DNA of 64,000 nucleotides from Candidatus Stoquefichus sp. SB1 (lineage in GTDB: Bacteria; Bacillota_I; Bacilli_A; Erysipelotrichales; Coprobacillaceae), in the NCBI RefSeq assembly GCF_001244545.1, contig NZ_LN852696.1:806001-870000 (forward strand), read 5' to 3'. The position numbers and the translations under genes are program-made. Below the pieces are notes generated by a model that ran no database searches, had not been told where the DNA came from, and saw only the letters and a list, made by a program, of their open reading frames with translations. Shown here piece by piece: positions 1-64,000 of this stretch. Positions within the stretch are counted from its first letter, which is position 1. Every line of letters begins with the position of its first letter.

Positions 1-341
1 CGAGAATTGAATCACTCTTTAGACGTGTTCCTATCCATTGTGATGTCATATATACAGCTGATTTAAAAATCAATACGCAGACATACAAAGTTTATAAAAA
101 TAATCAAGAAATGGATTTAAGTATTGTTACTTATCAAATCTTACTCTGTCTTGTTCAAAATCAAGGTATTGTTATAACTCGTCAACATTTACTTGAATTA
201 ATTGAACAACTCACTATGCATTTTGTTGAAGATAATACGCTTTCTGTACATATGAAAAGATTACGAACTAAATTGGGAACTTATCAGGGACAACCTTATA
301 TTGAAACACTAAGGGGAGTAGGCTATCGATGGATTCAATAA
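1..341 (+). CDS. OmpR-family response regulator, C-terminal part (5' end outside window)
   Basis: The reading frame is open from the window edge. The visible 113 residues begin in the linker after the receiver domain (a RIESLFRR segment typical of OmpR regulators) and continue as a winged-helix DNA-binding domain ending GVGYRW, the family's usual C-terminus. An internal ATG at 111 is not the real start because homologous sequence continues upstream of it. The stop overlaps the start of the downstream histidine kinase by 13 bases, so the two are co-translated as a two-component system. The target is probably the ABC transporter that follows. The receiver domain is not visible. Confidence 0.9.
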   Translation, partial: RIESLFRRVPIHCDVIYTADLKINTQTYKVYKNNQEMDLSIVTYQILLCLVQNQGIVITRQHLLELIEQLTMHFVEDNTLSVHMKRLRTKLGTYQGQPYIETLRGVGYRWIQ

Positions 342-1336
342 AAAAAACACATGTGATTCTTTTGAAAATATATATGATTCTTTATTTTCTTGCATTCATT
401 GAAATTCTTCTTTATTTACTACAAAAGAATATGGTTTATTTGTATTGTGAATTCATCATTTTATTAGGGTTAGGAATAAGTGGTTATATCCTTAAATATG
501 ATAATCAAAAAAAACTCAAGTATTTGATTCATTGTAGTGATGCCATACTTGAACAAAAGCCAATTCAAATCATAGATGGTGAAGGTGATCTAAGTTTGCT
601 TTCACATAAGCTTTATTTACTTCATAAACGCTATTATACATTCATTGATACAATGGAAAAAGAACAGTTAAAATTAAAAGATTATATTGAAGATATATCA
701 CATCAGTTAAAAACACCCATAACTTCAATGCGTATTAATGAGGAACTATTGTTAGAAACAATGGAAAATAATCAACAAAAAGCAAAAGTACAGTTGATTT
801 ATCAACAAACACTTAAAATGAATCAGCTTGTTAATGATTTATTAACATTAGCATTATTAGATTCCAATAGTATTCAATTCAAATTTCAGCCAGAAAAAAT
901 AATCTATTTAATTGAAGACGTTGAAGAAAATCTTGCGTATTTAATGGGGAAACAAGATGTTCAATTTCATCTTTTATGTCATGATGAAACACTCATGTGT
1001 GATCATCATTGGTTTGTAGAAGCTTTAGAAAATATATTGAAAAATTGTATTGAGAAAAAGTCACATAATTGTATTGATATCCTTGTGGAGGAATATGAAA
1101 CAATAATTCACATTATTATTCAAGATCATGGTGAGGGTTTTGATGAAGAAGAAATTGAACATCTTTTTGAACGTTTTTATCGTGGACCAAAAACATCTAC
1201 GACAGGGGTTGGAATTGGTTTATCACTCGCTAAGGAGATTATTGAGAAACATCATGGAATGATTAAAGCTTATAATCAAGATGGGGCAGTTTTTGAAATA
1301 AGCATTCCTAAACTTTTGGCAAAGAAAAAAATATAA
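329..1336 (+). CDS. Two-component sensor histidine kinase, intramembrane-sensing type
   Basis: 335 residues. Two membrane segments (about 8-31 and 36-56) are separated by only a few residues, so there is no extracellular sensor domain. This is the architecture of BceS-type kinases that read their cue through a partner ABC transporter. The HisKA box has the phospho-acceptor His125 (DISHQLKTPI). The ATPase domain shows an N-box (NILKNC), G1 (DHGEGF) and G2 (GVGIGLSLAKEI). It overlaps the upstream response regulator gene and precedes an ABC permease and ATPase. A role in sensing envelope stress or antimicrobial peptides is inferred from this layout. Confidence 0.88.
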   Translation: MDSIKKTHVILLKIYMILYFLAFIEILLYLLQKNMVYLYCEFIILLGLGISGYILKYDNQKKLKYLIHCSDAILEQKPIQIIDGEGDLSLLSHKLYLLHKRYYTFIDTMEKEQLKLKDYIEDISHQLKTPITSMRINEELLLETMENNQQKAKVQLIYQQTLKMNQLVNDLLTLALLDSNSIQFKFQPEKIIYLIEDVEENLAYLMGKQDVQFHLLCHDETLMCDHHWFVEALENILKNCIEKKSHNCIDILVEEYETIIHIIIQDHGEGFDEEEIEHLFERFYRGPKTSTTGVGIGLSLAKEIIEKHHGMIKAYNQDGAVFEISIPKLLAKKKI

Positions 1337-1388
1337 GTCACTTATTTTTAAGATAATGAGAGTATGATCAAGATGAGGAGGGATATTT

Positions 1389-3674
1389 ATGAATAAAGTA
1401 TTATATCGGCTTGCTTATCAAAATATTAAAAAATATAAGAAGCATTTTATAATGATGTGTGTGCTCATCTTAGTAATGACATTATTCTATGATTCTTTTA
1501 TGATAGTGCAAAAGTCAACATTTGATGTTAATCGAAAATATAATGTTCAGCAATATGGTCATTGGTATATTCAAGGTATTATTGAAAATCCTGTTGCTTT
1601 TGATAATATTGCCTATCAATATGTACAAGAGGAAGAACGTTTTCTTTATGGTTATCTCTATGACCAAGGAGAAACAAACGATGGATTAAGCGTAGGCTTT
1701 GTTGATGAAGATTTTTGCGATCTTTGTGCTAATCAGATCATTCAAGGACAGTTACCTAGACAAGCTGAGCAAATTGCTATATCACAAACTGTTTTTGAAG
1801 AAGCGGGATATACACTCCATCAAAAAATCACTTTAGAATTACCAATGAGTGATTTGAGTGAATTTGAAATTGTTGGGGTGGTTCATAATTCGCAAGAAGG
1901 CTATTTTCCTGATATTTATACAGGAATTGATAATCAGTATCAAAAAATCAAGATTTTTAGTGATCGACCATTGCTTGTTGAAAATGGGATAGAAGGATAT
2001 AGTGGAACATCACTACAAATGGATGAAAATAATAAAGACTCATTGAATCGTTATGGATATAATCATCTGCCTATTACAGCACAATATCAACGACAACAAT
2101 TCAATTTAGCTATTTTATTAGAAGCTGGTTTTATCATTATTTTTGTTTTAGTCGCTTTAACTTCTATCTCATTAAAGAAAAGAATCCATGAGTTAGCATT
2201 GTTAAGAGGAATTGGGATGACCTCCCGACAATTGATCATTATGAATTTTTATGAATATTTGTTTTGCACATTTTTAGCTGCTGGTTTAGGTGCAATATGT
2301 TCGATTGGTGTTTCTTATATGATCATGCGAATCATAGAAATACAAAAAAATATTTTTATATGGAAATTTGATATTTTTGATTTATTTATCAATACATCAA
2401 TTGTTTTTATTTTTGTTTTAATGGCTTTATTATTACCAATTTATCATTCTTCAAAACAAGCTTTAAGTGGGACTTTTGAAGGACAACAATTTCAATATAT
2501 TCAAGTTCGTTATCGTCAATTACGCTATCAAAATAAATGGCGACTCGCTTGGCGTGAGTTAAAAGTTAATAAGAAAATATTTATCTTTTTGGTTATTATT
2601 TTATCTTGGCACTGTTCACTTTTATTGATGAATGAAGTGATAGTTGCTCATAATGAATGTCCGGATTTAGGAAATAATGAAAAGCATATACAATTTGATA
2701 ATGGATATTTATCCATTATAGTGAACAGTCAAAAGGAACTACAGATGATTGAAGATTTTGCCTTTGATAAAACAATAACTGTTCAAGAAACATCACAAAT
2801 CAGTGCCCAATATCAATCAATGGAAGGATATTTATCAACCGTTGTTACGGCTTCATTAGACTCATTTAAGATGTTAGACGTTTTAGGAAATTTACCTGCC
2901 CATGAAGATGAAGTTTTGATAAGTGAAGGGATGTTTTTTAGTAAAATTATGGGTGAAGATTCAACAGAAATGCATGATCTTCACTTAGGTGATGAACTTA
3001 TCATAGAAGGTAAAAAGGTTAAAATCGTTGGTGTTATTAAATCGTTAGATGTAAAGAATATTAATGAACATGATTGGCAATTAAATGCATTTTCTAACTA
3101 TAGGTCTGTTTACGTTTTACCATCTTTATATCATCAATTGAATATTCTAGAAGAAATCAAAACAGTGAATATTTTTTATGATTCTTTAAAGCATAGGGAT
3201 GAAATAAAAGAACAAGTTTATAAAAAGTCTGTTTTGTTATATGAACAGATGAGTGATGCAGGTGAAATTATTGTTTATAAGGTTTATGGTAATGGCAGTG
3301 AGGAAATCTATTTCAATACTTATATTTTGATATTGTCTTTTTCAGCTTGTACTTTATTATGTTATGTTTTTAATAAATATGAAATAGAAAATAGCAGAAA
3401 TGATTATAGTCTATATCAGTTAATTGGGATGAGTCGAAAAGATATTTTAAAAAAGCAATTATGTAAAGGATGTTATGTCTTTTTAATGATTGAATTGATA
3501 AATGTATTTATGGTATGTGTGGAATGTCTTTATTTGAATTATTGGTATTTTCCAGTGAAGCCATTTATTATATTGAGTTGTATTGTTTTGATTATTTGTT
3601 TTATTGTCTATGGATTACCATTGCGTTTTGTCTTGACGAATCAGCCATTAGATGGTCTACATCAGACAGAATAG
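1389..3674 (+). CDS. ABC transporter permease, FtsX/MacB type, duplicated
   Basis: 761 residues. One membrane segment near 20-40 is followed by an extracellular region of about 190 residues and then three membrane segments (about 235-262, 288-315, 335-352). The same pattern repeats: a segment near 395-412, a second large extracellular region, and three segments between about 640 and 745. This is a tandem FtsX-type permease of the LolCDE/antimicrobial-peptide exporter class, not the ten-segment BceB form. The internal motif ELALLRGIGMTSRQL and its second-half counterpart YSLYQLIGMSRKDI are the coupling helices. A good ribosome binding site (GAGGAGG) lies just upstream. The substrate is unknown. 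Confidence 0.88.
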   Translation: MNKVLYRLAYQNIKKYKKHFIMMCVLILVMTLFYDSFMIVQKSTFDVNRKYNVQQYGHWYIQGIIENPVAFDNIAYQYVQEEERFLYGYLYDQGETNDGLSVGFVDEDFCDLCANQIIQGQLPRQAEQIAISQTVFEEAGYTLHQKITLELPMSDLSEFEIVGVVHNSQEGYFPDIYTGIDNQYQKIKIFSDRPLLVENGIEGYSGTSLQMDENNKDSLNRYGYNHLPITAQYQRQQFNLAILLEAGFIIIFVLVALTSISLKKRIHELALLRGIGMTSRQLIIMNFYEYLFCTFLAAGLGAICSIGVSYMIMRIIEIQKNIFIWKFDIFDLFINTSIVFIFVLMALLLPIYHSSKQALSGTFEGQQFQYIQVRYRQLRYQNKWRLAWRELKVNKKIFIFLVIILSWHCSLLLMNEVIVAHNECPDLGNNEKHIQFDNGYLSIIVNSQKELQMIEDFAFDKTITVQETSQISAQYQSMEGYLSTVVTASLDSFKMLDVLGNLPAHEDEVLISEGMFFSKIMGEDSTEMHDLHLGDELIIEGKKVKIVGVIKSLDVKNINEHDWQLNAFSNYRSVYVLPSLYHQLNILEEIKTVNIFYDSLKHRDEIKEQVYKKSVLLYEQMSDAGEIIVYKVYGNGSEEIYFNTYILILSFSACTLLCYVFNKYEIENSRNDYSLYQLIGMSRKDILKKQLCKGCYVFLMIELINVFMVCVECLYLNYWYFPVKPFIILSCIVLIICFIVYGLPLRFVLTNQPLDGLHQTE

Positions 3675-3683
3675 GAGGATATA

Positions 3684-4361
3684 ATGTTATTAGAAGGAAA
3701 AAATTTAAGAAAAACTTATGGATTTGATGATAATCGTGTAGATGCAATTAAAAATTTATCTATTGAGATTGAAGAAGGTTCATTTGTTGCTGTAGTGGGT
3801 AGAAGTGGCAGTGGCAAGAGCACTTTGTTACATGTTTTAGCTGGTTTAGTCAAACCCAATGCGGGAGAAGTCTTTTTAGAAGGACAATCTCTTTATGAAT
3901 TGAATGATGACACTTTAACAAGATTAAGAAGGCGTAGAATGGGTTTTGTTTTTCAGTTCTTTAATTTAATTTCGACTCAAAATGTTATTGAAAATATTGT
4001 TTTACCTATCCATTTAGATAATGGAGAGATAGATCAGGATTATCTTGATGAACTCATTCAATTATTAGGTTTAAGTGAAAAGAAATATGCCTTTATTCAT
4101 GAACTTTCTGGGGGCCAGCAACAAAGAGTGGCAATTGCACGAGCCTTAGCAAGTAAACCGGCTATTATTTTTGCAGATGAGCCAACTGGTAATCTTGATG
4201 CGAAAAGTTCAAAAGAAGTGGTTGAACTTTTAAAGTTAGCTCAAAGGAAATATCATGAAACAGTGATTATGGTTACACATGACGAACTTGTTGCAAGTGT
4301 AGCTGATCGCATTATTACACTTGAAGATGGACAAATTATACATGATACAGCTCAAATGTAA
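3684..4361 (+). CDS. ABC transporter ATP-binding protein (MacB/LolD-like)
   Basis: 225 residues. It shows Walker A (GRSGSGKST), the Q-loop region (FVFQFFNL), the signature [15 protein letters not shown], Walker B with catalytic Glu (IIFADEPTG), and the H-loop (VTHD). It starts 10 bases after the permease stop with AGGAGG upstream and would power that permease. The four genes from the window start to here form one response regulator / kinase / permease / ATPase operon. Confidence 0.95.
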
Positions 4362-4457
4362 AAACAGTTTCACTTATCCTAAGAGAACATAAAATAAGAT
4401 GAATCAAAGGAATAAAAATGGTAAAATAGTGTCATCCTAAATTAAAGGAGACAGATA

Positions 4458-5321
4458 ATGGAATGGAATGAGAAATTACAATTAATTATTGATTATGTAG
4501 AAAATCATTTACAAAGAGATGAAGAACCAATAGATATTCAAGAAATTGTTAAAATTGCAGAGTGTTCTTATACTTTCTTTCAAAAAGTGTTTTCATATAT
4601 GAATGGGATCAGTTTTGCTGATTATATTCGTTATCGTAAATTGACTTTAGCAGGTTATGATATGAAGAGTACACGTCTAAAAGTTGTTGATATCAGTTAT
4701 AAATATGGCTATGAATCACCAACATCATTTACGAAAGCATTTCAGAATTTTCATGGTATTTCACCTAAAAAAGCACGAATGACAGATACTCAATTAAGAG
4801 TTTATCCTAAAATGCAACTGATAAGCAAACAACAGTATACATGGAAAATTGAAAAAAAGTTAACGATGCGTCTCATTGGAAAAAGCATGAAAATGTCATG
4901 TCTCAATAATGCTCATCATCAAACTGTCCTGGCATTTTGGAATCAATGTCAAATGGATGGAACATATGCACAATTGATTGCTTTAGATTCAGGAATCCCA
5001 CGTGGACTTTTTGGAATGTTTGGTGAATATGACAGTTCTAAAAATGAAATTGAATATTCTATTATGGTTATATCTGATGATCATCTTCCTGAGGGATTTA
5101 AAGAAATCATCATTCCAGAATCATTATGGGCTATTTTTGATTGCCATGGAACAATTCCTCAGGCAATTCGAAATGGTTGGCAATATCTTCAGGAGGAGTG
5201 GCTTGTCCAATACCCATTCCAGCATGCCAACCATCCAGAATTAGAATGGTATAGTGCAGGTAATGTTTATGATGAGAATTATTTAAGTCAAATATGGATA
5301 CCAATTATGGAGGAGGAATAA
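4458..5321 (+). CDS. AraC-family regulator with GyrI-like effector domain
   Basis: 287 residues. Residues about 8-108 hold two AraC helix-turn-helix units (ECSYTFFQKVFSYMNG; DISYKYGYESPTSFTKAF followed by GISPKKAR). Residues about 130-287 resemble the GyrI/SOUL-like effector-binding fold found in Rob/SoxS-type multidrug sensors. The ribosome binding site is AAAGGAG at 4445. It is probably transcribed with the small ASCH-like gene that starts 4 bases after its stop. Confidence 0.88.
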   Translation: MEWNEKLQLIIDYVENHLQRDEEPIDIQEIVKIAECSYTFFQKVFSYMNGISFADYIRYRKLTLAGYDMKSTRLKVVDISYKYGYESPTSFTKAFQNFHGISPKKARMTDTQLRVYPKMQLISKQQYTWKIEKKLTMRLIGKSMKMSCLNNAHHQTVLAFWNQCQMDGTYAQLIALDSGIPRGLFGMFGEYDSSKNEIEYSIMVISDDHLPEGFKEIIIPESLWAIFDCHGTIPQAIRNGWQYLQEEWLVQYPFQHANHPELEWYSAGNVYDENYLSQIWIPIMEEE

Positions 5322-5324
5322 AAA

Positions 5325-5789
5325 ATGGTTCATTTGGTTTATTGTGATAATGCGGGTAAAAAAGGTGAAAAAGTTCTTGATAAGATTTTAAAAGGAGAAA
5401 AAACAATGATTGTAAGAGGGGCCGCTGGTCGAAAAATCCCACATAGTCGTGTGAATGTTGGAGAAACATTGTATTTTATGGAAAAGGGAACGGCTTTGAT
5501 TCATGTTATGGCAACAGTGAAAAATGTATTTAACTATGTCAAATTATCAGATGAAGAGATTACAAAGGTTTTACAGGAAAATCAACCTAAATTAAATCTC
5601 ACTGAAAAACAACAACAACGTTGGCATAAAAAATGCTTATGTTTAGTTGAATTTGAAAATGTTCAGGAAATAGAGGCACTTGCTTTTGATCATCAAGGAA
5701 ATATGGATGATTGGCTGATTATTGATAAAATTGAGGATGTTGTTGTAGGGACAAGTATTCCTTATAATTATGAAAAATCGAGATTTTAA
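5325..5789 (+). CDS. Small ASCH/PUA-like domain protein, function unknown
   Basis: 154 residues, soluble, with no signal peptide. The pattern KILKGEKTMIVRGAAGRK, then VNVGETLYFM and later VEFENVQEIEALAF, resembles the ASCH/PUA fold that binds RNA or nucleotides. This is pattern recognition rather than a confirmed match. The start follows GGAGGAATAAAAA inside the end of the AraC gene, so the two are translationally linked. A shared terminator follows directly. Confidence 0.65.
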   Translation: MVHLVYCDNAGKKGEKVLDKILKGEKTMIVRGAAGRKIPHSRVNVGETLYFMEKGTALIHVMATVKNVFNYVKLSDEEITKVLQENQPKLNLTEKQQQRWHKKCLCLVEFENVQEIEALAFDHQGNMDDWLIIDKIEDVVVGTSIPYNYEKSRF

Positions 5790-5797
5790 TAATATAA

Positions 5798-5821
5798 AAA
5801 ACGAAGGGCAACCTTCGTTTT
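5798..5821. terminator. Bidirectional intrinsic terminator between convergent genes
   Basis: Ten-base-pair stem AAAACGAAGG / CCTTCGTTTT with loop GCAA. A-rich and T-rich flanks allow it to end transcription of the ASCH-like gene (+) and degV (-). Confidence 0.9.
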
Positions 5822-5828
5822 AAAATAA

Positions 5829-6695
5829 CTAATTTTCATAAAAAATAATTCCAAAACCAGCAGGACCACTATGTGTTGTAATAACACCACCTGCTTGAAC
5901 AAGATAAATATTTTGAAATCCCATCTCCTCAATTATTGCTTTATTATTTTGTAAAATATCTTCATCTATTCCATATGAATATAAAAGAATAATATCATCT
6001 AAGTCATAGTCATAAGGTAACAAGAAATCATCAATCATACGTTGATAAATTCTCTTCATATTTCTCCCGCGATATTTTTGAGTTGCAACAAGTTTTCCAT
6101 CAATAATTTCAATCAAAGGTTTTAAGCCTAAAACATTAGCTCCAAGATAAGCAGCATTAGAAACACGCCCACCTGCTTTTAAAAAATCTAACTGATGTGG
6201 TAAAAAACACATATGTGTTCTTTCAATTACTTTATATGTATATGCTTTTAAATCATCTAATTCCACTTGAGGATGCATTTGAATATATTGAGCAACCTTT
6301 AATATAATCATTGATTGCCCACCAGAAACAAATTTTGTATCAATATGACATACATAATCTAATCCTTCACTCGCAATATGTGCATTTTGAAAAGTGGCTG
6401 TTGTAACAGCAGAATAACATAAATGCAAAATAAGAGATTGTGGATACTTTTGATGGATTTTTTGATATGCTTCCATATATTCACCAACATTCGTTGCACT
6501 TGTGGTAGGAATTTTTTTGGTTTGATGATAATAGTCGATAATTTGTGAAACAGAAAAAGTTCCATCATCATAATTATGACCATCAAACATCACATGCATA
6601 GGTACAATCACAATATCATATTTCTGAACTAACTCTTGTGGTAAATCGGAACCTGATTCTGCTAAAATAACAATTTTTTTATATTTATTTTTCAT
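5829..6695 (-). CDS. DegV family fatty-acid-binding protein
   Basis: 288 residues. DegV-family landmarks are visible: an N-terminal SGSDLPQEL, the lipid head-group loop region HLCYSAVTTATFQNA, and the conserved FLKAGGRVSNAAYLGANVLG, ending GPAGFGIIFYEN. DegV/FakB proteins present fatty acids to the FakA kinase in Gram-positives; FakA is not in this window. It diverges from the LysR gene at 6821. Confidence 0.92.
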   Translation of the reverse strand: MKNKYKKIVILAESGSDLPQELVQKYDIVIVPMHVMFDGHNYDDGTFSVSQIIDYYHQTKKIPTTSATNVGEYMEAYQKIHQKYPQSLILHLCYSAVTTATFQNAHIASEGLDYVCHIDTKFVSGGQSMIILKVAQYIQMHPQVELDDLKAYTYKVIERTHMCFLPHQLDFLKAGGRVSNAAYLGANVLGLKPLIEIIDGKLVATQKYRGRNMKRIYQRMIDDFLLPYDYDLDDIILLYSYGIDEDILQNNKAIIEEMGFQNIYLVQAGGVITTHSGPAGFGIIFYEN

Positions 6696-6790
6696 TTATA
6701 TTCCTCACTTTCATTGGCTATATTGTATCAAAAAGCATATAAGAAAAATGTCAATTGTTTAATAAAACAACCAGAAAAATATTTTGATTG

Positions 6791-6799
6791 TGGTATAAT
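6791..6799 (+). promoter_or_regulatory. Extended -10 promoter for the LysR gene
   Basis: TATAAT at 6794-6799 is preceded by TGG, an extended -10. No convincing -35 is seen at normal spacing. The ribosome binding site AAGGAG and ATG at 6821 follow about 20 bases later. Confidence 0.55.
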
Positions 6800-6820
6800 G
6801 AAAACTAAGGAGTTGATTAT

Positions 6821-7717
6821 ATGTTGTTGAAACAAATGCAATACTTTGTGACTGTAGTGAATTGTCATAGTTTTACAGAAGCGGCTGAAGAATGTTATAT
6901 CTCTCAGTCAGCTATTTCACAGCAATTGAAATCATTAGAAAATGAATTAGGTGTGACGCTCATGAAAAGAGAAGGGAGACAGTTTGAATTAACACCAGCA
7001 GGAGAATACTTTTATCGACATAGTCGAGAATTGTTAGATGAGATTGAAAAACTAAAAAAAGAAACAATACGGCTTGGTGAAGATCAGGAGTTAACTTTGA
7101 AGATTGGCTATTTACGATGTTATGGAGCAGAAGAACTTCAACATGCTGTTGCTAATTTTACAGCACTTTATCCTGAAGTTTCATTATCTATTATCAACGG
7201 AACACATGAAGAGCTCTATTATTTATTAAAAGAAAAACAGGTGGATGTGATTATTAGTGATCAAAGAAGAGCTTTTAATCATGATTATTATAATTATGAG
7301 TTAATTTATAGTGACTGTTATATTGAAATATCTTCCCAAAATGAATTGAGTCAAAAAGAATATGTCACATTAGATGATTTAAAAAGAATCACTTGTATTC
7401 TTGTTGCTACAAAAGAACAGCAGTTATCTGAACAAGAATATTATCAGGGAACATTGGGGTTTGCAAATCAATTTTTATTTAGTGAGAACCTCGAACAGGC
7501 ACGTTTAATGGTTATTGGGAAAAGAGGCTTTTTACCAATAGAAGCAGTGGGAACTTTATCATCACCTTCACAAGGTATTACACGTATTCCTTTATATCAT
7601 AATGGGAAACCCCAACAACGTAAATATTGTGCTTTTTGGAAAAAAGATAGAACGAACTATTATATTGAAGAATTCGTTGAGTTATTTAGGCAATTATTAC
7701 ATAAAGAAGATAAATGA
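6821..7717 (+). CDS. LysR-family transcriptional regulator
   Basis: 298 residues. The N-terminal winged helix-turn-helix (residues 1-60; SFTEAAEECYISQSAISQQL) is followed by a LysR substrate-binding domain (about 90-290). It stands alone between divergent degV and the convergent chromate transporter genes, so its target is not obvious; LysR proteins usually autoregulate. It ends at a strong bidirectional terminator. Confidence 0.92.
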   Translation: MLLKQMQYFVTVVNCHSFTEAAEECYISQSAISQQLKSLENELGVTLMKREGRQFELTPAGEYFYRHSRELLDEIEKLKKETIRLGEDQELTLKIGYLRCYGAEELQHAVANFTALYPEVSLSIINGTHEELYYLLKEKQVDVIISDQRRAFNHDYYNYELIYSDCYIEISSQNELSQKEYVTLDDLKRITCILVATKEQQLSEQEYYQGTLGFANQFLFSENLEQARLMVIGKRGFLPIEAVGTLSSPSQGITRIPLYHNGKPQQRKYCAFWKKDRTNYYIEEFVELFRQLLHKEDK

Positions 7718-7751
7718 AATATTTTTAACAATTGTATATCTGACACATTAT

Positions 7752-7788
7752 AATAGAAAAAGACAATATTGAATTGTCTTTTTCTATT
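7752..7788. terminator. Bidirectional intrinsic terminator
   Basis: Perfect 16-base-pair stem (arms 7752-7767 and 7773-7788) with a 5-base loop, lying between the convergent LysR and chromate transporter genes. Confidence 0.92.
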
Positions 7789-7815
7789 GAATAGATTCAT
7801 TTTTAACTTTTTCCA

Positions 7816-8385
7816 TTAAAATAATTGGTTGACAATAAAATATTGAAAAACATTTAATACACCAGCTAGAACCATTACTAAAATAGGATTCATTTTCCAC
7901 TTCATTAATAAAAGCATACAAATACCAAAAATAACAACCATTTGGATCTTCATCGTATCAATGCTAATTCCTAGTCCACCAAACACAGCAGAAATAATAA
8001 TAGTCAAACCAGCAGTTGCAATAAGTGAAACAACAGCGGGACGAAGAGTACTCAAAACCACTTGTAACGATTTCATATTACGATATTTTAAGTAAAGCCA
8101 GGCAATGATGGTAACGATGATACAAGCTGGTAAAATACATCCTAATGTCGCAACGATCGCACCAGGTATACCAGCAATTTTAATCCCAACAAAGGTTGCT
8201 GAATTGACAGCAATTGGACCAGGAGTCATTTGAGAAATAGTAATCAAATCAGTAAATTCTGATAAACTTAACCATTGATGTAAATCAACGACCTGATTTT
8301 GAATTAATGGCATAGCGGCATAGCCACCACCAAAACTAAAAGCACCAATCTGTAAAAAACTTAAAAATAATTGTAAATAGATCAT
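7816..8385 (-). CDS. Chromate transporter (CHR family), second half-size subunit
   Basis: 189 residues. It is a single CHR domain with the typical FSFGGGYAAMPLI and MTPGPIAVNSATFVG motifs and about five or six membrane segments. The start is the ATG at 8385, which follows AGGAGGAGA and overlaps the stop of the upstream CHR gene by four bases (ATGA). A longer frame to 8439 has no such site. The two half-size proteins presumably form one anion (chromate/sulfate-like) transporter. The true substrate is unknown. Confidence 0.9.
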   Translation of the reverse strand: MIYLQLFLSFLQIGAFSFGGGYAAMPLIQNQVVDLHQWLSLSEFTDLITISQMTPGPIAVNSATFVGIKIAGIPGAIVATLGCILPACIIVTIIAWLYLKYRNMKSLQVVLSTLRPAVVSLIATAGLTIIISAVFGGLGISIDTMKIQMVVIFGICMLLLMKWKMNPILVMVLAGVLNVFQYFIVNQLF

Positions 8386-8948
8386 GCCTTTTCTCCTCCT
8401 TTTTGAATAAATGTTTTCATCAATCCAAGTCCTATACAAACCAATATGACATAGACAACATTGACATTAAAGAAATATGTGACAATAAAAGATACCGCCA
8501 TAATAAGGAGTGAAAAAGGATTTTTATCTTTGACAATCCCTGAACCCATTTCAAAAACAACAGAGGCAATAACAGCACCGACACCTGCTTGCATACCTTC
8601 TAACATTAAAGCCACAAATAAATTGGTACGAAATGCATTATAACAAACAGAAATTATTGAAATAATAACAAATGGTGGAATAATGGTTGCAATCACAGAA
8701 ACCAAGACACCTAACAAACCAGCTAATTTATATCCAACCACAATAGCACCATTAACAGCAATTGCTCCTGGGGCTGATTGAGCTATCGCAATTAAATCCA
8801 ACATTTCATCTTCATCAATCCAATGATACTCACTGACAAACTTTTTACGCATCAATGTGACAATGACATATCCTCCACCAAAAGTAAAAGCACTTAAATA
8901 CAAAGTTGAAAGAAAAAGTTTTCTTAATTTATGTTTTTCTATATTCAT
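8382..8948 (-). CDS. Chromate transporter (CHR family), first half-size subunit
   Basis: 188 residues, a CHR domain with AFTFGGGYVIVTLM and QSAPGAIAVNGAIVVG motifs and several hydrophobic helices. It is a diverged paralogue of the following gene. Paired short CHR proteins are a known arrangement in Firmicutes. The start at 8948 follows GGAGGTAGGG. It is transcribed divergently from the LysR gene at 9056, which probably controls it. Confidence 0.9.
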   Translation of the reverse strand: MNIEKHKLRKLFLSTLYLSAFTFGGGYVIVTLMRKKFVSEYHWIDEDEMLDLIAIAQSAPGAIAVNGAIVVGYKLAGLLGVLVSVIATIIPPFVIISIISVCYNAFRTNLFVALMLEGMQAGVGAVIASVVFEMGSGIVKDKNPFSLLIMAVSFIVTYFFNVNVVYVILVCIGLGLMKTFIQKGGEKA

Positions 8949-9055
8949 ATCCCTACCTCCATAAACACATCATACATTGTCTTGAAAAATAAGTAAAATA
9001 CTATTATTATATAATATATATAATAATTTTATTATGTATTGAAAGGAGTCCATTT

Positions 9056-9952
9056 ATGACATTACGCCATCTTGAAATTTTTATCAAAGTTTATGAATTT
9101 CAAAGTATTACAAAAGCGGCCCAAGAGTTACATATTGCTCAGCCATCTATTAGTTTAGCGATTAAAGAACTAGAAAAATATTATTCTGTTTCTTTCTTTG
9201 ATCGGATGAATAGAAAAATTTTTCCAACAGCTGCAGCTAAGCGTTTTTATGAATATGCAGTTCATATTATTTCTCTATATGCTGAAATGGAAAAAGGTAT
9301 GAAACATTGGGAAGCAGAAGGAATGATAAGAATAGGGAGCAGTATGACCATTGGTCATTATGTATTACCACATATTGTTCAATTATTAAAAGAAAAATAC
9401 CCGAATCTTAATATTAAAATGTTCGTATATAATTCTGAAACATTAGAAAAACTGATTATTGAAAATAAAATTGATTTTGCACTTGTTGAAACCCATTTAC
9501 AAAATGATAACATTATTCAAATCCCTTTTATGTCTGATCATCTTTCTACGATTGTTGGACTTCATCATCCCTTATTATCACAAAAGGAAATCCAACTTAG
9601 TGATTTACATGATTATCCTTTTTTAATGAGAGAACAAGGCAGTTCGGTTTATAATCTGGTGAATAGTATTTTTATTGCACATCAGCAATCCATTGACTTT
9701 GCGATGGAAAGCAGCAGTACTCAGGCTATTGTGAAAAGTGTTGAAGCCCATTTAGGGATTTCTACTTTGCCATATCTATTAGTCAAAGATGCAATTGAAG
9801 AAAATAGAGTTCAGGAAATCTTTGTTCCTGAACTGAACATGAAAAGATCATATCATATTATTTACCATAAAAATAAATATCTTTCTTCTTTATCAAAAGA
9901 TTTCTTTGAGATATGTCAAAATTATGGAAAAGAACATGAAATAATAAAATAG
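9056..9952 (+). CDS. LysR-family regulator, divergent from the chromate transporter genes
   Basis: 298 residues. The N-terminal helix-turn-helix (QSITKAAQELHIAQPSISLAI) is followed by a substrate-binding domain of the CysB/CysL-like type. A 107-base AT-rich intergenic region separates it from the chrA-like pair. This head-to-head arrangement is classical for LysR regulators and the anion transporter they control, so regulation of the CHR pair is inferred. The ribosome binding site is AAAGGAG. Confidence 0.92.
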   Translation: MTLRHLEIFIKVYEFQSITKAAQELHIAQPSISLAIKELEKYYSVSFFDRMNRKIFPTAAAKRFYEYAVHIISLYAEMEKGMKHWEAEGMIRIGSSMTIGHYVLPHIVQLLKEKYPNLNIKMFVYNSETLEKLIIENKIDFALVETHLQNDNIIQIPFMSDHLSTIVGLHHPLLSQKEIQLSDLHDYPFLMREQGSSVYNLVNSIFIAHQQSIDFAMESSSTQAIVKSVEAHLGISTLPYLLVKDAIEENRVQEIFVPELNMKRSYHIIYHKNKYLSSLSKDFFEICQNYGKEHEIIK

Positions 9953-10019
9953 TAAGCCAATTGCAGATACAAAAAAGATAAGTTATAATAATAAAAAGTA
10001 TTGAAAAGAAGGTGATGAA

Positions 10020-10898
10020 ATGTTGATTCATGAAAGATTAAACCAGCGAGAACATTTTACAGATATAGAATGTTGTATTGCTGATTATGTTTTAAAGCAG
10101 GAAGAAAATTTAGAGAAACAGAGTGCTCGCTCTATTGCTAATGTGCTCTATGTATCACCATCTACAGTCGTTAGATTTTTTCAAAAATTAGGCTTTCAGG
10201 GATTCAATGATTTTAAAAATGAATATTTAAAAGAAGTAGATTATCTGTCATCTCATTTTCAAGAATTAAATCCTAATACACCTTTTCATTATCATGATAA
10301 AAATATTGTTGTTGCTCATAAGATGGGGCAATTATATCATGAAATTATAGATGATACACTATCATTAATCCATCATGATGATTTACAAAAAGCGATTGAT
10401 TTGATTCATCAGGCAAAAACAGTTTATATCTGTTCTGCTGGTGTTCAAAATGAAATTGCCTATACTTTTAAAGATAAATTATTAAAGATTGGAAAAGATG
10501 TTGTCATTGAAGATAAGTTAGATGAAGCATTTTATCGCGCAACATATTGTCATCAAACAGATATATTCCTCATCATTTCTTATTCTGGAGAAACTCAAAA
10601 TATTTTGAAGATTGCCCATAAATTAAAGAAAAGAAATATTCAATTCTTAGCGATAACGACATATGGTGGGAATACTTTGTCACAATTAACTGAGTATGTT
10701 TTATATGTTTCCACAAGAGAAAAGTTAGTCAATAATATAGGAAATTTTAGTATGAATCTCTCAACATTGCTGTTATTAGATATTTTGTATATGAATGTAT
10801 TTAATACTAACTTTGAGAAACATTTTGAAAGCAAAGTCAGAGTATCTCATGAATATGAAAAGGACAGACACTCAAAAAATCCTATACTTCAGGATTAA
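10020..10898 (+). CDS. RpiR/MurR-family transcriptional regulator
   Basis: 292 residues. An N-terminal HTH_6 domain (residues 1-77, with SARSIANVLYVSPSTVVRFF) is followed by a SIS sugar-phosphate-binding domain (about 110-240; VYICSAGVQNEIAY and LIISYSGETQNIL). It lies directly upstream of a 6-phospho-beta-glucosidase gene. It probably senses a phosphosugar and controls that gene, but a terminator between them indicates separate transcripts. Confidence 0.9.
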   Translation: MLIHERLNQREHFTDIECCIADYVLKQEENLEKQSARSIANVLYVSPSTVVRFFQKLGFQGFNDFKNEYLKEVDYLSSHFQELNPNTPFHYHDKNIVVAHKMGQLYHEIIDDTLSLIHHDDLQKAIDLIHQAKTVYICSAGVQNEIAYTFKDKLLKIGKDVVIEDKLDEAFYRATYCHQTDIFLIISYSGETQNILKIAHKLKKRNIQFLAITTYGGNTLSQLTEYVLYVSTREKLVNNIGNFSMNLSTLLLLDILYMNVFNTNFEKHFESKVRVSHEYEKDRHSKNPILQD

Positions 10899-10959
10899 GC
10901 AACACTGTTGCATCCTATTTTATAAAATGAATACGAAATTAACAACGTTGTATCATAAT

Positions 10960-10987
10960 ACTTCCAAAAACTTGGAAGTTTTTTTCT
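10960..10987 (+). terminator. Intrinsic terminator after the RpiR gene
   Basis: Stem ACTTCCAA / TTGGAAGT with loop AAAC, followed by a run of T. Confidence 0.9.
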
Positions 10988-11024
10988 ATCTTTTATAATG
11001 ATGTTAGAAATAAAGGAGGAATGA

Positions 11025-12431
<1,407 letters not shown>

Positions 12432-12434
12432 AAA

Positions 12435-13079
12435 ATGTATAAATATATTGCAATGGATAGTGAATATTGTAGTATGGGGAGATGGATTTCAGCTATTGTT
12501 GGTGATGCTATGAATATGAAATTATATGAGGGTAAAGACTTAATTGATTTATGCACTGAAGAATGGATGAGTGAAGATTATTTAAATGAATTTGATGAAA
12601 GACTATCAACGATGACATTAGCCCAGGTAAAGAAAAGTCCTAAGATGCAAAGAGTACATCAGGCATTAACAAAAGCTATATACAAAGCGATTGAAAAAGG
12701 TCCTTGTATTATTCATGAAAGAGCCGCTGGAGAAATTTTAAAAGAGCAAGATGATTGTTTAAAAGTTCTGTTATATAATACAAGTTTAGAACATAAAATT
12801 CCGCGTGCGATTGCTGATAAAACTTATGATCTTGAAGAGTTATCACATGATGAGATCATTGCATTTATCAAGTCAAGAGATCATATGCGAAAGGTTTATC
12901 GCGATGCTGTTGCAGTGACTTCATGGGGTGAAAAAACATCTTATGATTTATGTCTTGATAGCGATATGTTAGGGCGAGAAAAATGTGCAGAAATCTTGAT
13001 TGAAGCTTGTCAGGATATTTCATTAGATATGAAACAATGTGCACAGATTATTAAGGATTCTTTCACTTGGACTGTTTAA
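12435..13079 (+). CDS. Cytidylate kinase-like family protein
   Basis: 214 residues. The overall pattern (YIAMDSEYCSMGRWISAIVG, then LYEGKDLIDL, later IIHERAAGEIL and a Cys/Arg-rich middle) matches the cytidylate-kinase-like P-loop family common in Firmicutes. The canonical GxxGxGK(S/T) Walker A is not preserved, so nucleotide kinase activity is doubtful. Its ribosome binding site (AAAGGAGG) lies inside the end of the GH1 gene, so the two are translationally coupled. Why this family travels with glycosidases is unknown. Confidence 0.8.
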   Translation: MYKYIAMDSEYCSMGRWISAIVGDAMNMKLYEGKDLIDLCTEEWMSEDYLNEFDERLSTMTLAQVKKSPKMQRVHQALTKAIYKAIEKGPCIIHERAAGEILKEQDDCLKVLLYNTSLEHKIPRAIADKTYDLEELSHDEIIAFIKSRDHMRKVYRDAVAVTSWGEKTSYDLCLDSDMLGREKCAEILIEACQDISLDMKQCAQIIKDSFTWTV

Positions 13080-13102
13080 AAAGGATTTATATCCTTTTTT
13101 TT
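13078..13102 (+). terminator. Intrinsic terminator of the GH1 / kinase-like operon
   Basis: Stem AAAAAGGAT / ATCCTTTTT with a 4-base loop and a T-tract, overlapping the stop codon. Confidence 0.88.
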
Positions 13103-13278
13103 GTAAAGAAAAATATATCTATTGATTCCATGGATATAAATAAATAGGATTATATAAAATTTATATCTTTTATGACAATACTTATGATATGATATATATA
13201 TACTCAAAAAAATGTGGAGATATAAAGTTTTGAAAATATAAAAAGGTAACTATGAATTGAGAGGAATGTGCCAACAAT

Positions 13279-15495
13279 ATGGAAAATATCAGGATAATAG
13301 AAGAAAATGAACAGCTTTTTCAAAATATGGGTATTGGTGTAAGTAAGCATTATTTGGATGATTCATTAACATTGATTTGGGGAAATGAGGCATTTTATCA
13401 TTTGCTAGGTTATTCTAAGGAAGAGGATGCTTTTCCTTTTACAGATTTATGCCAGTATTATCATAATTATTTCAAAGCATTTGAATTTATTAAAAAACAA
13501 ATATTTGATGCTTATCAAAAAAATCAGCAATCACTTGAATGTGATGTACTCATTCCAACTTATGATGAAAAAACAATTTATGTGAGAATGACCATAACAA
13601 TTCAGTATTACCAAGGAAATAAAACAGTTCTTTATATAATGTATACTGATATTAATCATCTGATGTTGAAAATAGAAGAACGTACAAATAATTTTGAATG
13701 GATGATGTCAGAATATACAGGAAATGTTTATATTAGTGATATTGATACTTATGAGTTATTATATGTGAATCAAAAAGCATGTGATACATTACAATGTGTA
13801 CAATCTCAAATATTGGGAAGTAAATGTTATGAAACAATTCAAGGGAGAACATCACCTTGTCCATTTTGTACAAATGATTATTTAAAGGCGAATGAGACTT
13901 ATGAATGGGAATTTTACAATCCAAATTTACAGCGTACTTTTTTAATTAAAGATAAAAAAGTAGAGTGGGAAGGACATAATGCAAGAATTGAACTATCTTA
14001 TGATATGTACAGTGCTGAATATAAATTAGCTAAAAAAGATCAGGAAAGAGAAGCTATTTTAAAAACAATACCTGCTGGAATGGTGAGGGTTGATGCTAGT
14101 GATTGTATAACAGCAATTTGGTATAATGGCATTTTTCTAGATATGATTGGTTATACAAAAGAACAGTTTCATCAGGAACTTCATAATCAATGTTTGTATT
14201 TGCATCCAGATGATTCAAAACGTGCCCAAAAATTAATCAAAACTCTTAAAAAAACAGGTGAAAATGTTGTATTTGAAGCAAAAGCATATACACGTTTAAA
14301 GGAGGAAAGAATTTGGACAATAACGTTATGTTATATTAGTGGAGAGGATAGCTGGGATGGTATTGATTCGTTCTATAGTATTGGCTTAGATATAACAGAT
14401 GAACGTAGACAAATAGAAAAACTAAAACATAAAGCAGAAAAAGATGCTTTAACAGGTGTTTATAATCGTCAGGCTATGGAAGAGTTTGTAGATGATTATT
14501 TTAGTCAAGAAGATAATGATATGTGTGCTTTGTTTATGATTGATGTTGATAATTTTAAACAGATTAATGATAGTTATGGACATATGGCAGGAGATGTTGT
14601 CTTGACTGAAATAGCGGTTGCTATGAAGAAATTAATGCGTGAATCTGATATGGTGGGGAGAATAGGTGGAGATGAGTTTGTTATCTTTATGAAAGACATT
14701 TCATCGCCTGTAGATGCCCAAAAGAAAGCACAAAGTTTTTTAGATGTTTTACATCAACTGGTAAATGATCAAAAAGGATTACATGATGTTACATGTAGTA
14801 TAGGGATTTCTATTTCTCCACAAGATGGTGATAGCTTTGAAAAACTGTATGCGTGTGCTGATAAGGCTTTATATCAAGCAAAAATGCTGGGTAAAAATAA
14901 GTATATGGTTTATGATGCACAAGTGTTATCTGATAATCAAGAAAAATTTGCATATAGCTTAGAGTCAACTATTGATTCTGAACAGAAATATGCTGAAGGT
15001 ATAGATAATTTACCACGTTATATTTTTAGAACTCTTTATCAAATGGAAAATACAAGTCAGGCTATTCAAATGATCTTAGAAATTGTTGGAAAACAATTTG
15101 ATATCAGCCGTATTTATATTTTTGAAAATCATCATAATCGTAATTATGAATGGTGTAATGATCATATATCTTCTCAAATTTCTCAGTTACAGAAGGTATA
15201 TGAAGAAAAGCAATCACAATATCAAGCATTATTTCAAAAGGATTATATATTTTATTGTGAAGATATTGATGCATTACCATTGGAATTTAAAGAGTTGTTT
15301 ATAGAAAGAAATATTCATTCTACACTCCAGTGTGCTTTTAAAAATAATAATATTTTTGATGGTTTTATTGGATTTGATGAATGTAGTGGAAAAAGAATAT
15401 GGACATCAGATGAAGTGAATACACTAACAATTGTTTCACAAATTTTAGCTATTTTCTTTGAAAATAAGAAATTAGTAGAGCTGTCTCAACAATAA
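13279..15495 (+). CDS. Diguanylate cyclase with PAS domains and C-terminal GAF domain
   Basis: 738 residues, with no membrane segment. PAS-like domains occupy about 1-125, 130-245 (with the GSKCYETIQGR and PCPFC cysteine motif) and 255-375. The GGDEF domain (about 385-550) has an intact active site GGDEF at 463-467 and an inhibitory RxxD site (RESD 454-457), so c-di-GMP synthesis with product inhibition is expected. Residues about 575-735 look like a GAF sensor. A long leader of about 175 bases precedes it. It lies upstream of a hybrid kinase gene with its own terminator between. Confidence 0.9.
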   Translation: MENIRIIEENEQLFQNMGIGVSKHYLDDSLTLIWGNEAFYHLLGYSKEEDAFPFTDLCQYYHNYFKAFEFIKKQIFDAYQKNQQSLECDVLIPTYDEKTIYVRMTITIQYYQGNKTVLYIMYTDINHLMLKIEERTNNFEWMMSEYTGNVYISDIDTYELLYVNQKACDTLQCVQSQILGSKCYETIQGRTSPCPFCTNDYLKANETYEWEFYNPNLQRTFLIKDKKVEWEGHNARIELSYDMYSAEYKLAKKDQEREAILKTIPAGMVRVDASDCITAIWYNGIFLDMIGYTKEQFHQELHNQCLYLHPDDSKRAQKLIKTLKKTGENVVFEAKAYTRLKEERIWTITLCYISGEDSWDGIDSFYSIGLDITDERRQIEKLKHKAEKDALTGVYNRQAMEEFVDDYFSQEDNDMCALFMIDVDNFKQINDSYGHMAGDVVLTEIAVAMKKLMRESDMVGRIGGDEFVIFMKDISSPVDAQKKAQSFLDVLHQLVNDQKGLHDVTCSIGISISPQDGDSFEKLYACADKALYQAKMLGKNKYMVYDAQVLSDNQEKFAYSLESTIDSEQKYAEGIDNLPRYIFRTLYQMENTSQAIQMILEIVGKQFDISRIYIFENHHNRNYEWCNDHISSQISQLQKVYEEKQSQYQALFQKDYIFYCEDIDALPLEFKELFIERNIHSTLQCAFKNNNIFDGFIGFDECSGKRIWTSDEVNTLTIVSQILAIFFENKKLVELSQQ

Positions 15496-15506
15496 AGAAA
15501 TTTATT

Positions 15507-15545
15507 AAAAAGCGTCATGATATTCTTAGGTATTGGACGCTTTTT
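15507..15545 (+). terminator. Intrinsic terminator after the diguanylate cyclase gene
   Basis: Stem AAAAAGCGTC / GACGCTTTTT around a 19-base loop. Confidence 0.88.
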
Positions 15546-15658
15546 ATTATGAAAACATTTCTTGGTAAGGATAAGAGTTTTCTTTTGTTTTCAAGAAATA
15601 ATTGATATAATTATTAAAATAAGGTGATTTAATTTTGTAGTAGAAAGGATGGTTAACA

Positions 15659-18600
15659 ATGATTGAAAGTAAAGAAGAAGTGATTTGTTTTGCAACTTAT
15701 ATTATGCATACTTTTTTTATGGATAATAATATTGAACCATTAATTAATGCAATGAGTGACGATATTATATGGCTGGGTTCTGGCAGATCTCAAATTGCAA
15801 CTGGTAAGGCAAATGTAGCTCGCTTTTTTATTGAAGGGAAAGATGATTTGTCGCCATGTCTTTTTACTGATGAAAATTATGATGTTATTATATTAAATGA
15901 TTATGATGCTATTTGTCAGGGATATGCTTATATGGATACATATCCAGATAATGAAGTTAGAATTCATGAGTTCCAGCGTGTAACTTTTGTTTTTCATAAA
16001 GGAGAGGATGGATTTAAAATTAAGCATCTTCATCATTCCATTGCTTATGAAGGAATGGAAGATGAAAAACTTTTTCCTATTCAATATGGAAAACAACGTT
16101 TTCAGGAATTACAAAATGAATTAAAAGAGAGAGATAATCAAATTGAATTAATGCTATCTCAACTTCCTGGAGGAACAACGATATGTTATATAGATGATCA
16201 ATTGACAACCAAATGGATTTCTCAAACAGAATGTGAAATGTTAGGGTTCCAAAATCAAAAGGATTTTATGGATTATTGTCATGGAGATACCTCACAATTG
16301 ATTTATCAGGAAGATATTCCTAAGATAAAAAAAGCAGTTGAAGATTGTATTCATCATAATAGAAATTTAATGGTTGAATATCGGTTAAGAAGAAAGGATC
16401 ATCGATTGATATGGGTGTTGAATATTGGAAAAATATTTAAAAATCAATTTGGAAAAGATGAAATTTATTGTTTTATAAGTGATATTACAGAACGAAAAGA
16501 AAAAGAATTACTTTATGAAAAAGCAAATCGTGATATTGAACGACAAGCTGAGTTTATGTTAGAGTTGTTTAATACATTACCATGTGGAATTATTCAATTT
16601 TCTGTTGATTGTCAACATCGCCTTTTAATGTCTAATCGACAAGCATGGGAGATCTATGGATATAATGAAGAGGATTTTCACCTTCAAATTAAAAGTCCTC
16701 TACAGTTTGTTTTAGAAACAGATAAAACACATATTATTGATATTTTAGATAATCTTCAATTAAATGGAGATTTAGTGGCATATGAAAGAAAAACATTTAA
16801 AAAAAATGGAGAAGAATTATGGATATCTGTTTTGATGAAACGTCTGATAAATATGGATGGACAAGATGTTATTCAGGCCATTTATACAGATATTACTGAG
16901 AAAAAGAAATTACAGTTAGAGATTGAAAAAGATCAACGTGTTGAAACGGAATCTTTACGTGCTGCTATAGATATTGCTTATCCTTTAATTTATAATGTTG
17001 ATTTAACGCTTAATTCTGCCACTTTATTACGTAATCAAATAGGAGAACAACGACTTGATAATGAAGAATATGATGAAATCTATAATCATTTTTTAATGAG
17101 AGTACATCAGGATTTTAAAGCAGAATTTATGCAAAATTTCCAAAGAGATAATTTACTCCAATTTTTTCAAAGTGGTGAAAGAGAAGTCTATATGGAGTTA
17201 CTACAAATGAATGAACAGCATGAATATCATTGGCAATCTGCTCATATTATTCATGTTGATGATCCTTTTGAAGAATCTCAATTGGCTATTTTGTTAGTTA
17301 AAAATTTAGATGATCAAAAAAGTGAACAATTAAGACAGGAACAATTATTAAGAGATGCCTTAACAAGAGCCAATGCAGCAAATGAAGCAAAAAGTCATTT
17401 CCTATCATCTATGAGTCATGATATTCGAACACCAATGAATGCAATTATAGGCATGGCAACAATTGCAAGAATGAAGAGTGATGATAAAGAAAGTGTCCAA
17501 CATTGTTTAGAAAAAATTGATACATCTAGTCGTTATTTATTAGCGTTAATTAATGATATTTTAGATATGTCTAAAATAGAACAAGGGAAAATGAGTCTTC
17601 ATATGGAAAGATTTTATTTAATGGATATGATTCAAGAACTTAATTCTATTATTGTCCCACAAGCAACTAGTAAACAAATTCATTATGAATTTCATTTAAT
17701 GGAACCCATTGCTGATGAATATATTGGTGATGTCTTACATCTTCGTCAGATACTTATGAATTTGATGAGTAATGCATTAAAATTCACATCAGCATATGGA
17801 CATATTGTTGTTAATGTAACAGATGATTATCATAGTTGTGAATATGCTTATTTGAAATTCTCGATTAAAGATGATGGAATAGGAATTTCTTCAGAATTTA
17901 TGAAGAAACTCTTTGATCCTTTTGAACAGGAAAAAAATGATACTGCTCGTAATAAAACTGGGAGTGGATTAGGATTATCAATTGTTTATAATTTAGTTCA
18001 GTTAATGAATGGTCATATTGAAGTAAAGAGTGAAAAGGGAAAAGGGGCAGAGTTTATTGTGACATTACCTTTTCAGATGGTATCTGTAGATTATCAGCAA
18101 GAAGAAAAAAGAAAACAACAGGAATTGCTTAAAGATTTAAATGTTTTAATTGTGGATGATGATGAGATTGTTGGTGAACAGACAAGTCTTATTTTACAAG
18201 AGATAGGTGCTACTTGTTTATGGGTTGATTCTGGCATGAAAGCGATTGAAGCTGTGATGGTACATTTACAAAAAAATGAGTTATTTGATGTTGCTATGAT
18301 AGATTGGAAAATGCCAGAAATGGATGGTTTAGAAACAACAAGAAGAATACGTCAATTAGTTGGACCTGATACAATGATTATTATTATTTCAGCTTATGAT
18401 TGGAGTAGTATAGAAAAAGAAGCAATTGAGGCAGGAGCGAATGCTTTTATAACCAAACCATTGTTTACTTCTAATATTTATGAAACATTAGGAAATGTTT
18501 ATTCACATTTTGAGAAGAATGAACATATTGAAACTGAATATCATCTGAAAGGACAGAAGATTTTATTGGTTGAAGATAATGAATTAAATATGGAAATTGC

Positions 18601-18937
18601 AAAAGAATTGCTGGAAATGCAGGGAATGATTGTAGATGTGGCTAAAAATGGTCAAGAAGCAGTTGAAATGGTTCAACAACATGAACCTTATGAATATTAT
18701 ACTATTTTGATGGATATTCGTATGCCTATTATGGATGGATTAGAGGCAACATATCGAATTCGTTCATTGCCAGATGAGCGAAAAGATATTGCAATTATTG
18801 CAATGAGTGCTAATGCTTTTGAAGAAGATAAAAGATTAGCAAGAGAAGTTGGAATGAATGGTTATTTGGTAAAACCAGTACGGGTTGAAGAACTATATCA
18901 GATATTATCTCAATTACAAAAAGAAGATAACAAATAA
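15659..18937 (+). CDS. Hybrid histidine kinase: NTF2/SnoaL-like, PAS, HisKA, HATPase, two REC domains
   Basis: 1092 residues, soluble. The first ~140 residues resemble an NTF2/SnoaL-like fold (DDIIWLGSGRSQIATGKANV; VTFVFHKGEDGFKIKHLHHS), a cytoplasmic ligand pocket seen at the N-terminus of some Firmicute signalling proteins. PAS domains follow (about 160-285, 300-420, and a third weaker one). The HisKA box has His587 (SMSHDIRTPMNAIIG). The ATPase domain has DDGIGIS and GSGLGLSIV. The two receivers have phospho-acceptors Asp882 (IDWKMPEMDG) and Asp1019 (MDIRMPIMDG). No Hpt domain or output gene is adjacent. Confidence 0.9.
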   Translation: MIESKEEVICFATYIMHTFFMDNNIEPLINAMSDDIIWLGSGRSQIATGKANVARFFIEGKDDLSPCLFTDENYDVIILNDYDAICQGYAYMDTYPDNEVRIHEFQRVTFVFHKGEDGFKIKHLHHSIAYEGMEDEKLFPIQYGKQRFQELQNELKERDNQIELMLSQLPGGTTICYIDDQLTTKWISQTECEMLGFQNQKDFMDYCHGDTSQLIYQEDIPKIKKAVEDCIHHNRNLMVEYRLRRKDHRLIWVLNIGKIFKNQFGKDEIYCFISDITERKEKELLYEKANRDIERQAEFMLELFNTLPCGIIQFSVDCQHRLLMSNRQAWEIYGYNEEDFHLQIKSPLQFVLETDKTHIIDILDNLQLNGDLVAYERKTFKKNGEELWISVLMKRLINMDGQDVIQAIYTDITEKKKLQLEIEKDQRVETESLRAAIDIAYPLIYNVDLTLNSATLLRNQIGEQRLDNEEYDEIYNHFLMRVHQDFKAEFMQNFQRDNLLQFFQSGEREVYMELLQMNEQHEYHWQSAHIIHVDDPFEESQLAILLVKNLDDQKSEQLRQEQLLRDALTRANAANEAKSHFLSSMSHDIRTPMNAIIGMATIARMKSDDKESVQHCLEKIDTSSRYLLALINDILDMSKIEQGKMSLHMERFYLMDMIQELNSIIVPQATSKQIHYEFHLMEPIADEYIGDVLHLRQILMNLMSNALKFTSAYGHIVVNVTDDYHSCEYAYLKFSIKDDGIGISSEFMKKLFDPFEQEKNDTARNKTGSGLGLSIVYNLVQLMNGHIEVKSEKGKGAEFIVTLPFQMVSVDYQQEEKRKQQELLKDLNVLIVDDDEIVGEQTSLILQEIGATCLWVDSGMKAIEAVMVHLQKNELFDVAMIDWKMPEMDGLETTRRIRQLVGPDTMIIIISAYDWSSIEKEAIEAGANAFITKPLFTSNIYETLGNVYSHFEKNEHIETEYHLKGQKILLVEDNELNMEIAKELLEMQGMIVDVAKNGQEAVEMVQQHEPYEYYTILMDIRMPIMDGLEATYRIRSLPDERKDIAIIAMSANAFEEDKRLAREVGMNGYLVKPVRVEELYQILSQLQKEDNK

Positions 18938-18964
18938 GTCTTAGCAATTATGCTAAGACTTATT
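18933..18964. terminator. Bidirectional terminator between the hybrid kinase and MATE genes
   Basis: Perfect 14-base-pair stem (18933-18946 / 18951-18964) with loop ATTA. It covers the stop codons of both convergent genes. Confidence 0.9.
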
Positions 18965-20305
18965 GATGAGATAAGCTCTTTTGTGAATAATCATATAGAT
19001 GAAAGTAAGAGCTAATGCTGTTATTATCCAACTGATAGGATAAATCATTAATAAATGATTATAAGAAGCAATGGAAGGATAAATCGTATAGATATAAATA
19101 ATTCTCGTTCCACATATTCCAAGAACACAAACAAGGGCAGGAATACTCGAATAACCAATACCTCTTAAGAATCCAGAAAGCAATTCTATAACCATATTAA
19201 TAATTTGGAAAGAGAGAACAATATACATTCTTGTATAAGCCAGTTTAGCAATTTCAAGATCAGATGTAAAAAAGCCAATACAAACAACATGTAGAATAAT
19301 AAAAATAAAACTTACAGCAAGTGTTGATAAACTACTTAATAATAATGTCCATTTTGTGATTTTTTGACATCGCTCATACTGATGAGCAGCATAGTTTTGT
19401 CCAATAAAAGTCACTGCGGCTTGACTAAAAGCACTAATCACAAAATAAGTAAAGTATTCATAATTAAGCGCTGCTGCACTTGCTGCTACAGCAGCTGAGC
19501 CTAAATCATTTAAAGCAATTTGAATAATGACATTGGAAATAGAAAATACTGTCGACTGTAATCCTGCAGGAACACCAATTTTTGCAATTTTAATAAGGAT
19601 ATCTTTATGTATATGCAATGATTTGAAATCAACTTTTAAAGCATCAGTTTCATGCATTAAAAAGTAAACTAACATCAATGAACTTATCACATTAGAGATA
19701 ACAGTTGCTATAGCAACTCCTTCAACACTCATATGACAAACAATCACAAAAAAGAGATTTAAAATAATATTAATTGTTCCAGAAACAAGTAATGATAATA
19801 ATGGTCTTTTGGTATCCCCTTTGCTACGTAATATAGCCGAAGTAAAATTATATAACATAATAAAAGGCATACCAGCAAAATAGATTTGCAGATAGAGTGT
19901 TGCTAAATCAATAATATCTTCAGGTGTTGACATAATCTCTAAAATGGGACGTGCAAATAATACACCAACAACCAGCAAGACTACCCCACTTATAAAAGAT
20001 AATAATAGTGATGTATGAACAGCCTGACTTGTTCTTTTATCGTCTTTTTGTCCAATAAATGAAGCCACAACAACATTGGTTCCAATTGACAAACCAACAA
20101 ATAAATTGACTAATAAATTAATGACTGAACCATTTGCACCAACAGCTGCCAAAGCCTCTCCACCAGCAAAATTCCCAACCACAGCCACATCAGCAGCATT
20201 AAATAACTGTTGCAAAATACTACTTGCAGCTAAAGGTAGTGCAAACAGCAATAATTTATTAACGATTGATCCATTCAACATATCAATGGATTTTTTATTT
20301 TCCAT
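18953..20305 (-). CDS. MATE family efflux transporter
   Basis: 450 residues with about twelve hydrophobic segments. It has the MATE landmarks LPLAASSILQQLFNAADVAVVGNF near the N-terminus (residues about 22-46) and its repeat in the second half. The start is the ATG at 20305, preceded by GGGGGGAAAT; the longer frame to 20323 would place the ribosome binding site inside the gene. MATE proteins export cationic drugs or metabolites using Na+ or H+. The substrate is not predictable. Confidence 0.92.
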   Translation of the reverse strand: MENKKSIDMLNGSIVNKLLLFALPLAASSILQQLFNAADVAVVGNFAGGEALAAVGANGSVINLLVNLFVGLSIGTNVVVASFIGQKDDKRTSQAVHTSLLLSFISGVVLLVVGVLFARPILEIMSTPEDIIDLATLYLQIYFAGMPFIMLYNFTSAILRSKGDTKRPLLSLLVSGTINIILNLFFVIVCHMSVEGVAIATVISNVISSLMLVYFLMHETDALKVDFKSLHIHKDILIKIAKIGVPAGLQSTVFSISNVIIQIALNDLGSAAVAASAAALNYEYFTYFVISAFSQAAVTFIGQNYAAHQYERCQKITKWTLLLSSLSTLAVSFIFIILHVVCIGFFTSDLEIAKLAYTRMYIVLSFQIINMVIELLSGFLRGIGYSSIPALVCVLGICGTRIIYIYTIYPSIASYNHLLMIYPISWIITALALTFIYMIIHKRAYLINKS

Positions 20306-20382
20306 AATGATTTCCCCCCTCATCTCTTTTATTATAATTATTTTTACTATCAGTTGATTTCTTTTTCTTTTTTTGAAAAATA

Positions 20383-20403
20383 AAAACCACTAAATGTGGT
20401 TTT
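20383..20403 (-). terminator. Intrinsic terminator of the HAD gene
   Basis: Stem AAAACCAC / GTGGTTTT with a 5-base loop, read on the minus strand into a U-rich run. It overlaps the stop codon of the HAD gene. Confidence 0.82.
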
Positions 20404-21046
20404 CTAGATAAGAAATGACATCTTCTAATGAAGTATAAATATGTTCCACTTTTTGGATGTATTTCTCATGTGGATATTTCATATCAGGAATGCAGATAAC
20501 TGGAATTTGAGCATCATAAGCAGCTTGGATCCCTGCTTCACTATCTTCAAGTACAAGTGCATTACAGGTTTGAACATCAAGTTTTTCACAGGCTTTTAAA
20601 AAGATATCAGGAAAGGGTTTGCCATTTTTGACCTCATTTCCACAAACAATATCATCAAAATATTTCATAATATTGTGACTATTTAGAATTTGATCAGCTC
20701 GCTCACGAATACTTGAAGTCGCAACAATAGTTTGAATATGATGATCTTGAAGATATTGAAGTAATGGCAGTAATCCCTTTTTTAATTGAACACCATCCTT
20801 TTTCATATATTTTTCTTCTAATGATTTAAAAAGCTGAATTTTTTCTTCCACTTGAAAATCAAGTTGATAATGTTCTTTAATAAATTGAATAGAAGTATGC
20901 AAGGGTCTGCCCGGATAACTTTGAATATATTCATCAAGTGTAAAGGGAAAATGATAACTTTCTATGATATCTTTATAACATTGAAATGATATCACTTCTG
21001 TATCAACCATTAATCCATCCATATCAAATATAACTGCTTTTAACAC
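20390..21046 (-). CDS. HAD-superfamily hydrolase, beta-phosphoglucomutase/phosphatase type
   Basis: 218 residues. Motif I is IFDMDGLMVDTE with nucleophile Asp8 and acid/base Asp10. Motif II is VATSS, the motif III lysine is in NGKPFPDIF, and motif IV is VLEDSEAG. A helical cap lies between motifs I and II. Such proteins are sugar-phosphate phosphatases or phosphomutases; the sequence does not decide which. Confidence 0.9.
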   Translation of the reverse strand: MLKAVIFDMDGLMVDTEVISFQCYKDIIESYHFPFTLDEYIQSYPGRPLHTSIQFIKEHYQLDFQVEEKIQLFKSLEEKYMKKDGVQLKKGLLPLLQYLQDHHIQTIVATSSIRERADQILNSHNIMKYFDDIVCGNEVKNGKPFPDIFLKACEKLDVQTCNALVLEDSEAGIQAAYDAQIPVICIPDMKYPHEKYIQKVEHIYTSLEDVISYLENHI

Positions 21047-21216
21047 GCTTTATCTCTCCTTTTTCATTCATCTATCTCTTATATTACACAATCCCTAAAG
21101 ATTAATAAAGAAAATTCAAAGATTTCTATTAACTTTCATATGAGATAGAAGAAGGCTATCTTTAGTGCTGTTTTAAAATATTCATCGTGCTATAATAAAA
21201 TATGAGGTGAATACCA

Positions 21217-22068
21217 ATGGCAAATTACTATCACGAAAATGTAAAATTAGAAAACCAGATTCCAGCTATGATTGCAAGTTTAGATGGGTCTTTTATTGAA
21301 AACTATTTTCCCTATGATGTCTTTATTCCATCACATTGGCATCGTAGTTTAGAAATCTCTTTATTAGAAAATGCTGAAGTTGTTTTACAGATTGGTGAAA
21401 AAGAATATGTTATTGATAATGATTTTACATGTGTCAATAGTGGTGTTGTTCATTCTTTACGTGCACAAACAATTAGAGAAAATCCCCATTGTTTAATTGT
21501 TTTGATTTCCTATGATTTTATGAAACAATATTATCCAGATATTGATCATACCTCTTTTGATCTCTCGTTAAAAAAAGACCATAGTGATTTAAAAAATCTT
21601 TATCATCGTTTAGAAGAATTGTATTTAAACCAGGATAAGTATACTTATTTAGATATCACAGCATGCTTATTTGAAATATTTGCTTTATTGTTAAGAGAAT
21701 ATAAGGTAGAAAAGCAATATAGAAGAACCAAATCTTCAAAGAATCAAGAACAAATTAAAGAAATATTAACTTACTTACATGAGCATTATCAAGAACCTTT
21801 ATCTTTAAGTGATATGGCGGATTCATTTTATATGAGCAAAGAATATTTTTCTAGACAGTTCCATCATTATGTTGGAAAGACATTTAGAGATTATTTATCT
21901 TCGTATCGACTGTATAAAGCATATGATGATATTATCAATAGTGATATGTCAATTCAAGATATTGCAAGACTTCATGGTTTTTTAAATGTCAAATCTTTTA
22001 TTAAGTTATTTAGTGAGACTTATCATTTCACACCACTTCAATATCGTAAGAAAATGTCAAGAAATTGA
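21217..22068 (+). CDS. AraC-family regulator with cupin sensor domain
   Basis: 283 residues. An N-terminal cupin-like ligand domain (IPSHWHRSLEISLL...VVLQIGEKEY, about 35-100) is followed by a C-terminal double helix-turn-helix (about 185-281; LSDMADSFYMSKEYFSRQF and DIARLHGFLNVKSFIKLF). This is the AraC sugar-responsive type. It lies immediately upstream of the hydrolase / ROK kinase / PAP2 operon and is its likely activator. Confidence 0.9.
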   Translation: MANYYHENVKLENQIPAMIASLDGSFIENYFPYDVFIPSHWHRSLEISLLENAEVVLQIGEKEYVIDNDFTCVNSGVVHSLRAQTIRENPHCLIVLISYDFMKQYYPDIDHTSFDLSLKKDHSDLKNLYHRLEELYLNQDKYTYLDITACLFEIFALLLREYKVEKQYRRTKSSKNQEQIKEILTYLHEHYQEPLSLSDMADSFYMSKEYFSRQFHHYVGKTFRDYLSSYRLYKAYDDIINSDMSIQDIARLHGFLNVKSFIKLFSETYHFTPLQYRKKMSRN

Positions 22069-22078
22069 CATTTTTTTG
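22051..22078 (+). terminator. Intrinsic terminator after the AraC gene
   Basis: Stem AAAATGTCAA / TTGACATTTT with loop GAAA and a T-run, overlapping the stop codon. Confidence 0.9.
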
Positions 22079-22096
22079 TCAATTAAAAACAACTTT

Positions 22097-22112
22097 ATGA
22101 AAGCGTTTTTAT
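22097..22112 (+). promoter_or_regulatory. cre-like site (possible CcpA operator)
   Basis: ATGAAAGCGTTTTTAT matches the catabolite-responsive element consensus WTGNNARCGNWWWCAW except for one position. It sits just upstream of the start of the hydrolase operon, where it could mediate catabolite repression. Confidence 0.4.
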
Positions 22113-22138
22113 ATATAATAGATGCAGGAGGAATGATT

Positions 22139-23254
22139 ATGAGTAAAAAATATAGTGATGAATTGTTGAATCAAATTCAACAAAAACAAAAGGAAGTCTG
22201 TATCAATGGAGTTCATGTTTTAATGAAGCCTATTCCTGATTGTGATGAAGAAGGGATGATGGATCCACGTTTATATCATGATAATAAGAAAATGGCAACA
22301 ATGATGAGGTTTATGCCAAAGAGTCTTATGAAGATGAATACTTCACCAAAATCAATTGAACGTTTAAGAGGCATGTTTAATGGGGTAAAAAGTGAACCAA
22401 TAGCATCCGATCAAATAGAAGTCTTGCCACAAACAATCAAGGGATTAGATGATAATGACATTCCAATTCAAATTTATTTACCAATTGAACGTAGAGAAAA
22501 TATGCCAGTTCTTTATTATATTCATGGTGGTGGTTTCTTTGCTGGACATATGGGTGTTGTTGATCAACTTGTTAAAATGATTGTAGAGAAATTTAATATT
22601 GTAGCTGTGTCTATTGATTATCGTTTGGCACCAGAAAATCCTTATCCCAAAGGACATGAGGATTGTTATGAAGGATTGAAATGGGTGTATCAGCATATTG
22701 AAGATTATGGTGGAGATATTCATCATATATTTGTTGCTGGAGATAGTGCAGGTGGAAATTTAACACAATATTGTACAACACGTGATAAAGAAGATGAAAG
22801 TCATATGGTTAAAGGTCAATTATTGTTATATCCAACTGTGAATATGGCAGGGATTGATGATGAGGATTCACATTGGAGTTTAGAGCGTTATCAAATTCAT
22901 CCCAAACATCGTAAGGTGATTGAAGCCTCTTTATCAATGATGGGAGGAGATAATGGAATGAGCAGTATGTTAGGTGATATTTTGGGTACAGAAGATATCA
23001 CAAATCATTATTTAACGCCTTATCTTATGGATTTAAGAAATTTACCACCAACTTTTTTAACTGTTGGAGAACATGATTTCCTTTATATAGAGTGTATGGC
23101 TTATGCTAAAAAATTAGTTGAAGCAGGTGTGGAAACAAAGACTGTTGTTTATAAAGGAATGGGACATGCTTATGGCGATAATATTGGTGTTTATCCACAA
23201 AGTGAAGATTGTGCCCTAGAAATGGGAAAATTCATTATTGAACATAGTAAATAG
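22139..23254 (+). CDS. Alpha/beta hydrolase, hormone-sensitive-lipase-like esterase
   Basis: 371 residues. It has the oxyanion motif HGGGFF, nucleophile elbow GDSAGG (Ser203), Asp313 (GEHDFL) and His343 (GMGHAYG), a complete triad of the HSL/Aes esterase family. There is no signal peptide. The start at 22139 follows AGGAGG with ideal spacing; a longer open frame from 21986 only overlaps the AraC gene. It is the first gene of an operon with a ROK kinase and a PAP2 phosphatase. A role as a deacetylase or esterase of imported sugars is an inference. Confidence 0.9.
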   Translation: MSKKYSDELLNQIQQKQKEVCINGVHVLMKPIPDCDEEGMMDPRLYHDNKKMATMMRFMPKSLMKMNTSPKSIERLRGMFNGVKSEPIASDQIEVLPQTIKGLDDNDIPIQIYLPIERRENMPVLYYIHGGGFFAGHMGVVDQLVKMIVEKFNIVAVSIDYRLAPENPYPKGHEDCYEGLKWVYQHIEDYGGDIHHIFVAGDSAGGNLTQYCTTRDKEDESHMVKGQLLLYPTVNMAGIDDEDSHWSLERYQIHPKHRKVIEASLSMMGGDNGMSSMLGDILGTEDITNHYLTPYLMDLRNLPPTFLTVGEHDFLYIECMAYAKKLVEAGVETKTVVYKGMGHAYGDNIGVYPQSEDCALEMGKFIIEHSK

Positions 23255-23263
23255 GAGAGAGAT

Positions 23264-24160
23264 ATGAAAAAATTAGTGTTTGATGTTGGTGCAAGTGCTA
23301 TTAAATATGCTTTGATGGATAATGATGCCCATATTTATGAGAAAGGTAAAGAAGTGACTCCTCATGATCATTTTGAACATTTTCTAACTATTTTACAGAC
23401 GATTTATGAGAAATATCAAAATGAAATAGATGGAATGGCTTTGAGTTTACCTGGCACAATTGATTCAGAGCTTGGGCAAATTTATGCACCTGGTGGATTG
23501 TTATATAATGAAAATATCAATCTAGTCAATGAAATGCATCGTTTTACTCAATTGCCAATTGCGATTGAAAATGATGGGAAAAGTGCAGCTTTAGCAGAAG
23601 TCTGGAAAGGACATTTGAAAGATTGTCAAAATGGTATTGTGATTGTTGTGGGAAGTGGATTAGGTGGTGGAATTATTAAGGATTGTCAGCTATGGAAAGG
23701 AGAGCATCTTTTTGCAGGTGAATTTTCCTATATTTATCAGGGTGAAGGTACTTCTTTTATGGAAAATGCCTGGGCTGTTAAAGGCAGTACAACAGCTTTG
23801 ATTATGGATGTTGCACGGCGAAAAAACTTAGAGATGAGTCAATTAGATGGTTATCGTATTTTTGGGTTAATTGAACAATTAGATCAAGATGCTTGCGCTG
23901 CTTTACAAACTTTAGCGCAGAACTTGGCTACTGGAATTTATAATTTACAATGTATTTTAGATCCACAGAAGATATTGATTGGTGGTGGCATTAGTCAACA
24001 ACCCATTTTAATTGAAAAGATTCAAGAAGAATTAAATAAGATTTATGAAAATATTCCTTTTGATATTCCTCATGCTTATATTGAAAATTGTTGTTATTAT
24101 AATGACTCTAATTTAATTGGGGCTTTATATCGTTTTTTAATGATGTATCCATCAGAATGA
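23264..24160 (+). CDS. ROK-family sugar kinase
   Basis: 298 residues. The N-terminal phosphate-binding motif is FDVGASAIKYAL, the catalytic region is ENDGKSAALAE, and the glycine-rich motif is GSGLGGGIIKDCQLWKG followed by GEFSYI. The usual ROK zinc-binding cysteine cluster is absent, as in several cytoplasmic ROK sugar kinases. It starts 9 bases after the esterase stop. It is probably a hexose kinase acting on the product of the operon; the sugar is unknown. Confidence 0.88.
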   Translation: MKKLVFDVGASAIKYALMDNDAHIYEKGKEVTPHDHFEHFLTILQTIYEKYQNEIDGMALSLPGTIDSELGQIYAPGGLLYNENINLVNEMHRFTQLPIAIENDGKSAALAEVWKGHLKDCQNGIVIVVGSGLGGGIIKDCQLWKGEHLFAGEFSYIYQGEGTSFMENAWAVKGSTTALIMDVARRKNLEMSQLDGYRIFGLIEQLDQDACAALQTLAQNLATGIYNLQCILDPQKILIGGGISQQPILIEKIQEELNKIYENIPFDIPHAYIENCCYYNDSNLIGALYRFLMMYPSE

Positions 24161-24184
24161 TTTTATTGAAATAAGGAGTTAAAG

Positions 24185-25045
24185 ATGAAAATATTTGAAA
24201 AAAGAAATTGTCTTTTGATTGGTGGCTTGTTATGTATTTTGATGGTTATAGGTTCATTCTTTGATTTTCAAATTTCTACGCAGTTATTCAGTATAGATAG
24301 TTTATTTGGAATGTTATTGGCAAGTTATGGACAATTGCCTGCTATGTTATGTGTGAGTGTTGCTGGGATGTTACTTATCAAGATTTCTAAAGGTCAAAAG
24401 AAAATTGTTGTTATTTTGAGTTATCTATTTGGGATCTTGTTCAATATTTTTGCAATTATGGGGATTACAATGGATCCAATGTTATATATTCCTCATATGT
24501 CTATTGTTTTAAGTGTCATGATTGCAGTGATTATTGTTGGTGTTATTGATTTTATCATGTGGAAATTAACCCAAAATGCCAATCGAGAGCAAGTAAAAAA
24601 AGTTATTATTTTATTTCTTGGTGTTATGTTTTTAGAAATCATTATTATCAATGTTATTAAAATTCCATGGGGACGACCTAGAATGCGTATGATTACAGCA
24701 CAAAATCAAGTCTTTCAACCATGGTGGGTGATTGGTAGTAGTATGAAAGATCATTTAATGAGTTTAGGAATTGCTGCTGAAGAATTTAAATCATTTCCTT
24801 CAGGACATAGTGCAAATGCTGCTTGTGCAATGATGTTAGGAGTCCTGCCTGTTATTTGTCAAAAACTAAAGGGAAAAGAAAACTTATTATCTTTTATTGG
24901 AATCATGTTGACTTTAACAGTTGCTTTTTCAAGAATTATTATGGGTGCACATTTTTTAACAGATGTTACTGTTGGGATGAGTGTTACATTTCTTATTGAA
25001 GTCATATTTGTCCACTTATTGTGGAAAAGAAAAGATATAAAATAA
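24185..25045 (+). CDS. PAP2-family membrane phosphatase
   Basis: 286 residues with about six membrane segments. All three phosphatase motifs are present: KIPWGRPRM (KX6RP type), PSGH, and SRIIMGAHFLTD (SRX5HX3D). The family includes undecaprenyl-diphosphate and phosphatidylglycerophosphate phosphatases. It is the last gene of the esterase / ROK operon and ends at a clear terminator. Confidence 0.92.
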   Translation: MKIFEKRNCLLIGGLLCILMVIGSFFDFQISTQLFSIDSLFGMLLASYGQLPAMLCVSVAGMLLIKISKGQKKIVVILSYLFGILFNIFAIMGITMDPMLYIPHMSIVLSVMIAVIIVGVIDFIMWKLTQNANREQVKKVIILFLGVMFLEIIIINVIKIPWGRPRMRMITAQNQVFQPWWVIGSSMKDHLMSLGIAAEEFKSFPSGHSANAACAMMLGVLPVICQKLKGKENLLSFIGIMLTLTVAFSRIIMGAHFLTDVTVGMSVTFLIEVIFVHLLWKRKDIK

Positions 25046-25050
25046 TTTTG

Positions 25051-25097
25051 ATGACCAAATGAAAACACATTTATGTTTATATTTGGTCATTTGTTTT
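25051..25097 (+). terminator. Intrinsic terminator after the PAP2 gene
   Basis: Stem ATGACCAAAT / ATTTGGTCAT around a 20-base loop, followed by TTGTTTTT. Confidence 0.85.
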
Positions 25098-25407
25098 TAA
25101 TAATTTCACTTAAAAATTTTTCTATTATGATAAGTATATGCTTATCAGTACTTAAAATATAGATGATTAGGGAAAAAATAATTCTAATGATGAACAATTA
25201 ATATTTAATGTGATTTAGCAAATAGAAGAAGATATTCTCCTTAATAATATATGTTAACTTTTTGAGTACATATATTATTTATGATGAGTAAAGATATAAT
25301 CAATTTGCATCATGACTTTTGTTTGATGTTTCTATTTGGGAATGTTAAAATAAAACTGAAATAAACATCATATTATGAATGAATATCATCAGAAAAGGGG
25401 AATAGAA
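25098..25407. other. Non-coding leader upstream of the EIIB-ROK gene
   Basis: No gene is seen. It holds two inverted repeats. TGATAAG-N6-CTTATCA lies at 25128-25147. A longer one, AATAATATATGT-N13-ACATATATTATT, has arms at 25243-25254 and 25268-25279. Either may be an operator. A CDS start with AAAAGGGG follows at 25408. Confidence 0.55.
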
Positions 25408-26817
25408 ATGAGCGAAGATAATAGAGTATTTGATTTTAAAACATGGATACAACAACAGCAAACAAATGATTATCAAATTGTTTTGGAAGATGATCATCTG
25501 ATTAAACTGATAACTGACTGTGCAGAGGCATCTATTTTATTTATAGAAATAGATAACAATACAATTGTAGAATTTCAGATTATTTCTCAAAAAGATCACG
25601 CTACCAAATTTTATCTTCATTTTGAACTCAATGATGAAGAACATGCAAAACAACTCTATAATGAAATGGTAGAAACATTAGTTGGTCTTAAAGATCAAAA
25701 GACATTACGTGTATTATTATCATGTTCTGCTGGTTTAACAACATCTATGTTTGCAGAAAACTTAAATTCAACAGCAGAAATGTTAGGTTTAGATTATCAA
25801 TTTAATGCTGTTTCTTATTTAAGTATTTATGAAGAAGCAGAAAATTATGATATGATCTTAATTGCTCCACAAATTGGTTATATGTTAAAACGATTACAAG
25901 AAAGTTTACCAGATAAACCTATCTTACAAATTCCAACAGCAGTTTTTGCTGCCTATGATGCTTTATCAGCATTAAAATTTATACAAAATGAATTAGAAAA
26001 ATTTCATCAAGATCAAGAACCAAAAGAAAAGAAATGTGTTCATTGTGTTCAATATGAAAAACGTATTTTATCAATTGTTATTTTAACAAATAAAGAACAA
26101 ACCCGTATTTATTATCAATTACAAGATAAATGTGAGATTATCGATAGTCATGTTATTATTAAACCTTCAATGAATATTTATGATCTTTATGATGTTATTG
26201 ATACAGTATTATTAAAACATTCTTTTATTGATATGATTGGTATTGCGACACCAGGTATTGTTGAAGACTATAAACAATTAAAGAGTCCAGTTCACGGTGA
26301 AACAATTGATATCAAAAAGGACTTTGAAGATAAATATCATATTGATGTTTTTGTTTATAATAATGCCAATGCTGCTGTTGTTGGTTTTTCATTAGAACAT
26401 CCAGAATATCAAAATATTATTTTCCATTCTCAGCCTTTTGGTTTTGGTGTGGGTGGACAAGGAATTATGGTGAATGGAAAAGTAGTAAGAGGAAAGAATG
26501 GTATTGCAGGGGAATTGAAATATTTTATTAGACGCATGCAGTTATCTGATGATGTTTCTAAATTAATCTGGACACAACATGGGGCATTAGAAATTGTAAC
26601 CAAATCATTATTGCCAACAATTTCTATTATTGGACCAGAAGCTGTGGCTATCAGTGCACCTATGACTCCTGATATGCAAGAAGTTAGAAACACTTTAGGT
26701 TCTTTTATACCCGAAGAATTTATGCCAGATTTTTATTATATTAAAGAAGCCAGTGATTATATGTTAAATGGTATTACTGAGTTATGTGTGAGATATATTA
26801 AAAAGGGAAATCAATAA
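25408..26817 (+). CDS. PTS EIIB-like / ROK-like fusion protein
   Basis: 469 residues, soluble. Residues 1-95 are of unknown type. Residues about 102-205 are a lactose/cellobiose-type EIIB fold with the phospho-cysteine Cys106 (VLLSCSAGLTTSMFA) and the PQIGYMLK motif. Residues about 225-469 resemble a ROK kinase, with GIATPGIVED, NNANAAVVG and GVGGQGIMVNGKVVRG. The N-terminal phosphate loop is degenerate (VILTNKEQTRIYY) and there is no zinc motif, so kinase activity is unlikely. The start at 25408 follows AAAAGGGG; an upstream ATG at 25375 lacks one. It may sense PTS phosphorylation and sugar together. A 3' fragment is repeated at 32909. Confidence 0.82.
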   Translation: MSEDNRVFDFKTWIQQQQTNDYQIVLEDDHLIKLITDCAEASILFIEIDNNTIVEFQIISQKDHATKFYLHFELNDEEHAKQLYNEMVETLVGLKDQKTLRVLLSCSAGLTTSMFAENLNSTAEMLGLDYQFNAVSYLSIYEEAENYDMILIAPQIGYMLKRLQESLPDKPILQIPTAVFAAYDALSALKFIQNELEKFHQDQEPKEKKCVHCVQYEKRILSIVILTNKEQTRIYYQLQDKCEIIDSHVIIKPSMNIYDLYDVIDTVLLKHSFIDMIGIATPGIVEDYKQLKSPVHGETIDIKKDFEDKYHIDVFVYNNANAAVVGFSLEHPEYQNIIFHSQPFGFGVGGQGIMVNGKVVRGKNGIAGELKYFIRRMQLSDDVSKLIWTQHGALEIVTKSLLPTISIIGPEAVAISAPMTPDMQEVRNTLGSFIPEEFMPDFYYIKEASDYMLNGITELCVRYIKKGNQ

Positions 26818-26830
26818 TTGTTGATGAAAA
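26408..26830 (+). repeat. Direct repeat copy 1: 3' end of the EIIB-ROK gene
   Basis: About 420 bases here are roughly 98% identical to 32909-33327; I count about seven mismatches within the coding part. Similarity ends shortly after the stop codon. Confidence 0.93.
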
Positions 26831-26835
26831 TAAAT

Positions 26836-26868
26836 AAAGGAGAAATTGTATTAAGCAATTTCTCCTTT
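26836..26868 (+). terminator. Intrinsic terminator of the EIIB-ROK gene
   Basis: Perfect 13-base-pair stem AAAGGAGAAATTG / CAATTTCTCCTTT with a 7-base loop. It lies just past the end of the repeated segment and is absent after copy 2. Confidence 0.85.
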
Positions 26869-26949
26869 ACAATTTATGGGGTGGCAATCACCCTAAATAA
26901 TTTTAGACCCTAAAAAATATATACCTCAACTTATTGTGGATTAACAAAC

Positions 26950-27552
26950 TTATAAATTAAAATTAACAGTATATGACTTATTATTAGCAATACCTGTAGT
27001 TGTTATTACACGACCTTTGGCTAATACACTATATGTTTTATTAGAATTCATGAATTTACCTGAATAACTACTCATTTCGAAAAACATTATACTATTGATT
27101 TTAGATACAGTTGCTGTTGGTTTATAACTTGTATCAAAAGTAGAGCCACTGTATTTATAATTTAAAGTCATTTTATTATTCCCATTAAAAAATGCTACTG
27201 TCTTAGAACCGTATGAAGATCGAGTGAAATTATCTAATTTAATTTCATAGGTATCTTTTATAGTGTACTTTAATTCATTTATTAAGTTTTGGCCAAAAAC
27301 ATCAATATCTTGAGATGTAATAAAATGGATATATTTATCATAATCTGATTCAAAATTAACTTTAATTTCACTAGTATAAAATTCATTACTACTTAAAATA
27401 TAATAATTTGACCCGTATGTATCATTTATTTCCTTGATTTTATTTAAATAAGGATCAAGTGAATTTTCAAAATTTTTTGAAAATGCTGATACTGAATTTG
27501 TATTCAATAAAATTGATATAAATAAACTTGCTATAATAAAAACTTTTTTCAT
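26950..27552 (-). CDS. Exported protein of unknown function
   Basis: 200 residues. A clear signal peptide (KKVFIIASLFISILLNTNSVSA, cleavage near residue 24) precedes a polar, Asn/Ser/Tyr-rich mature part without Cys. No family is recognised. The start codon overlaps the stop of the winged-helix gene by four bases, making it the last gene of a three-gene minus-strand operon (membrane protein, regulator, exported protein). It may be the operon's effector or ligand-binding partner. Confidence 0.75.
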   Translation of the reverse strand: MKKVFIIASLFISILLNTNSVSAFSKNFENSLDPYLNKIKEINDTYGSNYYILSSNEFYTSEIKVNFESDYDKYIHFITSQDIDVFGQNLINELKYTIKDTYEIKLDNFTRSSYGSKTVAFFNGNNKMTLNYKYSGSTFDTSYKPTATVSKINSIMFFEMSSYSGKFMNSNKTYSVLAKGRVITTTGIANNKSYTVNFNL

Positions 27553-27854
27553 TTTTCTTCCTTCTCCTGATTTACTAAACTGTTTAATAATTTTACATAA
27601 TTTAAAAATTCTCTTTTTCCTTTTTCCGTTAAAATGTAGGTGGTCTGTGGTTTATTATTAACAAATTCTTTTTTAGTAATTATAAACTCCTCGGCTAGTA
27701 ATTTTTTAGTGTGAGTCGCCATATTCCCATCACTACAATTACATATTTCTTTTAATTCGTTGTAGGTAAGTTCTGAAACATATAAACTAGATAACATCTG
27801 AACTCTGATAATTGATTCGAAAACTTTAGAAGAATCAATAATTTTATCTTTCAT
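27549..27854 (-). CDS. Winged-helix transcriptional regulator, HTH_34 type (cassette 1)
   Basis: 101 residues. The pattern ELTYNELKEICNCSDGNMATHTKKLLAEEFI followed by NNKPQTTYILTEKGKREF matches the small ArsR-like HTH_34 family, which typically has a TDGNLSSH recognition helix and a PRTTY wing. It overlaps the membrane-protein gene upstream (11 bases) and the exported-protein gene downstream. A paralogue with the same SDG..A.H helix and PRTTY wing lies at 29556-29840. It probably represses its own operon. Confidence 0.85.
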   Translation of the reverse strand: MKDKIIDSSKVFESIIRVQMLSSLYVSELTYNELKEICNCSDGNMATHTKKLLAEEFIITKKEFVNNKPQTTYILTEKGKREFLNYVKLLNSLVNQEKEEK

Positions 27855-28536
27855 ATAATTCTTGACGGTTTCTCCTTAAAAGAACGATAGTAATAAAAAG
27901 GGTCAGGAGTTCAACTATTTTATATGTCTGTAAAAAATTTAAAATAGTAAAAAGATTGGTATAAAAAATATTTATTTCAGTTAAATTAAAATAAATAGAT
28001 AAAAAATAAAATGAACAACTACAATATATTGCATATATAAAGGCTAAAATGATGAGTTTTTTTTGTTTGAAATAATAATAAAAATATAATAGAGAAATAA
28101 TATTAATGATACATGATATTGGTAAAGACTGATAAAAAGAAATCATGACTTCTGCATTTAAAAATGAAGTGATACTTGCTAAACAATTATCCAAACATAA
28201 AAAGACTGGAAAAATTAACCATATTTTCAAAAATTTTCGTTCTTTTAAAGATATATTGGATTTTAAAATACAAAGTAATAGTATTGTGGGAATGGCTATA
28301 CAAAGAATAATACGATATAAATTATAAATTGTATAAAACGAAGAATAATTATATAACTCTAAATTCATATTTATTTTATCAATACAAAAGAAAGATAAAA
28401 TACTAAATGTATATAGTAATAACCAATATTTTAATATCTTATAAATTCCTAAAAATGGCTGATATGAATCTTTAATGTATTTCGTATCATTGATTGTCTG
28501 TTCAATGATATTAAGCATATCTTTGTGTTTATCCAT
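27844..28536 (-). CDS. Integral membrane protein, unknown function (cassette 1)
   Basis: 230 residues. About six hydrophobic segments follow an N-terminal cytoplasmic stretch (MDKHKDMLNIIEQTINDTKYIKDSYQPF), and it ends with a basic tail RRNRQELYER. It is very Ile/Leu/Tyr-rich and has no recognised domain. It is translationally coupled to the winged-helix regulator, as in cassette 2, so it may be the sensor or an anti-regulator. The palindrome AAAAAGTACTTTTT lies 25 bases upstream of its start. Confidence 0.75.
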   Translation of the reverse strand: MDKHKDMLNIIEQTINDTKYIKDSYQPFLGIYKILKYWLLLYTFSILSFFCIDKINMNLELYNYSSFYTIYNLYRIILCIAIPTILLLCILKSNISLKERKFLKIWLIFPVFLCLDNCLASITSFLNAEVMISFYQSLPISCIINIISLLYFYYYFKQKKLIILAFIYAIYCSCSFYFLSIYFNLTEINIFYTNLFTILNFLQTYKIVELLTLFITIVLLRRNRQELYER

Positions 28537-28560
28537 ATATTAATATTTCTCCTTTTTTTT

Positions 28561-28574
28561 AAAAAGTACTTTTT
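28561..28574. promoter_or_regulatory. Palindromic operator candidate upstream of cassette 1
   Basis: AAAAAGTACTTTTT is a perfect 14-base palindrome. Its core AAAAAGTACTTT recurs upstream of cassette 2 at 30184-30195. It is a likely binding site of the HTH_34 regulators. Confidence 0.5.
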
Positions 28575-28734
28575 ATGATTATATTATAATATAAAAGATA
28601 AAATTTTTCTATAAAATATTTAATTTAATAAAAAAACCTTAAGCATATGATGTTTTGCTCTTTTTAAATATATCATGTGTTATTTGCATGGCAGTTTTTT
28701 AGACTAATCATTATGAAAAAGTCTTCAATGATAA

Positions 28735-28761
28735 GATATATTTAGCATGATGGCTAAATAT
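28735..28761 (+). other. IS200-type left-end hairpin
   Basis: The stem TTTAGC / GCTAAA with loop ATGATG and additional flanking complementarity lies just before the transposase remnant, as in the subterminal hairpins of IS200/IS605 elements. Confidence 0.5.
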
Positions 28762-28782
28762 CAAATCAAAGGAGGTAATCTA

Positions 28783-29335
28783 ATGAAAGAGATAAATAGT
28801 TTGTAACACATTGTATAGATTTAAATATCATATTGAAATCGTTCCAAGTACAGAAGATTAATTATATCATATATAATAGATTAAAAAAGGATATCGTTTA
28901 AATCTTGGTGATGTTAATTGATAAAAAACCAGATGTCAAACAGATAAAAGGACATGTATGTTCGAACCATATTCATATGTTACTGGAAATACCACCCAAA
29001 TATGTAGTTTCAGAATTTATGGGGCAGTTGAAATCAAAGTCAACATTGACGATATTTGATTGATATGTAAATTTGAAGCATAAGTTTGGAAATAGACATT
29101 TTAGGATGAAAAAGGTTTGTAGACATCATAGGTAAAAACGATAAGATTATAGAGGAATATATCCAGAATCAATTGCAGGAAGACTGGTTATATGATTAAA
29201 TGAGTACGAAGGAGTTTATAGATCTGCTTATGGGTAAGCCGGTAAAAGAAGGCGAAAAGAAAAAGCCTTCTAAGGGCTATCTGGTAAAGGAGTTGCGGCT
29301 GTTAGGCTTTATAAGTGAAGATTTCTGTTAATAAA
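28783..29335 (+). pseudogene. tnpA: IS200/IS605-type TnpA transposase, dead
   Basis: An AGGAGG site precedes ATG at 28783, and MKEINSL is followed directly by a stop. Later frames keep IS200 TnpA signatures: a metal-binding HIHMLLEIPPKYVVSEFMG stretch, QLKSKSTLTIFD and KFGNRHF, followed in another frame by MSTKEFIDLLMGKPVKEG, the usual TnpA C-terminus. At least four stops and several frameshifts show that it is inactive. A short RDMN segment downstream (near 29350-29380) might be a trace of TnpB, but this is weak. Confidence 0.8.
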
Positions 29336-29555
29336 TCGGTATGCGCTAATCTTATAGAGAGGGATATGAATGTGAATTGAACATTACATATATCTAACTA
29401 GTGTCTATTTAATCAAGAGTCACTACCAAGTGTCATGAAGTACAAACTGTTGACAGAAATGTTATATGCGGTGGAAAAGTGTAATAAATCTTACATGCCT
29501 ATAAGTAGAAACTTGATGGGAGTAAATGATAGATAAGGGCATCAGCCCTTTTTCT
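29336..29555. other. Non-coding region after the IS200 remnant
   Basis: No intact gene is visible. Short remnants may include the end of an accessory transposon gene. Confidence 0.4.
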
Positions 29556-29840
29556 TTAAATGATTTTTTTTAAAAAATTAATATAATTTTCTAATTGATT
29601 TTTACCATAATCAGTAATTTCATAAGTTGTTCTAGGATTATTGTTTATAAATTCTTTTGTTTGTGTAATATATTGTCCATGTATTAAAATTTTTATATGT
29701 CCGGCTAATTTACCATCTGAACAGTTACATAATTCTTTTAGTGAAGAATATGTCAAATTTGATACATATAACGATGATAATATTTGAATGCGAGTTTTTG
29801 ATTCAAATATCTTGGGTATATCATTAAAGTTTTTGAACAT
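29556..29840 (-). CDS. Winged-helix transcriptional regulator, HTH_34 type (cassette 2)
   Basis: 94 residues. NLTYSSLKELCNCSDGKLAGH and NNPRTTYEITDYGKNQL match the HTH_34 regulator of cassette 1 over the whole length, including the CNCSDG sequence in the recognition helix region. It overlaps the upstream membrane-protein gene by 17 bases, repeating the gene order of cassette 1. Confidence 0.85.
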   Translation of the reverse strand: MFKNFNDIPKIFESKTRIQILSSLYVSNLTYSSLKELCNCSDGKLAGHIKILIHGQYITQTKEFINNNPRTTYEITDYGKNQLENYINFLKKII

Positions 29841-30114
29841 ATCTACGATCCAAATACATCAACAACAAAAGAAATAATATATAAATAGTATAATGATTAA
29901 AGAAGTAAATGATATTTGAGAATATAATGATAAAGTTTATTTCATTAAATCCTTGATTATACATATATATAGTTAATATTAAATTAGAAAGAATAAGAGC
30001 AGCAATAAAAATTCCTATTGTTATATATATTTTTTTATATGGTCTTTTTATTATGAAATATTTAAAATCATCTATATAAGGTTCTATTTTTTTTATTGTG
30101 TTTTTATAATACAT
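29824..30114 (-). CDS. Small membrane protein (cassette 2)
   Basis: 96 residues with two hydrophobic segments (about 27-50 and 58-86) and a basic C-terminus (YLDRRYVQKL). It is a much shorter counterpart of the cassette 1 membrane protein, keeping the N-terminal cytoplasmic stretch and the membrane-then-RR ending. It is coupled to the winged-helix gene. Confidence 0.7.
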   Translation of the reverse strand: MYYKNTIKKIEPYIDDFKYFIIKRPYKKIYITIGIFIAALILSNLILTIYMYNQGFNEINFIIIFSNIIYFFNHYTIYILFLLLLMYLDRRYVQKL

Positions 30115-30479
30115 TTACATCACTCCCTTTTCAATTCTAACATTATTTTAGGGATGGTCAACATAAATAAAGAAAAATTATATAAAAAGTACTTTACAAA
30201 ATAAAGTTCTTTTTATATAATGAGCGTAGAGATAGAGTTGAAATTATAATAATTAAAACTAAATAATAGTTTTGTAAAATATGGAAAGTATTCACAATTG
30301 TTAGAATATGTTTTATTGATTTTAAAGTGATTAAATTTTTTAATAGTATTTATTAAATATTAGATAACAAAATGTTATAGCATTTGTTAAATAAAGATAG
30401 TAGAGAAAGGGGGACAGACAAAAAATATTGTTTTTAATATCAAAGAAAGGGTATCTATGGTACAGAAAGGGAAGAAAAA
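30115..30479. other. Divergent control region between cassette 2 and the C39-like gene
   Basis: No gene is seen. It contains the large inverted repeat at 30181-30217 and a long AT-rich leader for the plus-strand secreted-protein genes. The ribosome binding site AAAGGGAAG precedes the ATG at 30480. Confidence 0.55.
30181..30217. promoter_or_regulatory. 16-base inverted repeat, operator candidate for the HTH_34 regulators
   Basis: TATAAAAAGTACTTTA and TAAAGTTCTTTTTATA form arms with one mismatch around CAAAA. The left arm repeats the palindrome found upstream of cassette 1. It could regulate both cassette 2 (-) and the secreted-protein genes (+). Confidence 0.55.
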
Positions 30480-31187
30480 ATGAGAAAAAAATTAGTAATT
30501 AAGATTGTATTATCATGTGCTATGTTAGTGATTATGTGTCCTATTACGTTAGTTCATGCAGCAGATGAAATTAATGGAGATTTGACATACGATGAAGGTG
30601 CAGAGATTTATAAGCCTACTGATGAAGAAATAAGAGAAGATGAGAGAAGACAAAATGAAGTAAAATTAAAAGAAATGCTTAGAGCTGCTCCTGATGGAGA
30701 AAAAAGAACAATGGATGTACCTGTGTTTCAACAAAAAAATAATTATTATTGTGGCCCAGCAACTGTTAAACAAGTCCTTCATTATCGAAACAAAAGTTCT
30801 AAAACTCAGGAGTATTATGCTGGAGAATTAGGAACTACTCAAAGTGGGACGGATATGACTAAAATTAAAGCACTTCTTAATAGATTACAAAACGCACCTT
30901 ATATTTATGCCAATATTGGAACATCGTCTGAATGGCTTACTAAAATTAAATATAGTTGCTCAACAACGATTCCGGCAGTATTGGATATAAATACCAATAG
31001 TGTAAGTGCTTTTCCGTATAGAAGTTCAGGACATTTTGTAAATATAAGTGGGTTAAACACGTTAGATGGTCATTGTAAAGTACGAATTACTGATCCATAT
31101 GGTCCAGGATTAGGAAACAGATGGTATTATTCTAGTGATTTGTATAAAGCAAATTATAATCATTCTAGAAAAGCAATAATTTACTAA
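30480..31187 (+). CDS. Secreted C39-like cysteine peptidase domain protein
   Basis: 235 residues. A signal peptide ends around ITLVHA (residues about 23-28). After a charged spacer (about 30-75), a C39-like fold begins (DVPVFQQKNNYYCGPATV). Candidate catalytic residues are Cys91, His185 (SGHFVNISG) and Asp205 (ITDPYG), a complete triad. It is not fused to an ABC transporter, so it is a free secreted peptidase or a peptidase-like binder. The next gene starts 4 bases later. Substrate unknown. Confidence 0.82.
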   Translation: MRKKLVIKIVLSCAMLVIMCPITLVHAADEINGDLTYDEGAEIYKPTDEEIREDERRQNEVKLKEMLRAAPDGEKRTMDVPVFQQKNNYYCGPATVKQVLHYRNKSSKTQEYYAGELGTTQSGTDMTKIKALLNRLQNAPYIYANIGTSSEWLTKIKYSCSTTIPAVLDINTNSVSAFPYRSSGHFVNISGLNTLDGHCKVRITDPYGPGLGNRWYYSSDLYKANYNHSRKAIIY

Positions 31188-31191
31188 CAAT

Positions 31192-32307
31192 ATGAAAAAA
31201 GTACTAATTGTAATATTAATGTTTGTTATATTAGGGGTAGTTTATACTACTCCTAATACTATAAATAATCAAAATGATATATTCACATTTGAAAGTCAAC
31301 CAACAAATTTGAATATATCTAAAATAGATATAGATAATAATTTAATACCATCTAATTCTTTTATAATTGGGTTTGATAATGCTTGTGTATATTTTGGTAA
31401 TTTGGATAAAGAATTTAAAATTCTATCATATGATTTAGGTAATAAAAAAATAAAGTCAACCATATATACTAATTCCAAACAGTTAACAGTATCATATGCT
31501 TTGCATAAAGATGATATGTTTTATATATGTGAAACATATTTTAAAGATGATGTCATTTTTTTTGAATTAAAAAAAATTGATAAATATGGAAATGAATTAA
31601 TTTTAATGAGTAAAAATGTAAATAAGATGCCATATATAAATGCTAATGATAAATATATTTTTGTAAATTATTCAACATCAGAGAATAATCAAATTAATAC
31701 TTATTTGGAAACTATTGATTTTGATACATTTGATAATCAAATAATTGATAAACGTGAATGTAAATATAATATTAATAATAATTTATATGAGGGTGAGATG
31801 ATTATGTATTGTGGTGGTGTTGAGGATATAATATATTATCAAATTATTTCACTACAGAATGAGAAATTAGAAACTGAGGGTAATGCAATAATTAATTGTT
31901 ATTCAATTGAAAAAAATAAAGTAACTAATTCTATTCCTGTTTCAAAAAAGGTTCAATTTGTATCTGGAAATGAAACTCACATGATGGTTTCTGAATATGT
32001 TTATGATTCAGCAAATGAGCAAACTGGAAAAATATATTCAATGATTGAAAATAAATGTATTCAAGATATTCCGGATGTTTCCCCAGGATTTGATATTCGT
32101 GATTATAGAAAAATGGTTAATGGGAAGATTGTGGCATATAATGGAATTAACTATTATGTTTATAATGTGGAGAAAGCAAAATATTATTATGTGAATTATA
32201 ATAAATTATCTGAATATAATTATAGTGCATTAAAGTTTTTTAAAAACAGTATAGGGTATATTGAGACATTTGAAAATAAGATAACATTTTATAAAATTGA
32301 TGTTTAG
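31192..32307 (+). CDS. Exported protein, possible beta-propeller, unknown function
   Basis: 371 residues. The hydrophobic N-terminus (KKVLIVILMFVILGVVYTT) is a signal anchor or signal peptide. The rest is Asn/Tyr/Asp-rich with repeated beta-strand-like units (YFGNLDKEFKILSYDLG; MFYICETYF; IYYQIISLQN) suggestive of a propeller, though unproven. No Shine-Dalgarno is visible and it begins 4 bases after the C39-like gene, so translation is probably coupled. Confidence 0.7.
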   Translation: MKKVLIVILMFVILGVVYTTPNTINNQNDIFTFESQPTNLNISKIDIDNNLIPSNSFIIGFDNACVYFGNLDKEFKILSYDLGNKKIKSTIYTNSKQLTVSYALHKDDMFYICETYFKDDVIFFELKKIDKYGNELILMSKNVNKMPYINANDKYIFVNYSTSENNQINTYLETIDFDTFDNQIIDKRECKYNINNNLYEGEMIMYCGGVEDIIYYQIISLQNEKLETEGNAIINCYSIEKNKVTNSIPVSKKVQFVSGNETHMMVSEYVYDSANEQTGKIYSMIENKCIQDIPDVSPGFDIRDYRKMVNGKIVAYNGINYYVYNVEKAKYYYVNYNKLSEYNYSALKFFKNSIGYIETFENKITFYKIDV

Positions 32308-32361
32308 ATTAGTGAAATAATTCATGTATAAATACTCTGTTGAAATACAAGGAGGGAAACT

Positions 32362-32865
32362 ATGAAAAAAATAATTATGTTATTGTGTGCGATGTTTGTT
32401 TTAGTTGGATGTAATAAGGAAAAAGAAAAAGATAACGATGTGATAGATACACAAACAAGTCCGACAGATGTTCAACCAAATCCAACAGATAAAGACTCTG
32501 ACACAAATGAAGTTATTGAAATACCGAGTGTAGCATCTATAGCAAAGAAATTAAATATGTCTAAAAAAGATATGAATATTATTGAACAAAAGAAAGATCA
32601 TTTGTTATTTTGTTTTTTTAGTGATGATTTTTCATCTTCATCTATTATTGGTAATCATGTAAAAGAGTTAGAAAAAGATGGATATCAAATGACATTATAT
32701 GATGGAACAATATCGTCTACTTTTGTTTTAAAAAAGGGAAATCAAACAATTTCAATCACATACATCAGTGCATTAGATGAATGGAAAGAAGTACATAAAG
32801 ATGAAATGAATGTAAATGCAATTAATGATAATGAGAATTGTGTTTATGAAATTGTTAATCAATAG
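32362..32865 (+). CDS. Small lipoprotein, unknown function
   Basis: 167 residues. The signal peptide ends in lipobox LVGC (Cys17). A Lys/Asp/Thr/Pro-rich linker (about 18-55) precedes a small domain (VASIAKKLNMSKKDMNIIEQKKDHLLFCF...). Strong AGGAGGG site. It lies downstream of the C39-like and propeller-like genes, and together these form a surface-exposed cassette. Confidence 0.78.
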   Translation: MKKIIMLLCAMFVLVGCNKEKEKDNDVIDTQTSPTDVQPNPTDKDSDTNEVIEIPSVASIAKKLNMSKKDMNIIEQKKDHLLFCFFSDDFSSSSIIGNHVKELEKDGYQMTLYDGTISSTFVLKKGNQTISITYISALDEWKEVHKDEMNVNAINDNENCVYEIVNQ

Positions 32866-32878
32866 AGATCTGATTAAA

Positions 32879-32906
32879 AAATAAAGTCATAAATTAAACT
32901 TTATTT
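32879..32906 (+). terminator. Weak terminator-like hairpin after the lipoprotein gene
   Basis: Stem AAATAAAGT / ACTTTATTT with a 10-base loop. It lacks a long T-run and ends just before the repeated ROK fragment. Confidence 0.4.
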
Positions 32907-32908
32907 AA

Positions 32909-33318
32909 ATCAAAATATTATTTTCCATTCTCAGCCTTTTGGTTTTGGTGTGGGTGGACAAGGAATTATGGTTAATGGGAAAGTAGTAAGAGGAAAGAAT
33001 GGTATTGCAGGGGAATTGAAATATTTTATTAGACGCATGCAGTTATCTGATGATGTTTCTAAATTAATCTGGACACAACATGGGGCATTAGAAATTGTAA
33101 CCAAATCATTATTGCTAACAATTTCTATTATTGGACCAGAAGCTGTGGCTATCAGTGCACCTATGACTCCTGATATGCAAGAAGTTAGAAACACTTTAGG
33201 TTCTTTTATACCCGAAGAATTTATGCCAGAATTTTATTATATTAAAGAAGCTAGTGACTATATGTTAAATGGTATTACTGAGTTATGTGTGAGATATATT
33301 AAAAAGGGAGATCAATAA
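32909..33318 (+). pseudogene. 3' fragment of the EIIB-ROK gene (copy 2)
   Basis: This encodes only the last ~135 residues of the fusion protein at 25408 (from FHSQPFGFGVGGQG to the stop), about 98% identical at the DNA level. It lacks the N-terminal, EIIB and first half of the ROK region. No ribosome binding site or start is evident, so it is a fragment left by recombination. The repeat extends a few bases past the stop. Confidence 0.9.
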
Positions 33319-33829
33319 TTGTTGATGAAGATGAAAAGATGATTAAATAAAGTATTATTTAAAGGCATCAACTGATATTAATTTTAGTGTAATATATAAT
33401 AATTGGGAGAGTTTTCTAATCTTGTTGTATCATAATTAATCACAATATTAAGAGTGAAATCATATTATTCCAGTTATGTGTAGAGTGTTAATTACAACGA
33501 TTTTGAATGCAACTCTGTTTATTGTTAGGTAAAATAGATAATTTTTCATTAGAATAACTAAAGAAAAGGATGAAATATTGAAAAATAATTTCATCCTTTT
33601 AAGTATTTATTTCATAACAATCTTTATATCGTTTGTTGTCCATAATTTTTTTGTCCTGATATAAATCGCTTCCATAGGTTGAAAAAGAAATTATGAATCT
33701 TAGATATCATTGATTTGCGAAATAGTTATTGTTATAATTGTAATATATTCATATCATAAAAATATGTATCATCATTAGTATTTTTTAGGATGGATTATCG
33801 TTTCACTGTGATAGAAAAAGGTGAATTTT
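33319..33829. other. Non-coding region after the ROK fragment
   Basis: No intact gene is seen. A strong hairpin at 33564-33600 (13-base-pair stem AAAAGGATGAAAT / ATTTCATCCTTTT) looks like an intrinsic terminator of a vanished gene. Confidence 0.5.
33564..33600 (+). terminator. Orphan intrinsic terminator
   Basis: 13-base-pair stem with an 11-base loop and T-rich end. No intact gene precedes it. Confidence 0.65.
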
Positions 33830-34265
33830 ATGATGTTGAAAGAGTGCTATATGCTGATGGAAGCAGATTATGATGATGTCATTGCTTAAGTAATGATAAT
33901 AGAATCAAGATATTTTTAAAAATGACATTGTATGATAAAAACTTTCCTAAACTTTGTATCACTATGGAACACAGAGATTATGGAGAGGTTTTTATTACTG
34001 TGCATACCTTAAAAAGAATGGTTGTAAATATGTTATATAGTAGCAGTGCCTCTAGTCAAACATTGGCATTATTGGAATAAAAGCGCACTGAATATCAGTT
34101 TTTTGCAGTCATGTCGAAAGAAATTCAATTTGAGTATGTTTATCGTTTTGTTATATTAGCAATTTCAGAATCACGAATTTGAAGAATTATTCCACCATGC
34201 ACAACATGCATTAGCTTATGCCAAATAGCATGGTAAAAAATATTATTTTTAAAAAGAATTTATGC
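33830..34265 (+). pseudogene. GGDEF-domain protein remnant
   Basis: Broken frames carry a conceptual C-terminus of the form FEELFHHAQHALAYAKQHGK followed by NKYYF (about 34165-34250), a classical GGDEF-domain ending (compare ACADKALYQAKMLGKNKY in the cyclase at 13279). Upstream pieces (FYDVERVLYADGSR; SKEIQFEY) may be its sensor part. Stops and frameshifts remove any function. Confidence 0.55.
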
Positions 34266-34306
34266 ATGATATGTTGAATTAAACATCGGTATAAGGGAGA
34301 ATGGAA

Positions 34307-36247
34307 ATGAAAAAGAAAAAACGAATTGGGTGTATTTGGTGTATGGTGCTACTGCTTGCGGTCTTTTCTATTTCCTTAGATGGATGTAGCAGGAAGAAGG
34401 AAAAAACCAAGGTTACATTATTATATTCTACGGAATTTAAACAATTTAAGCAATTGGTTGAAGAAACCTATGATGATATTGAACTTGTATATGAACGTAC
34501 ACCTTATTTAAGTGAGCAATTTAGAAAATTAGCAAAAGGTGTAGGACCAGATATTGTGATCTCTAGTCAACCAAATTTTGAAAATATGCAAACTTATTTG
34601 CTCGATCTCAGCGATACCTTGGCTAGTAGTCAATATGATAGTACTGTTACTTCAAAATTGATGGTAGATGGAAAAAATTATATGCTGCCACTACCAGGAA
34701 CTTATTATAGTTATATTATTAATGAAACATTATTTAGGAAAGCAGGTCTTGCCTTTCCTACATCATTAAAAGAATTAGAAACTGCCTTAACTACACTAAA
34801 AGAAATGGGCTTAGGTGTAGGGGAGGATGGCATTAACTTTAGTATGGAAAGCGATTATAATACAAGTCTAGGGATGTTTTTTGTAGGTGCCATGGTCCCT
34901 GATTTCCTTGGGACGGTTGAGGGCGTGAAGTGGCTTGCAGCACTAGAAAGAAAAGAAAGTACCTTTACAGGAACGTTTGAAAAAGCATTTACCTTCTCTA
35001 ATTCCTTGATGTCTGCCAAAGTATTGGAACCAGATGCGATTGCTTTAAAACGAAATAGTATCTTAATTCCAGAAAGAATGGGTTCAGGAAATTTAGCCGC
35101 AGCGTTTGGAAGTTCAAATTTAATGATGCAGATTGTCGAAGAAAATGAAGCAAATGTTGAAGCAGGGAAAGCAGAGGCATATGAATATCGAATGCTACCT
35201 TTGTTATCTGATGAAGGAAATCATCCTTGGGTCATGTATTCTCCTATTGGATATGTTGGTATCAATGCTGCAATCTCTGATGAGAAAAAAGAAGCAAGTA
35301 AAAAGGTGATTGAACTTTTATCAACCGAAAAGGGGCAAAAAGCAATCATGAGTGACTTAAAAAGTGAGTATTCTTATTTGAAAAATGATGAGAATAATAA
35401 AGATAATATGCCTAAAGGAATTGCTGAATATATCGAAGAGGGATATGTATATAATGTACAATTTCCTGATAGTCTCATTGAATATTTGGGAATGCAGGCA
35501 AGAAAGGTTTTTGAAAAAGCTAGCAGTGTAACGGAAATTTTGCAAGCAGTGGATAAGTACTATTTATATGGTTCTAAAGATGCAGAGTATGATTTATCAA
35601 ACGTAGGTTTTCTTGATAATGACTTATTGTTAGAAAATTATAATGTTAGAAAAGGTGAAACCAAACTTGGAAATTTCATCACGAACAGTATCAAATTAGC
35701 GTCTCATGCAGATATTGCAGTTGCCAATGGGGGTGCTATTCGCTCAAGTTTGTACCAAGGGGATGTCTATGGAGAAGATTTACGTGCGGTGTGCCCTTTT
35801 GATGATCAAATTGTCGTGCTGAAAGTCACAGGTGAAGATATCTGGAAGATGCTAGAAAATAGTTTAACCACTTATACGGATGAATTCCCAGGAGGAAGAT
35901 TTTTACAAGTATCTGGTATTCATTATACATTTGATAGTTCTAAACCAGTTGGAAGTCGTCTGCAGTCTGTGGTATTGCATGATGGAACAGCGATTCAACG
36001 CAATCAGTTCTATACAGTGGCCGTGACTGATTATATGGCAGGAAAACAGGGCTATGCTGAAAGCAATGGTGATGGATATGTGATGTTGAATTATTATGAT
36101 GAAGCAACTAAAAAAGGAAATGTACAACTTGTGGAAGAAACGCACATGACGTTTCAAGATGCAATGAAAATATATTTTGAGTATAATAAGGATCAGACGA
36201 TTCATGTGGAATTAGATAACAGGATTGTGGATAATGCTCATAAATAG
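34307..36247 (+). CDS. Lipoprotein: solute-binding domain fused to 5'-nucleotidase C-terminal domain
   Basis: 646 residues. The signal peptide ends at SLDGC (Cys27; the Asp before Gly is unusual in a lipobox). Residues about 35-415 are a family-1 extracellular solute-binding fold (VTLLYSTEF, GPDIVISSQPNF, MLPLPGTYYSYIINETLFRKAG). Residues about 440-620 match the 5'-nucleotidase C-terminal domain (LGNFITNSIK, ADIAVANGGAIRSSL, QIVVLKVTGEDIWKMLE, FLQVSGIHYTFD). The metallophosphatase domain that normally carries catalysis is absent, so this part probably only binds a nucleoside or nucleotide. The start at 34307 is chosen for spacing from AAGGGAGA. A sensor kinase follows 28 bases later. Confidence 0.85.
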   Translation: MKKKKRIGCIWCMVLLLAVFSISLDGCSRKKEKTKVTLLYSTEFKQFKQLVEETYDDIELVYERTPYLSEQFRKLAKGVGPDIVISSQPNFENMQTYLLDLSDTLASSQYDSTVTSKLMVDGKNYMLPLPGTYYSYIINETLFRKAGLAFPTSLKELETALTTLKEMGLGVGEDGINFSMESDYNTSLGMFFVGAMVPDFLGTVEGVKWLAALERKESTFTGTFEKAFTFSNSLMSAKVLEPDAIALKRNSILIPERMGSGNLAAAFGSSNLMMQIVEENEANVEAGKAEAYEYRMLPLLSDEGNHPWVMYSPIGYVGINAAISDEKKEASKKVIELLSTEKGQKAIMSDLKSEYSYLKNDENNKDNMPKGIAEYIEEGYVYNVQFPDSLIEYLGMQARKVFEKASSVTEILQAVDKYYLYGSKDAEYDLSNVGFLDNDLLLENYNVRKGETKLGNFITNSIKLASHADIAVANGGAIRSSLYQGDVYGEDLRAVCPFDDQIVVLKVTGEDIWKMLENSLTTYTDEFPGGRFLQVSGIHYTFDSSKPVGSRLQSVVLHDGTAIQRNQFYTVAVTDYMAGKQGYAESNGDGYVMLNYYDEATKKGNVQLVEETHMTFQDAMKIYFEYNKDQTIHVELDNRIVDNAHK

Positions 36248-36275
36248 TTGGTTGGTATGAGGAGGAATAAGGAAT

Positions 36276-38888
36276 ATGAAGGGTAGGAAATTTTTACAAT
36301 CAAAAAGAAATAGAAGGATATTCCTTTTTCTTTTCTTTGCAATTTTGCTGTTGTTAGGAATATCTGCTTTTTACTCTTACCAAAAAGAAGCGAAGCGGAC
36401 AGTATCTAAAATCAGTCAAGTTTATTTACAAGAAATGTCAGAACAAATGAATAATCATTTTAAAACGAATTTGGATAGTTTATATGCGCAGATTGAAACG
36501 ATCGGAAATTCTGTTTCCGCTTCAGAATTAGAAAGTGAAGAACATTTGCTTGCTTTTTTAAATCGTGTCAAAGAAGATAATCAATTTTCACATGTAGCGC
36601 TGATAAGTGAACAAGGGATTGCTTATTCTTCCGATGGTATCTTTCCAGCAATTTCAAAGATTTCTGGACTTCATCAATTATTGGAAGGTAATGAGAAACT
36701 TTTATCAGTAAACGAAACTATCTGGGGAAATGATATGATGTTATTGGGTGCAACCATTGATGATAAAGTGTTTTTTAATGATCACTTTATTGCAGTTATA
36801 GCCGGTATTGATACATCAATTATTGGTGAAAAGCTTGCATTAAATAAAGCTGGGACTTCCTCATATTCTAATATTATCGCACTTGATGGCACTTTTATCA
36901 TTCGCAATTCTAATACGGATGTGATGTTACAGGGAACTAATCTATATTCTATTTTAGAACATCAATCTGTTTTTGATGAAGGATATTCATTAGAAAATCT
37001 TAAACAGAACATTCAAGATGGAAAGGAAGATATGATATCTTTACGGTTGTATAATCATCATGAGTATTTATATTATGCTCCGATAGCTGGAACAAATTGG
37101 TATATGTGTACAAGTATGGCATATACAACTGTAAATTCACAAGTCTCAGCATTGAGCAACTTTCTATTGATTGTAGCAACTGGAATTTTTATTTTGATTT
37201 TATTGGTAATTGGAACTTTCTTTTTCTTACATCAGCAAAGTGAAAAACGCTATCGTGAACAAATTATCAAAGAGAAAGAAGAAGCAGAAAAAGCAAATCA
37301 GGCAAAAAGTAATTTCCTATCTTCTATGTCACATGAGATACGGACACCATTAAATGGCATTATTGGAATGACGGAAGTTGGAAAACATTACATTAACCAA
37401 CCTAGCCGTATGAAAAATTGCATGGATAAAATATCCTTATCTTCTAAGCATCTTCTTACTTTAATCAATGATATTTTAGATATGTCTAAGATTGAAAGTG
37501 GAAAAATTGAATTACATAATGAAGCATTTGATTTCGGTACATTATTGAAATCGTTAACGACTGTATTCTACTCTCAGGCAAAAGAAAAAGGTATCCGCTT
37601 TGAAGTTCTACTTGATGGAATTATTGATAGTTTTCTTATCAGTGATGCACTTCGTTTAAATCAGATTCTTACGAATATGATTTCTAACGCACTCAAATTT
37701 ACGCCAGAAAATGGAGTTGTAGAATTGCGTGTAGAAAGAATGCAGCATCATGCAGCGAAGGAAGATGAAGTTTGGTATCATTTTGTAGTGAAAGATACTG
37801 GATGTGGCATAGCAGAAGAGAATCTACAGCGTATCTTTGAACCTTTTACACAAGAAGATAGTGGAGTTGCCCGACGTTATGGAGGTACAGGGTTAGGATT
37901 ACCAATCAGTAAACGATTTGTAGAATTGATGGGCGGAAGAATCTATGTAGAAAGCAAGGTCAATGTTGGAAGTAGTTTCCATGTAGAACTTCCTGTTATC
38001 TTGCCAAAGGAACAGCCAATAGAAAAACTATGCATGGAAAATAAGGAAAAAGTACTGATTCTAAATCAAGTTGATGAAATCAGAATGCAGTTAGCCTTGT
38101 TATTGGAGCATGAGGGATTCTTAGTTGAAATAGCACAATCTATGGATATTGCTCTAGACTTGCTGAAACAGGCAGCGGTCAATCAAGAAGACTTTACTAT
38201 GTGTCTCATACGATGGGATTTTGGCACAGATATGCGCCATATTGTACAACAAATTAAAGAAGTAGCTAAACCATCCATTCGTATCGTTGTAACAGGTTTT
38301 GATAAGGATGAGTTGGAAGAGGTACGTCAACAAATGGCAGGAAATGATGTATTGTGTCATCCTGTCTTCCATAAAGATTTGCAAGATCTAATGTCACGTC
38401 TTTATCATGTAGCATTAGATGTGAAAGAAGTTCCTACAAAAAAAGCACTCGCTGGTAAACATGTTCTCATTGTCGAAGATAATAAGTTGAATCTTGAAAT
38501 TGCTGTTGAACTCTTATCTATGGATGATGCTTGTGTAGATACTGCTAGTGATGGGGAAGAGGCTGTGAAAAAATTTGCAGAATCGAGTGAAGGCTACTAT
38601 GATTTGATTCTTATGGATGTTCAAATGCCAGTTATGGATGGATATCGAGCTACCCAAATGATTCGTCATCTAGCACGACCCGATGCAGAAAGCATATTGA
38701 TTATAGCAATGACAGCCAATGCATTCCAAGAAGATATTAATCGTTGCCTCGCATGTGGTATGAATGGGCATATTGGCAAACCATTTATTGTCGAAGATAT
38801 TTATCAATGTTATGAAAAAACGCGGAAAGAAGCCGCTGCTTCTTATAATCTGCATCATGAGGAAAATGATGAGCCTCATGAACTATGA
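36276..38888 (+). CDS. Membrane hybrid histidine kinase with Cache-like sensor
   Basis: 870 residues. Membrane segments near 14-33 and 292-318 enclose an extracellular region of about 260 residues of dCache type (HVALISEQGIAYSSDG; YYAPIAGTNWYMCTSM). A coiled linker leads to HisKA with His353 (SMSHEIRTPLNGIIG) and an ATPase domain (DTGCGIA, GTGLGLPIS). Two receivers follow. The first (about 590-700) lacks the acceptor Asp (LIRWDF where LIDWKM is usual). The second has Asp781 (MDVQMPVMDG). It is in one operon with the upstream binding lipoprotein, which probably presents the ligand. Confidence 0.9.
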   Translation: MKGRKFLQSKRNRRIFLFLFFAILLLLGISAFYSYQKEAKRTVSKISQVYLQEMSEQMNNHFKTNLDSLYAQIETIGNSVSASELESEEHLLAFLNRVKEDNQFSHVALISEQGIAYSSDGIFPAISKISGLHQLLEGNEKLLSVNETIWGNDMMLLGATIDDKVFFNDHFIAVIAGIDTSIIGEKLALNKAGTSSYSNIIALDGTFIIRNSNTDVMLQGTNLYSILEHQSVFDEGYSLENLKQNIQDGKEDMISLRLYNHHEYLYYAPIAGTNWYMCTSMAYTTVNSQVSALSNFLLIVATGIFILILLVIGTFFFLHQQSEKRYREQIIKEKEEAEKANQAKSNFLSSMSHEIRTPLNGIIGMTEVGKHYINQPSRMKNCMDKISLSSKHLLTLINDILDMSKIESGKIELHNEAFDFGTLLKSLTTVFYSQAKEKGIRFEVLLDGIIDSFLISDALRLNQILTNMISNALKFTPENGVVELRVERMQHHAAKEDEVWYHFVVKDTGCGIAEENLQRIFEPFTQEDSGVARRYGGTGLGLPISKRFVELMGGRIYVESKVNVGSSFHVELPVILPKEQPIEKLCMENKEKVLILNQVDEIRMQLALLLEHEGFLVEIAQSMDIALDLLKQAAVNQEDFTMCLIRWDFGTDMRHIVQQIKEVAKPSIRIVVTGFDKDELEEVRQQMAGNDVLCHPVFHKDLQDLMSRLYHVALDVKEVPTKKALAGKHVLIVEDNKLNLEIAVELLSMDDACVDTASDGEEAVKKFAESSEGYYDLILMDVQMPVMDGYRATQMIRHLARPDAESILIIAMTANAFQEDINRCLACGMNGHIGKPFIVEDIYQCYEKTRKEAAASYNLHHEENDEPHEL

Positions 38889-39107
38889 AATGAGTAATAG
38901 ACATGAATCAAAATTTTATATTTAATTTACAAAGGATAGGTATCTAGGTCATTTAAAATAACTTAGAATTTAATGAATTTCATCTATTAAATAAAGTGTG
39001 ATTTTATAAAACAAAAGTAGATAGATCAATCTTTGATACAGAAGATATTGATTGTCTACTTTTTTGTTGATAAAGAAATTGCAAATTTTAATTAATGATT
39101 TAGCCAA
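38889..39107. other. Intergenic region with terminator-like hairpin
   Basis: No gene is seen. A bulged stem with outer arms AAAAGTAGA (39013-39021) and TCTACTTTT (39055-39063), followed by T, is a likely terminator. Confidence 0.5.
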
Positions 39108-39513
39108 CCAAGTTTGAATAAAAAGATTGTCTCTTATGAAGAAAATCTCAAGAATCTTGGATATGATGATTCTGATAAACCTAGTAGTATCAGTATCCAT
39201 CCAAAAGATTTTGTGAGTAAACAAAATGTAAGTAATGCTTTAGATCAATATAACGAAAACATGAAAAAATGGATGAGGATAAAGTGATCTCATATACAGA
39301 CTATATGGGGATTTAATGTCATCTGTTACAGATATTATTAATGTTATGAGTTATATCTTGATTGCTTTTGTTACAATATCATTAGTTGTTTCTTCTATTA
39401 TGATTGGTGTCATTACTTATATTAGTGTATTGGAACGTAAAAAGGAAATTGCTCTCTTTCCTTATAGTCTTTTTTTCATATTTAATTATTTATATATTTT
39501 TATAAAGCATTAA
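39108..39513 (+). pseudogene. FtsX-type ABC permease remnant
   Basis: A first frame gives NKKIVSYEENLKNLGYDD and SISIHPKDF, then a frameshift near 39265, then MSSVTDIINVMSYILIAFVT and SIMIGVITYISVLERKKEI. Together these match the end of the extracellular domain and the coupling segment of antimicrobial-peptide type ABC permeases, where ERKKEIGILRAIGAS would follow. Here the sequence breaks off into unrelated residues. The N-terminal two thirds and the rest of the C-terminus are gone. Confidence 0.75.
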
Positions 39514-39774
39514 TTTTATATCTAAATAAATTTATCAAGTCAGTCAATGACTATAAGAGAATATTTGGCTATTATATGTCATATATTATGTCATTCAATA
39601 GCATACTCATGTAATCAATATAATGATAAAATATATTAAAACAGGATATGAAAATAATTATATTAGTTAAATGAGACGATTTTATCTTGGTTTGTTTAAA
39701 AAATGACTAGTTGAGATGATAATGCTTATTTATAACTAACATTATTCATTATTTAAAAGAAAGGAAATCTAGTT

Positions 39775-40287
39775 ATGAAATCTAATGATTTTTTAGTGTT
39801 ATCTAAAAGGAATATTTTCCATTCATATATGCAATGTCATGCAGAAAGTGATTCTAAATATATTCCTAATTATCCGCCAACTGTTATTGTCAATTTTTAT
39901 GATGAAGGAATTATGATAAAGGATTATTGCACAAAGAAAATACTTGATAAAATTTTGTATGAAGATGTTTTAGCAATTGATTTATCATTATGCTCTAGAT
40001 TGATGACTATAAAGTTTGTACCAACAAAGATGTATGATGTTGAATACATTATTAAAAAGAAAACAGGAGAAAATCTTCATTTTGAAGGTAAGAATGCTTT
40101 AATATGGAAAAATATATTTAAAATATTAAATAAAAATCATGTAATCATAAACGATGAACTTGGTTTACAAAGTATTATTAATAATTTACAAAATTCAGAA
40201 GAGTTTTATGAAATTTGTAAAGAAAGAATGGCATCTTGGAAAGAAAAATATAGTATTTCTGATCCGAAAGTTGGAGATTTGATTTAA
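39775..40287 (+). CDS. Hypothetical cytoplasmic protein
   Basis: 170 residues, no signal peptide or membrane segment. The start at 39775 follows AAAGGAAA. The middle (TVIVNFYDEGIMIKDYCTKK, MTIKFVPTKMYDVEYIIKKKTGENLHFEG) alternates beta strands in a way that resembles a PH-like fold, but no family is recognised. It stands alone between the permease remnant and the bgl promoter. Confidence 0.6.
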   Translation: MKSNDFLVLSKRNIFHSYMQCHAESDSKYIPNYPPTVIVNFYDEGIMIKDYCTKKILDKILYEDVLAIDLSLCSRLMTIKFVPTKMYDVEYIIKKKTGENLHFEGKNALIWKNIFKILNKNHVIINDELGLQSIINNLQNSEEFYEICKERMASWKEKYSISDPKVGDLI

Positions 40288-40482
40288 AAGTAATTATATA
40301 TTGTTTAAATGTTGATTGTTCATTCATATATAGAATATAAAATATAGTAGACGTAATATTTTTAAATGAAAGCCTGTATTAAGATAAAAATACTTCTAAG
40401 TGTATTCAATTATCAGAATTATCGAAAAGGGAATTAAAATCAAACAATAATAAGGTTCTATCTTTGTAAAAAAAATTAATTC

Positions 40483-40512
40483 TTGACAACTCAATAATAC
40501 TTAGTTTATAAT
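40483..40512 (+). promoter_or_regulatory. Promoter of the bgl-type operon
   Basis: TTGACA (40483-40488) and TATAAT (40507-40512), both perfect consensus, with 18-base spacing. They lie about 145 bases upstream of the antiterminator gene. Transcripts then enter the RAT/terminator switch. Confidence 0.85.
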
Positions 40513-40578
40513 GTTTGTGTAAAGTGAGTTGTTACTTTAATTAGGCAAGGACACTAACACAGTTATACAATAGTTTAT

Positions 40579-40604
40579 GGATTGTTACTCCTCAAGGCAT
40601 GACC
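40579..40604 (+). promoter_or_regulatory. RAT site 1 (ribonucleic antiterminator)
   Basis: GGATTGTTACTC...AGGCATGACC matches the LicT/SacY-type RAT (GGATTGTTACTG...AGGCAAAACC). Its 3' half overlaps the left arm of the terminator at 40590, so binding of the antiterminator protein would block termination. Confidence 0.85.
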
Positions 40605-40638
40605 ATTATATTTGATATGGTGTCCTTGAGGTTTTTTT
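40590..40638 (+). terminator. Conditional terminator 1 in the bgl leader
   Basis: CCTCAAGG (40590-40597) pairs with CCTTGAGG (40624-40631), with internal TGACCAT/ATGGTGT pairing and a seven-T run. Confidence 0.88.
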
Positions 40639-40657
40639 ATGGAAAAGGGGAGATGAT

Positions 40658-41512
40658 ATGAAAGCTATAAAAAAACTTAATAATAATGCTGTTGTTTGTG
40701 TTGATGGGAAAGGCAGAGAACTTATTGCAATTGGTAAAGGTATTGGGTTTGGTGAGATTCCTAGAGAAATTTCTATTGATAACATTGAAAGAACATTCTA
40801 TGATATGAAGTATTCAGAACAAAATATTTTGAAAGATTTACCAGTAGATGTTGTTATCTTTACAGCTGATTTAATGGATATAGTTAAAAGTGAACTATCC
40901 TATGAATTAAATCCAAATGCTGCTTTGGTCATGGCTGATCATATAGCATTTGCTATTGATCGAGCTACTCAAAATATATCAGTGAAAATGCCATTATTAT
41001 ATGACGTTCAGCAAATGTATCCACTTGAATATAAGATAGGAAAATACATTTTAAGAAAAATTGAAAAACAATTTCACGTATCTTTACCTAAAGATGAAAT
41101 TGCTGGTATTGCATTAAATTTAATCAATTCAGGATTAAACAATAAAGAGGTTATAGATAAGAGTAGACTCCAAGAATATGAAAATATGCTATATGAAGTT
41201 ACAGAAATAGTTGAGCATACACAGAAAATGATTATTGATAAAGATAGTTTTGATTATTCTAGATATGCAACACATTTATTATATCTGTTTCAAAGAGTTC
41301 AATCTCACAAGACTATAAACAGTGCAAATTATGAAGTATATGAAGATATCGTTAAGAAATTCCCTTCCATTGAATCATGTGTGTCAAAAATTTGTCAGCA
41401 CATAGAAGGAAAATGGAACGTAGAACTATCCAAAGATGAAAAATTGTATTTAATGTTACATATTAATCGAATATGTACGAAAAAGGATTGTAACCTGAAA
41501 GACAGGGCATAA
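40658..41512 (+). CDS. licT: BglG/LicT-family transcription antiterminator
   Basis: 284 residues. An N-terminal RNA-binding CAT domain (MKAIKKLNNNAVVCVDGKGR...AIGKGIGFG, 1-56) is followed by PRD1 (about 65-170, with ALVMADHIAFAIDRA) and PRD2 (about 175-280, with HLLYLFQRVQS and MLHINRI). PRD histidines are phosphorylated by the PTS to set activity. The gene is flanked by RAT/terminator pairs on both sides, so it controls both its own synthesis and the downstream PTS genes. Confidence 0.93.
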   Translation: MKAIKKLNNNAVVCVDGKGRELIAIGKGIGFGEIPREISIDNIERTFYDMKYSEQNILKDLPVDVVIFTADLMDIVKSELSYELNPNAALVMADHIAFAIDRATQNISVKMPLLYDVQQMYPLEYKIGKYILRKIEKQFHVSLPKDEIAGIALNLINSGLNNKEVIDKSRLQEYENMLYEVTEIVEHTQKMIIDKDSFDYSRYATHLLYLFQRVQSHKTINSANYEVYEDIVKKFPSIESCVSKICQHIEGKWNVELSKDEKLYLMLHINRICTKKDCNLKDRA

Positions 41513-41514
41513 CC
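41485..41514 (+). promoter_or_regulatory. RAT site 2, overlapping the end of the antiterminator gene
   Basis: GGATTGTAACCTGAAAGACA followed by GGGCATAACC matches the RAT consensus at both ends. It overlaps the last codons of the gene and the left arm of the next terminator. Confidence 0.8.
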
Positions 41515-41555
41515 TCCAAAAAGACACAGTATAAACTGTATTTTGGGGGTTTTTG
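41511..41555 (+). terminator. Conditional terminator 2 before the EIIBC gene
   Basis: AACCTCCAAAA pairs with TTTTGGGGGTT around a loop, followed by T-rich sequence. It is positioned as an antitermination target together with RAT site 2. Confidence 0.82.
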
Positions 41556-41607
41556 TTTAGTCAAGGTGATTATGCATTGAATATTGAGTAGACAAGGAGG
41601 AGAAGAA

Positions 41608-43047
41608 ATGAAAGATATTCAAAAATCATTAGAAGAGATCATACAGTATGTTGGTGGTATAGGAAATATTGCTAATGTCACTCATTGTATGACAAGACTT
41701 CGTTTAGTGTTAAAGGATGAAAGTTTAGAAGAGAAAGAGAAATTAGAAGAGGTAGAGGGTGTTATTAAGGTTGTTCATGCTGGTGGTCAAGTTCAGATTG
41801 TTATTGGTCAACAAGTAGGTAAAGTCTATGATGAATTATGTAAGCTAGGTGGTTTTGAAAAAAGTCATTTGATTGATGAAGAAGAACAAGAGGAGAAGAA
41901 AAAAGAAAAATTAACAATTAAATCTGTTGCGAATAATATTATGGGTACTTTAAGTGGATGTATTATTCCAACATTACCAATTATGATTGTAGCTGGTATT
42001 TTTAAGATGTTAGTTATTTTATTTGGTCCGACACAATTAGGGTGGCTAGCAGAGGGCAGTGACTTAATTGTCTTATTTGAAATGGTCGGAAATGCTGGTT
42101 ATTATTTCTTGCCTTTCTATGCAGCGTATAGTTCAGCTGTAAAGTTTAAAGTGAGTCCAATGATGGCATTGTTATTTTCAGGAATTATGTTAAGCCCTAA
42201 TATGATAGGGATTGTAGAAGCGCAAAAAGCATTTACTGTTTTTGGTATTCCAATGCATTTAACAAGTTATATACAAGCAGTTATTCCTATTATTATTATT
42301 GTTTGGATTATGTCATATGTAGAAAGATTTTTAAAGAAACATATTCCTGATATGCTAAGAACTGTGGGTATTCCAGTTTTAACGATCACTATTATGCTTC
42401 CAATTGGTTTATGTATCTTAGGACCAGCATGTTATATTGTAATGAGTTGGATTGCTGATGGATTATTATGGGTAACTGCACATTTTGGATTATTAGCTGC
42501 GATTATTGTTGCACCATTATGGCCATTTGTTATTTTGTTTGGTATGCATGTTCCAATTTTAACAGCCTTACTTCCAGCACAAATGGAAATTGGATATGAT
42601 ATGATTGTGTATCCAGCGATGATAGTAGGAACGTTTACATATATGGGATTATTCTTAGCATATGCACTACGTGCAAAAGGTGTAAAGAAAAAGAGTTTAG
42701 GATGGAGTTGTTTTACAACAATGACATTAGCTAATATATCTGAACCTGGATTATATGGTATTGTTTTATCAGATCGCAAAGCATTGCTTTATTCTATGAT
42801 TGGAAATATGTGTGGAGCATTAACTTGTTACTTATTGAGTGCTAAAGTCTATATCTTTGCTGGAGTAGGTTTCCCATTTTTAAATCCATTGCGTTTTGGA
42901 GAAGATATTGTCCAAGGAACAATTGGATGTATAGTTGGATTGGTAGTGACTTTTGCAATTGGAATTATTTTTGGATTCCAAGGTGAAGAAAAGTTGCAAT
43001 TTGGTAAAAAGAAATTAAAAATCGGTAAAAAAGAAGTGAATATATAA
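41608..43047 (+). CDS. PTS EIIBC component, glucose/beta-glucoside superfamily
   Basis: 479 residues. The EIIB domain (1-90) has phospho-Cys27 (NVTHCMTRLRL). The EIIC domain (about 105-470) has multiple membrane segments and ends with a Lys-rich tail. The EIIA domain fused in BglP is absent; a separate EIIA is encoded at 45414. The start at 41608 follows AGGAGGAGA; a longer frame from 41584 lacks one. It probably imports and phosphorylates a beta-linked or amino-sugar disaccharide. MurP-type and BglP-type proteins are both possible. Confidence 0.9.
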   Translation: MKDIQKSLEEIIQYVGGIGNIANVTHCMTRLRLVLKDESLEEKEKLEEVEGVIKVVHAGGQVQIVIGQQVGKVYDELCKLGGFEKSHLIDEEEQEEKKKEKLTIKSVANNIMGTLSGCIIPTLPIMIVAGIFKMLVILFGPTQLGWLAEGSDLIVLFEMVGNAGYYFLPFYAAYSSAVKFKVSPMMALLFSGIMLSPNMIGIVEAQKAFTVFGIPMHLTSYIQAVIPIIIIVWIMSYVERFLKKHIPDMLRTVGIPVLTITIMLPIGLCILGPACYIVMSWIADGLLWVTAHFGLLAAIIVAPLWPFVILFGMHVPILTALLPAQMEIGYDMIVYPAMIVGTFTYMGLFLAYALRAKGVKKKSLGWSCFTTMTLANISEPGLYGIVLSDRKALLYSMIGNMCGALTCYLLSAKVYIFAGVGFPFLNPLRFGEDIVQGTIGCIVGLVVTFAIGIIFGFQGEEKLQFGKKKLKIGKKEVNI

Positions 43048-44502
<1,455 letters not shown>

Positions 44503-44520
44503 TCTTATTACATATTCTAT

Positions 44521-44540
44521 TGAGTTGTTTTATCAACTCA
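44521..44540 (+). other. Hairpin between the GH1 and ChbG-like genes
   Basis: TGAGTTG-TTTTAT-CAACTCA, without a T-run. More likely a processing or attenuation element than a full terminator. Confidence 0.4.
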
Positions 44541-44607
44541 CCTCCCTTTGAATAGAGATTAATTTCCATTAGCTCCTATTAAATTTAATTCTGAAAGGAA
44601 TACTGTT

Positions 44608-45411
44608 ATGAAACTATTAATACAGGCAGATGATTATGGAATAACAAGAGCAGTATCAAGCGGTATTATTTTTGGAATTCATCATGGTCTTATCCGTAAT
44701 ACTGGCATATTTACAAATATGGACTGGACAGAAGAATGTTTAGATATGATTAAACCATATCTTGAGCAAATAGATTTAGGGATTGATCTGAATATTTCTA
44801 CAGGAAGACCTATTTTACCAACATATCAAATACCAACATTAGTGAATCAAGATGGAATATTTTTAACAAGTTGGGAAAGTCGAAAACAAGATGAATTTTG
44901 TCAGGATAGAAATCATGCTTCTATGGATGAAGTTTATCAGGAATTCGAAGCTCAAATTCAAAGATTTATTGAGCTTGTAGGGAAAAAACCAGACTATATT
45001 CATGGGCATGCTTACACAACTGAAAAGATTTGTCAAGTTCAGAGGTCATTAAGTCAAAAATATGGAATTCCATATACATCAGATATTTGGGATAAACTAT
45101 TTGGTTTTGATATATCTGGATATAGAATACCTTGGTATATAAAACCAGCAACATTAGAAAATCAAATCAATTCTTCTTTATCCCATTATCTTCTTAGTCA
45201 CAAAAATGAACTTTTACAAAAAGAATATTGTCTAGTTGTTGGTCATATGGGATATGTTGATGATGAATTGCTAAAATTATCCAGTTATCATTTATATAGA
45301 ATAAAAGATTTAGAAGGTATTACTAATTTAGAAGTAATGAATTGGGTGGAAGAAAGTCATATTTCACTTATTCGTTATAGCGAGATTTGTAATCATGAGA
45401 AAGGAAGATAA
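44608..45411 (+). CDS. chbG: ChbG/YdjC-family carbohydrate deacetylase
   Basis: 267 residues. The N-terminal LIQADDYGITRAVSSGI contains the metal-binding Asp pair, and HGHAYTTEKI contains the metal-binding His pair of the YdjC family. In E. coli, ChbG removes an acetyl group from chitobiose-6-phosphate so that the phospho-glycosidase can act. Its place between the GH1 and EIIA genes fits the same job here. Confidence 0.88.
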   Translation: MKLLIQADDYGITRAVSSGIIFGIHHGLIRNTGIFTNMDWTEECLDMIKPYLEQIDLGIDLNISTGRPILPTYQIPTLVNQDGIFLTSWESRKQDEFCQDRNHASMDEVYQEFEAQIQRFIELVGKKPDYIHGHAYTTEKICQVQRSLSQKYGIPYTSDIWDKLFGFDISGYRIPWYIKPATLENQINSSLSHYLLSHKNELLQKEYCLVVGHMGYVDDELLKLSSYHLYRIKDLEGITNLEVMNWVEESHISLIRYSEICNHEKGR

Positions 45412-45413
45412 AA

Positions 45414-45887
45414 TTGATTAATTTTATAAAAAGAAATTCAGAACAAGTCGTTGCACCAGTGAGTGGTAAATGTATATCTATCACTCAAGTGAATGACGAA
45501 GTTTTTTCATCAAAGGCTATGGGCGATGGATTTGCAATTATACCTAATAATTGTACAGTTGTTTCACCTGTTAATGGAGAGGTTGTACTTATTGCAGAAA
45601 CTAAACATGCGTTTGGATTGAAAACGAAAAAAGGTGTTGAAGTATTGGTGCATATTGGCTTGGATACGGTTCAGTTAGAAGGAAAAGGATTTACTGTTCA
45701 TGTCAAACAAGGAGATAAAGTTAAAGCGGGTGAGACAGTTATTAGTTTTGATAGAACATATGTGGAGAATTCCTCAATTGATATGACAACTATGACTGTC
45801 TTTACTTCTGGACTAACTGAAGAAGTTTGTTTAGAGTGTTATGAAAAACAAGTCGATCAAGGTGATATTCTTATCCCTAAAATATAA
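45414..45887 (+). CDS. PTS EIIA component, glucose (Crr) type
   Basis: 157 residues. The typical EIIA-Glc pattern is present: VVAPVSGKCISI, GDGFAI, NGEVVLIAETKHAFGL (His65) and LVHIGLDTVQLEGKGF (active His80). The start is TTG at 45414, two bases after the deacetylase stop and preceded by AGGAAG. It supplies the EIIA function missing from the EIIBC protein. Confidence 0.93.
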   Translation: MINFIKRNSEQVVAPVSGKCISITQVNDEVFSSKAMGDGFAIIPNNCTVVSPVNGEVVLIAETKHAFGLKTKKGVEVLVHIGLDTVQLEGKGFTVHVKQGDKVKAGETVISFDRTYVENSSIDMTTMTVFTSGLTEEVCLECYEKQVDQGDILIPKI

Positions 45888-45929
45888 ATATATAAATAAA
45901 TTTTAAAGATAATATATGGAGGTATGAAA

Positions 45930-47117
45930 ATGACTGAACTAGGTGTATTGGCTTATCCTGATTTAAGTCCAATGAATAAAATTAAGGAATACTTACAACT
46001 CGCATCAAAGTATGGATTTACGAGAGTATCTTCTAGTATGCTTTCAGTAGAAGGAACAAATGAGGAGATCATTTCATATTTTAAAGAATTTAATCACATT
46101 GCACATGAATTTGGAATGAAGGTTTCTTTAGATGTGAATACAAATTTTTTAAAAAGAATGAATCAATCCTATGATGATATTTCTTTATTCCATGAAATTG
46201 ATTGTGATATTATTCGTTTAGATGGCTCTTATGGAGCAGAAAATGACTATATAATGATTCAAAATCCTTATGGCATAAAAATTGAAATGAATGCGACTTC
46301 ATCAAAGGTTGCTAAAGAAATTGCATATTTTTATGAGAAAGGAGTATCTCAAGAACAAATTTTATTAGGGCATAATGCTTATCCTCAGCGATATACAGGT
46401 TTGAAGTGGAAAGATTTTTTAGAAAAAAACCATCAGTTAAAATCTTATGGTTATAAGATTGCAGCTATTGTAAGTTCAAATGCCCCAAATACTCATGGAA
46501 TTTGGAATGCTGAGGATGGACTCCCAACAGTTGAAAGACTACGTGACTTACCAATTGATTTACAAACAAGAATTATTTTGGCTACTGGTGAAGTTGATGA
46601 TATTTTGATTGGAAATGCATATGCTACAGAAGCAGAATTAAAAGCTATTTCTGAAATTGTGAAACCTGCTAAGGCTTTTGAAGATTCTCCTATCTATGCT
46701 GAAATTAAAGCATATGGACCAATTTTACCAAAATTTGGTCCATGTAAGAGATTAAAAGTGATTCTTGAAAAAGATATCACAAAAATTGAAAAAGAAAATC
46801 TTATGGATTTTGTTCCTCAATTAGATAATGGCGATTCTTCTGAATGGATATGGCGTTCAAGAAGTGGGCGATTAATAAACAAGAATAGACCAATTCCTCC
46901 TAGAAAATATGGTAAAGAATATTTCCCAGTTGGAAGTGTTGTGGTTGTCAATGATGTTAATAAGCATTATTCTGGTGAAATTCAAATTGTAAAAATTCCA
47001 ATTAAGAATGATGGAAAAAGAAATTTAATTGCAAGATTGGCACCAAATGAGGAACAGTTGCTTGAATTAATAAATAACGAGGATTTAGTAGAATTTATTG
47101 AATATTATGAATATTAG
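45930..47117 (+). CDS. mupG: MupG/DUF871-family TIM-barrel 6-phospho-glycosidase
   Basis: 395 residues. The DUF871 pattern is clear: ELGVLAYPDLSPMNKIKEYL, KYGFTRVSSSML, SLDVNTNFLKRM, and a C-terminal cyclophilin-like domain (about 275-390). In Staphylococcus, MupG hydrolyses MurNAc-6-phosphate-GlcNAc. Start ATG 45930 has ideal spacing to GGAGG; an in-frame ATG at 45924 is too close. Here it sits in a PTS operon with NagA and ChbG, which supports a cell-wall or amino-sugar disaccharide substrate. Confidence 0.85.
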   Translation: MTELGVLAYPDLSPMNKIKEYLQLASKYGFTRVSSSMLSVEGTNEEIISYFKEFNHIAHEFGMKVSLDVNTNFLKRMNQSYDDISLFHEIDCDIIRLDGSYGAENDYIMIQNPYGIKIEMNATSSKVAKEIAYFYEKGVSQEQILLGHNAYPQRYTGLKWKDFLEKNHQLKSYGYKIAAIVSSNAPNTHGIWNAEDGLPTVERLRDLPIDLQTRIILATGEVDDILIGNAYATEAELKAISEIVKPAKAFEDSPIYAEIKAYGPILPKFGPCKRLKVILEKDITKIEKENLMDFVPQLDNGDSSEWIWRSRSGRLINKNRPIPPRKYGKEYFPVGSVVVVNDVNKHYSGEIQIVKIPIKNDGKRNLIARLAPNEEQLLELINNEDLVEFIEYYEY

Positions 47118-47134
47118 AAGAAGGTGAAATCGTT

Positions 47135-48283
47135 ATGTTCATAAAAAGTAAAAGAGTTTATGTTGGTGATCGATTTATTCCATGTATCATTGAGATTGAA
47201 AAAGATAAAATTATGAATATTTCTGCATATAGCGATTGCAAAGTGGATAGGGATTATGGTGATCAACGTATAGTTCCAGGTTTTATTGATATTCACACAC
47301 ATGGTGCATATGGGTTCGATACTAACAATGCAGATGAGAACGGATTGAAGAACTGGCAAAAACGTTTAACTGAAGAAGGGGTAACATCTTTTTTACCAAC
47401 AACTGTAACAGCATCAAAAGATAAATTATTAAAAGCATTAAAAAATGTAGCAAATGTTAAAAAAGAAAATTATTCAGGAGCTCATATTGTTGGAATTCAT
47501 TTGGAAGGGCCATATATTGATAAAAAGTATCATGGAGCTCAACCCATCAATGCAGTGGTTAAACCAACAATAGAAGAATTTCAAGAATATCAGGATGCAG
47601 CCAATGGGTTGATTAAAATTATCACTTTAGCTGTAGAACATGATCCAAATTATATGTTGACAAAATATTGTTCAGATAACCATGTTGCTGTTTCAATAGG
47701 TCATAGTTCAGCAACACTTGAGCAGGTGACTTTTGCAGTTGCTAATGGAGCAAAGTCTATTACACATACTTTTAATGGTATGAGTCCATTTAATCATCGT
47801 GATAATGGTGTTGTTGGTGCTGCCTTACGTTGTGATTCATTATATAGCGAGATTATTTGTGATTGTAATCATGTCACTTCAGAGGCAATAAACTTGTTTT
47901 TTCGTTCTAAAGGCAAAGAAAAAGCTATTATGATCACGGACTCTTTGATGTGTAAAGGATATAAACCAGGTGAAGTATTTCATTTTTCTGATCTTGAAGT
48001 TAAAATTCATTCTGATGGTAGTGCTCATCTGGTTAAAGAGGGGAATTTTGCTGGAAGTACATTAAAAATGAATGTGGGATTAAAAAATCTGGTAGAAAAA
48101 GCACTTATTCCATTTGATGTTGCACTTCAATCATGTACATTGAATCCTGCAAAATTACTCAAAATAGATGATAGGGTTGGTAGTTTAGTGGTAGGCTATG
48201 ATGCTGATATTGTTGTATTAGGAGATGATTATTCAATAATTGAAACATACTGTAAAGGGATTCCTCAATTAGGAACTCAGTGA
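47135..48283 (+). CDS. nagA: N-acetylglucosamine-6-phosphate deacetylase
   Basis: 382 residues. Amidohydrolase landmarks: DIHTHGAYGFDT, HLEGPYI, GHSSATLEQ, THTFNGMSPFNHRD, and MITDSL with the catalytic Asp. It converts GlcNAc-6-P to GlcN-6-P in the cytoplasm. It is in operon with the MupG and EIIA genes. NagB, the next step, is not in this window. Confidence 0.93.
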   Translation: MFIKSKRVYVGDRFIPCIIEIEKDKIMNISAYSDCKVDRDYGDQRIVPGFIDIHTHGAYGFDTNNADENGLKNWQKRLTEEGVTSFLPTTVTASKDKLLKALKNVANVKKENYSGAHIVGIHLEGPYIDKKYHGAQPINAVVKPTIEEFQEYQDAANGLIKIITLAVEHDPNYMLTKYCSDNHVAVSIGHSSATLEQVTFAVANGAKSITHTFNGMSPFNHRDNGVVGAALRCDSLYSEIICDCNHVTSEAINLFFRSKGKEKAIMITDSLMCKGYKPGEVFHFSDLEVKIHSDGSAHLVKEGNFAGSTLKMNVGLKNLVEKALIPFDVALQSCTLNPAKLLKIDDRVGSLVVGYDADIVVLGDDYSIIETYCKGIPQLGTQ

Positions 48284-48290
48284 CTATATT

Positions 48291-49136
48291 ATGAGAAAAA
48301 TAGAAATTATAGAGCAAATCAAAAATCATCACTATCATGAGTGGTTGGGTAAAGAGATAAACGAGGAAACCACTCGTGATCAAATTCTGTTTGGAGATAT
48401 AGATGAAGAATGTACAGGTATCATAACAGCCATATATGCAAGTGTAGATGTGATTAAACATGCTATTGAAAAAAATGTCAATCTCATTATTGTTCATGAG
48501 TCTTTATTTTGGAATCACGGAGACCATACAGATTGGTTATTGGGAAATAAAACATATCAGATTAAGAAAAAGATGATGGAATATAATCATATTACTGTTT
48601 GGCGTAATCATGATTATCTTCATGCAGGAATTGACTATAAAGGAAGACGTGTGGATGGAATATTTTATGGTTTACTAGAACTGCTGGGCTGGGAGAATTA
48701 TGTTCATGGGAATATTGGATTTCCACTTATCATCAATATTCCCAAAATAAAAACAAAAGATCTTATCAACGAGATGATGTACAAACTTAACTTAAATGGA
48801 ATAAAATGCTTTGGAAATATTAATGGTTATACTGAAAAAATTTATCTTCCTATGCATATAACTGGCAATGATAATGATAAAATTGCAGTTGTTGATCAAG
48901 AAAATATTGATACAATTATATCTATGGAGTGTATTGATTATACATTAGGTATCTATATTAAAGATACAGCTATGCTAAATATTAATAAATGCATTTTAGC
49001 AATTGGACATTTTAATTTAGAGGAACCTGGTATGAAATGGTATGCTGAAAAATATCTACCAACTATCTTGCCTGCAACATTACCAATTCATTTTAAACAA
49101 GTTGGTGATATGTATCAATTTGTTATTAAAGATTGA
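48291..49136 (+). CDS. Nif3-like dinuclear metal-centre protein
   Basis: 281 residues. IIVHESLFWNHGDHTD and WRNHDYLHAGIDYKG carry the metal-binding His/Glu residues of the Nif3/YbgI family. These proteins form hexamers with two metals per subunit and have uncertain function. It starts 8 bases after nagA and is the last gene of the amino-sugar operon, with no strong terminator at once downstream. Confidence 0.82.
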   Translation: MRKIEIIEQIKNHHYHEWLGKEINEETTRDQILFGDIDEECTGIITAIYASVDVIKHAIEKNVNLIIVHESLFWNHGDHTDWLLGNKTYQIKKKMMEYNHITVWRNHDYLHAGIDYKGRRVDGIFYGLLELLGWENYVHGNIGFPLIINIPKIKTKDLINEMMYKLNLNGIKCFGNINGYTEKIYLPMHITGNDNDKIAVVDQENIDTIISMECIDYTLGIYIKDTAMLNINKCILAIGHFNLEEPGMKWYAEKYLPTILPATLPIHFKQVGDMYQFVIKD

Positions 49137-49262
49137 ATTTGATAGTTCATTTATTTTCATGTAGTCATTAGTTTTTTAATATAAATGTTGAAAATATTCA
49201 TATGTTTAAACATGATATGAATTCTTAACGCATGATAAGTATAGAGGAAGATTTGGAAAGTT
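49137..49262. other. Short non-coding stretch before the recombinase remnant
   Basis: No feature was recognised apart from AT-rich sequence. Confidence 0.4.
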
Positions 49263-49457
49263 ATGATAATATTAAATATGAAACATATATCTCATGAAAC
49301 AAGACATATATTTATTAGCCAAGTTAAAAAGCGCCAAATAAATGATTATATTTTAAAAATAATTATTGGATATGAAATTAGAGATGTGACAGAGCGAATA
49401 TATACCCATAGAACTATAGAAGAATTAAGAAAAGAAATGATCAAAATCAAGTTTTAG
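49263..49457 (+). pseudogene. Tyrosine recombinase, C-terminal remnant
   Basis: 64 residues. HETRHIFISQVKKRQINDYI corresponds to the HxxR box of phage integrases, and IYTHRTIEELRKEM carries the tyrosine nucleophile region. The third catalytic histidine (usually LMGH) reads IIGY. The rest of the gene (N-terminal arm-binding and first Arg box) is missing. It marks an old integration next to the amino-sugar operon. Confidence 0.8.
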
Positions 49458-49470
49458 ATTTTGATTTTTT
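49440..49470 (+). terminator. Intrinsic terminator after the recombinase remnant
   Basis: Stem ATCAAAATC / GATTTTGAT with an 8-base loop and a T6 run. Confidence 0.8.
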
Positions 49471-49878
49471 ATATGAATTTTCTGATTTATGTAATTGCAA
49501 AAAAATTTTCAAACAATCTATGGGCTTTTCATAAAATAAAAGACACTTGTTAACGTTATCTAAGTGCCATAAACTTTCATGAGGATATTAAAATTTTTAT
49601 TAATTATAATTTTTGTATAGTAAACAATATGTTTAGCCTAGCCCTTTTGATTACTATTCTAATAATTTCATTGAGTTTTAACTTAAATCATTAAGAAATA
49701 TAAACAATAAAAAGGTAAATTCATTTTACCCTATTAGAAAAATATCTATAAAATCAATAACTTTCAAATAACTTATATATTAGTTTGAAATTTTTTGGTA
49801 AACAGTACTGTAAAGAATTCAATTTTGTTATAAAAGAAATACTTGAATAAATTGAAGGATAATATAAATAGGATATTT
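49471..49878. other. AT-rich intergenic region, no gene seen
   Basis: Holds only AT-rich sequence with short inverted repeats (for example GGTAAA-N5-TTTACC). No intact coding sequence was found. Confidence 0.5.
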
Positions 49879-49909
49879 AATAAATTGCACATCTGATGTG
49901 CAATTTATT
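49879..49909. promoter_or_regulatory. Large perfect hairpin upstream of the PTS EIIC operon
   Basis: 14-base arms AATAAATTGCACAT / ATGTGCAATTTATT around CTG. It abuts a promoter (TTGTAA at 49912-49917, 17 bases, TATGAT at 49935-49940). It may be the operator of the PRD regulator or a terminator of leftward or upstream transcription. Confidence 0.5.
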
Positions 49910-49911
49910 GT

Positions 49912-49963
49912 TTGTAACTCATAGATATTTTATATATGATATAGACGTAATAGATAGCGCTAT
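49912..49963 (+). promoter_or_regulatory. Promoter and palindrome of the EIIC-GH1-GH3 operon
   Basis: TTGTAA-N17-TATGAT, then the perfect palindrome ATAGCGCTAT at 49954-49963 in the leader. The latter partly resembles a cre site with two mismatches. Confidence 0.5.
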
Positions 49964-49992
49964 TTATAACGAAAAGAGAGGAGAGAAGAAAA

Positions 49993-55010
<5,018 letters not shown>

Positions 55011-55018
<8 letters not shown>

Positions 55019-55040
55019 AATTGTTTATCATTCTACTTTT
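55011..55040 (+). terminator. Intrinsic terminator after the GH3 gene
   Basis: Stem AAAAGTAGAA / TTCTACTTTT with a 10-base loop, overlapping the stop codon. Confidence 0.88.
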
Positions 55041-55042
55041 TC

Positions 55043-55072
55043 TTGCTTTACAAAATTATATTCAGGTATAAT
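55043..55072 (+). promoter_or_regulatory. Promoter of the PRD regulator gene
   Basis: TTGCTT at 55043-55048, 18 bases, TATAAT at 55067-55072. The ribosome binding site GAAGGTGAG and ATG at 55099 follow. Confidence 0.6.
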
Positions 55073-55098
55073 AAAAGTATAGTAAAGAAGGTGAGTTT

Positions 55099-56880
55099 AT
55101 GATTAGAAGACAACGCGAAATACTATTTTATTTAATGAAAAGAAATGATTCAGTCATCGGAAGTCAAATAGCTAAAGAATTTCATGTGAGTTTAAGAACG
55201 GTTAGAAATGATATTAAGAAAATTAATGAAGAAATACTAAGCTTAGGTATTAAAGTCAATTCTTCAAAAACTTATGGCTATTATTTATCAGACAATGAGA
55301 AACAAATTTTATATGAAAATAAAAGGTATTTTGAAATTGCTTCACATAATACAACACTTAATTTACCAGAAACATCACAAGAAAGAGCAATGTATATATT
55401 ATTAAAATTATGCACTCAAAAAACATTGAATTTAATGGATATAGAAGATGAATTATTTATTACAACAACAACAGTAAATCAAGACGTAAAAAAATTGTTA
55501 TATATCATCAATAAAAAGTTTCCAAAACTTAAAATTATTTTTGTAAAATCCAATATTTTAATGTTAGACGGAACTGAAGAATCTAAAAGAGATTTAATTA
55601 GTGGTATTTTTTCACAGACAAAGGATGATATATTATTAATGAAATATATGAATTATATTTTTGATTCAGATTTCAATAAGATTTTTAATATGGTATATGT
55701 ACTTATTTGTTCACTTGATGTAGGTAGAGAAGATAAATTTACTGGAAATGGATTAAAATCTTTTACATTTGATATTGTTATTAGTTATTTTCGTAATAAA
55801 AATGATAAGTTTAAGATTGAAAAAATAGACAATGACATATCTCAATATATTTTTAATATACATAATCAATTACAAAAATTGGATATAAACTTAAGTCAGA
55901 GTGATCTTCATTTCTTGCAAAAAAGATATCATACAAAAACTTTTCTTTTAAAAGATAGTTATTATATACAGAATCAAAAATGGATTGATAGTATATTATC
56001 TCAATTTAACACTCATTTAAAAAATCACTTCAATATGAGTTTAGATAAAAAATTTCAGAATGAAGAGATGAAATTATTATTAGAATGTATTATTTTGAGA
56101 ATTGAAAATGGATATTATTATGATGAATATTTCAAAAATGAACTCTTTGAACATGATACATTAGCATTCATATTATCTTATATGTTAGGAAATGTAATAC
56201 ATTCAGTTTTAGGATATAAAATTGACAAAAATAATCTATATCTTATAGCCAGTTCTCTTTCGGGTTATTTAAGAAAAAACTTTCATATTATTGAAGCTTA
56301 TCTGGTTTGTAATCAAGATAAAGGGTATTGTGTAAATCTGATTGATATGTTAAAACGAATTTCAGCTGATAAAATTTATATTAAAGGTGTAATAAATAGT
56401 ATGGATTATTTTTTTAATAAAAATATGTATGAGAATGAAATGATGATTATTAATAGTAATGATTTTCAATTTTATGAGAAAAATAATATAAGAATAGAAA
56501 AAATACCTGTGACATATGCGGATGTAGTAAAGATTGAAGAAGTATATTTTAAAAGTATTCTCAAAAATGTAATAATAAATATTGATAAATATAGTGATAT
56601 AAAAGCAAACACATTTGATGAGTTATTAACTTTGCTAGAAACTCAATATCACCTCAAAAATAATGAATTAAATAGAAGTATTGAATTAGGAATATACAAA
56701 GCAAGGGATGAAAAAATGATTATCCCATATATTGATTATGAATTGGTAAATATTGAAATAAAAGAAATTAAAGTTAATATGAAATTCAATAATTTTCATA
56801 TTGAACATATCATCATTATAAGAATTGGGGAAATTGACTTTAAGGAATTTTATGCATTATTGTATTATTATATGAGTTGA
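55099..56880 (+). CDS. PRD-containing transcriptional regulator, LicR/MtlR-like
   Basis: 593 residues. The N-terminal HTH_11 (QREILFYLMKRNDSVIGSQIAKEFHVSLRTVRNDI) is followed by a second Mga-like helix-turn-helix (about 80-140; MDIEDELFITTTTVNQDVKKL). Two weakly conserved PRDs (about 170-390) and an EIIB-like region (about 400-490) follow. The C-terminal EIIA domain of full LicR proteins appears absent. It lies just downstream of the EIIC-GH1-GH3 operon and probably activates it in response to PTS phosphorylation. Confidence 0.82.
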   Translation: MIRRQREILFYLMKRNDSVIGSQIAKEFHVSLRTVRNDIKKINEEILSLGIKVNSSKTYGYYLSDNEKQILYENKRYFEIASHNTTLNLPETSQERAMYILLKLCTQKTLNLMDIEDELFITTTTVNQDVKKLLYIINKKFPKLKIIFVKSNILMLDGTEESKRDLISGIFSQTKDDILLMKYMNYIFDSDFNKIFNMVYVLICSLDVGREDKFTGNGLKSFTFDIVISYFRNKNDKFKIEKIDNDISQYIFNIHNQLQKLDINLSQSDLHFLQKRYHTKTFLLKDSYYIQNQKWIDSILSQFNTHLKNHFNMSLDKKFQNEEMKLLLECIILRIENGYYYDEYFKNELFEHDTLAFILSYMLGNVIHSVLGYKIDKNNLYLIASSLSGYLRKNFHIIEAYLVCNQDKGYCVNLIDMLKRISADKIYIKGVINSMDYFFNKNMYENEMMIINSNDFQFYEKNNIRIEKIPVTYADVVKIEEVYFKSILKNVIINIDKYSDIKANTFDELLTLLETQYHLKNNELNRSIELGIYKARDEKMIIPYIDYELVNIEIKEIKVNMKFNNFHIEHIIIIRIGEIDFKEFYALLYYYMS

Positions 56881-57204
56881 TTTTTTATAATGTAAGAATT
56901 GAATTTTAAAATCATATTTGTAATTATTTACAAGTTTCTTCAATCGAAACTGAAACCAAGAATTATCAAAATAATAATGAAAAAAACGAATTCAAAAAAC
57001 AATGAATTTATCAATGTAAATTAGATTTTGAAGTGAAATTTTAAAAGTTATATTTTATTTAAATGTGTGCAATAAGTATGTAATTCATCACCTCTGAGGA
57101 CTTCTTACAAGTTCTTAAATATTTATAGGACAATAATAGCCGTATCAAAACAGTTACAATGAATTGTTGTTATAAATCAATTCCATTTTTTTACTAAACA
57201 TTGA
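56881..57204. other. Left edge of the integrative island
   Basis: No gene is seen. It contains the attachment-site-like repeat at 56922-56946. Confidence 0.6.
56922..56946. repeat. att-like repeat, left copy
   Basis: 25 bases identical except for one position to 61326-61350, the 3' end of the GGGtGRT gene. On the minus strand it even decodes as VSVSIEETCK-stop, versus VAVAIEEACK-stop in the intact gene. Confidence 0.8.
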
Positions 57205-57336
57205 TCATACTTCTTCTTCGGAATGCATTCGACCTTGTTCATAATCTTTTTCTGCTTCTTCTAATTTTTCTTCAATATTCTGTGAATGAGTAAAACATTT
57301 TGTGTCTTTTCGTTTTAATTCATTGGACAATTTCAT
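57205..57336 (-). CDS. Small antitoxin-like protein, probably truncated
   Basis: 43 residues. The sequence NIEEKLEEAEKDYEQGRMHS then EEEV-stop resembles the C-terminal region of type II antitoxins (RelB/Phd-like, where GR.HS.EEV continues for about 10 more residues). The stop falls early, so it is likely a remnant. GGAG lies upstream of ATG 57336. It follows the RelE-like toxin gene on the same strand, after a hairpin. Confidence 0.55.
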   Translation of the reverse strand: MKLSNELKRKDTKCFTHSQNIEEKLEEAEKDYEQGRMHSEEEV

Positions 57337-57380
57337 TAATGTCACACTCCTAATAAATAATTTATTATTATTTAAATAAA

Positions 57381-57407
57381 TATGGAATAGTTGTTTACTA
57401 TTCCATA
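57381..57407 (-). terminator. Hairpin after the toxin gene
   Basis: 10-base-pair stem TATGGAATAG / CTATTCCATA with a 7-base loop. Weak U-tract on the minus strand. Confidence 0.55.
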
Positions 57408-57414
57408 AAATATT

Positions 57415-57738
57415 TTAAATTAATTTGTTTTCATAATCTTCTAATTGATGAAATACACGTAAGATATTGATTATATTTTTCGTTTGATCAATTTCATAAC
57501 ATAATAAATATCCCATAAATAGTGCACAACAGATTTCACGTTTATTCCTAATCAGTCTAACCCTTTGAATAAAAGGGGAGTCCGATAATATAGCAATCTC
57601 TGCTTCAATAGAATCAAGGAAATGATTATTAATTTGAGGATTGAAATAAGTTTGATTATAATAACTTAAGATATTATTGGTATCATTTATGGCTCTATCA
57701 GCAAAATTAACATGAAATTTAATTGTCACGATAAGCAT
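57415..57738 (-). CDS. RelE/ParE-family toxin
   Basis: 107 residues (or 104 from GTG at 57729). FADRAINDTNNILSYYNQTY, HFLDSIEAEIAILSDSPF and NIINILRVFHQLEDYENKL follow the ParE/RelE fold. The preceding frame on the same strand is an antitoxin-like segment whose stop lies within the toxin's first codons. A hairpin follows the gene. Presumed mRNA interferase or gyrase-type toxin. Confidence 0.8.
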   Translation of the reverse strand: MLIVTIKFHVNFADRAINDTNNILSYYNQTYFNPQINNHFLDSIEAEIAILSDSPFIQRVRLIRNKREICCALFMGYLLCYEIDQTKNIINILRVFHQLEDYENKLI

Positions 57739-57850
57739 ACCTATTACGTAATTGTTCTAAAACAGTCGCAACATCAGTTACCTTACCGTTATCAACATCT
57801 TTTAATCTTTCATCTATTTTTTCTTCAATAGATTTTGGGCTTATTGATAT
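57719..57850 (-). pseudogene. Antitoxin of the RelE-like toxin, frameshifted
   Basis: SPKSIEEKIDERLKDVDNGK then VTDVATVLEQLRNRYAYRDN-stop is a typical antitoxin C-terminal half. A plausible start MKPIKHINK lies upstream (about 57870-57840), but in a different frame, with a one-base shift at about 57840. No in-frame ATG, GTG or TTG start is seen, so the protein is probably broken. It overlaps the toxin start. Confidence 0.6.
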
Positions 57851-58048
57851 GTTTTATAGGTTTCATAATATCAGCTACTTTATTATTTATAGTATATCAA
57901 ATTTATAAATTAATACTATTAGTTTTCATAATAATTATTTAATGTTGATGAGGCTGAATTGAAAAAATATAGTATTTTCGATTTGGTTGAACTTGTAGAA
58001 AATAAATATATCAGGTATGATATATCTATATGATTGGAGTGTGAAAGT

Positions 58049-59053
58049 GTGAAATATGCAGTTTTACCTATTGAAAGGTTTGAATTAGATTATGCATTAA
58101 AAATTGGTGATTTTTATTTTATTCCATCAGAATTAAAAAGTGAGAGTGGGGAAGTTGAATATGATAAAAGTATGAGTGATGAGGATCGAATAAAAGAAAA
58201 AGAGGTATTATTACTAGCTTGGGAACTTTATAAATCATGGGATGATCAAGGAGTAACTTGTTGCTTTTTTCCATATGAAGATCCATTGATTGAATTAGAT
58301 AATAGAAATGCTAACGATAATAGTTTTATTATCAAAAAAATGATTAGAGAAGCAAGAGATTTTTTAAATGTTTTTATTTTATCAATATGTCATTTTGAAA
58401 ATAAAATGGAATTGCCTACTTATCCAGGAATATTTATGCAAACTCAATTAGCTGCTTATGTAGATACTGAAAAAAAAGAGGCTATTTTTTTGAGTGGAAA
58501 TATTGAATATATTTCATATGAAGGTTTAGGAATGTATGCTGAAATAAATAATATTAATCTTGATTTTGTAGAAATTTATAATAGTAAAAGAAATGATGAG
58601 GTGATAAATACAATCAAAAAATGTTTATATTTATTACAACAAAGTTTATACGAGTTTGATTTGACAACTGCATTTAATACTTTAATTAGGGCTTGTGAAA
58701 TTATTGCGAATCCTCAAGAGTATATTAAACTTAAAGATGTTAGAAAATTTATTCAGTTTTTTTTACTATTAGATAGATATGATGTGGAAAATGAAAAAGG
58801 AAAGTTTAAAACATCGTATATGCAAGATTGTGATAATTTAATAGAGATTTTTCAAAGTTTAAGAACTGCAACTATTCATACAAGCAAAAATTTAGATGAA
58901 TTTTATAATGAATCTAGAGATGTGAATCATTTTTTAAATTCTTTATACTTTAAGATTATCACTGTGTGTAGGACAATATTTGAAACTAAAATTACTAATT
59001 ATAGCGATTTGCATGAATATAAAAAAAATATTATGTTGAGTGTAGGATTATAA
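58049..59053 (+). CDS. Hypothetical protein with C-terminal HEPN-like R-x4-H motif
   Basis: 334 residues, soluble. GTG 58049 is chosen because TTGGAG is well spaced from it. No family is recognised with certainty. The helical C-terminal third (LLQQSLYEFDLTTAFNTLIRACE..., then SLRTATIHTSKN) has Arg272 and His277, the R-x4-H motif of HEPN RNases, as in Apea-like abortive-infection proteins. It stands before a dead KAP-like NTPase gene in the island. Confidence 0.6.
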   Translation: MKYAVLPIERFELDYALKIGDFYFIPSELKSESGEVEYDKSMSDEDRIKEKEVLLLAWELYKSWDDQGVTCCFFPYEDPLIELDNRNANDNSFIIKKMIREARDFLNVFILSICHFENKMELPTYPGIFMQTQLAAYVDTEKKEAIFLSGNIEYISYEGLGMYAEINNINLDFVEIYNSKRNDEVINTIKKCLYLLQQSLYEFDLTTAFNTLIRACEIIANPQEYIKLKDVRKFIQFFLLLDRYDVENEKGKFKTSYMQDCDNLIEIFQSLRTATIHTSKNLDEFYNESRDVNHFLNSLYFKIITVCRTIFETKITNYSDLHEYKKNIMLSVGL

Positions 59054-59169
59054 AATTTATAGATAGATATATTATACTTTTTAAATTATGTATTCATTAG
59101 TAAATACCATAGATAAGAGAATAAATTCTATATAAAATTAGTAGAGATAGATTGAAGGGGAGGATGTTT

Positions 59170-60186
59170 ATGAAACAAGATGATTTGGTAAAAGCGATTA
59201 ATAATTATATAGAATTAGACAATAATCGTTATTCTGCAATTCTTATAAATGCTCATTGGGTTGCTTGAAAAACATACTTTGTAAAAAACGTTTTATTTAA
59301 TGAGATAAAGATAACATTACATCAGAATAATAAGCATCTATTTTATATATCATTAAATGGAATTAATGGTATTAACGAATTGCATTCAAGGTTTAATATT
59401 ACAAAATTGCAATTTGGAATAAGTAAAGGAAATTCTAAAAATAAAAATTTCAAGCAAGATTCATTGGCAATAGTATCTACTTTTACATAAATACTTTCAG
59501 ATGAGAAAAAAAGATTAGAATTTTTTGCGAAAATGATTAATTCTGTAATTAAAATTAGTAATAAAATGTTGTAGAATATACATGGGGATAATTTTATATT
59601 TATATTGGATGATTTAGAAAGATGTACTGTCGATATTCAGGAGTTATTAGGATGTATAAGTGATATTGCTGAACAAGATTCTTGTAAATTTATAATTGTA
59701 GGTAATGAAAATGAAATAAAAAATCAAGCGAATATAAAAGAATAAAGGAAAAGGTAATTGGACACACATATTTATTTACACAGAGCATTGAGGATATACT
59801 AAAGAATGAGCTTAATGATGATGACTTTTCAGATGTTAAGAAACAATTTATTAATTGGCTAGAAAATTTTGAAAATGTTAATTGTAGAATACTATTTCAA
59901 TCAATCAATTAATGCTTATCAAATTCTAAAGAGTGAAATAAATAAATTGAATTTTTCGTATTTTGATAATGAAAATAAATGGCAAGAGTTTTGTGCTATC
60001 CTATTGAAATCTTGCTATTTTATAAAGGAACAGATTTCAGTACCTAAAGATTTACAAAAGAAGGGTGTAGAAAGGGCATTATATGATTTTATAATAGAAT
60101 GTAATAATAGAAAAATGGAGTTTGAATTTGTAAAAATACAGTTGAAAATGGATATTTTAATAAAGAACAAATTCAAGAAGAACTAG
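59170..60186 (+). pseudogene. KAP-like P-loop NTPase, inactivated
   Basis: GGGGAGG precedes ATG 59170. The Walker A reads NAHWVA-stop-KTYFV, where a Gly codon (GGA) has become TGA at 59266-59268. Walker B is FILDDLERC (about 59600). Two more stops (about 59488 and 59572) and a frameshift near 59740 follow. The C-terminal part (HTYLFTQSIEDIL..., then YQILKSEINKLNFSYF) continues to 60186. Such NTPases occur in phage-defence modules and membrane-linked signalling. Confidence 0.75.
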
Positions 60187-60284
60187 ATTTATATATAAAA
60201 AAAGAAAAAAATTATATAAAATAATGATTTTCAGTAAATATATTTTATATAATTATAGTTTGATAAATTGTCTACTAAATTGTG

Positions 60285-60315
60285 AAAGGATATTGAATTG
60301 ATCAATATCTTTTTT
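60285..60315. terminator. Bidirectional terminator between the NTPase remnant and integrase
   Basis: GGATATTGA pairs with TCAATATCT (one G-U) around a 5-base loop, with a T-run on the plus strand. Confidence 0.7.
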
Positions 60316-61170
60316 ATGTTAGAAGTCAAGATGTTTAAATAATTTTGTGTTATGGCTAATGAACTATGACCAAGTATTTTTTGTCAGGTTACAACATTTC
60401 CACCCATGAGAATCCACTTTTTTGCAAAGGTATATCTTTATCGGTGAATACCAGTTTTATAAATACCTCTATTGTGATGATACTCAAATAAACTTTGGAT
60501 TGATAAATTGTTTCCCAAACACATTGCAAAACAAGTAATCATCATTATTATATTGTCTTACAATTAGATATTTATGTAGAATCGTATCAATTGTAGAGTT
60601 TAAAGGCAATATAAGAGACTTTATGTTTTTAGTCATTCTTATATAAACAACCTCATTATCAAAATCTATATCCTTTATCTTAATGTTTATGAGACAGTTC
60701 ATTCTAATACCTGTTGATAATAAGAAATTAATGATAACCCATATTTTATATTCACTGAAACTACATTGTTTCATGTTAGGCTTTTTTAATAATATAGATA
60801 ATTCATTGTCACTATAACATTCAATAGGTTCTTTATCTACTATAATAAGAGTAATATCAAAAGTTTTTAAATAATCATTTTTCACAGAGAAGCGCATAAG
60901 TGTTTTTAAGTCTCTAGCATATGCATATAGTGTTGTATCTTTCACATTAAGATTATCTTTTATATCTAGAATAAAATTATTCATAGTTTCTTGATTAAAA
61001 GATGAAATAGGAGTATTAGGATCAATAAACCTATAAATTGACTTCATACATTCTTTGTAATGCTTAATCGTTCCATCACGTAAACTCCTAGCCATGCAAT
61101 ATAACAAGTATTCTTCACATCCTTCCTCAAATGTTAAATTTGTTTCTTTTTTCATTGTTAATTTTTTCAT
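60310..61170 (-). pseudogene. int: Tyrosine recombinase (integrase), broken
   Basis: From MKKLTMKKETNLTFEEG (start 61170, site GAAAGG) the frame is intact for about 228 residues: a core-binding domain and the start of the catalytic domain with the first Arg (TGIRMNCLINIKIKDID). It stops at 60484. In another frame the sequence goes on as YHHNRGIYKTGIH, stop, RYTFAKKWILMGGNVV and ILGHSSLAITQNYLNI, the H-x-x-R/K, LGHSS and Tyr boxes. One frameshift and two stops disable it. It lies next to the right att-like repeat, as expected for the island's integrase. Confidence 0.8.
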
Positions 61171-61196
61171 AATTCTACCTTTCTTGTGTACAAAAA

Positions 61197-61244
61197 AAAC
61201 TGTACACATCACCATAGAATTTATCTAAATAACGTGTACAGTTT
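61197..61244. promoter_or_regulatory. Inverted repeat upstream of the integrase
   Basis: AAACTGTACAC (61197-61207) and GTGTACAGTTT (61234-61244), perfect 11-base arms. A partial third copy (TTGTGTACA) precedes it. Could be an integrase/excisionase operator or a recombination-site arm. Confidence 0.5.
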
Positions 61245-61325
61245 CATTATGTTAAAATTAACAAGTTTTATATTTACTAGAGATACATTGTATTCTAGAT
61301 AATTCAAAAAGCGTTGATTTTATCA

Positions 61326-61350
61326 AATTATTTACAAGCTTCTTCAATCG
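61326..61350. repeat. att-like repeat, right copy, at the 3' end of the GGGtGRT gene
   Basis: It covers the last codons and stop of the GGGtGRT gene. It is identical to 56922-56946 except at one position. Confidence 0.8.
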
Positions 61351-62326
61351 CTACAGCAACAGCTACAGTTGCACCAACCATTGGGTTGTTACCCATACCG
61401 ATTAATCCCATCATTTCTACGTGAGCAGGAACTGATGAAGAACCAGCGAATTGTGCATCACTGTGCATACGTCCCATAGTATCAGTCATACCATAAGAAG
61501 CAGGTCCAGCTGCCATGTTATCAGGATGTAATGTACGTCCTGTTCCTCCACCTGAAGCAACAGAGAAATATTTCTTACCTTGTTCTACACATTCTTTTTT
61601 ATAAGTACCAGCTACTGGATGTTGGAAACGAGTAGGGTTAGTAGAGTTACCAGTAATAGAAACATCTACACCTTCTTTGTGCATAATTGCAACACCTTCA
61701 CGAACATCATCAGAACCATAGCAGTTTACTTTTGCTCTTGGTCCATCAGAGTAAGCTGTTCTAGATAATTCTTTCACTTCACCAGTGAAATAATCAAATT
61801 CAGTTTCAACATAAGTGAATCCATTAATTCTTGAAATGATCTTAGCAGCATCTTTACCTAAACCATTTAAAATAACTCTTAATGGTTTTGTTCTAACTTT
61901 GTTAGCTTTTTCAGCAATTTTAATTGCTCCTTCAGCAGCAGCAAATGATTCATGTCCTGCTAAGAAACAGAAACATTCAGTTTTTTCATCTAATAACATA
62001 GATCCTAAGTTACCATGTCCTAAACCAACTTTACGATCATCAGCAACAGATCCAGGAATACAGAATGATTGTAAACCTACACCAATAGTTTTTGCAGCAT
62101 CAACTGCTTTTACATCTCCGTTTTTGATTGCCATTGCAGCACCTACAGTGTAAGCCCAGCAAGCATTTTCAAAACAGATAGGTTGAGTTGATTTTACGAT
62201 TTCGTAAACATCAATACCTTTTTCATCACAAATTGCTTTAGCTTCTTCAATAGATTTAATATCATATTTAGCTAATGCAGCGTTGATTTGATCAATTCTA
62301 CGTTCATAATTTTCAAATAATGCCAT
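61328..62326 (-). CDS. GGGtGRT family protein
   Basis: 332 residues. It contains the name-giving motif SGGGTGRTLHPDN and many Gly-rich loops (CIPGSVADDRKVGLGHGNLGS, FAGSSSVPAHVEMMGLIGMG). The family is conserved in anaerobic Firmicutes but has no established function. Start ATG 62326 follows GGAGGGT; an upstream ATG at 62341 overlaps the previous stop. It is co-transcribed with the NifU-like gene 14 bases upstream. Several Cys residues may bind a metal or Fe-S cluster. Its 3' end serves as an integration site. Confidence 0.88.
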   Translation of the reverse strand: MALFENYERRIDQINAALAKYDIKSIEEAKAICDEKGIDVYEIVKSTQPICFENACWAYTVGAAMAIKNGDVKAVDAAKTIGVGLQSFCIPGSVADDRKVGLGHGNLGSMLLDEKTECFCFLAGHESFAAAEGAIKIAEKANKVRTKPLRVILNGLGKDAAKIISRINGFTYVETEFDYFTGEVKELSRTAYSDGPRAKVNCYGSDDVREGVAIMHKEGVDVSITGNSTNPTRFQHPVAGTYKKECVEQGKKYFSVASGGGTGRTLHPDNMAAGPASYGMTDTMGRMHSDAQFAGSSSVPAHVEMMGLIGMGNNPMVGATVAVAVAIEEACK

Positions 62327-62340
62327 CTTTGTACCCTCCA

Positions 62341-63033
62341 TTATTCCTTTCTTGGATCGATGTATTTAGCAGCATTATCAAATCTACCATAAGTACCAGT
62401 AGCTTCTTTTAATGCTTCATTTGCATCTTTTCCAGCTTTAATCATATCCATCATTCTACCAAGACTAATGAATTCGTAACCGATGATTTCATTATTATCA
62501 TCTAAAGCAATTCTGTTAATATATCCTTCAGTTAATTCAAGATATCTAGGACCTTTTAATTTAGTAGAATAAGCAGTACCAACCATACTTCTTAATCCTT
62601 TACCTAAATCTTCAAGACCAGCTCCAACAGATAAACCACCTTCAGAGAAAGCAGACTGGCTACGTCCATAAACGATTTGTAAGAATAATTCTCTCATTGC
62701 AGTATTAATAGCATCACAAACTAAGTCAGTATTTAAACCTTCTAATAAAGTTTTACCAACTAAAGCTTCACTTGCCATAGCAGCTGAGTGAGTCATACCA
62801 GAGCATCCAATTGTTTCAATTAATGCTTCTTCGATAATTCCTTCTTTTACATTTAATGATAACTTACATGCACCTTGTTGAGGAGCACACCAACCAATAC
62901 CATGTGTAAAACCAGAAATATCTTTGATTTCTTTTGAATATACCCATTTTCCTTCTTCAGGAATTGGAGCACATCCATGATTTCCACCGCGTGCAACAGT
63001 GCACATTTCTTCGACTTCTTTTGTATAAATCAT
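62341..63033 (-). CDS. NifU-like iron-sulfur scaffold-type protein
   Basis: 230 residues. Cys-containing motifs GWCAPQQGACKL and ETIGCSGMTHSAAMASEALVG recall the NifU/IscU N-terminal scaffold (a Cys before a short loop, then GC...S.A.ASA). The C-terminal half (EGGLSVGAGLEDLGKGLRSM, GYINRIALDDNNEIIGYEF) is specific to the form that travels with GGGtGRT proteins. The third IscU-type Cys position is not clear. It is the first gene of the two-gene operon, divergent from the MarR gene. Confidence 0.82.
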   Translation of the reverse strand: MIYTKEVEEMCTVARGGNHGCAPIPEEGKWVYSKEIKDISGFTHGIGWCAPQQGACKLSLNVKEGIIEEALIETIGCSGMTHSAAMASEALVGKTLLEGLNTDLVCDAINTAMRELFLQIVYGRSQSAFSEGGLSVGAGLEDLGKGLRSMVGTAYSTKLKGPRYLELTEGYINRIALDDNNEIIGYEFISLGRMMDMIKAGKDANEALKEATGTYGRFDNAAKYIDPRKE

Positions 63034-63077
63034 TTTTTTACTCCTTTCATTTTCTTAAAATGATTACAGCATGGACA

Positions 63078-63122
63078 AGAGAAATAATTATTTCTCTCTT
63101 TTCCAGGTGAAGGAATTCACCT
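63078..63122 (-). promoter_or_regulatory. Two adjacent hairpins in the leader of the NifU-like operon
   Basis: AGAGAAATAATTATTTCTCT is a perfect 20-base palindrome (63078-63097). AGGTGAA-GGAA-TTCACCT (63105-63122) is a second stem. Both lie within about 90 bases upstream of the start at 63033. Confidence 0.5.
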
Positions 63123-63239
63123 ACTGTGATTATAAGGCAAAAGTGTCTTAAAGTCAATGAAGTCCACAGTTTCCCAAGATAAAAATATCGAATTATGTCA
63201 ATCCTTTTCATCTGATGAAAAAAATTGATGTACAGTTTA

Positions 63240-63267
63240 TTGACATTTGCATATTTTATATTATAAT
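63240..63267 (+). promoter_or_regulatory. Promoter of the MarR gene
   Basis: TTGACA (63240-63245) and TATAAT (63262-63267), both consensus, 16-base spacing. Confidence 0.85.
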
Positions 63268-63285
63268 AGTTCAAAATAGAACTAT
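63266..63285. promoter_or_regulatory. MarR operator candidate
   Basis: ATAGTTC-AAAATA-GAACTAT, a perfect inverted repeat overlapping the -10 of the MarR promoter, as expected for autorepression. Confidence 0.65.
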
Positions 63286-63296
63286 TTGGAGGGCGT

Positions 63297-63728
63297 ATGA
63301 CAGAATTACTCAATATGATTCATAGCATGAAAAAACTTTATGATCATCTATGTTTAGATGTCATGGAAAAATATCATATCACACGTAGTGAATTAGATAT
63401 TTTACTCTTTTTAAACAATAATCCTGAATTTGATAGTGCCAAGGATATTGTAGAAAAAAGAGGACTTGTGAAATCACATGCTTCAATGGGAATAGAGAAA
63501 TTGTTGAAAAATGGATATATTGAATCCATTCAAGATAAAAATGATAAACGTAAATATCATTTGTATCTTTTACCATTATCTCAGCCTCTTATTCATGATG
63601 GTTTACAAGTGCAAAAACATTTTAATGAGATACTATTTAAAAATTTTACTTTAGAAGAAAAAAAGATATATCAAAAAATGGTTCAACAGATGTATGACAA
63701 CATAAAACAAGAGGAGGTTCATTTATAA
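63297..63728 (+). CDS. MarR-family transcriptional regulator
   Basis: 143 residues. Winged helix: ITRSELDILLFLNNNPEFDSAKDIV, GLVKSHASMGIEKLLKNGYI, and DKNDKRKYHLYLL as the wing. The ribosome binding site is TTTGGAGGG. It diverges from the NifU-like/GGGtGRT operon and overlaps the start of the permease gene by one base (TAATG). It probably controls itself and the permease, possibly the Fe-S operon as well. Confidence 0.9.
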   Translation: MTELLNMIHSMKKLYDHLCLDVMEKYHITRSELDILLFLNNNPEFDSAKDIVEKRGLVKSHASMGIEKLLKNGYIESIQDKNDKRKYHLYLLPLSQPLIHDGLQVQKHFNEILFKNFTLEEKKIYQKMVQQMYDNIKQEEVHL

Positions 63729-64000
63729 TGTTTGCATGGTTTATTTATATTGTTGCTGGAATGGGAGCGGGAATTGGTACTGGGTTGGCAGGATTATCAG
63801 CAGCCGCTGTTATTTCACCAATGTTGATTACTTTTTTAGGTTTTGATCCTTATGAGGCAGTTGGTATTTCTTTAGCATCAGATGTTTTGGCTTCAGCTAT
63901 CTCAGCTTATACTTATGGTAAAAATAAGAACTTAGATGTTAAAAATGGTTTGGTCATGTTAGCAAGTGTCCTTGTTTTTACACTTATTGGAAGTTATATT
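63728..64000 (+). CDS. TauE/SafE (TSUP) family permease, N-terminal part (3' end outside window)
   Basis: 91 residues are visible (MFAWFIYIVAGMGAGIGTGLAGLSAAA...). Hydrophobic helices and the first TSUP repeat motif (LITFLGFDPYEAVGISLASDVLASAISA) indicate a sulfite/sulfonate or organic-anion exporter of the TauE/SafE class. It is translationally coupled to the MarR gene. The Fe-S-type neighbour operon makes a sulfur-compound substrate plausible. Confidence 0.85.
   Translation, partial: MFAWFIYIVAGMGAGIGTGLAGLSAAAVISPMLITFLGFDPYEAVGISLASDVLASAISAYTYGKNKNLDVKNGLVMLASVLVFTLIGSYI

Follow-up and report, generated by a model that had tools for sequence, protein, structure and literature searches.

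EIIB-containing regulators and ROK repressors under the control of an EIIB are both known. The Escherichia coli ROK repressor Mlc is sequestered by the dephosphorylated EIIB of EIICB-Glc, as described previously (PMC3901232), and MtlR and similar regulators contain an EIIB-like domain whose Cys is conserved (PMC8560693). What is new in the protein described here is that both components are combined in a single polypeptide that has no DNA-binding domain; in the open-licence literature, judged by title and the start of the abstract, we found no paper on a ROK and EIIB fusion. The protein is encoded in the window, the 64,000-nucleotide stretch of the Candidatus Stoquefichus sp. SB1 genome that was analyzed, by an ORF of 469 aa at 25408-26817 (+) that joins an N-terminal alpha/beta domain to an EIIB domain and a ROK domain. 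An AGGGG ribosome-binding-like stretch precedes the ATG at 25408, and the longer start reported by the ORF finder, at 25375, is less likely than this ATG.

Pfam assigns aa 101-180 to PTS_IIB (E 1.4e-11; 45.3 bits against a cut-off of 23.6) and aa 272-370 to ROK (E 6.7e-12; 46 bits against a cut-off of 22.9), and these were the only matches at E<=1, with neither an HTH nor a PRD domain among them. An AlphaFold2 model computed from a 23-row alignment shows three domains (mean pLDDT 84.3, pTM 0.81), and a Foldseek search of the PDB with the C-terminal part recovered ROK kinases and Mlc, including the Mlc/EIIB complex 3bp8. Other genomes of the family encode relatives that are 56-75% identical across most of the protein, which makes this a real gene. 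A three-part protein at these coordinates and the absence of a helix-turn-helix were the core of the sequence-only reading, and both observations are confirmed by the Pfam, AlphaFold2, and Foldseek results. The features are as follows, with the evidence in parentheses.

25408..26817, + strand: whole gene, N-domain, EIIB and ROK, 469 aa (ORF, Pfam, AlphaFold2)
25429..25698, + strand: N-domain, aa 8-97, alpha-beta5-alpha, with a nearly invariant His71-Phe72 (model, alignment)
25702..26007, + strand: EIIB domain of the lactose/cellobiose type, aa 99-200 (Pfam, structural match)
25723..25725, + strand: codon of Cys106, the predicted phosphorylation site (alignments)
26008..26055, + strand: linker, aa 201-216, of low model confidence (AlphaFold2)
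26056..26805, + strand: ROK domain, aa 217-466; phosphate loop 1, ExGH and the zinc motif absent (Pfam, model, motif scan)
26359..26364, + strand: Asn318-Asn319 pocket motif (alignment)
26512..26514, + strand: Glu369 of the former ExGH motif (alignment)
32909..33336, + strand: broken duplicate of the 3' end, matching at 98% over 428 columns (sequence match)

The last of these features repeats window positions 26408-26834, which comprise the 3' end of the fused gene and a short downstream stretch, at a distance of 6.5 kb. The repeats flank a block of small genes that includes two HTH_34 regulators, a protein with a C39-like peptidase domain, and others without a Pfam match, and the arrangement suggests an insertion or recombination event of which the 3' fragment is a remnant. 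Farther downstream, the gene at 34301-36247 encodes a 5'-nucleotidase C-terminal domain (PF02872) together with an N-terminal half that by eye resembles a solute-binding lipoprotein, and it adjoins a hybrid histidine kinase gene at 36276-38888.

The EIIB part matches the chitobiose EIIB structure 2wy2 with a TM score of 0.92 by target length (1.3 A over 102 columns; Foldseek, PDB). Its Cys106 is present in every row of a 23-row alignment assembled without reference to the Cys and in 84/84 fused proteins of a larger set that was partly selected through a Cys-bearing pattern. The same N-domain and EIIB also occur without a ROK part (hereafter N-EIIB), in proteins encoded beside a ROK gene (paired) or elsewhere (solo), and the Cys is retained in 7/7 paired and 8/8 solo forms as well as in 13/13 canonical EIIBs. 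Poor conservation of this residue had been named beforehand as an observation that would speak against the sequence-only reading, and the residue proved invariant in both sets. Several positions differ between the N-EIIB type and canonical EIIBs, with Thr for Ser at 111, Phe for Leu at 115, Ala mostly for Gly at 153, and Phe for Tyr at 180, and in a tree computed from 67 of 112 rows the N-EIIBs form a clade of their own that is set apart from the canonical EIIBs at 99/98.

The N-domain is predicted with confidence in isolation (pLDDT 91.6), and His71 is found in every N-domain that has a letter at this position (83/83 fused, 7/7 paired, and 8/8 solo). Comparison with the PDB returned weak matches only (best Foldseek E 0.4); by VIA-align the best match was the TriTu immunity protein (Z 8.8; Foldseek E 0.44 for the same match), with further middling matches to DR_1245 and YbjN, the Spa15 chaperone, and frataxin. 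The Pfam TriTu model was found in 2 of 50 N-domains at a weak best E of 0.0032, and a stand-alone relative scored 20.6 bits against it, under the cut-off of 27. The Foldseek and VIA-align matches are middling, and we claim no fold for this domain. Its description as an unrecognized N-terminal domain stands insofar as there is no clear fold match, but the domain is not peculiar to the fused protein: since it accompanies EIIB in stand-alone proteins too, it belongs to an N-EIIB module. A protein that still regulates through DNA or RNA, with the N-domain having taken over nucleic acid binding, would be in keeping with the conservation of this domain and with the presence of PURA and Whirly among its weak PDB matches. 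All such matches have E>=0.4, however, and the paired N-EIIBs possess the N-domain even though their ROK partner carries a winged helix-turn-helix (wHTH) in 6/7 cases, and we regard this alternative as unlikely.

A motif scan of the whole region after EIIB found the first phosphate loop, ExGH, and the zinc motif CxCGxxGC in 0 of 87 fused rows. The loop pattern did recover the ROK protein encoded upstream in the window and a ROK kinase row. The seven paired wHTH-ROKs are likewise all without the first phosphate loop, ExGH, and the zinc motif, and in a group of 42 other ROK rows, which includes a ROK kinase (L076), a ROK piece of a broken gene (L180), and rows without an individual wHTH check, the loop was found in one (the kinase), ExGH in one (L226), and the zinc motif in none. 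Because the paired and nearly all other ROK rows share the loss of these motifs, it predates the fusion, and we rejected motif loss as a mark of fusion on the grounds that unfused relatives (7/7 paired) are without the motifs as well. Absence of ExGH and CxCGxxGC is also a weak test for kinases, as both are missing from the upstream ROK protein (23264-24160, 1.2 kb upstream of the fused gene), a full-length match whose best model is the beta-glucoside kinase BglK at a score below that model's cut-off.

Residues of the putative sugar pocket are better preserved, with Asn318 in 86/87 fused rows and Glu369 in 85/87. Position 319, where ROK kinases have their catalytic Asp, is Asn in 44 fused rows (including the window protein), Asp in 42, and Glu in 1, and it is Asp in 7/7 paired proteins and 40/42 of the other rows. 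Among the 40 fused rows of a 67-row ROK tree, the 20 with Asn319, the window protein among them, group together in a clade (96/92) that contains no other row; by this tree, the kinase Asp changed to Asn once, in the window protein's subclade. The ROK fold itself, and the retention of Asp319 in the window protein's own paralog and in about half of the fused rows, could be taken as signs that the activity of a sugar kinase or another enzyme has persisted, but the first phosphate loop is absent from 87/87 fused rows, the window protein has Asn319, and the ancestry of the domain lies among wHTH-ROK proteins. We rejected a sugar kinase on the motifs (no first phosphate loop, 0/87; Asn319 in the window protein), and enzymatic activity of any kind seems very improbable. 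Ancestry and motifs together suggest that the ROK part is the sensor half of a regulator rather than an enzyme. The lack of the phosphate loop and zinc site had been read from the window protein alone and was borne out both there and in the 87 fused rows; kinase motifs in relatives, which would have counted against that reading, occur in no fused relative (0/87).

The fused proteins form a family of their own. By hand count of matches that span EIIB and ROK, the three-part protein is encoded, often in several copies, by 36 of the 43 genomes examined from the host's family, and 38 of the 43 have a match at E<=1e-30. In a phylum sample of 392 genomes, 19 gave a match at E<=1e-40, comprising 17 from the host's family and 2 from another family of the order, with one of the 19 (G042) matching over N-EIIB only. 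A scan of named genomes, in which loci were selected by two peptide patterns, one of them containing the Cys, yielded 235 loci; the best 80 of these come from Candidatus Stoquefichus, Thomasclavelia, Massilimicrobiota, other Erysipelotrichia, Selenomonadaceae, and Coriobacteriaceae/Atopobiaceae, and many are gut or rumen assemblies going by their titles. The search for the same architecture that the sequence-only reading had proposed thus recovered relatives in other Erysipelotrichia, Selenomonadaceae, and Coriobacteriia in addition to those of the 36 host-family genomes. De-duplication left 84 fused genes from 81 loci, several of them partial. The window's genome itself encodes a second full-length fused copy (36% identity), three stand-alone N-EIIB proteins, and one wHTH-ROK protein (L006). 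Fused genes in Selenomonadaceae occur in tandem (L079:7956-11389 and L092:9914-12812), with a stand-alone N-EIIB gene in front of those in L079.

The origin of the fusion can be traced through gene pairs. Seven genomes from four genera (G035, G036, G039, G041, G007, G011, and G027) have an N-EIIB gene directly upstream of a ROK gene whose product belongs to the same subtype and is extended at its N-terminus; the gene order is that of the fusion, and the two genes overlap or lie <=3 bp apart. The Pfam winged helix is above its cut-off in 2/7 of these paired ROK proteins (L181 and L219), and weak Pfam HTH matches below cut-off were found in 4/7 and none in L220. A winged-helix profile built from other wHTH-ROK proteins, without the seven, recovered 6/7 at E<=1e-5, with L220 at only E 0.28, and among the 144 sequences searched it matched no fused protein at E<0.1. 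In unfused relatives the wHTH sits before the ROK domain, where the fused protein has EIIB and the linker.

In the 67-row ROK tree, which was drawn from 137 rows by dropping seven and thinning others by hand, the fused ROK parts have a single origin and form one clade (100/94), the paired proteins form another (98/90), and the two join at 98/95 to the exclusion of the 20 other rows, such that the fused ROK parts are nested inside other wHTH-ROK proteins. The analysis of unfused genes covered 38 hand-picked stretches around wHTH-ROK-like matches. A FastTree analysis of all 137 rows, which has several long branches, agrees except for one row (L180, which represents the ROK portion of a disrupted fused gene) and supports the pairs at 83. 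The N-EIIB tree fits the fusion history, but more weakly than the ROK tree: it does not unite the pairs, and it places certain solo forms (L079 and L180) among the fused proteins, from which they probably derive. The simplest history suggested by these trees is one in which an N-EIIB gene came to lie beside a wHTH-ROK gene, after which the two genes fused once, with loss of the winged helix. The gene pairs and their sister position in the ROK tree make it most likely that an EIIB module replaced the DNA-binding domain of a repressor. For 19/40 unfused ROK genes of this subtype, the next gene, in the same orientation, encodes a PHP-domain protein (like L229:2550-3437; e.g., in L229 and L224), which makes up a regulator-enzyme pair; the 19 lie in the hand-picked stretches.

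ROK regulators dimerize, and the fused proteins belong to the same ROK subtype as the wHTH-ROKs in the ROK tree. The ROK part might accordingly pair with a wHTH-ROK of the same cell, the state of EIIB setting the DNA binding of the repressor in a mixed dimer. By hand count, 28 of the 36 fusion genomes, including the window's, also encode a wHTH-ROK of this subtype, and in the Solobacterium-type loci L081 and L082 a 314-aa ROK gene directly follows the fused gene, but Pfam found no HTH in that 314-aa protein and wHTH-ROKs may simply be common. The remaining 8 of 36 genomes (G005, G012, G018, G024 with a short match, G025, G026, G031, and G032) are without a wHTH-ROK at E<=1e-12, which weakens the case for an obligatory wHTH-ROK partner. 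We consider such an anti-repressor role doubtful.

The genomic surroundings of the fused genes show little association with PTS operons. A profile search of the window's genome found no EIIC or lactose-type EIIA within 6.5 kb of the window gene, and the nearest EIIC lies ~15 kb downstream (C6:847962), in agreement with the earlier remark that neither component is encoded nearby. Within 6.5 kb of the 84 fused genes we counted 8 EIIC, 5 canonical EIIB, and 1 EIIA (any of the three at 11), together with 9 GH1 glycosidases and 11 RpiR regulators; for the 44 genes with full 6.5-kb flanks the corresponding numbers were 4 with EIIC and 5 with any EIIA, EIIB, or EIIC. The EIIC and EIIA profiles were built from 29 and 5 proteins, respectively, of the window's own genome, and distant EIICs may escape them. 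With 55 EIIC matches in that genome, a random gene has an EIIC within 6.5 kb with a chance of ~23%, a figure that assumes a length of 910,000 for contig C5 and is a rough yardstick for other genomes. PTS genes near fused genes are not enriched and are, if anything, under-represented, and a close tie of the fused gene to PTS operons (EIIC near 8/84, or 4/44 with full flanks, versus ~23%) was rejected. A few loci (L056, L080, and L103) do lie in PTS or beta-glucoside runs, and there is no family-wide neighbor; the commonest neighbor cluster occurs at 12/84 fused genes, and the contexts show local habits only. One such habit is seen in the group of the 36% paralog, where a 142-aa P-loop gene follows ~80-120 bp on at nine loci (including L107:11475-11903 and L053); one scanned protein of this kind matches BREX-3 BrxF (80.5 bits; cut-off 50). 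Overall, the fused genes look like trans-acting orphans.

The intact Cys loop and the 55 EIIC matches in the window's genome would be compatible with a function of the fused protein in transport, as the EIIB of an EIIC from another locus, in which case the ROK part would be a regulatory appendage, and in the same genome a stand-alone N-EIIB directly follows an EIIC gene as the only EIIB of its run (L174:3975-6046). Most fused genes are nevertheless far from EIIC, and those N-EIIB or fused genes that do belong to PTS-like operons often have a canonical EIIB as a neighbor (L056, L080, L091, L129, and L186), and we find a transport function improbable. The L174 run (L174:3975-6282; G000:C2) also contains a 79-aa MtN3/PQ-loop (SemiSWEET-like) gene, Gfo/Idh oxidoreductases, and a HAD phosphatase, in addition to EIIC and the stand-alone N-EIIB. 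A possible phosphate donor is widespread: lactose-type EIIA was found in 36/36 good genomes of the host's family and 13/14 distant genomes, with six genes in the window's genome. No lactose-type EIIA was found in one fusion genome (G431), and because the protein also occurs in genomes that have no fusion, its presence indicates an available donor and nothing further.

We put the probability at about one half that the fused protein acts as a sensor coupled to the PTS, with protein contact as its means of signaling, and descends from an operon pair of N-EIIB and wHTH-ROK genes, with EIIB replacing the DNA-binding domain. In the mechanism that we infer, from phosphorylation and its donor through ligand binding and interdomain communication to the partner, the ancestor would have been an operon pair of genes, one for an N-EIIB protein and the other for a ROK repressor with a winged helix, and gene fusion would have brought the EIIB module into the place of the DNA-binding domain. 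A lactose-type EIIA would phosphorylate Cys106 when the influx of PTS sugar is low, and the phosphorylation state would alter the packing or positioning of the EIIB part on the ROK part. The ROK part may in addition accommodate a sugar, with Asn318, Asn319, and Glu369 as the contacts. As output, the binding of a partner protein and not of DNA would be altered, the protein working like Mlc and its EIIB partner but as one chain. The PTS-linked phosphorelay sensor of the sequence-only reading holds up in its conserved EIIB Cys, motif-less ROK part, absence of an HTH, and regulator-like origin, but the accompanying idea that the ROK part reads sugar is only hinted at by the retained pocket residues Asn318 and Glu369. 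More specifically, we tentatively propose a single-chain Mlc:EIIB switch without DNA, in which PTS phosphorylation of the built-in EIIB would control a pseudo-repressor ROK that acts on partner proteins. Such a switch would possibly be a soluble sensor engaged in neither sugar transport nor DNA binding, belonging to a protein family found in gut Firmicutes and Coriobacteriia.

If a PTS-coupled contact sensor is correct, bacteria would have an additional route for reading the state of sugar transport. The origin of the sensor would also be visible, from an EIIB-like gene beside a repressor gene to a fusion that kept the sensor half and dropped the DNA-binding half. Unfused wHTH-ROKs, gene pairs, and fused proteins all survive in related genomes, and the steps can therefore be compared. 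Many of these gut species have several copies, so the family may matter for their choice among sugars.

The nearest relatives of the fused ROK part are wHTH-ROK repressors like NagC and XylR, whose winged helix occupies the place of N-EIIB. The EIIB part shares its fold and Cys loop with the lactose/cellobiose/chitobiose EIIBs ChbB and CelA, but N-EIIBs form a separate clade (99/98), have the extra N-domain, and mostly have no EIIC nearby. The PRD regulators (MtlR and the AtxA/Mga group) resemble the fused protein as regulators with an EIIB-like domain, but they combine HTH and PRD with a galactitol-type EIIB-like domain, whereas the fused protein combines ROK with a cellobiose-type EIIB and has neither HTH nor PRD. 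MecR2 of Staphylococcus aureus, which acts as an anti-repressor by protein contact, is a structural match of the ROK family (4ija) without an EIIB domain. The likeness to Mlc and EIICB-Glc lies in an EIIB that governs a ROK regulator, and their complex 3bp8 is among the structural matches of the fused protein. Mlc keeps its zinc site. In that system, however, two proteins are involved, the EIIB is of the glucose type, and the DNA-binding part is kept, whereas the fused protein joins a cellobiose-type EIIB to a ROK part on one chain with no HTH.
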